From Syntrophomonadaceae bacterium (GTDB lineage: Bacteria > Bacillota > Dethiobacteria > DTU022), in NCBI GenBank assembly GCA_007119965.1, contig SKOR01000021.1:1-45435 (forward strand): a stretch of DNA of 45,435 nucleotides, given 5' to 3'. This document shows positions 1 through 45,435 of this stretch, one piece after another; position 1 is the first letter of the stretch; every line of letters begins with the position of its first letter. A program made the translations under genes and the position numbers. Under the pieces are notes generated by a model. It had not been told where the DNA came from and searched no databases. It worked only from the letters and a program-made list of their open reading frames with translations.

Positions 1-102
1 ATATTCAAAGATTATGAAGGAAGAGCTTTTAAGCTGGAGAATATATTGATCAACAGTTTCTATCCGGGCCGCAAGAAACCGTCCGGCCGGGTTAAATTAT
101 GA
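1..102 (+). CDS. 3' end of an unidentified gene
   Basis: An open frame runs from the left edge to a TGA at 100-102, giving about 33 C-terminal residues rich in Lys, Arg and Asn (ending SGRVKL). It sits 21 bases before dapB on the same strand, so it is probably the preceding gene of the lysine operon. The tail is too short to assign to a family; I could not match it to asd, lysC or dapF. Confidence 0.5.
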   Translation: MFKDYEGRAFKLENILINSFYPGRKKPSGRVKL

Positions 103-123
103 AATGATAAGGAGCTGAACGGT

Positions 124-897
124 TTGCGCATTGGAATTTCCGGTTACGGTCAGATGGGGGTTTTAATCCGGCAGAAAGCCCTGGCCTGGGGTTTTGCAGT
201 CTCCGAGGTTATAGATCCTCACGGCAGTGCCGCTGAAATAACCGCCAGGGAGATATCTTCCATATCAACCCGGCCTGATGTTATAATAGATTTTACCCAT
301 CCAAAGGCAGTGATTGCCAATATAGAGCAATGCGGGGAGCTGAAAATTCCTGTAGTAGTCGGAACAACAGGTTGGTATGATCAAATGGGGCAGGTTGCTG
401 ACATTGTTAAAAAAGCCGGGATTGGCCTGGTCTGGGCGGGGAATTTTTCCCTGGGGGTCAACCTCTTCCTGCGCCTGGTTGAAACCGCAGGATTGCTCAT
501 GGACCGCTTTCCCCAATATGATGCTGCTGTTCATGAGTGTCACCACCGTTACAAAGCGGACAGCCCTTCGGGTACGGCACAAATGATCGGAGATATCATG
601 ATCAGGACCCTCGGCCGTAAAAGCGAGACAGTCAGTGATTCCCCGGAAAGTAAAATCGGAGAACATCAACTGCATTTATCATCAACCAGAATCGGTTCGG
701 TCCCGGGTATGCACAGGCTGATTTTCGACAGCGAATTTGATACCCTGATTTTAGAACACAGAGCCAGAAGCCGGGAAGGTTTTGCCGAAGGGGCACTGGC
801 TGCCGCACAGTGGATTTTCGGCAGAGAAGGTTTCTATAACATAAACGAAATGATGGAGTCTGTAATTGGAGGTGTTGAAGATCGAGAACATCTTTAG
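124..897 (+). CDS. dapB: 4-hydroxy-tetrahydrodipicolinate reductase
   Basis: This cytoplasmic enzyme reduces the DapA product with NAD(P)H to tetrahydrodipicolinate in the DAP/lysine pathway. The N-terminal Rossmann motif GYGQMG lies at residues 7-12. The family signature HHRYKADSPSGT spans residues 140-151, with the catalytic His140-His141 and Lys144. The length of 257 residues is normal. It starts at a TTG preceded by AAGGAG at 109-114. The stop is TAG (895-897), notable because UAG is read as an amino acid elsewhere in this window; readthrough would add about 24 residues. The 3' end overlaps the start of dapA, so the two are translationally coupled. Confidence 0.95.
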   Translation: MRIGISGYGQMGVLIRQKALAWGFAVSEVIDPHGSAAEITAREISSISTRPDVIIDFTHPKAVIANIEQCGELKIPVVVGTTGWYDQMGQVADIVKKAGIGLVWAGNFSLGVNLFLRLVETAGLLMDRFPQYDAAVHECHHRYKADSPSGTAQMIGDIMIRTLGRKSETVSDSPESKIGEHQLHLSSTRIGSVPGMHRLIFDSEFDTLILEHRARSREGFAEGALAAAQWIFGREGFYNINEMMESVIGGVEDREHL

Positions 898-1783
898 AGG
901 GGTGCATACGGCCTTAATAACCCCGTTTACATCAACCGGGGCGGTCGATATAGCGTCGTTCAAATACCTGGTTGAGCACCAGATTGAATCGGGTATTGAC
1001 GGGCTTGTTCCCTGCGGCACGACTGGTGAAAGCTCGACCCTTACCCATGAAGAACACGACAGGGTTATTGCCCTGACCGTGGAATATGCCGACGGCCGGG
1101 TGCCGGTAATTGCCGGTACAGGCAGCAATGCCACCTCCGAGGCGATCCAGCTTTCTCAGCATGCCGAACATTCCGGGGTCGATGCAGTGCTCCTGGTCAA
1201 CCCTTATTATGTTAAGCCAACCCAGAAAGGCCTGTACCTTCATTTTAAAGCTGTAGCCGAAGCCGTGTCGATACCCTGTATAGTCTATAACATTGAAGGA
1301 CGCTGCGGAGTCAATCTGGAAAATGAAACGCTGCACCGCCTGATGAGCGAAAATAAAAATATTGTCGGGGTAAAAGAGGCCTCGGGCAGTTTAGAGCAGA
1401 TGAAAAACCTGATCGGCCTGCGACACCACGAATTTGTCGTGCTCTGCGGCGACGATAATATGACGGTCGATCTGATCGAAGCTGGAGGCAACGGGGTGGT
1501 CTCTGTAGCGGCAAACCTGATCCCGCGCCAGATGAAAGAAATGGTTCACCATGCTATTGATGGCAATATAGAGCAGGCCAGGGAACTCGAAGATCGCCTG
1601 ATGCCCTTTTTCAGGGCCTGTTTTTTAGAAACCAACCCCATCCCAATCAAAACAGCCATGGCTATCAAGAAATGGTGCCGGGAATCTTTCCGCCTGCCGA
1701 TGTGCTCTCTGTCCCGGGAAGAACATTACGATGTGATCAGAAAAGCGATGGCGGAACTCGACATTCCCGAAGGACATATTTAA
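866..1783 (+). CDS. dapA: 4-hydroxy-tetrahydrodipicolinate synthase
   Basis: A class I aldolase that condenses pyruvate with aspartate semialdehyde, the first committed step to DAP and lysine. Visible family features are the GTTGES motif near residue 50, the LVNPYY block with the catalytic Tyr, and the Schiff-base Lys in GVKEASG at residue 170 (167 if the second TTG is used). Length is about 305 residues, slightly above the usual 290-300. The start is uncertain: TTG 866 lies over the GGAGG at 868-872, TTG 875 is very close to it, and GTG 902 is also possible. All starts up to 875 overlap the dapB stop. Confidence 0.95.
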   Translation: MEVLKIENIFRGVHTALITPFTSTGAVDIASFKYLVEHQIESGIDGLVPCGTTGESSTLTHEEHDRVIALTVEYADGRVPVIAGTGSNATSEAIQLSQHAEHSGVDAVLLVNPYYVKPTQKGLYLHFKAVAEAVSIPCIVYNIEGRCGVNLENETLHRLMSENKNIVGVKEASGSLEQMKNLIGLRHHEFVVLCGDDNMTVDLIEAGGNGVVSVAANLIPRQMKEMVHHAIDGNIEQARELEDRLMPFFRACFLETNPIPIKTAMAIKKWCRESFRLPMCSLSREEHYDVIRKAMAELDIPEGHI

Positions 1784-1813
1784 GCCGTAATAATAAGCGA
1801 CGAGGAGTTAGAG

Positions 1814-3043
1814 ATGGCCAAAGTTAACAGGCATTACCGGAAACTAAGTGCAGGGTACCTGTTCCCCGAAATCGGGCGCAGAATAAAAAATTTTCAGCAG
1901 GAAAACCCGCAGCTGAAAGTGCACCGCCTCGGCATCGGCAATACTACCGAGCCGCTTACCCCTTCAATTGTGGCTGGCCTGCGCGACGGGGCAGACCGCC
2001 TGGCCGCGGCTGAAACTTACACCGGCTACGGTGATGAGCAGGGGGAAGAAAGCCTGCGGGAAGCGCTGGCCCGCTTTTACGGAAAACAAGGCGTTTCCCT
2101 GGACAAAGATGAAATATTTATCAGCGACGGGGCCAAACCCGATGCGGGCAACATCCAGTCAATTTTCAGCGCCGATAACCTGGTTGCTTTTCAGGATCCG
2201 GCCTACCCCGTATATGTCGATTCCAATGTGATCGCGGGGCGTTCGGGCCCTTACAACAGTGAACAGGGCAATTACGGCGGTTTTTTTTACATGGCCTGCA
2301 ACAGCGAAAACGGCTTTATACCAGAACCGCCGCCGGATAAAGTTGACCTGCTCTACTTATGCAGCCCGAATAATCCCACTGGCGCTGTAGCCACGCACCG
2401 GGAGCTGCAGAATTTTGTCGACTATGCCCGTGAGCAGAAAGCGGTGATTGTTTTTGATGCTTCTTATGCAGAATTTATAGCCGATCCTGACCTGCCACGG
2501 TCTATTTATGAAGTAGACGGCGCAAAGGAATGCGCGGTAGAAATAAACAGTTTTTCTAAATCTGCCGGGTTTACAGGAGTTCGCCTCGGCTGGGCAATTG
2601 TGCCGCAGTCCCTGGTTTGTGAAGATTGTGAACCGGGGGAACTGCACCGTGCCTGGTTGCGCAGGCAGACTACCTTCTTTAACGGGGCTTCAAATATTGC
2701 CCAGCGCGGTGGGTTGGCGGTCCTTTCCGAAAAAGGCCGGGAAGAGTGCTCAGCACTGATCAGTTATTATATGCAAAATGCCGCTCTGATCAGGGAAGGG
2801 CTTCTAAAAACCGGGCTTACCGTTTACGGCGGGGTTAACGCACCCTACCTGTGGCTCAGGGCGCCGGGGGGGCTTTCATCCTGGGAGTTTTTTGATAAAC
2901 TATTATATGAGGCACAGGTGGTCGGAACCCCCGGTTCGGGTTTCGGACCGTCAGGAGAAGGGTACTTTCGCCTGAGCGCTTTCGGCCGCCGCGAAGATAT
3001 TGAAGAAGCGGTTAAAAACATTCAGGATAAACTGAAGCTTTAA
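1814..3043 (+). CDS. dapL: LL-diaminopimelate aminotransferase
   Basis: A PLP-dependent fold-type I aminotransferase that converts tetrahydrodipicolinate directly to LL-DAP, bypassing the acyl-intermediate DapD/DapC/DapE route. The N-terminus KVNRHYRKLSAGYLFPEI and the LGIGNTTEP block are typical of DapL. The PLP lysine is K249 in the SFSKSAGFTGVRLGW segment. At 409 residues it has the family's normal length. It begins at ATG after a GAGGAG at 1801-1806 and lies 30 bases behind dapA. The next gene is the decarboxylase that would follow DapF in the pathway; dapF itself is not in the window. Confidence 0.95.
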   Translation: MAKVNRHYRKLSAGYLFPEIGRRIKNFQQENPQLKVHRLGIGNTTEPLTPSIVAGLRDGADRLAAAETYTGYGDEQGEESLREALARFYGKQGVSLDKDEIFISDGAKPDAGNIQSIFSADNLVAFQDPAYPVYVDSNVIAGRSGPYNSEQGNYGGFFYMACNSENGFIPEPPPDKVDLLYLCSPNNPTGAVATHRELQNFVDYAREQKAVIVFDASYAEFIADPDLPRSIYEVDGAKECAVEINSFSKSAGFTGVRLGWAIVPQSLVCEDCEPGELHRAWLRRQTTFFNGASNIAQRGGLAVLSEKGREECSALISYYMQNAALIREGLLKTGLTVYGGVNAPYLWLRAPGGLSSWEFFDKLLYEAQVVGTPGSGFGPSGEGYFRLSAFGRREDIEEAVKNIQDKLKL

Positions 3044-3078
3044 CTGCAGAGATTTGTCTCTAAAAAATGGAGGCTGCG

Positions 3079-4344
3079 ATGTTAAACGAAAAAAAGATAC
3101 CCCTCGGCAAAGGGCAGCTTGAAGCGATAGCAGCTGAATACCCGACCCCTTTTATCCTCTATGACGAAAAGGCTATCCGGGAGAATGCAAGGCGCTTTTA
3201 TAAAGCATTTTCCTGGGTTGAGGGTTTTAAAAATCACTTTGCCGTCAAAGCCTGCCCCAATCCTGCAATTCTCAATATCCTGCTTGAAGAAGGCATGGGT
3301 GTCGACTGCAGCTCCCTGCCGGAGCTACTGCTTTCCGAAAAAGTTGGTTTTGAGGGCGAGGAGATTGTCTTTACCTCCAACGACACTCCAGCTGAAGAAT
3401 TTTCCGCAGCTGCCCGCCTGGGGGCGGTAATCAACCTTGATGATATCGGTCATATTGAAACCCTGGAAAAAAGTGCAGGCATACCTGAGCTGATTTCTTT
3501 CCGATACAATCCCGGAGATGCCAGGACCGGCAATGTTTTAATCGGCGAACCGCAGGAAGCCAAATACGGGGTGACCCGTGATCAAATAGTTGATGCATAC
3601 CGGGCAATGCAGGCGAAAGGGGCTAAAAGGTTTGGCCTCCATACCATGGTCGCTTCGAACGAGCTGGAGAGCACCTATTTTGTAGAGACCGCCCGAATGC
3701 TCTTTGAGCTCGCAGTGCAGATCAGGCAGGAATGCGGCATCAGCATGGAACTTCTTAACATGGGCGGAGGGATCGGGATTCCTTACCGCCCCGAAGATGA
3801 AGCGGTTGATCTGAACTATGTTTCAGCCGGCATGCAGGATCTGTACCGCCGTATAATCGCACCCGCCGGACTTGATCCGCTGAAGATAGTATTCGAATGC
3901 GGCCGGCTTGTAACCGGGCCCTATGGTTACCTGGTAAGCAGGGTCCGTCACGTAGCCCGCAAATACAAAGATTACATTGGTTTGGATGCCTGTATGGCTA
4001 ACCTGATGCGCCCGGGCATTTATGGGGCATATCACCATATTACCGTGCCGGGCAGGGAAGACCAACGGGCTGAAAAAATTTATGATGTAACCGGTTCCCT
4101 CTGCGAGAATAATGATAAATTTGCTGTTGACCGGGCTTTGCCGGCTGTCGAAGCAGGTGATTTGCTGGTAATCCACGACGCGGGGGCACACGGTTATGCC
4201 ATGGGCTTTAACTATAACGGCAAGCTGCGCTCAGCCGAACTTTTGCTTAAAGTTGATGGCTCTGTGCAGCAGATCCGCAGGGCGGAAACGATCGACGATT
4301 ACTTTGCCACGATGCGTTTCCCCGGGGCCCCTGTTAATATCTGA
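3079..4344 (+). CDS. lysA: Diaminopimelate decarboxylase-type PLP enzyme
   Basis: A group IV (alanine racemase-fold) decarboxylase, most likely meso-DAP to lysine. The PLP-binding lysine sits in FAVKACPNP near residue 57, the glycine-rich phosphate loop is LNMGGGIGIPY, and a C-terminal CGRLVTGPYG block is present. I chose ATG 3079: the GGAGG at 3069-3073 lies five bases upstream of it and would be inside the coding sequence if ATG 3067 were used. It is the last gene of the dap operon. Related fold-type III decarboxylases (for example carboxynorspermidine or ornithine type) resemble LysA, but the context favours DAP. Confidence 0.88.
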   Translation: MLNEKKIPLGKGQLEAIAAEYPTPFILYDEKAIRENARRFYKAFSWVEGFKNHFAVKACPNPAILNILLEEGMGVDCSSLPELLLSEKVGFEGEEIVFTSNDTPAEEFSAAARLGAVINLDDIGHIETLEKSAGIPELISFRYNPGDARTGNVLIGEPQEAKYGVTRDQIVDAYRAMQAKGAKRFGLHTMVASNELESTYFVETARMLFELAVQIRQECGISMELLNMGGGIGIPYRPEDEAVDLNYVSAGMQDLYRRIIAPAGLDPLKIVFECGRLVTGPYGYLVSRVRHVARKYKDYIGLDACMANLMRPGIYGAYHHITVPGREDQRAEKIYDVTGSLCENNDKFAVDRALPAVEAGDLLVIHDAGAHGYAMGFNYNGKLRSAELLLKVDGSVQQIRRAETIDDYFATMRFPGAPVNI

Positions 4345-4378
4345 ATGTAAAAAAACTATAAAAAGGAGAGTGTTTTAA

Positions 4379-5152
4379 ATGATTAGAAGTGATATCAGGG
4401 CCTATGTTAACATTGGAGCGCTGGCCGTTGTTCTGCTGATGAATTTCCTCTCCAATGCGATACCTTTCAACAACATGACCCAGCAGGAGTTGTCTGCTGC
4501 TAACCCGGTTTTAATTACTCCGGCACCATATGTTTTTTCAATTTGGGGCCTGATCTACCTGGCCCTGATTGCTTTTGTTGTCTACCAGGCGCTGCCGCAG
4601 TTCCGCGAAAACCCGGCAGTTAAAGCAGTCGGCATCTTATTTGCCGTCAGCTGTGTTTTTAACGTCCTCTGGTTGATCCTCTGGCACTACCAGAATATAG
4701 GCTGGTCGTTTATCATTATCCTGCTCTTCCTGGCAACGCTGGTTGTTATATATCTTCGCCTTGGCGCGGTTACGGCAATAAAGAACAGTTATGATCGCGT
4801 GCTGGTCAAGTATCCTTTCAGCCTATACCTGGCCTGGCTTTCAGCAGCCACGATTGTCAATTTTAACGTCTGGCTCTACAGTATTGGCTGGCTGGGCACG
4901 GGCACGGGAGCGGTTTTTTTCACAGTTTTGATGTTGATAATCGCCGCCCTGCTTGCCCTGGCCGTTTTTTACCTGAGGCAGGATTACATCTATGCTGCGG
5001 TGTTTGTCTGGGCCCTGATCGGGATCGGTGTGCGCCACGGCACTGATCTGCCATTTCTGACAGTGGTAGCCTGGCTGGCTGCTGTAGCAATCATATTTTT
5101 CCTCGGCTGGATCACCGCCCGCAAAGGTGACTTACCGTTTATGCAGAGATGA
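4379..5152 (+). CDS. TspO/MBR-like (tryptophan-rich sensory) membrane protein
   Basis: A 257-residue integral membrane protein with about seven or eight hydrophobic segments, starting with a helix at residues 10-28. The PAPYVFSIWGLIYLAL block around residues 47-62 matches the PxxxFxxxWxxLY signature of TspO-related proteins. It is longer than classical five-helix TspO (about 160 residues), so it belongs to the enlarged subgroup often annotated as tryptophan-rich sensory protein. The ligand is unknown; tetrapyrrole binding is known only for classical TspO. AAAAGGAGAG precedes ATG 4379, 34 bases after lysA, so it may be co-transcribed. A strong terminator follows. Confidence 0.65.
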   Translation: MIRSDIRAYVNIGALAVVLLMNFLSNAIPFNNMTQQELSAANPVLITPAPYVFSIWGLIYLALIAFVVYQALPQFRENPAVKAVGILFAVSCVFNVLWLILWHYQNIGWSFIIILLFLATLVVIYLRLGAVTAIKNSYDRVLVKYPFSLYLAWLSAATIVNFNVWLYSIGWLGTGTGAVFFTVLMLIIAALLALAVFYLRQDYIYAAVFVWALIGIGVRHGTDLPFLTVVAWLAAVAIIFFLGWITARKGDLPFMQR

Positions 5153-5194
5153 CAGTGGTTATGCTATTTCAAAGTTATCTGGCGTAAAAGGTAC

Positions 5195-5233
5195 AAACCG
5201 GCACCGGGAAAGGTCCGGGGCCGGTTTTCTTTT
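5195..5233 (+). terminator. Rho-independent terminator after the dap/TspO-like operon
   Basis: AACCGGC (5196-5202) pairs with GCCGGTT (5220-5226), extended inward by CCGG (5204-5207) with CCGG (5215-5218) around a seven-base loop, and followed by TTTTCTTTT. It ends transcription coming from 4379-5152. Confidence 0.85.
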
Positions 5234-5433
5234 GTAAAGCTAAAGCTTGAGGAGCGCCGCTGCGCACGATCTTTTTAACCGGGACCGCAGACAGGCCTGC
5301 TCGAATTTATCCTGCCTGACAAGAAGCATCCGCCCTGCTTAAATAAACCATCCTGGTTTTCAGAACAGCGGGGGCTATGTTAATATAACTAGCGGGCAAG
5401 AAACCTTCCGGACAGTGAAAGGTGGCATAATTG

Positions 5434-6756
5434 ATGGACAATAATCAGGATCAACCCAAAACAAGTATTCTCAGCCTGGTTGCAGGTTCAGTTTTTATGC
5501 TCAACGCTTTAATCTTTTTCTTTCAGGCCCTGACTAAAAACCTGTTTCCGCCGCTGCTTCTGCCCCTGCGGGAAGCCTTCCTGATTGACAATGCCCAGGC
5601 CGGCCTGCTTGTAACCCTGGTCTTTTTCGGTTACGCCCTGGCCCGCTTTCCCTCCGGAATCATGGCCGACCATATCGGCTGTACCAAAACAGTATTGCTG
5701 GGCAGCGCGGCAATGGCGTTATCCTTCCTTGGTGTCGCCTTATCGCCTGGCTATCCGGTTATGGCCCTGCTGACTTTTGTCTTAGGGGTCAGCAGCGGTG
5801 TTTACGTCACTGCGGGTTACACCCTGGCTGTTATTATCGGAACGCGTGAGCGGGCGGCGACCGCTACGGCCGCCTTTGAATCTTTCGGCATTATCGCCGC
5901 GATAGCTTCCCCGGCCCTGGTTACGGTTTTTGTCCTGTTTTTAAACTGGCAGCTCCTGTTTATCGTTTCCGGAGTGCTGCTGGCTGCCGTTACGGCTGCC
6001 TTTTACCGCGACCGGCGCCGCTCTGCCGCCTTTGAAAAAGAATATGCCGGGCAAAACGGTTTTGCCGGGAGGGCTGATCGCCGCCTGTCCAGACCCGGGG
6101 AGAAACCGGCAGGGATTGTTAAGAAACTCTGGCACGAAGCCCGTTCTTCATCAACTGTCTTTAGCGATCCGATGATCAGGCGTTTCATTATCTGGAGTAC
6201 CCTGGTTGGCGGTTTAGGCGCTCTTTCCTGGACAGGGATCAACTCGTTTATCCCCACCTTCCTTGTAGAAGAGAGGGGTTACAGCTACGATATGGCCAAC
6301 GCCATGTTTATTATAGTGGCGGTAGCGGGGTTAACAGCGAAAATCGGGTTCGGCTGGCTGGCGGATCGGTTCGGTAACAATCCGGTTTTATTTTCCAACC
6401 TGGTTCTCAGTGTCGGCCTGTTTATAGCCATGACTCTTACCTTCAGTCACTGGCCGCTAATCATGATCCTAGCCCTGCTCGGTGCGGCCTGCCTGAACAC
6501 AAACACCCTGATTAACTCATACGTCCTGCGCAATATGCCTCCCCGGTACCAGGGAGCAGGCTTCGGGCTCTTCAGCACAGCCTATACTGTTGTTTACAGT
6601 CTAGGTCCTTATCTGACCGGCTTTCTGTCAGAGCTTTTCGGTCTCAGCCTGGCAATCCAGCTTAGTTCATTCGGAGCGGTTGCCGCCGCACTGCTGATCC
6701 TTACTGCTAATCTGTTTGTGCCAAAAAATCTTATTTCCAGGCTGTCTTCCTCTTAA
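5434..6756 (+). CDS. Major facilitator superfamily permease
   Basis: A polytopic transporter of about 440 residues with roughly twelve hydrophobic segments in two halves and a charged central loop (about residues 195-240). The loop 2-3 motif appears as PSGIMADHIG near residue 76, and its second-half counterpart as FGWLADRFG near residue 305. Both match the MFS GxLaDrxG signature. The substrate cannot be read from the sequence. TTG 5431 and ATG 5434 are adjacent; ATG lies eight bases behind GGTGG (5421-5425) and is preferred. The gene is flanked by non-coding DNA on both sides and appears monocistronic. Confidence 0.85.
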   Translation: MDNNQDQPKTSILSLVAGSVFMLNALIFFFQALTKNLFPPLLLPLREAFLIDNAQAGLLVTLVFFGYALARFPSGIMADHIGCTKTVLLGSAAMALSFLGVALSPGYPVMALLTFVLGVSSGVYVTAGYTLAVIIGTRERAATATAAFESFGIIAAIASPALVTVFVLFLNWQLLFIVSGVLLAAVTAAFYRDRRRSAAFEKEYAGQNGFAGRADRRLSRPGEKPAGIVKKLWHEARSSSTVFSDPMIRRFIIWSTLVGGLGALSWTGINSFIPTFLVEERGYSYDMANAMFIIVAVAGLTAKIGFGWLADRFGNNPVLFSNLVLSVGLFIAMTLTFSHWPLIMILALLGAACLNTNTLINSYVLRNMPPRYQGAGFGLFSTAYTVVYSLGPYLTGFLSELFGLSLAIQLSSFGAVAAALLILTANLFVPKNLISRLSSS

Positions 6757-6805
6757 GCCGCTTCACCGGCAAGGTTTGTAATTTTTCAAAAAGTGAAAAA
6801 AAGGA

Positions 6806-6811
6806 TATAAT
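6806..6811 (+). promoter_or_regulatory. Candidate -10 box for the ligase operon
   Basis: A perfect TATAAT lies at 6806-6811, about 155 bases upstream of the GTG at 6967. The -35 region (TTTTTC at 6783-6788, 17 bases away) is poor. The resulting leader of roughly 145 bases begins with a small hairpin (AACCG at 6821-6825 with CGGTT at 6831-6835). I see no known riboswitch class in it. Confidence 0.4.
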
Positions 6812-6966
6812 AGAGCTAACAACCGGTATGCGGTTACTGAAGCGGAAGGGGCGCAACAGGCGAATCGCAGCAGTCTAAAACCTCCCACATTTGCAGGCAC
6901 ACTCCGGACTTAAAATGCCGCCCTGAGGGCCATGCTTTCTGTCGCTTCGTGAGGAGGGATCATGTA

Positions 6967-9144
6967 GTGAAAATAGCGATTATTTACAACCAGGATAGCC
7001 AGGCAGTGATTAACCTGTTTGGCATCCCCAACCTCGAGAAGTACGGTTTTCAAACCATTGAGATGATTACCAGGGCATTGGAAGCGGGCGGTCACCAGGT
7101 CAGGGCATTTGAAGGGGATAAGAACATTATTTATGCCCTCGAAGAATTCATGCCTACGGTAATATCAGGAGAGCGTGCCGGCCTTGTTTTTAACCTCAGT
7201 TACGGGATCCAGGGCCGCGATCGCTATACTCACATCCCTGCCATCCTCGAAATGCTCGGTATCCCGTACGTCGGCTCGAGCCCGGCAACTCATGCCATCG
7301 CCCTTGATAAAGAGTTGACCAAGATGGTTCTGCTCCAACAGGGGATGCCCACGCCAAAATTTGTGATTCTCGAAACGCCCGATTTTTCGATCACTCAGAA
7401 AAACAATATGAAGTTCCCCCTCATTGTTAAGCCGAAAGGCGGGGCAGTATCCTTCGGGTTGAAGATAATCAACAGCGACCGGGAACTGCGGGAAGGGGTC
7501 GCGGCGATATACACCGAATTCAAAACATCGACCCTGGTAGAAGAATATATCGAAGGCCGTGAAGTTAATGTGGGTCTGCTTGGAAATGACCCCGTGGAAG
7601 CGCTGCCGCCGGTTGAGATAATTTTTAAGGAAGGAGAGCATATTTATACGTATGAAGATAAAATTAACGTCAGCGGGCGCACCCTGGAAAGAATCTGTCC
7701 GGCCCGTCTTGCTCCTGAGTTAACTGAAAAAATTCAAACACTTGCAATTGGTGCTTTTAGGGCGCTGCGTTGTTTCGATAGCGCCAGGGTAGATTTCCGG
7801 ATTGATGCCCGGGGGAATCCATACATCTTAGAAGTCAATTCCATGGCCAGCCTGAGGCCTAATGGATCCTATGTCCATGCCGCTCAAACCATGGGTTTTG
7901 ATTATACCGCCCTGGTGAACCGCTTTATCGATATAACCAGCCGACGCTACTTTGGCCAGTCCATCCCGGAAAGCAGTTTGTCCTGGCTTGAAAACGATCC
8001 TACTACAACAGCCTTTAACGAGTTGACCCGAAACCGCGACGAAATCGAAGAAGACCTGAAAGAGTGGACTAACCTGCCCAGCTGGACGAGTGATCCCGTG
8101 GGCCTTGGCGCTTTTGCCAAAAGACTGGAGCAGCGTTTAACAGGGATGGGCCTGAAACCGGTGAGTGAGTTCAGCAGCAGGCGTTCAACCTGGACCTGGC
8201 AGACAGAAGCAGGTTTTGCGGGGGGCACGCTGCTTGTCGCCTCGATTGATGTCCCGAGGGAAGGGGCTTCCGTTTACCCGATTCCCTTCAAAAGGGACCC
8301 GGAATGGCTGTACGGTGAAGGAATTGCTTCCAGCAGGGCAGGCATCACCTGTATGCTGCAGGCGCTCAATAGACTGCAGTCAGTAGATCAGCTAAAGGAT
8401 AGCAAGTTGGGGGTTTTTGTCTGCGCCGATGAAGGGCGGGGAATGCGTTACAGCTCAAAATATTTAAAAAAAGCAGCTTCCCTGGCTGCCAGGGTGATTG
8501 TCATGCAGCCCGGTTTCCGCAGCGGAGTAATTGTCGATCAGCGCAGGGGATCGCGCAAATTCAGGATCCAGGTTGAGGGAAAAATCCAGAGAATCGGTTC
8601 ACAGCGGTCGCCTGTTGATTTAATGAGCTGGTTCCTAAACAATGCCGACAGGATTGCCTCCCTGAGCTGCCCCGAGGAACGGATGACTGTAGCCGTGCAG
8701 GAGGTGCACTCTGAGCGCTACAGCGTGCTCCTGCCCCACCGGATCAGGGCTACAGTTTACGTTACATTTTTTGACCCTGGGCTGGCAGACCAGGCGGAAG
8801 CCCGGTTAAGGGAGCTGTTTGCTCCCGGCCGGGAAGATCTTGATGGAATTACGGCTTATATCGAGTGCCTGGAGCAGAGGCCTCCATTAAACCGCTCAGA
8901 GGAGATAGAGCAGGTGATCGAGCAGTTAAGGAAAATAAGCGAAAAATGGGATCTGCCCTTCGGGGTTGAATCAAGCCTGCTGCCTTCGGCCGCCGGCGAG
9001 GTGCCTGCAGGCGTGCCGGTAATCTGCGGTTTCGGCCCGGCGAGCCATGGCATGTTTACCCCGGATGAATGTATTCACAGGGGCGAATTGCTGCAGCGTG
9101 CCCTGCTTCTAACCCTTTACCTGATGGAGGTAAGGCAGTTATGA
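6967..9144 (+). CDS. Ddl-like ATP-grasp ligase fused to a degenerate M20-type domain
   Basis: The N-terminal half (about residues 1-330) is a D-alanine-D-alanine-ligase-like ATP-grasp module. Visible parts are the ATP lysine in PLIVKPKGGAVSFG, the EEYIEGREVNVGLLG segment and the metal/ATP motif RVDFRID...PYILEVNS. The C-terminal half (about 360-725) has the layout of an M20 peptidase with a lid insertion (KFRIQVEGK). Its metal ligands look lost: HxD is replaced by SID, the central Asp by Ser (GEGIASSRAG), EE by EG (CADEGRG), and the last His by Phe (GMFTPDE). An amide-bond-forming enzyme with a non-catalytic M20-like appendage is inferred; substrates are unknown. GTG 6967 was chosen because GGAGGG (6953-6958) lies eight bases upstream. 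Confidence 0.75.
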   Translation: MKIAIIYNQDSQAVINLFGIPNLEKYGFQTIEMITRALEAGGHQVRAFEGDKNIIYALEEFMPTVISGERAGLVFNLSYGIQGRDRYTHIPAILEMLGIPYVGSSPATHAIALDKELTKMVLLQQGMPTPKFVILETPDFSITQKNNMKFPLIVKPKGGAVSFGLKIINSDRELREGVAAIYTEFKTSTLVEEYIEGREVNVGLLGNDPVEALPPVEIIFKEGEHIYTYEDKINVSGRTLERICPARLAPELTEKIQTLAIGAFRALRCFDSARVDFRIDARGNPYILEVNSMASLRPNGSYVHAAQTMGFDYTALVNRFIDITSRRYFGQSIPESSLSWLENDPTTTAFNELTRNRDEIEEDLKEWTNLPSWTSDPVGLGAFAKRLEQRLTGMGLKPVSEFSSRRSTWTWQTEAGFAGGTLLVASIDVPREGASVYPIPFKRDPEWLYGEGIASSRAGITCMLQALNRLQSVDQLKDSKLGVFVCADEGRGMRYSSKYLKKAASLAARVIVMQPGFRSGVIVDQRRGSRKFRIQVEGKIQRIGSQRSPVDLMSWFLNNADRIASLSCPEERMTVAVQEVHSERYSVLLPHRIRATVYVTFFDPGLADQAEARLRELFAPGREDLDGITAYIECLEQRPPLNRSEEIEQVIEQLRKISEKWDLPFGVESSLLPSAAGEVPAGVPVICGFGPASHGMFTPDECIHRGELLQRALLLTLYLMEVRQL

Positions 9145-9959
9145 CATATAAGGGGCGCCTGCCGTTGTTGCTATCAGTTCCGCACGGCGGGCTCGAAATT
9201 CCGCCGGAAGTGCGCAGCGGCTGCCGCCTCGGGCTGCCTGCCCTGTTAAGAGACGGCGATACATGGTCAGGACATCTGTACAGTCTTGAAGAACGAGTTT
9301 CTGCCTTTTTCCGGTTCCCTGTGGCCAGGGCTGTTCTGGATCTTAACCGGGCAGCTGAAGACCGCCCCCCGGAGAACCCGGACGGGGTGGTGAAAACAGT
9401 AACCGTATGCAACGAACAGGTCTGGGAAAACCCCGAAGGGTTGAGCGATGATCAAATCACGTTGCTTCTTGATCGTTATTATCACCCTTATCACCGGGGC
9501 CTTTTAGCTGCCTCAAAGAACGGTAACATCAAGCTGGGCCTTGACTGCCATACAATGCTGGCCCGGGCACCGCAATCTTCTGATCACCCGGGGGAAACCC
9601 GCCCACTGGTATGTCTCAGCAATCGGGGCGATCAAAACGGGGAGGCCCTTGACGAACCCCTTACCGCCCCGCCGGGCATGATCCGGGCGCTGGGCAGGTT
9701 CCTGGAACAGCAATTGACGCGCCTGGACCGTAATCGGGCGGTACCCGTTGTCCGGTTGAACCGGCCCTTCAACGGCGGGTATATTACAACAAAACACGGC
9801 CGGGCCGGGCATATTCCCTGGATCCAGGTGGAACTTAATCGTTCGCTGTATCTTTCTTCCGAACCTCTGGCTGCAGTCCCTGATCAAGCGGCCAATGCAC
9901 GTATAAAATCCCTTCAGCGCTGTTTATTTGAAGCGTTTAAAATGATATCATTATATTAA
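9141..9959 (+). CDS. N-formylglutamate amidohydrolase family protein
   Basis: A 272-residue hydrolase of the FGase family. The N-terminus LLLSVPHGGLEIPPEV carries the conserved SxPHGG metal-binding segment. DGDTWSGHLY, ARAVLDLNRA and GLDCHTM supply further conserved Asp and His residues. The start is ATG 9141, which overlaps the ligase stop as ATGA; the reading frame is open further upstream but the coupled ATG fits the family N-terminus. Tight coupling to an ATP-grasp ligase suggests it hydrolyses or trims an amide related to the ligase product rather than acting in histidine breakdown. No hut genes are nearby. Confidence 0.82.
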   Translation: MTYKGRLPLLLSVPHGGLEIPPEVRSGCRLGLPALLRDGDTWSGHLYSLEERVSAFFRFPVARAVLDLNRAAEDRPPENPDGVVKTVTVCNEQVWENPEGLSDDQITLLLDRYYHPYHRGLLAASKNGNIKLGLDCHTMLARAPQSSDHPGETRPLVCLSNRGDQNGEALDEPLTAPPGMIRALGRFLEQQLTRLDRNRAVPVVRLNRPFNGGYITTKHGRAGHIPWIQVELNRSLYLSSEPLAAVPDQAANARIKSLQRCLFEAFKMISLY

Positions 9960-9977
9960 AGGAGGTGAACAAAACTA

Positions 9978-10253
9978 ATGGATAAAAAAGCATACCGCGA
10001 TAAACAGGAAGCACAGCTCAAAGAGTGGCAGGCAGAAATCGACAAAAAGAAAGCCCAGGCCGATAAGAAAAGCGCCGAAGCAAAAATAGCATATCAGAAG
10101 CAAATTGAACAGCTGGAGAAAAAAAAGCAGGAAGCAAGCGATAATTTAAAAAGCCTGCAGGAAGTCAGTGAAGAGAAGTGGGAAGAAGCCAGGAGAGAGT
10201 ATGAGAAAAGAGCAGATGAGTTTATGGATAAGCTTAAGAACATGAAGCCGTAA
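9978..10253 (+). CDS. Small charged coiled-coil protein
   Basis: A 91-residue protein made almost entirely of Lys, Glu, Gln and Ala in heptad-like spacing, predicted to be one long helical coiled coil without membrane segments. A near-perfect AAAGGAGGTGA (9958-9968) overlaps the previous stop, so the mRNA is probably shared with the ligase and amidohydrolase genes. It resembles the small helical proteins annotated as stress-response or apolipoprotein-like, but I cannot assign a function. Confidence 0.65.
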   Translation: MDKKAYRDKQEAQLKEWQAEIDKKKAQADKKSAEAKIAYQKQIEQLEKKKQEASDNLKSLQEVSEEKWEEARREYEKRADEFMDKLKNMKP

Positions 10254-10374
10254 AAAGGTCTGCCGGGCTGCTGATCGAGATGGATGATAAGCGTGCTTAC
10301 GATTATGTCGGTACCGCCGACCAGCCTTACATGTTGTTAAGAACGCAAAAATCAAAGGAAAGGGATGTAAGCTT

Positions 10375-10656
10375 ATGTCCATGGTACCAAGAACCAGGGA
10401 AAACCTGATCAAGTGTAGGTGCAAAAGCTGCCCGAGTTATACTTTTACCTGTAAAATGATGGCTATGCCCGGCAACATGATTCTTCTGATTGACCCAATG
10501 GATAATGACAAGCTTCATGCTGAAACGATGTTTTGCGCGTACGATAAAAGCCAGTGCATCAATGAAGAAAAAGGTTGCGAGTGCGGAAACTGTGAAGTGT
10601 TCAAAAAGTATGAACTTGGGAAGACTTACTTTTGCACCGTGACCGGTGGCAAATAA
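10375..10656 (+). CDS. Cysteine-rich DUF2769-like protein
   Basis: A 93-residue soluble protein with eight or more cysteines: CRCKSCPSY and TCKMM in the N-terminal third, CAYDKSQC in the middle, and GCECGNCEVF near residue 70, followed by a last Cys in YFCTVTGG. This spacing and the closing CxCGNCxVxxKYxL pattern match DUF2769, a family common in anaerobes and methanogens. The cysteines probably bind zinc or an iron-sulfur centre; that is inference. The ATG follows AAAGGAAAGGG at 10357-10367. Confidence 0.7.
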   Translation: MSMVPRTRENLIKCRCKSCPSYTFTCKMMAMPGNMILLIDPMDNDKLHAETMFCAYDKSQCINEEKGCECGNCEVFKKYELGKTYFCTVTGGK

Positions 10657-10698
10657 ATAAAGTGAAAGTTAGTATTTGCTTGAACGAAACAAATAATC

Positions 10699-10727
10699 TT
10701 TACACAATGCTAAATGTCCTATAAAAT
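10699..10727 (+). promoter_or_regulatory. SigA-type promoter for the YtxH-like gene
   Basis: TTTACA (10699-10704) and TAAAAT (10722-10727) are separated by 17 bases, close to the vegetative consensus. It lies 22 bases before ATG 10749 in an AT-rich stretch. Confidence 0.65.
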
Positions 10728-10748
10728 TATATGTAGAAAGGAGTGAAG

Positions 10749-11042
10749 ATGCAAATGGATAGCAAAGGTGATTTGTTGGCAGGTGTGATAATCGGCACCG
10801 TAATCGGTGTGTTGGGGGGAGTGCTTTTTGCCCCGGCATCTGGTAAGGAGACAAGGGAAAAAGTCGCAGAAAAAGGTTTGGAAGTTAAGGACAAAGCGCT
10901 GAGCTCAGCAAAAGAACATAAAGATGCGGTAACCGAATCATCCAAAGAACTGATTGAGGACCTGAGGAAAAAACTTCCCAAGACCAGGGATGTTCAAGAT
11001 GCTCTTGACGCTGCCAAACAAGAGCTCAGCAAGGAAAGCTAA
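10749..11042 (+). CDS. YtxH-like small membrane-anchored protein
   Basis: About 97 residues. A glycine-rich hydrophobic segment (LLAGVIIGTVIGVLGGVLFAP) is followed by SGKETREKVAEK and a long amphipathic, charged helix. This is the YtxH/gas-vesicle-like layout found in Firmicutes general stress proteins. ATG 10749 lies five bases behind AAAGGAG (10737-10743), making it a better start than GTG 10743, which sits in the Shine-Dalgarno. The following small membrane protein is four bases downstream, echoing the B. subtilis ytxG-ytxH pairing. Confidence 0.72.
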   Translation: MQMDSKGDLLAGVIIGTVIGVLGGVLFAPASGKETREKVAEKGLEVKDKALSSAKEHKDAVTESSKELIEDLRKKLPKTRDVQDALDAAKQELSKES

Positions 11043-11045
11043 AAC

Positions 11046-11420
11046 ATGGATGAGAGTACACTTTTATATGGTTTACTGATAGCTACCACCATAAATACCA
11101 TCCTTCTGCTTTTCCTGGTAGCAGTGCTGATCAGGCTTTCGCTCACTTTAAACAGCCTGATGCAGCGCGTGGAAGGCTTTATTGAACTGGGGCAGAGGGA
11201 AATCATTAATACTATGGCGGTAGCCCGCGGGGCCCTCAGACAGGGTGGAGAATTTATGGGGAAAGCAGCTCTGCTGGTCGAAAGGTACGTGGTGCTTTCC
11301 AGCATGAAAAGGTTGTCTTCAACTTCACCCCGTTTGGCTAACATTATTAGCGGTGTAAGTTTGGGTTACGGTGTAGCGCAGCCGCTAATGAAAGCCTGGC
11401 AAAAAAACAGTAAACAATGA
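11046..11420 (+). CDS. Small membrane protein, YtxG/DUF948-like partner
   Basis: A 124-residue protein with one strong N-terminal membrane helix (residues 8-30, YGLLIATTINTILLLFLVAV) and an amphipathic tail. A second weakly hydrophobic stretch lies near residues 98-110. The position straight after the YtxH-like gene suggests a DUF948 (YtxG)-type partner, but the sequence match is loose. The operon ends at the hairpin 11429-11472. Confidence 0.55.
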   Translation: MDESTLLYGLLIATTINTILLLFLVAVLIRLSLTLNSLMQRVEGFIELGQREIINTMAVARGALRQGGEFMGKAALLVERYVVLSSMKRLSSTSPRLANIISGVSLGYGVAQPLMKAWQKNSKQ

Positions 11421-11428
11421 TAGAAGAT

Positions 11429-11472
11429 AAAAAACTCCTTTATCCGCTTAAAGCGGGTGAAGGAGTTTTTTG
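11429..11472 (+). terminator. Rho-independent terminator of the YtxH-like operon
   Basis: AAAAACTCCTT pairs with AAGGAGTTTTT around an inner CCGC/GCGG stem, ending in a run of Ts. The A-rich 5' arm makes it potentially bidirectional. Confidence 0.85.
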
Positions 11473-11543
11473 TCTGGTTTGAGGCATAAGGCCGGGCCGA
11501 TCAATATAGCCCGGCATACAGGTGTGCGACAAAAGGAGGAGCC

Positions 11544-12032
11544 ATGGAAGGGAAAGCAGTAAGCGAAAGCAAAATAATGATTGTTCAGCAGATGGTCCAG
11601 GCTGATGCCAACCTGGTAGGCAACGTGCACGGCGGAACTATCATGAAGCTAATCGACAGCACAGCAGGGCTTGTCGCATCGAGGCATGCTTCAGGCAACG
11701 TGGTTACCGCTTCTATAGACAGGCTGGACTTTCACCACCCCGTATTCGTAGCAGAGCTTCTCATTATCCACGCTTCCGTTAATTACACGGGCAATACTTC
11801 TATGGAGGTCGGAGCCCGCGTGGAAGCAGAAAACGTGCTAACCGGTGAACGCCGTCATACTGCTTCAGCTTATCTTACTTTTGTTGCCCTTGATAAAAAT
11901 GGGAAGCCCAGCCAAATACCACCCCTGGTGCTTGAAAACGAGGAAGATAAAAGGCGCTGCCGGCAAGCCACCCAAAGGCGTAAAATCAGGTTGGACGAAC
12001 GTTCAACTGAAAATGAGACCCGAAGCAGCTGA
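11544..12032 (+). CDS. Hotdog-fold acyl-CoA thioesterase
   Basis: A 162-residue member of the YciA/BFIT acyl-CoA hydrolase family. The N-terminal block MVQADANLVGNVHGGTIMKLID matches the conserved NxxGxxxGGxxMxxxD active-site region. The GNTSMEVGARVEAE and TASAYLTFVALD strands follow. The charged C-terminal tail from about residue 135 is extra. AAAGGAGGAG at 11531-11540 precedes ATG 11544. It probably cleaves medium or long acyl-CoA; the exact substrate is not readable. It stands alone between two terminators. Confidence 0.88.
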   Translation: MEGKAVSESKIMIVQQMVQADANLVGNVHGGTIMKLIDSTAGLVASRHASGNVVTASIDRLDFHHPVFVAELLIIHASVNYTGNTSMEVGARVEAENVLTGERRHTASAYLTFVALDKNGKPSQIPPLVLENEEDKRRCRQATQRRKIRLDERSTENETRSS

Positions 12033-12079
12033 TCAGGGAGTGGTTAAAAGGGTTTTGAGACAGGTCAGGGCGGATAAAA

Positions 12080-12110
12080 AAGCTCCGGAGGAATGTCACC
12101 CCCGGAGCTT
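12080..12110. terminator. Bidirectional terminator between convergent genes
   Basis: AAGCTCCGG (12080-12088) pairs perfectly with CCGGAGCTT (12102-12110). On the minus strand the stem is followed by a T run (AAAAAA at 12076-12081 read in reverse). On the plus strand it is followed by a weaker CACAATTTTAATT. It therefore mainly serves the minus-strand secreted protein gene and may also stop the thioesterase mRNA. Confidence 0.7.
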
Positions 12111-12169
12111 CACAATTTTAATTGCGCTTTTATGCTATAAACGCTGCTGCTCCTAAAACTGGGCAGCTA

Positions 12170-12691
12170 TTAGAATAGTTCGAACCAGGCGGAAGCGGCT
12201 TTTATTCCGGGGCCCAGGTTGTCCATCCTGAAGGATTCTTGAATATCTGCGCTGCCTTCAACCGTCATATCTTCATAAAGGTAAGCGCCGGTCCATGGGC
12301 TGCTGACATCGATATAACGTTTTGTCGTGCCCCCTGTGTTGCTAACTTCCTGGTCGATGTGAAAGTAATTACCCACATATTCCTCGCCTTTTACAACATT
12401 AAGCCTGCCTCCGTCGTCTTTGGCAAATCCAAAGGAATCTTTTTTAACCTGATCAGATGAGCCATCGATTACATCGCCATCATAAGGCCCGTAAGCCGCC
12501 GTAGCGCTCTGGTTCAGACTGCCTGACTCGCCGGGCTCAACTTCAACCTGGACTGCCCATACCTGGCTGGTCAAAGCTTCAGCGTGCTCGCTGTTCTGTG
12601 CAGCATATGAACTGAATGTAAACCCGGTAGTAAAGACAGTCGCAAGCAGAAATGCGAACAATACGGGAACAGCTTTATTATATATTTTCAT
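12170..12691 (-). CDS. Secreted protein of unknown function
   Basis: 173 residues with a clear signal peptide: positively charged MKIYNK, a hydrophobic core to about residue 24, and a likely cleavage after SYAA near residue 31. The mature part is acidic, Gly/Ser/Thr-rich, without cysteines, and looks beta-rich (GNYFHIDQEVSNTGGTTKRYIDVSSPW). I recognise no family. AAAGGAG lies just upstream of ATG. A near-consensus promoter and a strong terminator suggest a monocistronic, well-expressed exported product. Confidence 0.75.
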   Translation of the reverse strand: MKIYNKAVPVLFAFLLATVFTTGFTFSSYAAQNSEHAEALTSQVWAVQVEVEPGESGSLNQSATAAYGPYDGDVIDGSSDQVKKDSFGFAKDDGGRLNVVKGEEYVGNYFHIDQEVSNTGGTTKRYIDVSSPWTGAYLYEDMTVEGSADIQESFRMDNLGPGIKAASAWFELF

Positions 12692-12748
12692 GATTTTCAG
12701 GCTCCTTTTAGTATAACATGCTCGTGATGTTTATTCCTTCACCTCGTT

Positions 12749-12777
12749 ATCATAACATGTCGCTAACATTATGTCAA
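12749..12777 (-). promoter_or_regulatory. Near-consensus SigA promoter for the secreted protein gene
   Basis: On the minus strand, TTGACA (12777-12772) and TATGAT (12754-12749) are separated by exactly 17 bases. The ATG is at 12691, giving a leader of about 50 bases. The -35 box overlaps the stop codon of the decayed oxidoreductase frame. Confidence 0.8.
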
Positions 12778-13130
12778 CTTCCTGAAGCTTCTATTGATGG
12801 ATCAAGCTCTTTCAAGCCGGTATACTCCGGATCGAGAACGGTTGTTACCCCACGCCCGTAAGCTCCTATCGCTTCACCGATTCCTCCGGAAAAAGTGGGG
12901 AAGGCGTAGATCATGGAACGCATGTTTTTTAACGGTATTCGGGCATGCACAGCCAGGGTGAGCATGCTGAGCATTTCCCCGCCCGGCGGCCCAACTACCG
13001 ATGCCCCAACCAGAACACCGGCCCTGCAATCAGCTATCAACTTGATAATAGCGCCTTTGCGGGATTCAACCTTCCTTGATTTCGCTCCTTTATGCGCCCT
13101 AATGCCGTCGCCGGCAAAGGCATCTGCCGC
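12774..13130 (-). pseudogene. Remnant of a pyridine-nucleotide disulfide oxidoreductase (C-terminal domain)
   Basis: The minus-strand frame encodes the dimerisation domain of a mercuric-reductase/lipoamide-dehydrogenase-type flavoprotein: LIADCRAGVLVGASVVGP, GGEMLSMLTLAVHARIPL and AFPTFSGGIGEAIGAYGRG match the conserved LxGxxxxGxxAxExI and HAHPTxSE-like segments. The frame can be read upstream to about 13130 but then shows no recognisable FAD or NAD domain and no start or ribosome binding site. The redox-active CxxxxC and FAD motifs are absent. I read it as a 3' fragment of a decayed gene. Confidence 0.65.
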
Positions 13131-13434
13131 TGGCTGCGGCGGTGAAGTCAGGAACTGTTCCGCTTACAGCTGTCAGAGACCTGCAGGTTAGCCGGGCAGG
13201 TAGAAAAACTTATTATAGTGCCTCCAACCTGCCCGCCTGAAAACATAGCAGGATAGTTGTCAGGCTATCTTGAACTTATTGTGTGGTTTAATAATTTAGA
13301 CAAAAACGGCCGGGGCTAATATGGCTGTACAGGAAACAGGGGCTTATTTTCCCCCGGGAGCAGGGTTCCGGGAGCAGCCTGATCGTCTGCCAGGCAGACC
13401 CGGTATTTTACCTGAACAGGGAGGAAATTGATCC
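13131..13434. other. Non-coding stretch upstream of the DUF815 gene
   Basis: I see no supported gene here. The left part probably contains further decayed oxidoreductase sequence. A weak promoter-like pair, TTGAAC (13270-13275) and TAATTT (13292-13297, 16-base spacer), could serve the ATPase gene; GGAGG at 13420-13424 is its ribosome binding site. Confidence 0.4.
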
Positions 13435-14844
13435 ATGAGCATACAAAAAGATGAAATCAGGAAGACACTAACAGCAATTGACTGCCTGACAGTTTACCGG
13501 GGTGTTTTTGATGATCGGATCTTAAGCAGCTTCAGGGATGCTCTTGAACTGGTGCTCGCCGAAGATCCGGCTGCGGTACGCAGCACTTTCAGCCTCTTCG
13601 GCAGCCTGCTCGAGCTTGACAGGAAGAGTAGCCTGCCCGGAATTAATATCTTTAAAAACCACCTTTTAGATACCCTGCTCTGCGACGAAAACGCTTTCAG
13701 CCTCTTCTCTGAACGAAAAGAGGCGGAAGAGGCAGGTAGCGGTGAACCTTTGCCCGGGGCTGTCAAACATGATTTGGCCCTCTTGAAAGTGATCTATGAT
13801 TTCGAGCCGGCCCGGTTGGCCAGGCACCTTGAGGAAAAGTTTACCCTGGGTGGGCTTGCACCCGACCCGGGCAGCCTGGAAAGCCCGGCCGCTCCTGATG
13901 CAAAGGACGTTTCAGCCGGCTCAGGCAGCAGCCAGGCTCCCCGGAAAGGCGCCTGCCGCCCTTATCCGCAGCACTATTTTACCTGGCGGGATCAAATAAA
14001 AGAAACCCTGGCCGATTCGGCAGACTGGAGCAGCAGCATCGGCGCGCTGCAGGAGTTTTACAGGCAAACGGGCAGCGGCTCTTTCGGTCGCTACTGGGCT
14101 TTCCGGTGGAACGGCAGGGGCCCGGGTTCCGGGCTGGACGGCGTCGCCGAACCAGATCGGATCCGAATGGAAGACCTGGTTGGTTATGATGACCAAAAGC
14201 AGCAGATCCTGCTCAACACGGAGCAGTTCATCAGGGGTTTTCCCGCCAATAACATGCTTCTCTACGGTGATCGGGGTACAGGCAAATCGTCAACAATCAA
14301 AAGCCTGATTCACCGTTTCGGCCGGCAGGGACTGAGAATCATAGAGATAACCAAGCACGATCTGCACTGCCTGCACCTGGTTGCCGAAATAGTTGCCAAT
14401 CGGGCCCAGAAGTTTATCATCTTCATTGATGACCTCTCCTTTGAAGAAGATGAAACCGAGTACAAAGAGCTGAAAGCGCTGTTGGAAGGCAGTATTGAGA
14501 AGCCCCCGGCCAATGTGCTTGTTTACGCTACATCGAACCGCAGAAACCTGGTCCGGGAATACTTCAGCGATCGTGACCCCGACGAAGTCGGTAAGCAGGA
14601 CACATACCAGGAGAAACTGTCGCTGGCTGACCGCTTCGGCATTAAGCTGGTTTACTCCGCCCCCGACAAGGGCGAGTACCTGAAAACCGTTGAAGAAATA
14701 GCCGAAAAAAACGGTATTAACATGGATCGCGCAGAACTGCAGGAGCTGGCCCTGCGCTGGGCCCTGTGGCATAACGCCCGTTCCGGGAGAACAGCCCGGC
14801 AGTTTATCGATGACCTTAAAGGCAGGCTCAGCCTGGACAGCTGA
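13435..14844 (+). CDS. DUF815-family AAA+ ATPase
   Basis: 469 residues. The C-terminal half is an AAA+ module of the DUF815 type. It starts at DLVGYDDQKQQILLNTEQFI near residue 245, with Walker A GDRGTGKSS, Walker B FIIFIDDLSFEEDE, the ALLEGSIEKPPANVLVYATSNRR sensor region and the SLADRFGIKL block. The N-terminal 240 residues are helical and poorly conserved. The family's role is unclear; such single-domain ATPases may act as remodelling factors. ATG 13435 follows GGGAGGAAATTGATCC. The cupin gene lies 40 bases downstream and may share the mRNA. Confidence 0.88.
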   Translation: MSIQKDEIRKTLTAIDCLTVYRGVFDDRILSSFRDALELVLAEDPAAVRSTFSLFGSLLELDRKSSLPGINIFKNHLLDTLLCDENAFSLFSERKEAEEAGSGEPLPGAVKHDLALLKVIYDFEPARLARHLEEKFTLGGLAPDPGSLESPAAPDAKDVSAGSGSSQAPRKGACRPYPQHYFTWRDQIKETLADSADWSSSIGALQEFYRQTGSGSFGRYWAFRWNGRGPGSGLDGVAEPDRIRMEDLVGYDDQKQQILLNTEQFIRGFPANNMLLYGDRGTGKSSTIKSLIHRFGRQGLRIIEITKHDLHCLHLVAEIVANRAQKFIIFIDDLSFEEDETEYKELKALLEGSIEKPPANVLVYATSNRRNLVREYFSDRDPDEVGKQDTYQEKLSLADRFGIKLVYSAPDKGEYLKTVEEIAEKNGINMDRAELQELALRWALWHNARSGRTARQFIDDLKGRLSLDS

Positions 14845-14884
14845 TATCGGGGGAATTCTTATAAGAGTGAAGGAGGTTTACGTT

Positions 14885-15217
14885 GTGGAAAAGTACAAAA
14901 TTATGAGCCAATCAGAAGGTAACTTTGTGCCCATGCTTGAAGGAGTGCGGCGCAAGAATCTTGTGTACGGAGATAAAACCCTGCTGTGCAAATTTGAATT
15001 GGACTGCGGGGCCGATCTGCCCTTACACAGCCACCCGTATGAACAAACCGGCTACCTGTTAGCGGGTAAAATGGTCTTCTCGATTGACGGGAACGAACAT
15101 AAGATGGAAGCCGGGGACAGCTGGTGCATTAAGGCCGATGTAGAGCATGGTGTGAAAGTTATAGAAGACGTCACCCTGGTAGAGCTCTTTTCCCCGGTGC
15201 GCGAAGATTTTTTATAA
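14885..15217 (+). CDS. Small cupin-domain protein
   Basis: 110 residues forming a single cupin barrel. Cupin motif 1 is visible as LPLHSHPYEQTGYLLAGKMVF (two His, Gln/Glu region and Gly), and motif 2 as AGDSWCIKADVEHGV with the last His. These residues suggest one bound divalent metal. GTG 14885 was chosen because AAGGAGG (14870-14876) lies eight bases ahead; the open frame upstream overlaps the ATPase gene and has no homology. Function beyond metal/small-molecule binding cannot be told. Confidence 0.82.
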   Translation: MEKYKIMSQSEGNFVPMLEGVRRKNLVYGDKTLLCKFELDCGADLPLHSHPYEQTGYLLAGKMVFSIDGNEHKMEAGDSWCIKADVEHGVKVIEDVTLVELFSPVREDFL

Positions 15218-15269
15218 GCAACTCCGCCTTTGCTTTCAGGGGCGATTTACAGGCAGGAAAGGAAGATCA

Positions 15270-15890
15270 ATGAAACTGAACAATCAACCCGCCTCAATAA
15301 TTTATAAGCTGCTGCTTATTACAATCATAACCTACGGGCTTTACCTGTCCTTCTTCAAACCGCTCTCTGTCGAAAATGGCCTCCTGCCGTCCATCGCCTA
15401 TTTCACCATTCAGAGTAATATCCTGGTGGTCCTGGCCCTGGCATTATCCCTCTTTACGAGCCGATATAATCGTGCCGGGGTAATCGCCCGTGGCGGCGCC
15501 ATGATCTGCATCCTGATTACCGGCCTGGTATTTCACCTTATACTGGTACCCAGCCTGCCGGAATATTTTGCTGCCGGGGTCACCTTCAGGCACCACATTA
15601 CTCATACCATTGCCCCGGTCGGTTTTATGCTTGACTGGCTGCTATTTGATCGGAAAGGCCTGATGCGCAGCACTGACCTGAAGTACTGGATCGTTTACCC
15701 GATGTTCTACTGGCTGGGCACGATGATCTACGGCAGCATCAGTGGGCTATACCCCTATTTCTTCATGGATCCCGGCGCGATCGGTTTAGGAGCAGTGCTG
15801 CTCTGGTTCTTCATCCTGTCAGCTGCATTTATTCTTTTCGGCTTACTTATAGTCCGCCTGGACAACCTGCCCCTCTTTAATTCAGGTTGA
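15270..15890 (+). CDS. Pr6Pr-type polytopic membrane protein
   Basis: 206 residues with six hydrophobic segments (about 11-30, 45-62, 74-93, 110-125, 137-155 and 168-195). The pattern YFTIQSNILVVL, then ITGLVFHLILVP, then HHITHTIAPVGFMLDWLLF matches the Pr6Pr family. Biochemical function is unknown. AGGAAAGG at 15255-15262 precedes ATG 15270. It is 52 bases after the cupin gene and the last of this run. Confidence 0.72.
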   Translation: MKLNNQPASIIYKLLLITIITYGLYLSFFKPLSVENGLLPSIAYFTIQSNILVVLALALSLFTSRYNRAGVIARGGAMICILITGLVFHLILVPSLPEYFAAGVTFRHHITHTIAPVGFMLDWLLFDRKGLMRSTDLKYWIVYPMFYWLGTMIYGSISGLYPYFFMDPGAIGLGAVLLWFFILSAAFILFGLLIVRLDNLPLFNSG

Positions 15891-16267
15891 AAAAATGATG
15901 AAAAAGTGCCGGTTTTGGCCGTGAACCCCCTTGCAAGGCTTGCGGAATAAACTGATTATGCCCGATGACCTTGTCATCGGCGGATCGTAGAAGTATAATT
16001 GCAGTATAAGTCAGAATGTTGTGAGTAGTCTTAAGGTCAAGGAGAAACGTTAAGCGCTGCAGCGTTGTCTGCTGCTCAAATCCTGCGTCCCGGTTCAGTC
16101 TAACGCGAACCCGCGGGCGATCAAATGGGTCTTCCGGCAGATGAAAGTGCGGGCCACCCGAATGTAAACCTCTTCGTGACCGTGATCACACCAGAACTGG
16201 CATTGCCGGGTGTGGTTCAGGTTTCCCCGGCACAGTAAAAGTTTTAACTGAAAGGGGAAGTAATGTT
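15891..16267. other. Promoter region and long leader of the cfa gene
   Basis: This 377-base gap has no supported gene. It contains a strong promoter with an overlapping palindrome (next entry), then a leader of about 260 bases with a small palindrome CGCTGCAGCG near 16055 and several GC-rich hairpin-prone stretches, ending in AAAGGGGAAG before ATG 16268. I recognise no riboswitch class or tRNA. Confidence 0.5.
15962..15999 (+). promoter_or_regulatory. Promoter with operator-like palindrome upstream of cfa
   Basis: TTGTCA (15971-15976) and TATAAT (15994-15999) are separated by 17 bases, nearly the SigA consensus. The -35 box sits inside a perfect inverted repeat, CCGATGAC (15962-15969) and GTCATCGG (15973-15980), a likely repressor operator. 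Confidence 0.75.
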
Positions 16268-17464
16268 ATGCATAAAGAGCTGTTCAGGGCTGTTTTTCGC
16301 AGCATCACCGGTATCCCGTTTGCCGTAACTTACTGGGATGGCGAAACAGAAATGTACGGGCCGGGTGAAGTCCAGGATCTTCCGTTCCGGATTATCTTTA
16401 ATGAACCGCTTAACCTGCGCGATATGCTCGAAGATCCGGAAACCATGTTTGGCCAGGCCTATATGGACCAAAAAATTGATGTTGAAGGTGATTTTTCGGC
16501 CCTGCTCAACCTTTTGCTTTGTAACGTGGATGTATTCAGAAAAAGCGGCAGGAATGGCCTCTTTCAGCGCCTGATGAAAAGCCGCAGCAGCGTTCCTATC
16601 CATCAGCAGGCCGAAAATGTGGAGTCGCTTTATAACCTGGGCAGTGATTTCTTTAAGTTGTGGCTCGACAGCACACTCAGTTACTCCTGCGCCTATTTCA
16701 GGAGCCCTGAAGATACCCTGGAACAGGCTCAGCTGCAAAAAATTGACCATATTCTAAATAAACTGCACCTCAAAGAAGGAGAAACGCTGCTTGATATCGG
16801 CAGCGGGTGGGGTTGGTTGATTATCAGGGCCGCCCGTAAATACGGCGTAAAAGCGCTCGGGATAACTTTAGACCAGGAAGAAGAGGAAAAAACCAGAAAA
16901 CGGATCATGCACGAAGGACTGGAAGACCGGGTAGAAGTACGCCTGGCCGACTACCGTGACCTGGCCGTTGAAGGGCAGGTTTTCGATAAAATTCTCAGTG
17001 TCGGCATGTTTAAATACGTGGGCAAAGAAAACATCCCTGTCTACTTCCACTGCCTGCAAAAAATGCTCAAACCCCAGGGCCTTTCACTGCTCCACACCAT
17101 AACCCGCTCCATCGAATCTCCGACTGCAACATGGCTGGAAAAGTATATCTTCCCCCGCGGTTATATCCCGTCCCTGCGGGAAATAATGTGGCTGCTGCCG
17201 GAGTATTCCTTTCACCTGATCGATAGTGAGAGCCTGCGCATGCACTATGCTCTGACCACCGCCCGCTGGGCCGAAAATTTCGAAAAAGTGACCGGTAAGG
17301 TCAGGGAACAATACGGGGAACATTTCGTCCGGATGTGGCGTCTCTACCTGCTGGGCTGCAGCACATCTTTCAGGTGCAGCGGCCTTGATGTCCACCAGCT
17401 GCTCTTCAGCAAAGGCATCTACAACGACCTGCCCCTGGCCAGGGAAACCCTCTGGAGCAGGTAG
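16268..17464 (+). CDS. cfa: Cyclopropane-fatty-acyl-phospholipid synthase
   Basis: 398 residues. An SAM-dependent enzyme that adds a methylene bridge to unsaturated acyl chains of membrane phospholipids. The N-terminal lipid-binding part contains GQAYMDQKIDVEGDF. The methyltransferase core starts at YNLGSDFFKLWLDSTLSYSCAYF, with the SAM loop LLDIGSGWGWL near residue 177 and the VGMFKYVGKENIPVYF block. The length is normal. It ends in TAG. No partner gene is adjacent, and expression is probably controlled at the 15962-15999 promoter. Confidence 0.92.
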   Translation: MHKELFRAVFRSITGIPFAVTYWDGETEMYGPGEVQDLPFRIIFNEPLNLRDMLEDPETMFGQAYMDQKIDVEGDFSALLNLLLCNVDVFRKSGRNGLFQRLMKSRSSVPIHQQAENVESLYNLGSDFFKLWLDSTLSYSCAYFRSPEDTLEQAQLQKIDHILNKLHLKEGETLLDIGSGWGWLIIRAARKYGVKALGITLDQEEEEKTRKRIMHEGLEDRVEVRLADYRDLAVEGQVFDKILSVGMFKYVGKENIPVYFHCLQKMLKPQGLSLLHTITRSIESPTATWLEKYIFPRGYIPSLREIMWLLPEYSFHLIDSESLRMHYALTTARWAENFEKVTGKVREQYGEHFVRMWRLYLLGCSTSFRCSGLDVHQLLFSKGIYNDLPLARETLWSR

Positions 17465-17602
17465 CGCAGTAATCTTTCCGTCTTCCCGCGGAGCATTTAC
17501 TGGATACATCTGCCGGACAATAAATCAATCTAGACGATCGGCTGATCAGGTAAACTGAGCCAATCCGGGAGTTTAGGGCCCCGGGCGATAAAAAATCCTC
17601 TC

Positions 17603-18286
17603 TTAAAGCATAATGAAATCATCGCCCAACTCCCGGTCCAATTCTTCAAGCTTCAACCCTTCGAGTGTGGTTTGGATATGTTTGTCGATTGCTTTCTCGC
17701 ACTTTCCGGCATCCTTTTCTTTAATGGCCCCGATAACTTCTTTGTGTTCATCATAAGAGGGGTTATGACCGAGCTGGTAAAAGTTTTCGTAGAGGATTAA
17801 ATAAATATGGCTCCTGTTAATAATACTGCTTAAATACTCTTCCAAAACCAGGTTTCCTGACATCTTAGCGATAGAGATATGAAAGTCGTAGTTAAAGTTA
17901 TAATATACCCCGATATCTTTTTTATTAAATGTATCAATTTCGACGGACAGGTAGCTTTCTAATTTGGCAAGCCCGCTCTCCGTAATATTTTCTATCGCCC
18001 CGGCTGCCGCCATTTTTTCCAACTGCGCCCGGACGGCAAAGGTGTCATATATTTCCCTGGTAGTGGGCTTAACGATGGAAGCCCCCTTGTTATTGGACAG
18101 CTTAACAAACCCGTCGTGAGCCAGCTTCTTAATTGCCCCCCTGACAGGCGTCCTGCTGACTCCCAGCTGTTTGGCAATTTTTGATTCCACGAGCCGCGTA
18201 TCCGGGCGGATGTATCGTTTAAATATAGAGTTTTTTAATTTGCCGTAAACGTAATCTTCTGCATTCATTTTGTCCAACAGCCACAC
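17603..18286 (-). CDS. GntR-family transcriptional regulator, FCD (FadR) type
   Basis: 227 residues. The N-terminal winged helix-turn-helix (about residues 10-75) contains RLVESKIAKQLGVSRTPVRGAIKKL, the GntR recognition motif. The C-terminal helical FCD effector domain carries the expected metal-site pattern (Asp/His in NYDFHISIAKMSGN and EHKEVIGAIKEKD plus a later His). It is transcribed away from the MttB/MtbB operon and probably controls it through the paired TTGTATAC sites. The start is ambiguous among GTG 18286, an internal TTG nine bases on, and ATG 18268 (MNAEDYVYG). The effector may be a methylamine or related compound; this is inference. Confidence 0.85.
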   Translation of the reverse strand: MWLLDKMNAEDYVYGKLKNSIFKRYIRPDTRLVESKIAKQLGVSRTPVRGAIKKLAHDGFVKLSNNKGASIVKPTTREIYDTFAVRAQLEKMAAAGAIENITESGLAKLESYLSVEIDTFNKKDIGVYYNFNYDFHISIAKMSGNLVLEEYLSSIINRSHIYLILYENFYQLGHNPSYDEHKEVIGAIKEKDAGKCEKAIDKHIQTTLEGLKLEELDRELGDDFIML

Positions 18287-18361
18287 CTCAGATCTGTATT
18301 ACAAAAGAGGGAGTGCCGGCACCGGCGGTTAATTAAGCCGCTCCCCGGCAGAATAATTTGT

Positions 18362-18391
18362 TTGCCAGTTCCCCCCATTGTATTGTATACT
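18362..18391 (+). promoter_or_regulatory. Promoter of the methylamine methyltransferase operon
   Basis: TTGCCA (18362-18367) and TATACT (18386-18391) with an 18-base spacer, placing the start of transcription near 18398 and a leader of about 100 bases before GTG 18497. The -10 box lies within the first GntR-type site. Confidence 0.6.
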
Positions 18392-18405
18392 ATCATTGTA
18401 TACAA
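18383..18405. promoter_or_regulatory. Paired GntR-type operators
   Basis: TTGTATACTA (18383-18392) and the perfect palindrome TTGTATACAA (18396-18405) lie 13 bases apart. Together they also form the larger inverted repeat ATTGTATAC-N7-GTATACAAT (18382-18406). GTATAC-centred palindromes are typical FCD-subfamily GntR sites. Overlap with the -10 box predicts repression. Confidence 0.75.
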
Positions 18406-18496
18406 TCTATGGCAAATAAACAAGAGATAATAAAGCTGTCAACCGGTATTATCTTCAGCCCGGACTGGGGAACACAATAAAAGGGAGTGGTCGCTT

Positions 18497-19963
18497 GTGA
18501 ACAAGCATGATGGCAAAGAAGAAACTATCCTGCCGGCCAGGTATGATTCAAAATGGAACCTGTTACAGCAGGGCCAGGTTGAGAAAATACACCGCGCATC
18601 CTTACAGATCCTGGAACGAACTGGTATCCGCATGCCTCACGAAGGGCTGCAGAAAGCTTTGAAGGCAGGCGGTGCAAGAGTAGACCGGGAAACGAACCTG
18701 GTATTCTGGCCGCCTGAACTGGTGGAAGAATTGCTGGGCCGTGCTCCCCGGGTTTTCACCCTCTGTGCCCTTGATCCGGCCCGGGATCTGGTTCTGGATG
18801 GATCACATGGCTACCTCACCCTTGATGGAAGTGGCCTGCAGGTTATTGATTTTGATAGTGGCAGCCTGCGCCTGTCCACTAAAAAAGATTTGGCAGATGC
18901 AGTCCGCGTTGCCGACTACCTGGGTCAAATTGCCTTTCTCTGGCCTGTAATCAGCGCCCAGGACTACCCCCGGGAGGTCCAGCCTCTCCATGAACTGGCC
19001 GCCCTGCTGTCCAACAGTACAAAGCATGCCCAGGCCATGACAGCGGTAAATGCCCTGACCGCCCGCGGTTCACTCGAAATTGCCGCTGCAGCAGCAGGGG
19101 GGGAAGAAGCCCTTAAAGAAAGGCCGATTATCTCCAACTTCCAGTGCAGTATCAGTCCCCTCTCGTACGAAGGGGAGGGGCTGGAAGCCGCCTTTATCTT
19201 TGCCGGGGCCGGGATCCCCGTCGGCTTCATGACCATGCAGATCGGCTGCTCTACTGCCCCCGGCACCCTGGCCGGCAGCCTGGCGCTCGGAAACGCCGAA
19301 ATAATCGCCGGCATGGCCGCCCTGCAGCTGATGCACCCCGGCGCCCCGACATTTTACGGTTCCTGCGCTACCGTCATGGAGTTAAAGAGCGGCGGTGTAG
19401 CCTGCGGCGGCCCGGAAGACTTTGCCATGCAGGCTATGTCCGCCCAGATGGCCAGGCACTACAGGGTTCCGTCAAACATAGGCACCTTTGCCCCCAACGC
19501 CAAAGACTCCAACTGGCATGCCGGGGTCGAGAATGCCTCCTCGGGAGCAGCCAGCATATTTGCCGGCGCCGATATGATGTGCGGGGCAGGGCTCTTAAAC
19601 GGAGCCCGCATCTTCTCATTTGAACAGCTGCTGATGGACTGTGAGATATTCGAGATGCTGCGCAGGACGGCAGAGAGAATCGAAGTAAATGAAGAAACGC
19701 TGGCCCTGGATACCATTCACAGTGTAGGTCCCGGCAATCACTACATGGCTGAACCCCATACCTTTAAACACCTCCGCGAAATCTGGCAGCCAACCGTGAT
19801 CGACAGAAGCCCATATGAGAAATGGCTTGCTGAAGGGCGCAGGGATGCCCTTGAAAATGCCCACCGGCGGGCAGCAGAAATCCTGGCCAATCACCGGCCG
19901 GAGGTTTTAACAGCTGAAGTTAAAGCCGGGATAGATAAAATTATTGCCAAATACGAGTCTTAA
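18497..19963 (+). CDS. MttB-family corrinoid methyltransferase paralog without pyrrolysine
   Basis: 488 residues, a full-length TIM-barrel MttB-superfamily protein. It aligns by eye with the pyrrolysine MttB downstream: MARHYRVPSNIGT here against MARMYQLPSYLAG there, and AGADMMCGAGLLNG against AGANMIYGGGMLEM. At the position of pyrrolysine it has Ala332 (GTFAPNAK), encoded by GCC. Non-pyrrolysine MttB homologs such as MtgB (glycine betaine) and similar proteins demethylate quaternary amines to a corrinoid protein, so a quaternary amine substrate is plausible. The exact one is unknown. GTG 18497 follows AAGGGAG. It is the first gene of the operon. Confidence 0.88.
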   Translation: MNKHDGKEETILPARYDSKWNLLQQGQVEKIHRASLQILERTGIRMPHEGLQKALKAGGARVDRETNLVFWPPELVEELLGRAPRVFTLCALDPARDLVLDGSHGYLTLDGSGLQVIDFDSGSLRLSTKKDLADAVRVADYLGQIAFLWPVISAQDYPREVQPLHELAALLSNSTKHAQAMTAVNALTARGSLEIAAAAAGGEEALKERPIISNFQCSISPLSYEGEGLEAAFIFAGAGIPVGFMTMQIGCSTAPGTLAGSLALGNAEIIAGMAALQLMHPGAPTFYGSCATVMELKSGGVACGGPEDFAMQAMSAQMARHYRVPSNIGTFAPNAKDSNWHAGVENASSGAASIFAGADMMCGAGLLNGARIFSFEQLLMDCEIFEMLRRTAERIEVNEETLALDTIHSVGPGNHYMAEPHTFKHLREIWQPTVIDRSPYEKWLAEGRRDALENAHRRAAEILANHRPEVLTAEVKAGIDKIIAKYES

Positions 19964-20036
19964 GAAGTGCGGGGAACAGCTCGCCCCCGGGCGGCTCCCG
20001 GCTTCGCGGGAAATCATTTCAGGAGGAGGACAGATC

Positions 20037-21428
20037 TTGGAAAAACACTTTACCAGGATGGGAGACGGTTCACCGCTCTATCTTGACAGAAAAGAGATTT
20101 GCTCCGAGCTGGCTGAAGGGGTCAGTGATGCGGTGCGCCGCGGCAAAATTCCCCCGCTGAGTACAGAAGAAGTGGATTACCTGTTTGAAATAATTACTTC
20201 GCCGGTTAATGTCACCAGCGTGGCCAGGGGCAGCGAGACGGTAACTTCTTCAGATTCAGGCGCCTTCAAAATCAGCTACCAGGCCAACATATCGATGGAC
20301 AGGGCGACCGCTATCCAGGTGCATGAAAAGGTCCTCGGAGCCGATTCCCTGGACCTCGGTAATATCGACTACAGCTATAAGGCAGTCAAAGCCATTCTGC
20401 ACGACGAAGCAAAAGTGATGGAAAATGTGCAGCTAAATACAGTCATGCCTGTACTCTACGGTGCCATGCCCAATCTCGGCCTCTATACCAGGCCCGACGG
20501 CCCGGTGGAAAACTGGTCGGAACTGCTGCCCCGGGGGAAAATTGCCGAAGCGAGAGCCGCCCAGGAAGAAGCGGTCGAGCTGGCGGTTAAGGATATGTCT
20601 TACATAGCGGGCGGAATGTATGAAGCCGGCGCCGATGGAATGAATTTCGATACCTGCGGCGCATCGGGCGATGCCGACGTCCTGGCCGCCTTAAAAGCGA
20701 TCGAAGCGATCAAGCAGAAGTACCCCGGTTTGGGAATCGAAATGGGCATGTCCGGTGAATTTATCCTCGGCATGCACGGCCGGCTGGAATACATGGGTAC
20801 CCGCCTGGCCGGGCTTTACCCCCACCAGCAGGTAACGGTGGCCGAAAAAGCAGGCGTCAGCATTTTCGGGCCGGTAGTCAATACAAACAGCAACAAGTCG
20901 TTTCCCTGGAACCTGGCCAGGGCAGTAACCTTTATCAGGGCCTGCACAGAGGCTGCCCGCATCCCCGTGCACGTCAACGTGGGGATGGGGGTGGGAGCAA
21001 CCCCGATGACTCCTGTGCCGCCGGCAGATGCAGTCTCTAGGGCTTCAAAGGCCTTAATCGAGATCGGCAAGGCCGACGGGTTATAGGTGGGATCGGGAGA
21101 TCCCTTCGGTAACGAGGCAGTGCAGGAAGTAGCCGTTGGTATGGGTGGAATTCGTACAGCCGGAGATCTGGTTCTGCGGATGCAGCTGTCCAGGGGCATG
21201 AAAATCAACGAAGCCAAGGCATATGTTGCTGAAAAATTAGGAGTTTCAGTCCGCGCACTAAGTGACTGTACCGTGATGCGCGAGATCAGGCAAGACCTCG
21301 ACCTGGGTTACCCGATGCCTGAAGCGGGGGCGGCAAAAGGAATCGAGGCAAAAATCCGCATAGCTGACCTCCTCGGGATCAGGATTAACTCCGTGGAGCG
21401 CTTTAAAAGCAAGACCGCTTTACAATAA
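20037..21428 (+). CDS. mtbB: Dimethylamine:corrinoid methyltransferase with in-frame UAG (pyrrolysine)
   Basis: 463 residues if TAG 21084-21086 is read through. MtbB moves a methyl group from dimethylamine to a corrinoid protein. The N-terminus MEKHFTRMGDG, LYGAMPNLGLYTRPDGP, YEAGADGMNFDTCGASGDAD, GEFILGMHGRLEYMG and FGPVVNTNSNKSFPWNLARA are all MtbB hallmarks. The single TAG occurs at codon 350 in the context ADGL-O-VGSGDPFG, the same place as pyrrolysine in archaeal MtbB. The frame then continues through VGMGGIRTAGDLVLRMQ and LGIRINSVERFKS to TAA. TTG 20037 follows AGGAGGAGG (20021-20029). The total length equals the family norm only with readthrough. Standard gene calling would split it at 21086. 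Confidence 0.93.
21084..21086 (+). other. UAG pyrrolysine codon in mtbB
   Basis: An in-frame TAG between TTA (Leu) and GTG (Val) at codon 350. The upstream and downstream frames are the same and both halves are conserved MtbB sequence, so this is a translated codon rather than a stop. Confidence 0.9.
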
Positions 21429-21450
21429 CTGAACTGGGCAGGTGGTTAAC

Positions 21451-22917
21451 TTGAAAAGGAATCCGATTGCCGGCAGAAAATCGTTTATCGGGTGCAGCAT
21501 CAGTATATTCAGCGATGAAGACCTGGAAATGATTCACGATGCCACCCTGGAAGTCCTGGAATATGCCGGGTTGTACGTCCAGAGCATCGATGCCATGGAT
21601 ATTTATGAAGACGGGGGCTGCATAGTGGAACGGGAAAGCAGGATCGTGAAAATCCCGGCCCACATCGTCGAAGATGCGATCAGGTCTTCACCCCGCAAAG
21701 TATTTCTGGCCGGACGCGACCCCAGGCACGACATCGTGCTTGAAAACGGCAGGGTTAACTTCTGCCCCTTCGGCGAAGGAGTTATGGTTATCGATCCCTA
21801 TACGGGCGAATACCGCCAGTCTACCAAAGCCGACAAGGGCAACGTAGCCCGGCTCGTTGACGCTCTCGACCAGTATGATATGCTTGAAAATACCGTGGCC
21901 CCCAGGGATGTCCACCCCGAACTCGAAAGCCTCCATAACTACGAAGTGACAGTATCCAATACCACCAAGCATGTCCCCCAGCCCTGCCATGACAAACGTT
22001 CGGCCCAGCTGCTGATCGAGATGGCCGCCGAGGTGGCAGGCGGCAGGGAAAAGCTGAAAGACCGGCCTATTGTCTCCGGCTGCACATGCCCGCAGAGCCC
22101 GCTTACCATCTCAGAAGGCTGCGCCGACCCGATCATCGAATATGCCCGGGCAAATCTGCCCCAGAACATTTTGTCGATGGCCTTAGCCGGCGCCACATCC
22201 CCTGTCACCCTGGCCGGCACCCTGGTTACCCACAACGCCGAAGTGCTGGGCGGGATAGTCCTCGCCCAGTTAGCAAGGAGGGGAGCCCCGGTAATGTACG
22301 GCAGCTCAACTTCAATTATCGACCTCAGGCGGGCAACGGCAACGGTCGGCTGCCCCGAACTTGGCCTGATCAGCGCTGCAGTAGCCAGGATGGCCAGGAT
22401 GTACCAGCTGCCGAGCTATTTGGCCGGCACTTAGGGCGACAGCAAACTTTCAGACGCCCAGACCGGACATGAAAAAACCCTGACTACCCTCTTGCCGGCA
22501 TTGGCAGGCGCCAATATGATTTACGGTGGGGGTATGCTGGAGATGGGTTTAACCATGAGCTTCGGACAACTGGTAATGGACAGCGAGATAATTGCCATGA
22601 CCAGGAAAGTATTAGAAGGCATCCCGGTCAACGACAACACCCTGGCCGTGGAAGTAATCAAAAGTGTAGGCGCCCGGGGCCACTTCCTGGCCGAAGAGCA
22701 TACCTACAAAAATATGCGAAAGCTCTCTGAACCGGCCTACATCGACCGCAGGATGCGCCAATTTTGGGCTGAAGACGGCTCGAAAGACCTGGCCACAATC
22801 TGTGATGAAAAAGCCCGGGAGATCCTGGAGACCCACAAGCCGGATCCCCTGCCCGAAAAAGCCCACAAAACCCTCCTGGCCATCATTAGCGAAAGGGAAA
22901 AAGAACTGGGCCTCTAA
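21451..22917 (+). CDS. mttB: Trimethylamine:corrinoid methyltransferase with in-frame UAG (pyrrolysine)
   Basis: 488 residues if TAG 22432-22434 is read through. MttB demethylates trimethylamine to dimethylamine, loading a corrinoid protein. The N-terminal half has FSDEDLEMIHDATLEVLEYAG, and the middle has SPVTLAGTLVTHNAEVLGGIVLAQ. The TAG is codon 328, in YLAGT-O-GDSKLSDAQTG. The following ANMIYGGGMLEMGLTMSFGQLVMDSEI and C-terminal half are ordinary MttB. Archaeal MttB has pyrrolysine near residue 334. TTG 21451 is preferred because AGGTGG (21440-21445) lies five bases upstream; GTG 21442 is the alternative. It lies 22 bases behind mtbB, and its product (dimethylamine) is the substrate of MtbB. 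Confidence 0.93.
22432..22434 (+). other. UAG pyrrolysine codon in mttB
   Basis: In-frame TAG between ACT (Thr) and GGC (Gly) at codon 328. The same frame continues for 160 codons of conserved MttB sequence to TAA at 22915-22917. There is no ribosome binding site for an independent downstream start. Confidence 0.9.
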
Positions 22918-22920
22918 AAA

Positions 22921-22989
22921 GTGCCTGGGGGACGGTTCCTGAAACACCTTTTTTAGGTGCCTGGGGGACGGTTCCTGAAACACCTTTTT
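22921..22989 (+). repeat. Tandem pair of a terminator-like dispersed repeat
   Basis: Two copies of a 33-34-base unit, at 22921-22954 and 22957-22989 with a 36-base period. The core is GACGGTTCCTGAAACACC followed by a T run. The units begin GTGCCTGGGG. AGGTG before copy two can pair with CACCT near its end, so the element can fold as a hairpin plus T tract. It starts three bases after the mttB stop and may terminate the operon. Related copies lie at 34228-34297. Confidence 0.8.
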
Positions 22990-23161
22990 GAATTTATGCG
23001 GCCGGGTGCTTGCCACCTGGAAGTTAAAGATAACTGTCTGAGTGTGACATGTACTCCCGCAGATTGTCATGTTAAAACATTTGCAGTTGTCAGCTGCCAT
23101 GTTAAGATTAACCCCGGCATTTAAGTTGCACAAAATTATGCAAACAGGAGCTTGTTTAATA

Positions 23162-23500
23162 ATGCTCTATACAAGAACTATCTATGTTGATCCCGAAGAG
23201 ATAGCAGAGCTGGAAGAAATATTAGCTATTGAATCAGGGTACTGTAAAAAATTCAGGAAAGAAGAAATTATTGCATGCTACAATATTCATTTTGCAAATG
23301 ATTTTGAAGCAGATATCGAAGTCTGCAATGATGACCCACCCTGTGTCAGGGGCACTCTTTATCAGGCGGTAGAGGAGGAAGAAGAAATTGTTTTGTATGA
23401 AGTAGATGATATTCCATTTTCCAAAAGCCTGATCGGCGAGCACCTTTTCGAATATGAAGGTAATACTTACGTTGCTGTTGTCAGCAGGGATAATTATTAA
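23162..23500 (+). CDS. Hypothetical acidic protein
   Basis: 112 residues, strongly acidic, with clustered Glu (residues 71-77) and three cysteines (YCKKF, IACYN, EVCND and PPCVR region). There is no membrane helix or recognised domain. The start is ATG 23162, with AGGAG 11 bases upstream; the frame is open further up but without homology. It lies between the repeat pair and the MutS-like gene. I do not recognise it. Confidence 0.5.
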   Translation: MLYTRTIYVDPEEIAELEEILAIESGYCKKFRKEEIIACYNIHFANDFEADIEVCNDDPPCVRGTLYQAVEEEEEIVLYEVDDIPFSKSLIGEHLFEYEGNTYVAVVSRDNY

Positions 23501-23618
23501 AACCCTGCCAAAAGCTTTAAATGATTTAAAATCTTGAACGGCAGGAATTACGGTCGAATCTGCAGAAGTGGCATGCGATGAATTATTTATAACAGAAGCT
23601 TAAAAGAGCGGACCCGGT

Positions 23619-23646
23619 TTGACAGAAACTATAGCCGGAAGATACA
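23619..23646 (+). promoter_or_regulatory. Possible promoter of the MutS-like gene
   Basis: A perfect TTGACA (23619-23624) is followed after 16 bases by a weak -10, GATACA (23641-23646). TTG 23681 is 35 bases further on. Confidence 0.35.
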
Positions 23647-23680
23647 GGGCTGCCGATTGAGCTGCAGGGAGTTGTAAGCA

Positions 23681-25483
23681 TTGCAAGAACAGGCAGCAGA
23701 GATCTATGAAAAACGAAAACATTATTTTTCAGAAAAACTGACGGAAGCCAGGAAAAAAATAGCTAACCTGGCCCAGCTGCGGTTGCTCGCTTTTTTGCCG
23801 GCTGCTTTTTTGCTCGGCTATAGTATTTACTCCGGCCGGGGGGAATATGCTTTATATGCCATGATTCCTTTCCTGGCTTTTATATTGCTGGTTATCATTT
23901 ACCGGCGCTTTTTGAATAACACGGCATACCTGGCAAACATGGTCAATATCAACCAGAAAAGCCTGCAAAGATTGTCCTGGCAGTGGCCTGGCTTTGCAGA
24001 AAAAGGCGAGCAATATGCCCGGCCCGAGCATCCTTACAGTATAGATCTCAACATCTTTGGCCAGGGCTCACTTTTTCAATATATCAACTCCACGGTTACC
24101 TCCGGCGGAGAAGAAGCTCTTACTGACCTGCTCAAGGGCCAGGAAGATCCGGCTTCAATTGGAGAAAGGCAGGAAAGTGTAAAAGAGCTGTCGGGAGCCC
24201 TGCCCTGGAGACAGCACTTCCAGGCTACCGGTATGGAAGCTGAGGTCAAAAAGGAAAACCCCGCCGACCTGATATCCTGGGCTAAAGATCGGCAAGTCGG
24301 CGCAAAATTTCCGGTTCTTTTGCTGCTGCTTCCCGGCATCACCCTCTTGCTGTTTTTACTCTATTACTTACAGTATCTTCCGCTGCCGCTGCCCCTGGTT
24401 CTTGTAGCCACTCAGTACGGAGTTCTGCTTTCTAACAGAAAAAAGATACACCGTGAATTTGACCGGACCCAAATGGCCTCGGATCGCTTGAAACAGTATG
24501 CTGCCGTATTGAAATGTATAGAGGATGCCAAATTTGAATCTTCCCGCCTCCGGCACCTGCAGGAGAGCCTTTCCGATGGCCGCCGAACAGCCTCCCTCCA
24601 AATTAGAGCTTTAGCAGGCATTGTGGAGCTGACGCAATTTCGCTACAGCCAACCGATTGTGTATTTTCCGGTTAATACTATTTTCTTTTGGGATTTGTTT
24701 ACAGCAAAAAAACTGGCTGCCTGGAAGAACTCTTCCGGAGCTTTCCTGGAAACCTGGCTCAATGTTATAAGCGAGGTTGAAGTTCACGCCAGCCTGGCGG
24801 GGTTGGCCCATGACAATCCCGGTTGGGTATACCCTGAAATTACGGCCGATTCTCCGTGTTTTCAAGCTTCTTCCCTCGGCCATCCCCTGATCAAGCCGGA
24901 ACACAGGGTATGCAACGATGTAAACCTGCCTTTACCCGGGACAGTTCTTATTATTACCGGTTCTAACATGTCCGGCAAGAGTACTTTGCTGAGAACAGTG
25001 GGGTTAAACCTGGTGCTGGCTTACGCCGGCGCCCCTGTCTGCGCTGCGGCCATGAAGGCCGCATGCCTGCCGATCTATTCCAAGATGCAGATCACTGATG
25101 ATCTGTCCCAGGGGGTGTCCACCTATTACGCGGAGCTGACCAGGATTAAAATGGTGATTGACGCGGCCAGGTCGGGGGAATCAATAATCTACCTGTTGGA
25201 CGAAATATTTAAGGGAACCAACTCCAAAGACAGGATTCTGGGCACTAAAGCTATCATCCGGATGCTATCCGGCTTGCCTTCCCTGGGGATGTTGACTACC
25301 CACGACCTTGAACTGGCAGCCCTCTCAGAAGAGAACCCCCAACTTATAAAAAATTATCACTTTGATGATCAGATAGAAAACGACAAGATCAGTTTTGATT
25401 ATAAGTTGAAAGCCGGGGTATCTACCAGCACCAACGCCATCGCCTTGATGAAGATGGTGGGTATTGATGTAGAAGAAATTTAA
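23681..25483 (+). CDS. Membrane-anchored MutS-family ATPase
   Basis: 600 residues. The C-terminal third is a complete MutS domain V: Walker A ITGSNMSGKSTLLRT near residue 427, the DDLSQGVSTYYAELTRIK switch, Walker B IIYLLDEIFKGTNSKDR and the LTTHDLEL H-loop. There is no mismatch-binding domain I and no Smr domain, so it is neither MutS1 nor MutS2. Instead there are two adjacent hydrophobic helices at about residues 30-72 and another pair at about 207-245, which should anchor it in the membrane. A role other than classical mismatch repair is likely but unproven. It starts at TTG 23681. Confidence 0.82.
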   Translation: MQEQAAEIYEKRKHYFSEKLTEARKKIANLAQLRLLAFLPAAFLLGYSIYSGRGEYALYAMIPFLAFILLVIIYRRFLNNTAYLANMVNINQKSLQRLSWQWPGFAEKGEQYARPEHPYSIDLNIFGQGSLFQYINSTVTSGGEEALTDLLKGQEDPASIGERQESVKELSGALPWRQHFQATGMEAEVKKENPADLISWAKDRQVGAKFPVLLLLLPGITLLLFLLYYLQYLPLPLPLVLVATQYGVLLSNRKKIHREFDRTQMASDRLKQYAAVLKCIEDAKFESSRLRHLQESLSDGRRTASLQIRALAGIVELTQFRYSQPIVYFPVNTIFFWDLFTAKKLAAWKNSSGAFLETWLNVISEVEVHASLAGLAHDNPGWVYPEITADSPCFQASSLGHPLIKPEHRVCNDVNLPLPGTVLIITGSNMSGKSTLLRTVGLNLVLAYAGAPVCAAAMKAACLPIYSKMQITDDLSQGVSTYYAELTRIKMVIDAARSGESIIYLLDEIFKGTNSKDRILGTKAIIRMLSGLPSLGMLTTHDLELAALSEENPQLIKNYHFDDQIENDKISFDYKLKAGVSTSTNAIALMKMVGIDVEEI

Positions 25484-25779
25484 CAAGAATGGCCTGCAAA
25501 AGGACGGCAAGCCTGGCAGTCCTGTGAAGCATATACTTCCCGCACTGCGTGAACAGCTTTCTCCGGCCGTCATTCAGGGCCCGTTTCTCCCCCCGTGCAA
25601 TATGGTGTGTAAATTTATTTATGGGGCAGGGCAGTAATATATGCTATTATATTTAATGTCAGTGATTCATCCGTGACCTGATTGAGATAGAAAACACTGA
25701 AACATGCAGAGAGATGGCACAATTAGAAAAGGATAGGCAGAAAGTACCTTTATATGCCTGGTTCTATTAGAAGCATGAT
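25484..25779. other. Intergenic region before the corrinoid operon
   Basis: 296 bases without a supported gene. An extended -10 (TG at 25642-25643, then TATTAT at 25645-25650) could start the downstream operon with a leader of about 160 bases. I looked for a cobalamin riboswitch (B12 box) and did not see one. Confidence 0.35.
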
Positions 25780-25815
25780 TTGGAATTAGATTATAAGGAG
25801 GGAAAAGCGGATACG

Positions 25816-26454
25816 ATGCCAGAAATCGTTGATAACTTCAAGAATGCTTTGCTTTCGAGTGACGAAGAAGGTGCATCCGCAATATTAGATCAATACCTGT
25901 TGAAGCATACACCGTTACAGTTTGTTGAAGAGATCGTGGTAAAAACGCTTGACGACATCGGCAGCGGCTGGGAAAATGGCGACTATGCTCTTTCCCAGGT
26001 ATACATGAGCGGCAGAATTTGTGAAGCCCTTCTGGACAGGGCTCTGCCTGATCAAAGCGGGCAGCGCTGGCATAAACCTAAAATGGCAATCGCTTTACTC
26101 AGCGATTATCACTCGCTTGGCAAAAAAATTGTTTACTCTGTTATGCGAGCAGGTGGCTTTCAGCTAGTAGATTACGGAAGAGTGGAAGTCGAAGAGTTGG
26201 TCGCCAGAGTTACGGAAGACCGTCTTGAAGTAATCATGATATCCGTGTTAATGCTTTCCTCGGCGCTGCAGGTTAAAGAAGTTGTCAGAAGGTTGAGCCC
26301 CCGCAGCGACAACCTGAAGATTGTAGTCGGAGGGGCGCCGTTCCGCCTGGATCGCCAGTTGTGGCAGGAGGTTGGTGCCGATGCGGTCGGTTACACGGCT
26401 TCAGATGCCCTCCATATAGCCAGCTCACTTCAAGGGGGTAAAGCGGATGAGTGA
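25816..26454 (+). CDS. Corrinoid (B12-binding) methyltransferase subunit
   Basis: 212 residues with the two-domain layout of MtaC/MtbC/MttC-type proteins. A helical cap (MPEIVDNFKNALLSSDEEG, VVKTLDDIGSGWENGDYALSQVYMSGRI) is followed by a Rossmann B12 domain. The cobalt-ligating motif DxHxxG is SDYHSLGKK with His99. The SxL (ISVLML) and GG (VVGGAPF) dimethylbenzimidazole-pocket motifs are present. ATG 25816 matches the family N-terminus; the GGAGGG at 25797-25802 is rather far (13 bases), and TTG 25780 is an alternative. It overlaps the next gene by eight bases. It is the only corrinoid carrier in the window and so a candidate partner for the MttB/MtbB enzymes. Confidence 0.88.
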   Translation: MPEIVDNFKNALLSSDEEGASAILDQYLLKHTPLQFVEEIVVKTLDDIGSGWENGDYALSQVYMSGRICEALLDRALPDQSGQRWHKPKMAIALLSDYHSLGKKIVYSVMRAGGFQLVDYGRVEVEELVARVTEDRLEVIMISVLMLSSALQVKEVVRRLSPRSDNLKIVVGGAPFRLDRQLWQEVGADAVGYTASDALHIASSLQGGKADE

Positions 26455-27508
26455 ACCAAAAATGACCTCGCTGCAGAGAGTGCTCACCACTCTCGGGCAT
26501 GAAGAGCCCGACCGGGTGCCACTTTTCCTGCTGCTGACCATGCATGGCGCAAAGGAACTGGGGCTCAGCATCAAAGACTATTTTTCCAAAGGAGAATATG
26601 TCGCTGAAGGGCAACTGCGCTTGCTTGAAAAATACGGGCATGACTGCCTTTACAGTTTCTTTTATGCACCTGTTGAAATTGAAGCCTGGGGCGGTGAAGT
26701 TCTCTACCAAGATGATGGGCCTCCCAATTCAGGACAACCATTTATTACCGATCCTTCAGCCATATCCAAATTAAAAATTCCCGATGTAAAAGAAACTCCC
26801 GCTCTGGCCAAGGTTCTGGAAGCAACCAGGCTGATGAAAAAAGAAATTGGTGATAAAGCGCCGATTATCGGGGTGGTCATGTCCCCCTTCTCATTGCCTG
26901 TAATGCAAACAGGTTTTGATGCCTATCTTGAGATGATTTATAAGGACCGGCCCCTGTTTAACAGCTTAATGGAGATTAATGAAGCCTTCTGTGTTAAGTG
27001 GGCCAACGCTCAACTTGAAGCGGGAGCAACCGCAATCTGCTATTTCGACCCGCTATCTTCTCCAACGATTATTCCCCGTGAGCTTTACCTGCAGACCGGC
27101 TACCATGTAGCGAAAAGGACTATTAGCCGTATTAATGGCGCAACGGCTACGCATATGGCCTCAGGCCGCGCACTCCCTATAATTGCCGATCTGACCGCGA
27201 CAAAAACTGCAGCCGTAGGAATCAGCGCCGCTGAGAATATTGGAGAGGTGAAGGAAGCCTGTCGTGGTAAGCTGACAGTTCTCGGGAACCTCAATGGCAT
27301 TGAAATGATTCATTGGGACCGGGCGGAAGTAAAAGCGGCAGTACAAAACGCTATCGCCGGCGCGGCATCCGGTGGTGGTTTCATCCTTTCTGACAATCAC
27401 GGCGAAATCCCTTATCAGGTGCCTGACGAAGTCCTGCTGGCTATCTCTGAAGCAGTGAACCATTTCGGTAATTATCCACTTGATTGGCTGGTGAAAGATG
27501 ATGACTAA
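26447..27508 (+). CDS. UroD/MtaA-type methylcobamide methyltransferase-like protein
   Basis: 353 residues of the uroporphyrinogen decarboxylase superfamily, in the branch that includes MtaA, MtbA and CmuA. MTSLQRVLTTLGHEEPDRVPLF is the typical opening. The gene overlaps the corrinoid gene, which argues for methyl transfer rather than haem synthesis. The MtaA zinc motif H-x-C...C appears altered: the first site reads THMASG (His236, Ala238) and the distal site DNHGE (His318), with no Cys at either. It may use another metal set or another acceptor. It overlaps the diguanylate cyclase gene at its 3' end. Confidence 0.82.
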   Translation: MSEPKMTSLQRVLTTLGHEEPDRVPLFLLLTMHGAKELGLSIKDYFSKGEYVAEGQLRLLEKYGHDCLYSFFYAPVEIEAWGGEVLYQDDGPPNSGQPFITDPSAISKLKIPDVKETPALAKVLEATRLMKKEIGDKAPIIGVVMSPFSLPVMQTGFDAYLEMIYKDRPLFNSLMEINEAFCVKWANAQLEAGATAICYFDPLSSPTIIPRELYLQTGYHVAKRTISRINGATATHMASGRALPIIADLTATKTAAVGISAAENIGEVKEACRGKLTVLGNLNGIEMIHWDRAEVKAAVQNAIAGAASGGGFILSDNHGEIPYQVPDEVLLAISEAVNHFGNYPLDWLVKDDD

Positions 27509-28976
27509 ACAGCAAATTGTGTTCTGCAGCAACTATCAGCAGGAGCTTGAGAAACTTAATCTGCAGGCCGTGTACAACGATCTCCAGGTGGCCTATTTCC
27601 CCAGCCGTTGTGGAATGCCACCTGTTGAGTGGTCGGCACTAAAAAATGAACTGCTCGGTGAAACCAACTACGAAAGTTTGCATGTCGTCAGCTGTGGCAG
27701 TATTAAGGGCCTGCCGGCCGAGCAGCGGATAACTGATCGGCACTATAGCAATAATCGGAAACAATGTTTTCTTCTGATTACCAACCCGGATCTGGCAGAA
27801 TGCTATATCCAAAAGGGCTACTACCTGGTTACGCCGGGTTGGCTTAAGCAGTGGCGGGACATTCTTGACCGGTGGGGGTTTGATCAGCATACAGCCAGAG
27901 CATTTTTTAAGGAAGCAGCGCAGGCCATCATGCTGCTCGATACAGGTGTTGACCCGAAAGCAGAGTCGAACCTGACCGAATTTGCTTTGTATGTTGATCG
28001 CCCTTCCGAGATTATTACCGTAGGACTTGACTATTTGGAGCTGCTGCTTAGAAACACTGTTTTGAAAAGCCGCATTGAGGCAGCTTCCAGCTTTGAAAAG
28101 GAAAATCTGGCCGCCAGCCGTAAAGAGCTTGCCGACTTTGTAATGGCCCTCGACCTGTTGAACTCTTTAGCCAGGGTCCGCCAGGAAGATCTGGTTTTAG
28201 AAAGTATCCGGGAAATGTTCACCATGCTTTTTGCTCCACAGGAGATTATCTTCAGGCCTGCTGATCAAGTTGGTCCGGTTAGCCATCCGACAAGCTATGG
28301 TGACGGGTTTGTAGTTCCGGTAAACGGCAGCGGAGGCCTGCTAGGCGAGATTGAAGTAAAAGGCTTAAACCAACCTCAATATCTTGAACAGTATATGAAA
28401 ATTGCAGCCCGGATTGTTAATATTTGTGGGCTGACGATTGAAAATGCCCGGCATTACCAGAGAATTAAAGATCTGTCTGATACTGATGGGCTGACCGGCA
28501 TTTCTAACCGCCGCAAGCTTGAAGAGCATTTAACAAATGAATGGAGAAGGATGCAGCGTGAAGAAAGGCCCCTTGCCTTGCTCATGTGCGATATCGATTA
28601 CTTCAAAAGCTATAATGATCTCTACGGGCATCAGGCCGGGGATGATTGTCTCCGGGCGGTAGCAAAAGTTCTCGACGATCACTGCCGGAGGGGTGGCGAT
28701 CTCGCCGCACGTTTCGGTGGTGAAGAATTTACAGTTGTGCTGCCGTCAGTTACCCTCAAGGGCGCTGGACAGCTGGCCGAGGAAATCAGGCAGTCTACAG
28801 GGGCGCTGAAACTTAAACATGAAGGTTCTTCAGTTAGCAAATACATAACGTTAAGCATCGGGGCAGCCAGTATAGTGCCTTCAGCAGAATCCTCAAAAGA
28901 AGAGCTTATGGCCCTGGCGGATAAAGCCCTTTATACAGCAAAATCTGCCGGCAGAAACAGGGTTGTTCTTGCCTAG
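27498..28976 (+). CDS. Diguanylate cyclase with an N-terminal DUF1638-like region
   Basis: 492 residues. The N-terminal ~190 residues (IVFCSNYQQELEKL, HVVSCGSIKGLPAEQ, MLLDTGVDPKAESNLTEFAL) resemble DUF1638, a family often found beside corrinoid methyltransferases; this match is tentative. A short coiled coil and a GAF-like region (about 212-320) follow. The GGDEF domain has an active site GGEEF at 407-411 and an intact inhibitory RxxD site (RGGD, 398-401), so product-inhibited c-di-GMP synthesis is expected. The ATGATG start overlaps the methyltransferase stop by 11 bases, implying coupled translation. It ends in TAG. Confidence 0.85.
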   Translation: MMTKQQIVFCSNYQQELEKLNLQAVYNDLQVAYFPSRCGMPPVEWSALKNELLGETNYESLHVVSCGSIKGLPAEQRITDRHYSNNRKQCFLLITNPDLAECYIQKGYYLVTPGWLKQWRDILDRWGFDQHTARAFFKEAAQAIMLLDTGVDPKAESNLTEFALYVDRPSEIITVGLDYLELLLRNTVLKSRIEAASSFEKENLAASRKELADFVMALDLLNSLARVRQEDLVLESIREMFTMLFAPQEIIFRPADQVGPVSHPTSYGDGFVVPVNGSGGLLGEIEVKGLNQPQYLEQYMKIAARIVNICGLTIENARHYQRIKDLSDTDGLTGISNRRKLEEHLTNEWRRMQREERPLALLMCDIDYFKSYNDLYGHQAGDDCLRAVAKVLDDHCRRGGDLAARFGGEEFTVVLPSVTLKGAGQLAEEIRQSTGALKLKHEGSSVSKYITLSIGAASIVPSAESSKEELMALADKALYTAKSAGRNRVVLA

Positions 28977-29273
28977 CCCTCGCGTTTTTTAAATATTACC
29001 GATTCTCCGGCTGCTGCCCGGGAATATAGAAAGGCAGGCGGTCCGGAAGCAGTTCAATGTGCAGGAGTGCCGGGGCCCTTTTCCCCCGGTAATTCCAGCC
29101 AGGCGGTTAACCGGGTTGTGTGCGATGGCCGTTCCGGAGGATCCCCTTGCAAAAGCCGCCTTCAGGCGCTTAAAAAAAGAAACTTCACCACCTCTCGCCA
29201 CCAAACACAGGTATGCTATAATTAAATTGACGCAAAAAAGATTCCGGAACACCTGGAGAAAAGGAGGAACTCC
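28977..29273. other. Intergenic region before the lipoprotein gene
   Basis: 297 bases without a supported gene or a clear terminator. The only signal is an extended -10, TGCTATAAT (29214-29222), about 50 bases before ATG 29274, with no good -35 box. AAAGGAGGA at 29260-29268 is the ribosome binding site of the lipoprotein. Confidence 0.4.
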
Positions 29274-29633
29274 ATGCTTAGGCTTAGAGCCTTCTTGACC
29301 CTGGCCCTTGCAGTATTGCCTTTTATATTCCTGGGAGGTTGTGGGTTGTTTAGCGAAAAAGCCCGGGAGATCGAGCCGGCTCCGGAAAAAGCTGACCTGC
29401 CCGAATGGCTCCGGCTTTCCCATCGCCAGGCAGGTGCACTAAACTTCGATTACGTGCCGCTCGACCTTGATGAACTGGAGGCCCTGGTTGAGAGCAGCGC
29501 TGAAGCCACGGAAAAGGATTCTTCTTCAGGGGCCGGTGCAAGCTCCCCAAAACCGAACCCCACGGGAAGCCCCTATGAAGCGGGCACCCTTGCCGACATG
29601 ATCTGGCAGCAAAAGCAAAAAAATAAACAGTAG
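29274..29633 (+). CDS. Small lipoprotein
   Basis: 119 residues. A signal peptide with MLRLR, a hydrophobic core and the lipobox LGGC (Cys at residue 25) predicts lipid anchoring to the outer face of the membrane. The rest is acidic and low-complexity (EKDSSSGAGASSPKPNPTGS) with a conserved-looking segment LPEWLRLSHRQAGALNFDYVPLDLDELE. No known domain is recognised. It has a strong ribosome binding site and ends in TAG. Confidence 0.72.
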   Translation: MLRLRAFLTLALAVLPFIFLGGCGLFSEKAREIEPAPEKADLPEWLRLSHRQAGALNFDYVPLDLDELEALVESSAEATEKDSSSGAGASSPKPNPTGSPYEAGTLADMIWQQKQKNKQ

Positions 29634-29779
29634 CATACCCATAGCAGGGGACCGCAGGCCTCGCTTGCCAAACGTGAACTAAGCTTCAAAGTGTTTATTA
29701 AGCAGGCCGTATTGTCGATACGGTTAAGCTAAACTATATTGCAACCGAGTCAAAAAAGATTATAAAGGGGAGGCGCTCA

Positions 29780-31195
29780 GTGACTTATAAGGCAGTTATT
29801 TTAGGTGCCGGCCCGGGCGGGGCGGTTTTAGCGCGTGACCTGGCGCAAAACGGAATTGACGTTACTATTTTTGAGCAGAACACCTTTAAGCAGCTGGGCC
29901 ATGACTGGTCAGATGCAGTGGAAGTATCTGCCCTGAAAGCAGCGGGGCTTGAAATGCCGACGCTTAAAGGGCTGCAGTGGAAAGGTTCCCTGGTTAAAGA
30001 GATGCCGGGAGGCAGCGGAGTTTTTGAAAAACATGCCGTGCCCCGGTTGAGGGTATATTCACCCGGTAAAAAAAGTTATAAAGATATCGAGTTCAAAATG
30101 ATTACCACAGACCGCCGCCGCCTGAGCCAGGTCCTTGTTGAACAGGCCGAAGCAGCCGGAGCAGAAATTAAATACCGCCACCGGGGGAAAGGGCTGCTGT
30201 TTCGGGAAAGCGGCACTGAGACTCTCGAAGGGTTGGAAGTTTACGGTCTTACGGTGCAGAACATCGAAACTGGCGAAGAAATCAAAGCTGAAGCCGATAT
30301 TGTAATAGAGTCGTCCGGTTTCCAGTCAATCCTGCGCAAAAGCCTGCCTGCTTACAGCGGTCTGGCCGATCCCTTTGAACCCGGCGATTTTGCGCTTGTT
30401 CACAGGGAAGTGCGGCCTTACCGGCCAGAAACTGAAGCAGAGATCATTGAGCCGGGCTCGGCGGCTGAAATAATCCCGGATCATTACCGCTACGGTTACA
30501 ACACCGGTTACCAGTGGACCCATATCCATAACGAAGAGCAGATCGATGTTGGGGCAGGAGTTAAAAGTGATCTTCCGGGCGTTGATCCAAAAGATATAAT
30601 TGAAGATTTTATTGCAGACCATCCGGCAATAAAAGAAGGGCAAATCAGGGGCGGAAGAAGTTTGTGCATTGTGGGGCGCCCCCTGACAAACTTCGTTGCC
30701 CGGGGCTTTATTGTGATCGGCGATGCAGCATCTACTTCGGTGCCGACTACCGGCTGCGGGGCCGGTTCAGCCATTTACGCTGGTCTCTGGGGTGCGGAAG
30801 TAATTATTGAAGCCGCTGCAGAAGAAAGGAATGATCTTGAAAAGCTGTGGGCAATCAACCGGAAGTTTTATCTTGAAAGCCACCGCGGCCCTTCATTTGC
30901 TGCCCTTTCAGAACTGCGGATCATGCTGCAGACCCTAACCCACGAGGAGCTTGATTTTTTATACAGCCAGGATCTTCTTGACGCCGTTACTTTACAAAAT
31001 GCAGTTAATGGCTGTTTCACCCCACCCGGTTTTGCAAAGAAGCTTAAGTCGCTGCGAGGCGGACTGGCCAGGCCTTCAATACTGGTTAAGCTTAACCGTG
31101 CGATCACTTCAGCTGCCCGGGTTTACGGGCACTGCCGCAACTACCCGCCCGCCTGGGATGCCGAAGCCTACAGGCAATGGAAAGCGAGATTGTGA
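29780..31195 (+). CDS. FAD-dependent oxidoreductase of the geranylgeranyl-reductase type
   Basis: 471 residues. The N-terminal dinucleotide fold VILGAGPGGAVLARDLAQNGIDVTIFEQ binds FAD. The second FAD motif is FIVIGDAASTSVPTTGCGAGSAI near residue 310, giving the GD...P...G pattern of the p-hydroxybenzoate hydroxylase/geranylgeranyl reductase group. GTG 29780 follows AAAGGGGAGG. No isoprenoid or quinone genes are adjacent, so the substrate is open; reduction or hydroxylation of a lipid or quinone is a guess from the family. Confidence 0.8.
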   Translation: MTYKAVILGAGPGGAVLARDLAQNGIDVTIFEQNTFKQLGHDWSDAVEVSALKAAGLEMPTLKGLQWKGSLVKEMPGGSGVFEKHAVPRLRVYSPGKKSYKDIEFKMITTDRRRLSQVLVEQAEAAGAEIKYRHRGKGLLFRESGTETLEGLEVYGLTVQNIETGEEIKAEADIVIESSGFQSILRKSLPAYSGLADPFEPGDFALVHREVRPYRPETEAEIIEPGSAAEIIPDHYRYGYNTGYQWTHIHNEEQIDVGAGVKSDLPGVDPKDIIEDFIADHPAIKEGQIRGGRSLCIVGRPLTNFVARGFIVIGDAASTSVPTTGCGAGSAIYAGLWGAEVIIEAAAEERNDLEKLWAINRKFYLESHRGPSFAALSELRIMLQTLTHEELDFLYSQDLLDAVTLQNAVNGCFTPPGFAKKLKSLRGGLARPSILVKLNRAITSAARVYGHCRNYPPAWDAEAYRQWKARL

Positions 31196-31266
31196 AGGTT
31201 GCCCCTTTCGCCATTTGCGGCGGCAGGATTCGATAATCGCTGCAGTTAAGGGTGCTTTCACTTTCT

Positions 31267-31581
31267 TTATTGCTTCCAGGAGCAGTCTGGATCATATCCT
31301 TTCATGGCAATTCTTTTAAACAGGGTCCCCTTCAGGTAAAGGGTAATGTGATCTGTCTTTTTCTCTAACACCCTGGCGATATATACCTTCAGGTTGTCTT
31401 GATTAAACACCAAATATTTTGCCACTTTGTCTTTAGGTTTTCCGTAATCAATAATAGCCTCGGTAAATGAACAACCTCCGCAGCAGCCGCCGCCGCGGCT
31501 TAAAATTACATCAATAGTTACGGTATCCTTATTTTTTGCGGATAGCCATTTTATTAAAGCAGGCTCAACAGTCAAATTCAA
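31267..31581 (-). CDS. CC/Se-motif family protein (cysteine form)
   Basis: 104 residues. Starts at TTG 31581 eight bases after GGAGGG on the minus strand. The central motif RGGGCCGGCSF holds adjacent cysteines, the pattern of the small CC/Se-motif family in which some members have selenocysteine in this position. Here both are Cys codons. The fold may resemble HesB/IscA-type proteins. A redox or sulfur/selenium-related role is only an inference. It lies directly downstream of cstA on the same strand but beyond cstA's terminator. Confidence 0.65.
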   Translation of the reverse strand: MNLTVEPALIKWLSAKNKDTVTIDVILSRGGGCCGGCSFTEAIIDYGKPKDKVAKYLVFNQDNLKVYIARVLEKKTDHITLYLKGTLFKRIAMKGYDPDCSWKQ

Positions 31582-31687
31582 GAATAGCCCTCCTGTCGCC
31601 TAACCGTTTGATCAGGCTGTTTGCTATTTCAAGTCTCTCTCACGTAGCAGGCATGTGCTGCTTATCCAGCCAACGAAGTTTGATCAT

Positions 31688-31728
31688 AAAAAAAGCGCCT
31701 CCTCCCGCTATTGAAACGGGAGGAGGTT
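31688..31728 (-). terminator. Rho-independent terminator of cstA
   Basis: CCTCCTCCCG (31698-31707) pairs with CGGGAGGAGG (31717-31726). On the minus strand the stem is followed by GCGC and a run of seven Ts. Confidence 0.88.
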
Positions 31729-31740
31729 GTAATGATCTGA

Positions 31741-33390
31741 TCAGGCTGTTTCTTTGTAAGGCATTGAACCTTTTTCTTTCCAGGTGGTAAGGGCTATAAT
31801 CACGACACCGAGGCCACAGAGGGACACGATACCGCCGATAAAGACCAGCGCCCACATTTCATTGGGAATATAATTGGTAAAAATCTGGTGGACCATCGCT
31901 ACCATTGATGTGATAATCATGATCGCAAATGGTATCATGTAGTAAATTGTCGGACGGCGCATCATTTTTAAGAACACTGCCGCCGCCAACAGCGCTATAC
32001 CGGCGAGGATTTGATTGGCAGCGCCGAAAAGGGGCCACAGTACCATGCCGTAACCGGTCATTGCCAGGTATAAGATGACGATCCAACCCGGGAAAAGCGA
32101 GACTGTTTTATCCCGTAAGAACTCGGGCAGGTTAAATGTCACCGTACTTTCTGCAAAAGCAATCCGGGTAAAGCGCATCGCTGAATCAAGGGTAGTCATG
32201 GCGAAGCTTTTTGCAACAACTGCAAAGAAAGTGGCGCCGATTATAGCAGGGATACCCAGCGGAATAAGGAAGGTTCCGCCGCCTGTAGCAAAGATAGCAG
32301 GCCAGGCAGCGGCACCCCAGGTAGCGTAAGATTCGGTATATCCGGCTACACCCAAGCCAACAACGGCAGTCAGCAGGGCGATTACGGCCAGGTAACCTTC
32401 ACCGAGCATTGAACCGTAGCCTACAGGTTTTGCATCGCGCTCATTTTTCAACTGCTTGGGTGTAGTGCCACTTCCGACAATAGAATGCCAGCCGGATATC
32501 GCGCCACAGGCGATGGTAATCATAACAAAAGGCCAAATCGGCGGCGCTCCTTCCGGAGCTATGCGGATTGCAGGCGCAGCCAGTTGTCCTCCACCGGTAG
32601 CGGCTAAAGCAATGATCCCCACGGTGGCAGCCGTAAGGGCGATTACAAGCTGGATGCCGTTAATGAAATCGCGCGGTTGGACCAAAAGCCAAACAGGAAG
32701 CCTGGCGGCAACAAGCATGTAACCGAGCAAGATAAACACCCAGGTCCGGTATTCCAATTCCATGGGGTATCTTACTCCCAGGGCAATCACGGCGTACATG
32801 ATTACAACTGCAATAAATCCAGCCAGGTAAAGATTAATATTCCACTTTTTGCGGATTGCCAGGCCAATCATAATTGCCAGCGGTATTTCGATCCACACTG
32901 AATAAACCGCTGCCGGGAAGGCCGAAGCTAAGACAGCAATAACATGGACAAAAACTGCAGAAACAAGCACAAGCAGGAAAAATACCACGACATACATTAG
33001 CTGCATAGCCCGGTTTCCCAGTAAATCTTTGAGATAATCAGCTATGCCGCGACCCTGGTGCCTCAGGGAGGCAGCGAGTGCTCCAAGGTCATGAACCGCC
33101 CCGATAAAGATTGTTCCAAAAATAATCCAGAGCAGAGCAGGCAGCCAGCCCCAGATAGCGGCAACAATCGGGCCGACGATGGGTGCAGCCCCGGCGATCG
33201 AAGTAAAGTGGTGCCCCAAAACTACAGCCTTATCAGTAGGAACATATTCGAAATCATCCTGGAATTCGTAGCAAGGGGTTTTACGGTTTGGATCAAGCTG
33301 CCAGATTTTATCAGAAAGAAATGTTGCATAAAACTTATATGACAGGTAATAAAGGACAAGCGCAGCAATAACAAATAATAAAGCATGCAC
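31741..33390 (-). CDS. cstA: Carbon starvation protein A-type transporter
   Basis: About 549 residues and over a dozen hydrophobic segments. The conserved CstA features GHHFTSIAGAAPIVGPIVAAIWGWLPALLWI, GAVHDLGALAASLRHQG and SGWHSIVGSGTTPKQL are all present. The family imports peptides or pyruvate. GTG 33390 is the likely start: GGAGG (33403-33399) lies eight bases upstream, whereas ATG 33405 is part of that Shine-Dalgarno. It ends at the hairpin 31688-31728, so it is monocistronic. Confidence 0.92.
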   Translation of the reverse strand: MHALLFVIAALVLYYLSYKFYATFLSDKIWQLDPNRKTPCYEFQDDFEYVPTDKAVVLGHHFTSIAGAAPIVGPIVAAIWGWLPALLWIIFGTIFIGAVHDLGALAASLRHQGRGIADYLKDLLGNRAMQLMYVVVFFLLVLVSAVFVHVIAVLASAFPAAVYSVWIEIPLAIMIGLAIRKKWNINLYLAGFIAVVIMYAVIALGVRYPMELEYRTWVFILLGYMLVAARLPVWLLVQPRDFINGIQLVIALTAATVGIIALAATGGGQLAAPAIRIAPEGAPPIWPFVMITIACGAISGWHSIVGSGTTPKQLKNERDAKPVGYGSMLGEGYLAVIALLTAVVGLGVAGYTESYATWGAAAWPAIFATGGGTFLIPLGIPAIIGATFFAVVAKSFAMTTLDSAMRFTRIAFAESTVTFNLPEFLRDKTVSLFPGWIVILYLAMTGYGMVLWPLFGAANQILAGIALLAAAVFLKMMRRPTIYYMIPFAIMIITSMVAMVHQIFTNYIPNEMWALVFIGGIVSLCGLGVVIIALTTWKEKGSMPYKETA

Positions 33391-33844
33391 ATATATCGCC
33401 TCCATACACAGTTTTATGATCGGCAAACAGGATAGACGTTTAGCAAGTTGAAAAAGAAAATGTGCAGATGATTACCTTTCGGTCACTAAAGGAAGGGTAA
33501 AGCTTTGTTCCTGCCGATGATCACCTCCTAAAAAAAGCTCTGGTTTGCCCTGCTGCAGAGAGCAACCCCGATACGCTTCTATGCACCTCCCCTCTATTTC
33601 AACTGTTTCCTTAGCTTCTACATTTACATTAAAATTCCTTCTGAAAATATGCAATTATTTGAATAATCAGCCTGTCAGAGAATAGAATATGTATAGGAAT
33701 TTTCCTTGGCAAAGGTCAGGACAGGTATGATTAAATCTAGCATGACGGCAGGAATCCGGGCGGAGCGTATAGATGATGCTGCGGTATGTTTGCGCCTGTG
33801 TCGTGAAAGTTTAATTGAAATTGTGAGGAGGGTTCGGCCCGTTC
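33391..33844. other. Upstream region of cstA and non-coding DNA
   Basis: About 450 bases with no gene I can support. The part next to cstA is its leader; a GGAGGTGATCATC-like string (minus strand, near 33530) looks like a Shine-Dalgarno without a good start codon. Short open frames on both strands lack ribosome binding sites or homology. Confidence 0.4.
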
Positions 33845-34197
33845 AAAGTAAAGGCCTGGTGAATTTAAAAAGGCCAGCTACCGGGACGGCCAGGAAATCA
33901 GGGATATGAACCTCGAAGAGCTTGTTGACCGCATAGAAAATAATATCACGTATCTTGACAGTTTCGGAAGGTGGGACGGCGATGAATTCATTCTTGCCTG
34001 TCCGGAAACAGATTGCAAAGGAGCTTAAGAACTTGCCGGCAGGTTTGGCTTTATTGCCCGGACAATCCGTTTATAGTATAGGAATTGGCTTAAATGGCCT
34101 GCCGTTAAGACAGTAGTTATTGCTGTCGATAGCAGCCTGGAAGAACTAATCAACTGGGCCGATCAGGAGATTTCTGTTTTGAGAAAACAAAAGTAGA
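33845..34197 (+). pseudogene. Decayed GGDEF (diguanylate cyclase) domain
   Basis: Pieces of a GGDEF domain can be read with breaks. NLEELVDRIENNITYLDSFGRWDGDEFILACPETD (33909 to about 34013) contains a degenerate signature WDGDEF. A TAA interrupts it at about 34024-34026. SIGIGLNGL and then SSLEELINWADQEISVLRKQK follow in shifted frames, ending with TAG at 34195-34197. The upstream sensory part and a proper start are not recognised. Two stops and at least one frameshift make it non-functional. Confidence 0.75.
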
Positions 34198-34227
34198 AGC
34201 GCCAAGGCTTGAAGTGCGATCCTTTGC

Positions 34228-34297
34228 AAAAAAGGTGTTTTAGGAACCGTCCCTAGTGCACCAAAAAAGGTGTTTCAGGAACCGTCCCTAGTGCACT
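34228..34297 (-). repeat. Second tandem pair of the dispersed repeat, opposite orientation
   Basis: Two copies (34228-34262 and 34263-34297, 35-base period) of the reverse complement of the 22921-22989 unit. Read on the minus strand, each runs from GTGCACTAGG through GACGGTTCCTGAAACACC (one copy has TAAAACACC) into a T run. Differences from the first pair are confined mainly to GCCTGG versus GCACTA. Confidence 0.8.
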
Positions 34298-34383
34298 CCA
34301 AAAACTAAATAGAATAAATTCGTCAACTGCAAAACATTTGTGTTAAGATGATCAGGATAAAGTAATTTCCGAGGTCAGATCCG

Positions 34384-36138
34384 ATGAAATCATTCTTGCT
34401 ATTAAAGGACTTTTTTCGAAAAAATGCCTGGCGTTACGGCCTGGGAGTACTATGGCTGGTTATCGTTAATTCCGCTCAGCTGATTATTCCCTATCTTTTA
34501 GGCTATATTACCGACCAGATCGAGGCCGGACAGGTTTCCACAGCCGATTTGTGGAGATTTGCCGGCTATGTCCTGGCTATTGCGGCAGTAATAGTTGTCA
34601 GCCGTTATTTTTGGCGTATTTATATCATGGGCACTGCCCGTATACTGGAATTTCACCTGCGTGATATGCTCTTTTCACACCTTCAAAAGCTGTCGGCCAA
34701 CTTCTATAACGAGCACAAAACCGGGGACCTGATGGCCCATGCCACCAATGATGTTAACGCAGTTCGCATGGCGCTTGGCCTGGGTATAATTATGCTGACC
34801 GATTCAATTTTTCTTACAGTTGCAACCGTGATTATCATGACCCAGGTGATCGATATCCGCCTTACTGCCCTGGCTCTTCTGCCCCTTCCTTTCATGGCTA
34901 TGCTGGTTACCTTTGCCGGACGGCTTATTCATGACCGCTTCAAGGCTGTGCAGGCGGCATTTTCCGATATGACCGACCGGGTCCAGGAAAACCTATCCGG
35001 GATCCGGGTCATTAAAACTTTTGTCCAGGAAGATGCCGAGGTGGAACGTTTCGACCAGGTGGCTCGCGGCCTTGTTTATAAAAACATGGCATTAGTAAAA
35101 GTATGGGGACTTTTTATGCCCCTGGTTCAGTTTATATCCGGCCTGAGTTACCTGGTTGTCCTGGGGTACGGCGGTATCCTTGTTATTGAGGGCAGCATTA
35201 CCCTGGGAGCATTTGTTGCTTTTAACACGTACCTGGCCATGCTGATCTGGCCAATGATGGCCCTGGGCTGGGTTATAAATGTGCTGCAGCGGGGTGCTTC
35301 ATCAATGGAACGCCTGAAAGTATTGCTTGAAACTGAGCCTGAGGTTGTGGATAGGCCTGATGTAAAAGAAGTGGACAGGCTTAAGGGTGAACTGGAAGTC
35401 CGCAACCTTGATTTCAGCTATCCTGACGGGACCGCTGTGCTGGAAGACATTAACATCAAACTGCCCCGGGGCAACACCCTGGCTATTATAGGGCGGACCG
35501 GCAGCGGCAAAAGCACCCTGGCCAACCTGCTGCTGCGTCTTTATGATCCGCCTACCGGCCGGATATTTATCGACGGGATCGATATAAACCGGATTCCCCT
35601 GGAAGTGCTGCGCCGGGATATTGGTTATGTGCCCCAGGATGTCTTCCTCTTTTCTGCTACGTTACACGAGAACATAGCCTTTGCTGATGACAGCTTAACC
35701 CGCGAACAGGTGGAGGAAGCAGCTAAACTGGCCCAAATCTATGATAACATTGTGGAGTTCCCCCGGAAGTTTGATACCCTCTCCGGCGAGCGTGGCGTGA
35801 CCCTTTCCGGCGGCCAGAAACAGCGGATGACCATCGCCCGGGCCTTAATCAAGAACCCATCCCTGCTGATCTTAGACGACTGCCTTTCGGCTGTGGATAC
35901 CGGCACGGAAGAACAAATTTTGAAGGGGTTGCGCCGCTTCATGGCCGGACGGTCAAGCATTATCATTTCGCACCGGGTTTCAACGGTGCAGAATGCTGAT
36001 GAAATTATAGTGATGGACCGGGGCCGCATTGTTGAACGGGGCACCCATGAAGAACTGCTTAAAACTGTGGACGGGCTCTACCGGCAGCTGCACCACAAGC
36101 AGCAGCTTGAAAAGTTAATTGCGGAGGACCGCGGATGA
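34384..36138 (+). CDS. ABC exporter half-transporter, degenerate-site subunit
   Basis: 584 residues with a six-helix exporter membrane domain (about 1-310) and a nucleotide-binding domain (about 340-575). It has Walker A GRTGSGKST and signature LSGGQKQR. Walker B reads LLILDDCLSAVD, with Asp where the catalytic Glu normally stands. This is the pattern of one half of a heterodimeric multidrug exporter (YheI/YheH, BmrC/BmrD or TM287/288 type). ATG 34384 is the start. The next gene overlaps it as ATGA, so the two subunits are co-translated. Substrate unknown. Confidence 0.92.
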   Translation: MKSFLLLKDFFRKNAWRYGLGVLWLVIVNSAQLIIPYLLGYITDQIEAGQVSTADLWRFAGYVLAIAAVIVVSRYFWRIYIMGTARILEFHLRDMLFSHLQKLSANFYNEHKTGDLMAHATNDVNAVRMALGLGIIMLTDSIFLTVATVIIMTQVIDIRLTALALLPLPFMAMLVTFAGRLIHDRFKAVQAAFSDMTDRVQENLSGIRVIKTFVQEDAEVERFDQVARGLVYKNMALVKVWGLFMPLVQFISGLSYLVVLGYGGILVIEGSITLGAFVAFNTYLAMLIWPMMALGWVINVLQRGASSMERLKVLLETEPEVVDRPDVKEVDRLKGELEVRNLDFSYPDGTAVLEDINIKLPRGNTLAIIGRTGSGKSTLANLLLRLYDPPTGRIFIDGIDINRIPLEVLRRDIGYVPQDVFLFSATLHENIAFADDSLTREQVEEAAKLAQIYDNIVEFPRKFDTLSGERGVTLSGGQKQRMTIARALIKNPSLLILDDCLSAVDTGTEEQILKGLRRFMAGRSSIIISHRVSTVQNADEIIVMDRGRIVERGTHEELLKTVDGLYRQLHHKQQLEKLIAEDRG

Positions 36139-38195
36139 ACGAAGCGCATAACTATCACGAAGAAGAAGCACTGGGTAAGGGGTATGACGGCCGCCTGATG
36201 AAGCGGCTGCTTTCCTATGCCAGGCCCTACTGGCTGATCATCCTGGCCTGTATCGTACTGCTGTTCTTTGTGACCGCAACAGAGCTGGCCCGGCCGTACT
36301 TAATCAAGATTGCCATCGACGACTATATCACTCCCGGGCCGCTGGTGGTGTGGGAGCCCGGCGATGAACCGCAGGAAGGGATTGAATACCGGGGACAGGT
36401 TTATGTGCCCCGCCACAATCTTACAGAAGAATATCCGGAACGGCCCATGGCCCAGCTTCTTACCTTTCAAGGTGATTTTTACCTGGTTGATGGTTACATG
36501 GAAGGGGCTGATTACTCGGTTCAAAGGGATGGGGATCGCCTGGTTCTTGATTCCGAGGCAGGTCTTTTTACAGCCAGCCCGCTGGCGGACGAAGACTACA
36601 GGGCTTTTCGCGGGCCCGACCGGGACGCACTAATCAGGCTGACCTTAATATACCTGGCGATAATTTCCCTGGGCTTCGGCTTAAACTACCTGCAAATTTA
36701 CTTTCTGCATCGTACTGGGCAGCAGATTATCTTTAACATCCGGCACCAGGTGTTTTCGCACCTGCAGCGCCTTTCCCTGCGTTTCTTCGACACGAACCCG
36801 GTGGGGCGGCTGGTTACCAGGGTGACTAACGATACCGAAACCCTGGACCAGATGTTTACAGGAGTGGTGGTCTACCTTTTCAAGGATATCTTTATGCTGC
36901 TGGGCATTATTATAGTTATGCTGCAGCTAAACACCCGCCTGGCCCTGGTCAGTTTTATCCTGATGCCGCTTGTGATCATTGCGACCATAATTTTCCGGAT
37001 TAAAGCCCGGGAAGCGTACCGGGAAGTGAGGGTGCGCCTGGCCCGGATAAACGCTACCCTGGCCGAAAATATAACCGGTATGCGCACAGTGCATATTTTT
37101 CACCAGATGAAAAAGAAATACCGGGAGTTTAATGAAGTTAATCATGCCCATTACCGGGCCAGCTTTCGTGAGCTGAAAATATTTGCAGTGTTTCGCCCCT
37201 TTATCGACCTGGTCTATTTCCTGGCCCTTGCCCTGTTGATCTGGTATGGAGGCGGCAATGTAATCCAGGGGCTTATTCCCTTTGGTGTGCTTTACGCTTT
37301 TATTCAGTACATCGAGATGTTTTTCCGCCCTATTAATGATATGGCCGAAAAATACAACATCATGCAGTCGGCAATGGCCTCATCGGAAAGAATCTTTCAG
37401 CTGCTTGATACTCCGGTGGATATTAAATCGCCGCAGCAGCCTGTGCCGGCAAAAATTGAGGGTAAAATAGAGTTTTGCAACGTCTGGTTTGCTTATAACC
37501 CTAACGAGTGGGTGCTAAGGGATGTCAGCTTCACCATTGAAAAGGGGCAGACCGTGGCCTTTGTAGGGGCAACCGGAGCCGGAAAAACTTCAATTATTAA
37601 CCTGATCAGCCGGCTGTACGATATTCAAAAAGGGCAAATCCTGATCGACGGGGTGGATATTCAGGAGATGGATCTGGACCAGCTGCGCAAAAATGTGGCT
37701 GTCGTCCTGCAGGATGTTTTTATGTTCAGCGGTACTATCGCCGACAATATCCGTCTTAACAGCGATATCGACGATCAGCAGATCCAGCATATTGCAGAGG
37801 CGGTCGATGCTCACCGCTTTATCAACCGGCTGCCCCGGGCTTACGAAAGCGAAGTCAAGGAGCGGGGGGCAACCATGTCCGCCGGACAGAGGCAGCTGCT
37901 GGCCTTCGCCAGGGCCCTGGCTTTTAAACCAAAAATACTAATCCTGGACGAAGCCACCGCCAACATTGATACTGAAACTGAGCAGGTTATCCAAAAGGCC
38001 ATGGGTACAATTTCCCGGGGACGAACCACCCTGGTTGTCGCCCACCGGCTGTCCACCATCCAGTCGGCCGATAAGATAATTGTTATGCATAAAGGAAAAG
38101 TGCGGGAGATGGGCAGTCACCAGCAGCTTCTGACCAGGGGCGGTTATTATTACAACCTGTACCAGCTCCAGTACAAGGAGCAGGAAACAGGCTAG
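36135..38195 (+). CDS. ABC exporter half-transporter, catalytic-site subunit
   Basis: 686 residues. It has an exporter membrane domain with an extra ~95-residue extracytoplasmic insertion between the first two helices (about residues 62-165, acidic, containing PRHNLTEEYPERPM). This is followed by a nucleotide-binding domain with Walker A GATGAGKTS, a variant signature MSAGQRQ and Walker B ILILDEATANID with the catalytic Glu. It pairs with the preceding gene: the canonical LSGGQ of that subunit and this Glu form the active ATP site. It ends in TAG within a CTAG shared with the convergent SH3 gene. Confidence 0.92.
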   Translation: MNEAHNYHEEEALGKGYDGRLMKRLLSYARPYWLIILACIVLLFFVTATELARPYLIKIAIDDYITPGPLVVWEPGDEPQEGIEYRGQVYVPRHNLTEEYPERPMAQLLTFQGDFYLVDGYMEGADYSVQRDGDRLVLDSEAGLFTASPLADEDYRAFRGPDRDALIRLTLIYLAIISLGFGLNYLQIYFLHRTGQQIIFNIRHQVFSHLQRLSLRFFDTNPVGRLVTRVTNDTETLDQMFTGVVVYLFKDIFMLLGIIIVMLQLNTRLALVSFILMPLVIIATIIFRIKAREAYREVRVRLARINATLAENITGMRTVHIFHQMKKKYREFNEVNHAHYRASFRELKIFAVFRPFIDLVYFLALALLIWYGGGNVIQGLIPFGVLYAFIQYIEMFFRPINDMAEKYNIMQSAMASSERIFQLLDTPVDIKSPQQPVPAKIEGKIEFCNVWFAYNPNEWVLRDVSFTIEKGQTVAFVGATGAGKTSIINLISRLYDIQKGQILIDGVDIQEMDLDQLRKNVAVVLQDVFMFSGTIADNIRLNSDIDDQQIQHIAEAVDAHRFINRLPRAYESEVKERGATMSAGQRQLLAFARALAFKPKILILDEATANIDTETEQVIQKAMGTISRGRTTLVVAHRLSTIQSADKIIVMHKGKVREMGSHQQLLTRGGYYYNLYQLQYKEQETG

Positions 38196-39118
38196 TTTTC
38201 GCCATCATATGGTTCTACAAAATCGCCGTGCACCCAGCCTTCTAAACCTTCAGGAGTAATTACCTCCAGCCAGGCACCTTCTGTTCCGGTTACTTCCAGG
38301 ACGGTGCCCGATCTGAGAATATCAATAATCAGGTAAGTTATCTGTGGGCCGTTTCTTAAATTCAGGTTATCGGGTCCGGTACTGACAATAACCTTATCCC
38401 CGGCAGCAGGGCCCTGCGGTTCCAGCGCGAATTCTTCCGGACTTTCAATCATAGCGGCTGCCCGGTTTAAATCATCGGGGAACGCTATGCTTTCCAGGGT
38501 TTCTCCTGTTTCGTAATCTTCTATGGTGACAGTTACTTCCCGCTCAGCAGCATCGTCAGTATAAAAATGGTGGTAATAAACAGCCATAACGTAGACCTCA
38601 ACTGCCGTTTGCAGGGCATGATCGTAGTACTGCCGGTCTACCCGGAAGAGGAAGTCTTTATATGCGCTGTCATAACTCAGATCAACCGGGAAAGGATCCT
38701 GCCCGTTATCTTGAAGGGCGGCAAGCTTTTCCTCAAGTTCGTTTTCTGCTTCAGCAAGCAGGCTGTCCCTGACCCGGGAAGACATGGTGTAAATCAGCGA
38801 ACCGTCGTCGACAGGGACAACTCCGGCGACCCCCTGTTCCTCTACGGCAAAAGTCATAACCTGATCAAGATCTTCGCCGGCAAATAGTTTTGCAGGGATA
38901 GCTATCTCTAAATCCTGCTCTGAAGCTCCCTCACTGAGGTTGTTGATGAGCCAGAAGGCTCCTGCTCCTGCAATTAATAAAATTACCAGGACAAGCGGAA
39001 ATAGCCACCGTTTTTTCCCATCTGATTTGTTTTCCGGGTTATATCTGTTTTGATATGCAGGAAGCTTATCCCTGCCTTGTTCTTTACTTTCAACATGGGG
39101 GTGTTCATATTTATCCAC
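38192..39118 (-). CDS. Membrane-anchored protein with C-terminal bacterial SH3 domain
   Basis: 308 residues. A charged cytoplasmic N-terminus (about 1-36) is followed by one membrane helix (37-58, WLFPLVLVILLIAGAGAFWLI), a long acidic extracellular region, and a bacterial SH3 fold at about 240-303 (DNLNLRNGP, SGTVLEVTGTEGAWLEV, GWVHGDFV). SH3_3 domains usually bind peptidoglycan or other surface material. The stop overlaps that of the convergent ABC gene by four bases. The promoter is at 39173-39201. Confidence 0.75.
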   Translation of the reverse strand: MDKYEHPHVESKEQGRDKLPAYQNRYNPENKSDGKKRWLFPLVLVILLIAGAGAFWLINNLSEGASEQDLEIAIPAKLFAGEDLDQVMTFAVEEQGVAGVVPVDDGSLIYTMSSRVRDSLLAEAENELEEKLAALQDNGQDPFPVDLSYDSAYKDFLFRVDRQYYDHALQTAVEVYVMAVYYHHFYTDDAAEREVTVTIEDYETGETLESIAFPDDLNRAAAMIESPEEFALEPQGPAAGDKVIVSTGPDNLNLRNGPQITYLIIDILRSGTVLEVTGTEGAWLEVITPEGLEGWVHGDFVEPYDGEN

Positions 39119-39172
39119 CTGGCATTAACCTCCTCCGGCGCCTGGCAGCTTACCCGGCTACCATATATTAAA

Positions 39173-39201
39173 ATTATATCATTCGCCAGTGGCAGCAGCA
39201 A
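39173..39201 (-). promoter_or_regulatory. Promoter of the SH3-domain gene
   Basis: On the minus strand, TTGCTG (39201-39196) and a perfect TATAAT (39178-39173) with a 17-base spacer, about 55 bases before the start codon at 39118. Confidence 0.7.
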
Positions 39202-39255
39202 ACAGCCTGGTCTGTTGCTGTGGTATGATAAAAATGTCATGCACAATACGCGCAG

Positions 39256-40719
39256 TTGAAAGGACTGAAAAAGCAGGTTATGCAAAGAGAAATGGCAGTG
39301 CTATTAGACAGGATCAGGGAAAACAAAGAGAGCCTGTTGCCAATGATGGAGTCGGGCCAAAAGCAGGCTTTATTAGAAGAACATCACCCGGACAGCTTAA
39401 TGCAAGGCAGGCAAAAGCTAGCCTTCGGTCCGAACCTTGGAGATCTATTGCCCGGAGAGTTTACCCGCCTGGTGGACCGGAAAGCTCCATATCCCGGGGA
39501 ACCGAAAACTGAACAGACCGATTTGCTGATTATCGGCAGCGGGGCGGCGGGTTTGTCTGCTGCCCTTGAAGCATGCGGCCGTGGAATCAGGGTTATGGTA
39601 ATCACAGCCGAAACTGCAGGAAGCTCAAACACTGTGTTGGCCCAGGGCGGGATGTCTGCTGCGGTGGCCCCCGATGATTCCCCCACTCTTCACGCCGCAG
39701 ACACACTGCAGGGAGGGCAGACTAACAACCCCCGCCTGGTGGAAATAATGTCTGAAGAGGGGCCGCAGGCAGTGTTATGGCTCGAAAGGCTGGGAATGCT
39801 TTTCGATCGGGGTGTTGATAAGAGCTACCGGCTCCTGGGCGGAGCGGGGCATAGCCGGAAAAGAGTGCTTACCCACAAAGGCTTTATTGGCCCCCGCCTG
39901 ATGAAAGTTTTGCTAAAAGCCTTCAAGCAAACTGACGCTGAGCTGCGCGTCTTCCATCGCCTGTCTGAATTGTGTTGCGAGAACGGGCGCTGCCGGGGTG
40001 CATTTGTGTTAAATGAAGCAAGGCAGGAGCATCTCAGGATAGAAGCACAAGCTGTGATCCTGGCTACCGGCGGTATGGGAGGTCTGAAACCGCTTGGCCT
40101 GCCGACCAGTAATCATCACAGCATTAAAGGGGAAGGGCTGGCTGCCGGCTACAGGGCTGGAATTAGGCTTATTGATATGGACTCATCACAATTTCACCCT
40201 ACCGGAGCGATCTGGCCACAGGAAGCTGCAGGCCTGCTGGTTTCCGAGGGGGTACGCTCATTGGGAGCAGGCCTTTATAACAGGGAGGGCCGGCAGTTCA
40301 TCAACCCGATGGAAACCAGGGATGTTATTACCGCATCCATGATCAGGGAAATTTCAGCCGGACAGGGCATTGATCTGCCCGGTGGAGGAAGCGGCCTGCT
40401 GTTGAACATATCTGCCCTGCCTGAAGAGACGCTGCAAAAATCCCTCGGGCGGATTTATAAGAAGCTGGTCATTGCCGGCTATAGCTTGCGCGAAACACCG
40501 CTGCTGGTCGTTCCGGTCTACCATTACCAGAATGGCGGGCTGGAAATTAATGAAAATGGCAGGACCTGCCTGGCAGGCCTCTGGGCCGCCGGGGAAGTTA
40601 CAGGAGGGGTTCATGGTAAAAACCGCCTTGGCGGCAACGCCCTGACTGATGCCTTTGTCTTCGGTCGCCGGGCCGGCCGTGATGCCCTGGAAAGCATAAC
40701 CGGTCCATGCATGTTATAG
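39256..40719 (+). CDS. FrdA/NadB-like flavoprotein with N-terminal extension
   Basis: 487 residues. After an 85-residue helical N-terminal extension of no known family, the FAD fold starts at TDLLIIGSGAAGLSAALEACGRG. SSNTVLAQGGMSAAV, SQFHPTGAIWP, SEGVRSLGAGLYNREGRQF, PVYHYQNGGLEIN and NRLGGNALTDAFVFGRRAG are the conserved blocks of the succinate dehydrogenase/fumarate reductase/L-aspartate oxidase superfamily. The C-terminal helical domain usual in FrdA, SdhA and NadB (about 100 residues) is missing. No nadA or nadC is adjacent. The start is uncertain: TTG 39256 and ATG 39280 both lack a strong ribosome binding site. It ends in TAG. Confidence 0.78.
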   Translation: MKGLKKQVMQREMAVLLDRIRENKESLLPMMESGQKQALLEEHHPDSLMQGRQKLAFGPNLGDLLPGEFTRLVDRKAPYPGEPKTEQTDLLIIGSGAAGLSAALEACGRGIRVMVITAETAGSSNTVLAQGGMSAAVAPDDSPTLHAADTLQGGQTNNPRLVEIMSEEGPQAVLWLERLGMLFDRGVDKSYRLLGGAGHSRKRVLTHKGFIGPRLMKVLLKAFKQTDAELRVFHRLSELCCENGRCRGAFVLNEARQEHLRIEAQAVILATGGMGGLKPLGLPTSNHHSIKGEGLAAGYRAGIRLIDMDSSQFHPTGAIWPQEAAGLLVSEGVRSLGAGLYNREGRQFINPMETRDVITASMIREISAGQGIDLPGGGSGLLLNISALPEETLQKSLGRIYKKLVIAGYSLRETPLLVVPVYHYQNGGLEINENGRTCLAGLWAAGEVTGGVHGKNRLGGNALTDAFVFGRRAGRDALESITGPCML

Positions 40720-40812
40720 GAACGGGTTCCACTATTCTTATTCACAAATTTCTAAATCTGAAGTAATAGTTTCTTTAAATATTCCAAAAATTTTATCCCT
40801 TGTCCAAATGAC

Positions 40813-41454
40813 TTATGATGACTCTACCAGCTTGTTATTGATCGCGTAAATGGCCAGCTGGGTTCGGTCGCTTTGCTCGAGTTTCTCCAGCAGGTGGGTA
40901 ACGTGAGTTTTTACCGTGCGTTCGCTGATAAAGAGTTCTTCAGCGATTTTTTTGTTGCCAAAACCCCTGGCTATTAAATGAACAACTTCCATTTCCCGGG
41001 GGCTGATCCGCATCTGTCTTTCCTGCTTGCCTTGATCAGCCTGGACCTGCTGCATCATTTTCGATGCAGCCATGGGGTGCAGGGTCGGTTTTCCGGATGC
41101 GGCCCCGCGGATAGCGCCGGCCAAATCGGAAGCAGAAACATCCTTAAGCAGGTATGAAAGCGCTCCCGCCCGCACTGCTGGAAGAACCAGGTCGTCCTCG
41201 GCTTTGCTGGTCAGGACGACAACTTTCGAATCCGGGCTGGCTTCAAGGCAGAGTTTAGTGCCTTCCACGCCGTCCACCCCGGGCATGATCAGATCCATCA
41301 GGATAACGTCCGGTTTCAGGTTGCCGGCCAGTTCTGCGGCTTTCCTGCCGTCGGCCGCTTCTCCGACCACCTCGATGTCGTCTTCTACTTCCAGGTAATA
41401 TTTCAGGCCCTCCCGAACCATGCCGTGATCGTCTGCCAGCAGCACCCTGATCAC
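40813..41454 (-). CDS. liaR: NarL/LuxR-type response regulator
   Basis: 213 residues. The receiver domain has acidic pocket residues D8-D9, the phosphoacceptor Asp54 (LMDLIMPGVDG) and Lys in LLKDVS. The C-terminal LuxR helix-turn-helix (about 148-205) reads ISPREMEVVHLIARGFGNKKIAEELFISERTVKTH. It is the last gene of liaF-liaS-liaR and overlaps the kinase gene by four bases. By analogy with LiaR/VraR it responds to cell-envelope stress. Confidence 0.88.
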   Translation of the reverse strand: MIRVLLADDHGMVREGLKYYLEVEDDIEVVGEAADGRKAAELAGNLKPDVILMDLIMPGVDGVEGTKLCLEASPDSKVVVLTSKAEDDLVLPAVRAGALSYLLKDVSASDLAGAIRGAASGKPTLHPMAASKMMQQVQADQGKQERQMRISPREMEVVHLIARGFGNKKIAEELFISERTVKTHVTHLLEKLEQSDRTQLAIYAINNKLVESS

Positions 41455-42506
41455 CGGTTATCTCCTCCTTCTTTATCAGGCACAATTACGCTTATTCTTG
41501 TTCCTTCTCCGGGAGCGCTCTTTATTTCCAGACTGCCCCCGATTCCTTTTGTCCTTTCCCGAATCCCGGACAAACCGACAGCGGTCGGCCGGATTGCTTT
41601 GCGCGGATCGAAACCGATCCCGTTGTCGCCTATCTCCATTTTTATGCTTTTGTCTTCCCTGCCCAGATAAACTTCAACCTTTTTTGTTGAGGCATGTTTG
41701 CTGATATTGTTCAGAGCTTCCTGGGCTATGCGGAACAGGCTCTCCGAGACTATACTGTCCGGCCGGATGCTGTGATCAACCCTCGTCTTTATCTGCCAGC
41801 CTTCACTTTCAGCTGTATTGTTGACATACTCCTCCAGGGCCGGTGCCAGGCCTTCGTTTTCAAGCGTAACCGGCCTGATCTGGAGAATTAATTCACGGAT
41901 CTGGCTGTGCGCCTGCCGGGCCATTTCTTCGAGTTTTACCATCTCCGGAACCAGTTTTTCAGCCTCACCGCTATTTTTTTCCAGGCGGGTTTTCAGGGCG
42001 GCTGCGCGCATGGCCAACACGAAAAGTTGTTGATTGACAGTGTCATGGAGGTCACGGGCCAGGCGCATCCTTTCTTCCAGGACAGCGCCCCGGCCGGCTT
42101 CTTCACCCAGGCGCCGGTTCTGTTCAGCCAGCTCCCGCAGCGAAGAGACTGAGCTTTCCAGCTGATCGGCCATGTGGTTAAGTTGTTCTTCCAACCAGCC
42201 CACTTCATCTTCAGAGCCGGACTCAACACGGGCGCGGTAATCGCCGCGTGCGATTCTACCGGCCATTCGCCCCGCTTCCCACAATCTCAGCTTGAGGGTC
42301 CGGGTAATCAGCGCCCCTGCAACTGCACCGCAAAGGCCTACCAGCAACCCTGCTCCAATCCCGAGAACGATCGAACCGTAAAGATCCAGTCCAAAATATT
42401 GTCCTGCCTGGTATGCGGCCAAAGCCGCCAGGGCGCTGCCGGCACCGACCATTAAGCAGATCACGGCCTGCCGCCACTGCAGGCCTAGTGTGCGTTCATG
42501 CTTCAC
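41451..42506 (-). CDS. liaS: Sensor histidine kinase, LiaS-like (HisKA_3)
   Basis: 351 residues. Two membrane helices (about 15-31 and 41-68) enclose a very short outside loop, the intramembrane-sensing layout. They are followed by a HAMP segment (RIARGDYRARVESGSEDEVGWLEEQLNHM), the HisKA_3 dimerisation helix with the phospho-His in ARDLHDTVNQQLF, and a HATPase domain (EALNNISKHA, EIGDNGIGFDP, GLSGIRERTKGIGG). The context with liaF and liaR makes the assignment firm at the family level. Confidence 0.88.
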   Translation of the reverse strand: MKHERTLGLQWRQAVICLMVGAGSALAALAAYQAGQYFGLDLYGSIVLGIGAGLLVGLCGAVAGALITRTLKLRLWEAGRMAGRIARGDYRARVESGSEDEVGWLEEQLNHMADQLESSVSSLRELAEQNRRLGEEAGRGAVLEERMRLARDLHDTVNQQLFVLAMRAAALKTRLEKNSGEAEKLVPEMVKLEEMARQAHSQIRELILQIRPVTLENEGLAPALEEYVNNTAESEGWQIKTRVDHSIRPDSIVSESLFRIAQEALNNISKHASTKKVEVYLGREDKSIKMEIGDNGIGFDPRKAIRPTAVGLSGIRERTKGIGGSLEIKSAPGEGTRISVIVPDKEGGDNR

Positions 42507-43276
42507 TTTGCTCCCCCCGGTAAAGAGGGCATATAAATAACTTTCATATCTCCAATCCCCATTTTCGCTTCAACCTCGATAGTGGCATCGGCATCTTCAA
42601 CATTGATCACCCGCTTAATAGATAACCCGCCGATTCCTGATTTTTGCTCATCGAGTACTTCCAGCTCACCCAGCCCGACTGAAGCGTCGATAGCTATGTT
42701 AACCCCGTCGGGAATCCTGATTGTGACATCGCCTACACCTGCCTTCAGGTAAACACGGTGTGTACCGGACTTAATTTCAGCAGTTGTAAAATCGAGGACA
42801 ACATCCCCGATGCCGTGAAAGAATTCGAGATCCTGATCCAGGGTCCAGGCAGAGCGTCCATGATAGAGGTCCCCGATGTGGCGTACCTGTGAGTAACCGG
42901 TCCAATCAACTTCATCAATGCTATGCCGGGAAAAGAGTTTCCGGAAAAACAGGTTCCGATCACCCAGCATGATTGACAGCCCGATGGCCACCAGGATCAA
43001 AGGCCAGCCAAAACGGGCGATCTCACTTCCGCTTATATCGGTTGCCCCGGCATTGGACAAAATGCCGAAGAGGCCAATCCCTCCGACCCAAAGCCCTAAA
43101 CCAAGAGTTATCCAGGATATGAGGCCAAAGCTTATACTCTCGGACAGGATAACTATACCTAGCAGCAACAGCACGGTGGGCCAGAAAGCAAGGCCAAACT
43201 CATAAATTTCCAAAACCTGCAGTAAAACTAATAGCCCGAGGGCGAGAAAGATTAAACCCCACAACTGCTTTTTCAT
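42503..43276 (-). CDS. liaF: LiaF-like membrane regulator
   Basis: 257 residues. Four hydrophobic N-terminal segments (within residues 5-110) are followed by a soluble beta-rich domain with repeated Gly-Asp motifs (FFHGIGDVVLDFTTAEIKSG, LKAGVGDVTIRIPDGVNIAI, VGLGELEV, KMGIGDMKVIYMP). This is the LiaF/VraT C-terminal domain. LiaF-type proteins hold the kinase inactive without envelope stress. AAAGGGGTTAGTAAAAATG provides the start; the gene overlaps liaS by four bases. Confidence 0.85.
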   Translation of the reverse strand: MKKQLWGLIFLALGLLVLLQVLEIYEFGLAFWPTVLLLLGIVILSESISFGLISWITLGLGLWVGGIGLFGILSNAGATDISGSEIARFGWPLILVAIGLSIMLGDRNLFFRKLFSRHSIDEVDWTGYSQVRHIGDLYHGRSAWTLDQDLEFFHGIGDVVLDFTTAEIKSGTHRVYLKAGVGDVTIRIPDGVNIAIDASVGLGELEVLDEQKSGIGGLSIKRVINVEDADATIEVEAKMGIGDMKVIYMPSLPGGAK

Positions 43277-43561
43277 TTTTACTAACCCCTTTGCTTTGTC
43301 AATTGCGGTCCCGTTATAAGTTCCCGGCCGCTGGTTAAAGCTTAACAGGGTCTCTTGTTATAACAAAGGTCCGCCAGGCCGATCTTGATATCGTACCAAA
43401 GTATGATTTTTTATCAGTCCTGCCCGTCGATCGCCAAAATGATGAGTAAAAACAACATCGCTTATATGCCAGGCCGGATCAATGGCCTTAACAAAAGCTA
43501 CAACAACAGTAAACCTTCTTTGCATCGTTGATTAGCACCTCAGTTGTTATGTTAGCGGCTT
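43277..43561. other. Gap between the oxidoreductase and liaF
   Basis: 285 bases, covered partly by the doubtful small frame above. It contains a perfect 12-base palindrome TTGTTATAACAA (43355-43366). On the minus strand there is a weak promoter-like stretch ending TTATAAC (near 43314-43320) before liaF. I see no clear terminator for the oxidoreductase gene. Confidence 0.4.
43358..43525 (-). CDS. Possible small protein downstream of the oxidoreductase
   Basis: A 55-codon open frame with ATG at 43525 and GAGGTG about 12 bases upstream. It reads MQRRFTVVVAFVKAID... and ends PGGPLL. Aldehyde oxidoreductase genes are often followed by a small MoaD/ThiS-type protein, but this sequence does not clearly match one. 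It may be chance. Confidence 0.25.
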   Translation of the reverse strand: MQRRFTVVVAFVKAIDPAWHISDVVFTHHFGDRRAGLIKNHTLVRYQDRPGGPLL

Positions 43562-45435
43562 TTACTTATCAAGCAGCCAGCCCAGAGATAGTTTTTTTAA
43601 AGTTGAATCTTTGGGGTTGCCGGTTTGCTGGTTCCAACCTGCAAATTGATAATAGAGATCTTTTGCTTTTTCAAAGTCTTCCCTGTTGAGAGCCACACCT
43701 TTGGATGGTCCGTCGGGCAGTGGCTTAAACAACCGCTCGGGAAGGGTATCGTCTTCCCTGGTGAAACCTTCGCGGGAATTGAAAAACCGCATCATGTTGA
43801 TCCGCCTTTCACCTGCCAGCATCAGCTCGTAAAGGGAGGTTTCCCAGCCCGGTCCGCTGCGGCATAAGTCGACCAGGTCTGTAGGGCCGTATAGCTGCCA
43901 GGTAGGCCCCCAAACAAACTGGCACAGGCAGAGGCTGTCGGCAAGTGAGTAAAAACACTGGGTGTTATAAGCGAAGCGCACTTTTTCTTCATCAAGGGCC
44001 AGGATATCGTCGGGACTGTATCCTTTCCAGATCCCAACCTGGTAAAGGAATTCCCTGATTCTGTTTTTCGGGCTTGCGGTAAGAACAGGGTCGTGGGCGC
44101 TTGACTGATGATCGGCGCCAAAGGGGTTTACAGCATAGATTACTCCCAGGGATGGTTTTTGCTGGGGCATATGCGCCGGCAGTTCCTGCTTTTTAGAGGT
44201 GATACTTAAAGCAACAGCTTCTTCACCAAACTGCGTTGCCGCTTCCAGGCTGCCCTTGGCCAGCAGTTTACCAAAGCCCTCCTTATATGCTATTTGCCTG
44301 ATTAACTCAAAGATTACTTCTTCATTGCCAAAAGTTAGCTCCAAACCACCGGTGTCTTTTTCGTTAATCAGCCCTTTTTCGAAGCATTCCATGGCAAAAG
44401 AGATCGTGCCGCCGCAGGAAATTGTATCAAGGCCGTACATGTTACAAAGCTGGTTGGCTTTTGCGATTGCTTCCAGGCTTGTTATTCCGCAGTAAGAACC
44501 GAGGGCCGCACAGGTTTCATATTCCGGGCCACCGTAGAGCGGGTCAACTTCGCCAGGTACTTCCACCACTCTCTTGCATCTCACCGAGCAGGCATGGCAG
44601 GTGTCCCTGTTCTTGAGAATTGTTGTGGACATAGTTTCTCCAGTGATATCTTCTGCGCCCTCGGGGAAATAACCGGAATGCCAGTTTCTGGTCGGCAGGT
44701 AGCCTTCCAGGTGAAGACTGATTAAACCGCTGTCGGTACCATGCTCGGCCAGGCTGCTGACTACAGTATTTTCTTTGATCCTATCTTTTGCTTCCGACGC
44801 CAGCTTCCTGAATGGTTCCCTGTCCGCCGGTTTGTTCTTCTGTTTTTTCTTTACCACTACTGCTTTTAGATTTTTTGAGCCCATCACCGCGCCGGTGCCG
44901 TTACGGCCGTTGGCACGGTTGCACATGTTCATCACCGACGCATAGCGGACCAAATTTTCTCCTGCCGGCCCAATCTGGGCAATTTGCAACTTGTCCTCTC
45001 CGAGATCGTCGCGAAATACCTTCTCAGCATCACCTGTAACTTTCCCCCAGGCTTTCCCTGCACCACGCAGTTCCGTTTCTTCGCCATTAATCGACAGGTA
45101 TACCGGTTTTTCTGCCCGGCCCCTGAAAATCACTGCATCCCATCCGTTTGCTTTTAAATCAGCAGGGAAAAACCCGCCTGCCTGGCTGTCGCCGATTGCA
45201 CCGGTCAGCGGGCTTTTGGTAGTTATGGTCATCCTGCTTAAACCGCTGATCGGCAGTCCGGTCAGTGGTGAGACAGCCATTACCAGCATGTTGTCCGGGG
45301 AGAGCGGATCTACTCCCGCCGGCATATCCTGCAGCAGCAGGTAAAGCCCAAGGGCGGATCCACCAGGATATAATCGGTATGTTTCACTGGATAGTGTCCT
45401 TTTATCTATTTTCCCGGTGCTTAAATCAACATCCA
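43562..45435 (-). CDS. aor: Aldehyde:ferredoxin oxidoreductase (tungsten type), 5' end beyond the window
   Basis: About 624 residues are visible; only a few N-terminal residues are missing, since the frame reads DVDLSTGKIDKRTL at the right edge and continues through SALGLYLLLQDMPAGVDPLSP. The tungstopterin-binding N-terminal domain includes SRMTITTKSPLTGAIGDSQAGG and NRANGRNGTGAVMGSKNLKAVVV. The 4Fe-4S cysteines are CHACSVRC and a distal Cys in DSLCLCQFVW. NMYGLDTISCGG is also conserved. It oxidises aldehydes with ferredoxin or reduces acids in reverse. Stop TAA at 43562. Confidence 0.92.
   Translation of the reverse strand, partial: DVDLSTGKIDKRTLSSETYRLYPGGSALGLYLLLQDMPAGVDPLSPDNMLVMAVSPLTGLPISGLSRMTITTKSPLTGAIGDSQAGGFFPADLKANGWDAVIFRGRAEKPVYLSINGEETELRGAGKAWGKVTGDAEKVFRDDLGEDKLQIAQIGPAGENLVRYASVMNMCNRANGRNGTGAVMGSKNLKAVVVKKKQKNKPADREPFRKLASEAKDRIKENTVVSSLAEHGTDSGLISLHLEGYLPTRNWHSGYFPEGAEDITGETMSTTILKNRDTCHACSVRCKRVVEVPGEVDPLYGGPEYETCAALGSYCGITSLEAIAKANQLCNMYGLDTISCGGTISFAMECFEKGLINEKDTGGLELTFGNEEVIFELIRQIAYKEGFGKLLAKGSLEAATQFGEEAVALSITSKKQELPAHMPQQKPSLGVIYAVNPFGADHQSSAHDPVLTASPKNRIREFLYQVGIWKGYSPDDILALDEEKVRFAYNTQCFYSLADSLCLCQFVWGPTWQLYGPTDLVDLCRSGPGWETSLYELMLAGERRINMMRFFNSREGFTREDDTLPERLFKPLPDGPSKGVALNREDFEKAKDLYYQFAGWNQQTGNPKDSTLKKLSLGWLLDK

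Follow-up and report, generated by a model that had tools for sequence, protein, structure and literature searches.

An amber codon at the pyrrolysine site of a bacterial trimethylamine methyltransferase gene in a draft genome whose only pyl locus is decayed

Can an in-frame UAG be read as pyrrolysine (Pyl) in an uncultured anaerobic bacterium whose draft genome holds only a broken locus for making and inserting this residue? The reading of in-frame amber codons as Pyl, the 22nd amino acid, is known from methanogens and a few bacteria, and mttB genes that encode Pyl by an amber codon already have precedents in bacteria. The new and unexpected element is that the sole tRNA-Pyl and biosynthesis locus of this draft is broken while the enzyme genes are undecayed. 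The window, i.e. the whole stretch of 45,435 nucleotides that was analysed, is the entire contig C102; the draft to which it belongs measures 2.34 Mb in 120 contigs and is estimated to be 96.6% complete with 4.6% contamination. The features that bear on the question are the following:

17603-18286, minus strand: divergent GntR/FCD-family regulator (PF07729, PF00392)
18497-19963, plus strand: non-Pyl MttB-superfamily paralogue with no in-frame stop, ahead of mtbB-mttB (PF06253)
20037-21428, plus strand: mtbB, dimethylamine:corrinoid methyltransferase, Pyl type (TIGR02368)
21084-21086, plus strand: single in-frame TAG of mtbB, pyrrolysine codon (TAG column common to 9 of 9 aligned genes)
21440-21445, plus strand: probable ribosome binding site of mttB, AGGTGG, read from the sequence, 5 bases ahead of TTG 21451
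21451-22917, plus strand: mttB, trimethylamine:corrinoid methyltransferase, Pyl type, 488 codons including the UAG (TIGR02369, PF06253)
22432-22434, plus strand: in-frame TAG of mttB, codon 328, pyrrolysine codon (sequence, alignment with Pyl334, related loci)
25780-26454, plus strand: corrinoid protein of the methyltransferase-cognate type, downstream of the operon (B12-binding domains)
26447-27508, plus strand: MtaA/CmuA-like methylcobamide methyltransferase with URO-D fold (TIGR01463, 108 bits, cut-off 235)

The mttB frame starts with a TTG 22 bases past the mtbB stop, a position at which four of eight close relatives have ATG, and its sole in-frame stop is the TAG within YLAGT-O-GDSKLSDAQTG; the preliminary description had located and described this codon correctly. 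Read through the TAG, the protein matches the NCBIfam model TIGR02369 (trimeth_pyl) with 704 bits, against a curated cut-off of 525, over positions 2-469 of 469, and also Pfam PF06253. This bears out the trimethylamine methyltransferase identity proposed earlier, and the assignment to the Pyl-type MttB family is secure. MttB of M. barkeri (PDB 7xcl, 7xcm, 7xcn; PMC9842639) is a full-length homologue (phmmer, 411 bits), and alignment with this solved enzyme puts codon 328 exactly on Pyl334 (printed X) of 7xcl, i.e. at the known pyrrolysine site, as had been claimed. Gly110 and Tyr364, both reported to be invariant around Pyl in MttB (PMC9842639), correspond to Gly108 and Tyr358 in the window protein, and the equivalent of Met249 is kept as well, whereas Thr111 is replaced by Glu. 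Directly 3' of mttB lies a 36-base repeat, with GTGCCTGGGGGACGGTTC found twice and exactly, at 22921-22938 and 22957-22974 (0.01 matches expected by chance).

Directly upstream, mtbB scores 493 bits over its full length with TIGR02368 (dimeth_PyL; cut-off 369) when read through its TAG, and AGGAGGAGG is found at 20021-20029, upstream of this gene. The two genes adjoin in the same order in all eight close relatives, in one of which mtbB ends at a contig edge. The MttB superfamily also has members of the same protein family that carry a sense codon at the site, such as glycine betaine methyltransferase (PDB 9yce, 2qne). The gene at 18497-19963 is a paralogue of this kind: it reaches 427 bits with TIGR02369 and thus falls below the cut-off that mttB far exceeds, is 34% identical to mttB, and probably encodes a demethylase of another methylated amine. 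Similar genes stand at the same place in two related loci, L026 (79%) and L031 (60%). The divergent regulator is, by its position, a candidate for control of the operon. The corrinoid protein is distant from the curated MtbC/MttC models (TIGR02370, 71 bits against a cut-off of 215).

Ten relatives of mttB, eight bacterial (81-88% identity) and two archaeal (42%), came from a scan of genomes across bacteria and archaea. In all ten the Pyl codon is TAG, with no TAA, TGA or sense codon among them, which answers in the affirmative the earlier question of whether the TAG is conserved as TAG; distant non-Pyl paralogues have no TAG. Among 100 related genomes, 16 carry an mttB with a single TAG, and every one of these belongs to the 21 with pylS or pylD (hypergeometric p of about 1.5e-14). 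The remaining six members of the genus contain neither pyl genes nor a TAG-containing mttB. The preliminary description had argued that decay is an unlikely cause when two families are each broken only at their Pyl site, and our figures agree: the chance that the sole stop of both mttB and mtbB falls at the Pyl codon is about 4e-6, with a further factor of 1/9 for both being TAG, there are no extra stops, and selection has been kept.

The draft contains at least six amber genes, namely mttB on C102, C67, C73 and C44 and mtbB on C102 and C73, and in every aligned gene of all six gene groups the amber codon is kept as TAG. Because synonymous rates were saturated, dN/dS was replaced by nonsynonymous differences and by changes found in this genome alone at columns that do not vary in relatives. 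Such changes affect 63 of 1156 columns before the TAG and 27 of 482 after it (Fisher p 0.91), and the 859 post-TAG codons of the six genes contain zero further stops. For the post-TAG segments, an unselected divergence of 2% or more is rejected (P 0.0015). The amber genes are therefore under strong purifying selection on both sides of the TAG and have not decayed.

The pyl machinery of the same draft presents a different picture. Bacterial pyl genes have been described in the order pylTScBCDSn (PMC3941956), and one relative, G008, has exactly this order, pylT-Sc-B-C-D-Sn. The sole pyl locus of the draft, on contig C69 (L090 190-1648), is decayed. In order, the contig carries the terminal part of a gene for a corrinoid protein, the relic of tRNA-Pyl, a stretch of about 160 bases that includes a remnant of pylC, and then pylD, pylSn and topA; compared with the published cluster, pylD and pylSn still follow the dead pylT in the same order, pylSc and pylB have been deleted along with most of pylC, and what is left of pylC is some 22 recognisable residues matching PylC residues 258-280 of six relatives. 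The tRNA relic (C69:190-260) has lost U33, is one base short in the anticodon stem, has CCA as its anticodon where CUA is expected, and forms 19 of 23 pairs. It is not called by ARAGORN, and a covariance model built from ten intact tRNA-Pyl matches nothing else in the draft; the intact tRNAs of relatives score 92-98 bits and the relic 66.8. At the otherwise invariant or nearly invariant columns it differs in 5 of 59, i.e. 8.5%, a rough figure that rests on five changes and has a Poisson range of about 2.7-19%. In contrast, pylD (TIGR03911, 265 bits, the top score among all relatives) and pylSn (TIGR03912, 114 bits) are intact and above their cut-offs. No PylS(c), PylB or PylC above cut-off was found in the draft, the PylS search having been repeated with the protein of the closest relative. 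A mobile element as the carrier of the missing genes was rejected, as no PylSc was present among 72,556 plasmids or in viral contigs. The C69 pylSn ends in TAG (L002/L090 1646-1648), as does pylD of the relative G028 (L094 3475-3477), so that genes of the Pyl machinery themselves terminate at the codon they reassign.

The preliminary description had tied its reading to the presence of pyl machinery in the genome, and on this point the outcome is divided. Intact pylD and pylSn, together with the selection evidence, speak in its favour, while the tRNA is dead, pylSc and pylB are absent and only a scrap of pylC is left. The Pyl reading survives but is only partly supported, as it rests on machinery absent from the assembly.

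Did Pyl insertion outlast the C69 copy? Had the post-TAG segments diverged by the 8.5% of the tRNA, about 106 changed columns and about 6 new stops would be expected, against the 27 and 0 seen; even at the lower end of the tRNA range (2.7%) the unique-changes test gives P 6e-5. Since the post-TAG parts show so little unselected change while the dead pylT diverged, a functional tRNA-Pyl must have been present at another place once decay of the C69 copy had set in, and this selection evidence says that Pyl was still inserted after the C69 tRNA-Pyl died. In the known pathway, neither pylD nor pylSn can serve any purpose without pylB, pylC and pylSc; that both are nevertheless intact points to a Pyl system that worked later. 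A second pyl set that is absent from the draft is the most likely explanation, with recent loss as its main rival.

The pyl loci of relatives are informative in this regard. In G028, pylB-C-D-Sn are present, and pylT and most of pylSc are lost at contig ends. The draft of G021 contains two distinct pyl operons, one ordered T-Sc-B-C-D-Sn and the other Sn-T-Sc-D, the latter followed further along by C and B (L098, L099); their tRNA-Pyl sequences differ, which makes them a candidate for a naturally orthogonal pair. In G014, pylSc stands alone among unrelated genes (L105 4498-5331) and pylT-B-C-D-Sn lie together elsewhere (L106 5582-9189), with pylT only about 50 bases ahead of pylB; the bacterial cluster is thus divided in an unusual way. 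Taken together, the gaps in G028 and the arrangements in G021 and G014 indicate that drafts of this family drop exactly these genes and that two-locus layouts occur. Moreover, C69 begins within a corrinoid gene and C67 within an mttB gene, so the assembly breaks at such multi-copy loci.

Pyl has been reported to activate trimethylamine in the active site of MttB, from which the methyl group goes to the corrinoid protein (PMC9842639). In the mechanism that we propose, tRNA-Pyl(CUA) would suppress the UAG after being charged by a split PylSc/PylSn, with Pyl made by PylBCD. In full-length MttB the Pyl imine would activate trimethylamine and the methyl group would pass to the corrinoid protein; MtbB would carry out the same reaction for dimethylamine. 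Because the sole pyl locus in the draft is decayed, we infer a second locus as the source of pylT, pylSc, pylB and pylC. The identity of the gene, the exact site, the conservation of the TAG, its co-occurrence with pyl genes and the selection after the TAG are established at the level of sequence, and we consider it very probable that UAG 22432 encodes Pyl in a bacterial MttB and that these four genes come from a second locus lacking in the draft. What counts against such a locus is that intact pylT, pylSc, pylB and pylC are all absent from a draft rated 96.6% complete.

If the Pyl system had been lost very recently, C69 would be its sole remnant and the six amber genes would be truncated at the UAG but too young to show decay. 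The draft, with nothing but a broken pyl locus, and the six other members of the genus, without any pyl gene, are what this account would predict. It is nevertheless unlikely, since the divergence of the tRNA (5/59) is out of step with the few changes and lack of stops after the TAG, and since neither pylD nor pylSn is damaged. The system may still have been lost later, in a separate event followed by less than about 2% of unselected divergence. A misassigned C69 or window contig, which would make the broken locus uninformative about this organism, might be suspected from the contamination estimate and from the sister genomes without pyl; however, C69 carries the only topA of the draft, which is closest to those of three genomes of the same genus (85, 83 and 81%), and the window dapA is 88-93% identical to those of all six genus genomes. 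This idea is hardly credible, and contamination of the draft as the source of C69 or C102 was rejected on these grounds.

Could ordinary readthrough or some other suppressor tRNA instead place a different residue at the UAG and still yield sufficient full-length enzyme? The draft has no intact tRNA-Pyl, and TAG is still the ordinary terminator of 6 of the 32 window genes, so that UAG is ambiguous and not reassigned. On the other hand, the TAG tracks pyl genes perfectly in relatives and sits at the catalytic Pyl, where by the published mechanism any other residue would yield no enzyme; an ARAGORN scan of the window and of C69 found no suppressor tRNA; and 3' of the mttB TAG there is no PYLIS-like structured insertion signal, with no fold beyond that of shuffled sequences (z 0.16) and no convincing covariation. 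We regard such readthrough as very unlikely, and the lack of a structured signal fits plain suppression by tRNA-Pyl. Translation with table 11 does give a 327-codon fragment and a remainder, as an ordinary pseudogene or a sequencing error would, yet the identical TAG in ten of ten independent loci, the TAGs at the Pyl columns of five further genes of the draft and the strong purifying selection on either side refute both ideas, to which we assign next to no weight.

Returning to amber-encoded Pyl, an amber codon at the same place of mttB together with a split synthetase, as found here, is known from Acetohalobium arabaticum, marine Deltaproteobacteria and gut bacteria (PMC7593587, PMC8318568), in contrast to the single-chain PylS of the archaeal methanogen M. 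barkeri. The positions agree closely, with the amber codon at 327 of 485 in the deltaproteobacterial protein and at 328 of 488 in ours, but the Deltaproteobacteria were reported with a full pyl set (PMC7593587, PMC8318568), whereas here the sole assembled pyl locus is decayed. In the open-licence literature we found no earlier report of pyrrolysine in this bacterial family. A bolder reading, which we think rather unlikely, is that this genome is losing the 22nd amino acid, with no tRNA-Pyl or synthetase left to it but pylD and pylSn undamaged, and that its six methyltransferases have just been stranded; in a milder form, a second and physically separate half-set of pylT, pylSc, pylB and pylC would act in trans with pylD and pylSn of C69. 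Few bacteria are known to use Pyl, and the mttB described here extends their list by an uncultured Bacillota family in which a single genome can have as many as several methyltransferases with amber codons. Each amber methyltransferase gene of this kind will be called as two fragments by standard annotation. A decayed pyl locus alongside undecayed amber genes represents an intermediate stage that is rare where an extension of the genetic code is gained or lost.
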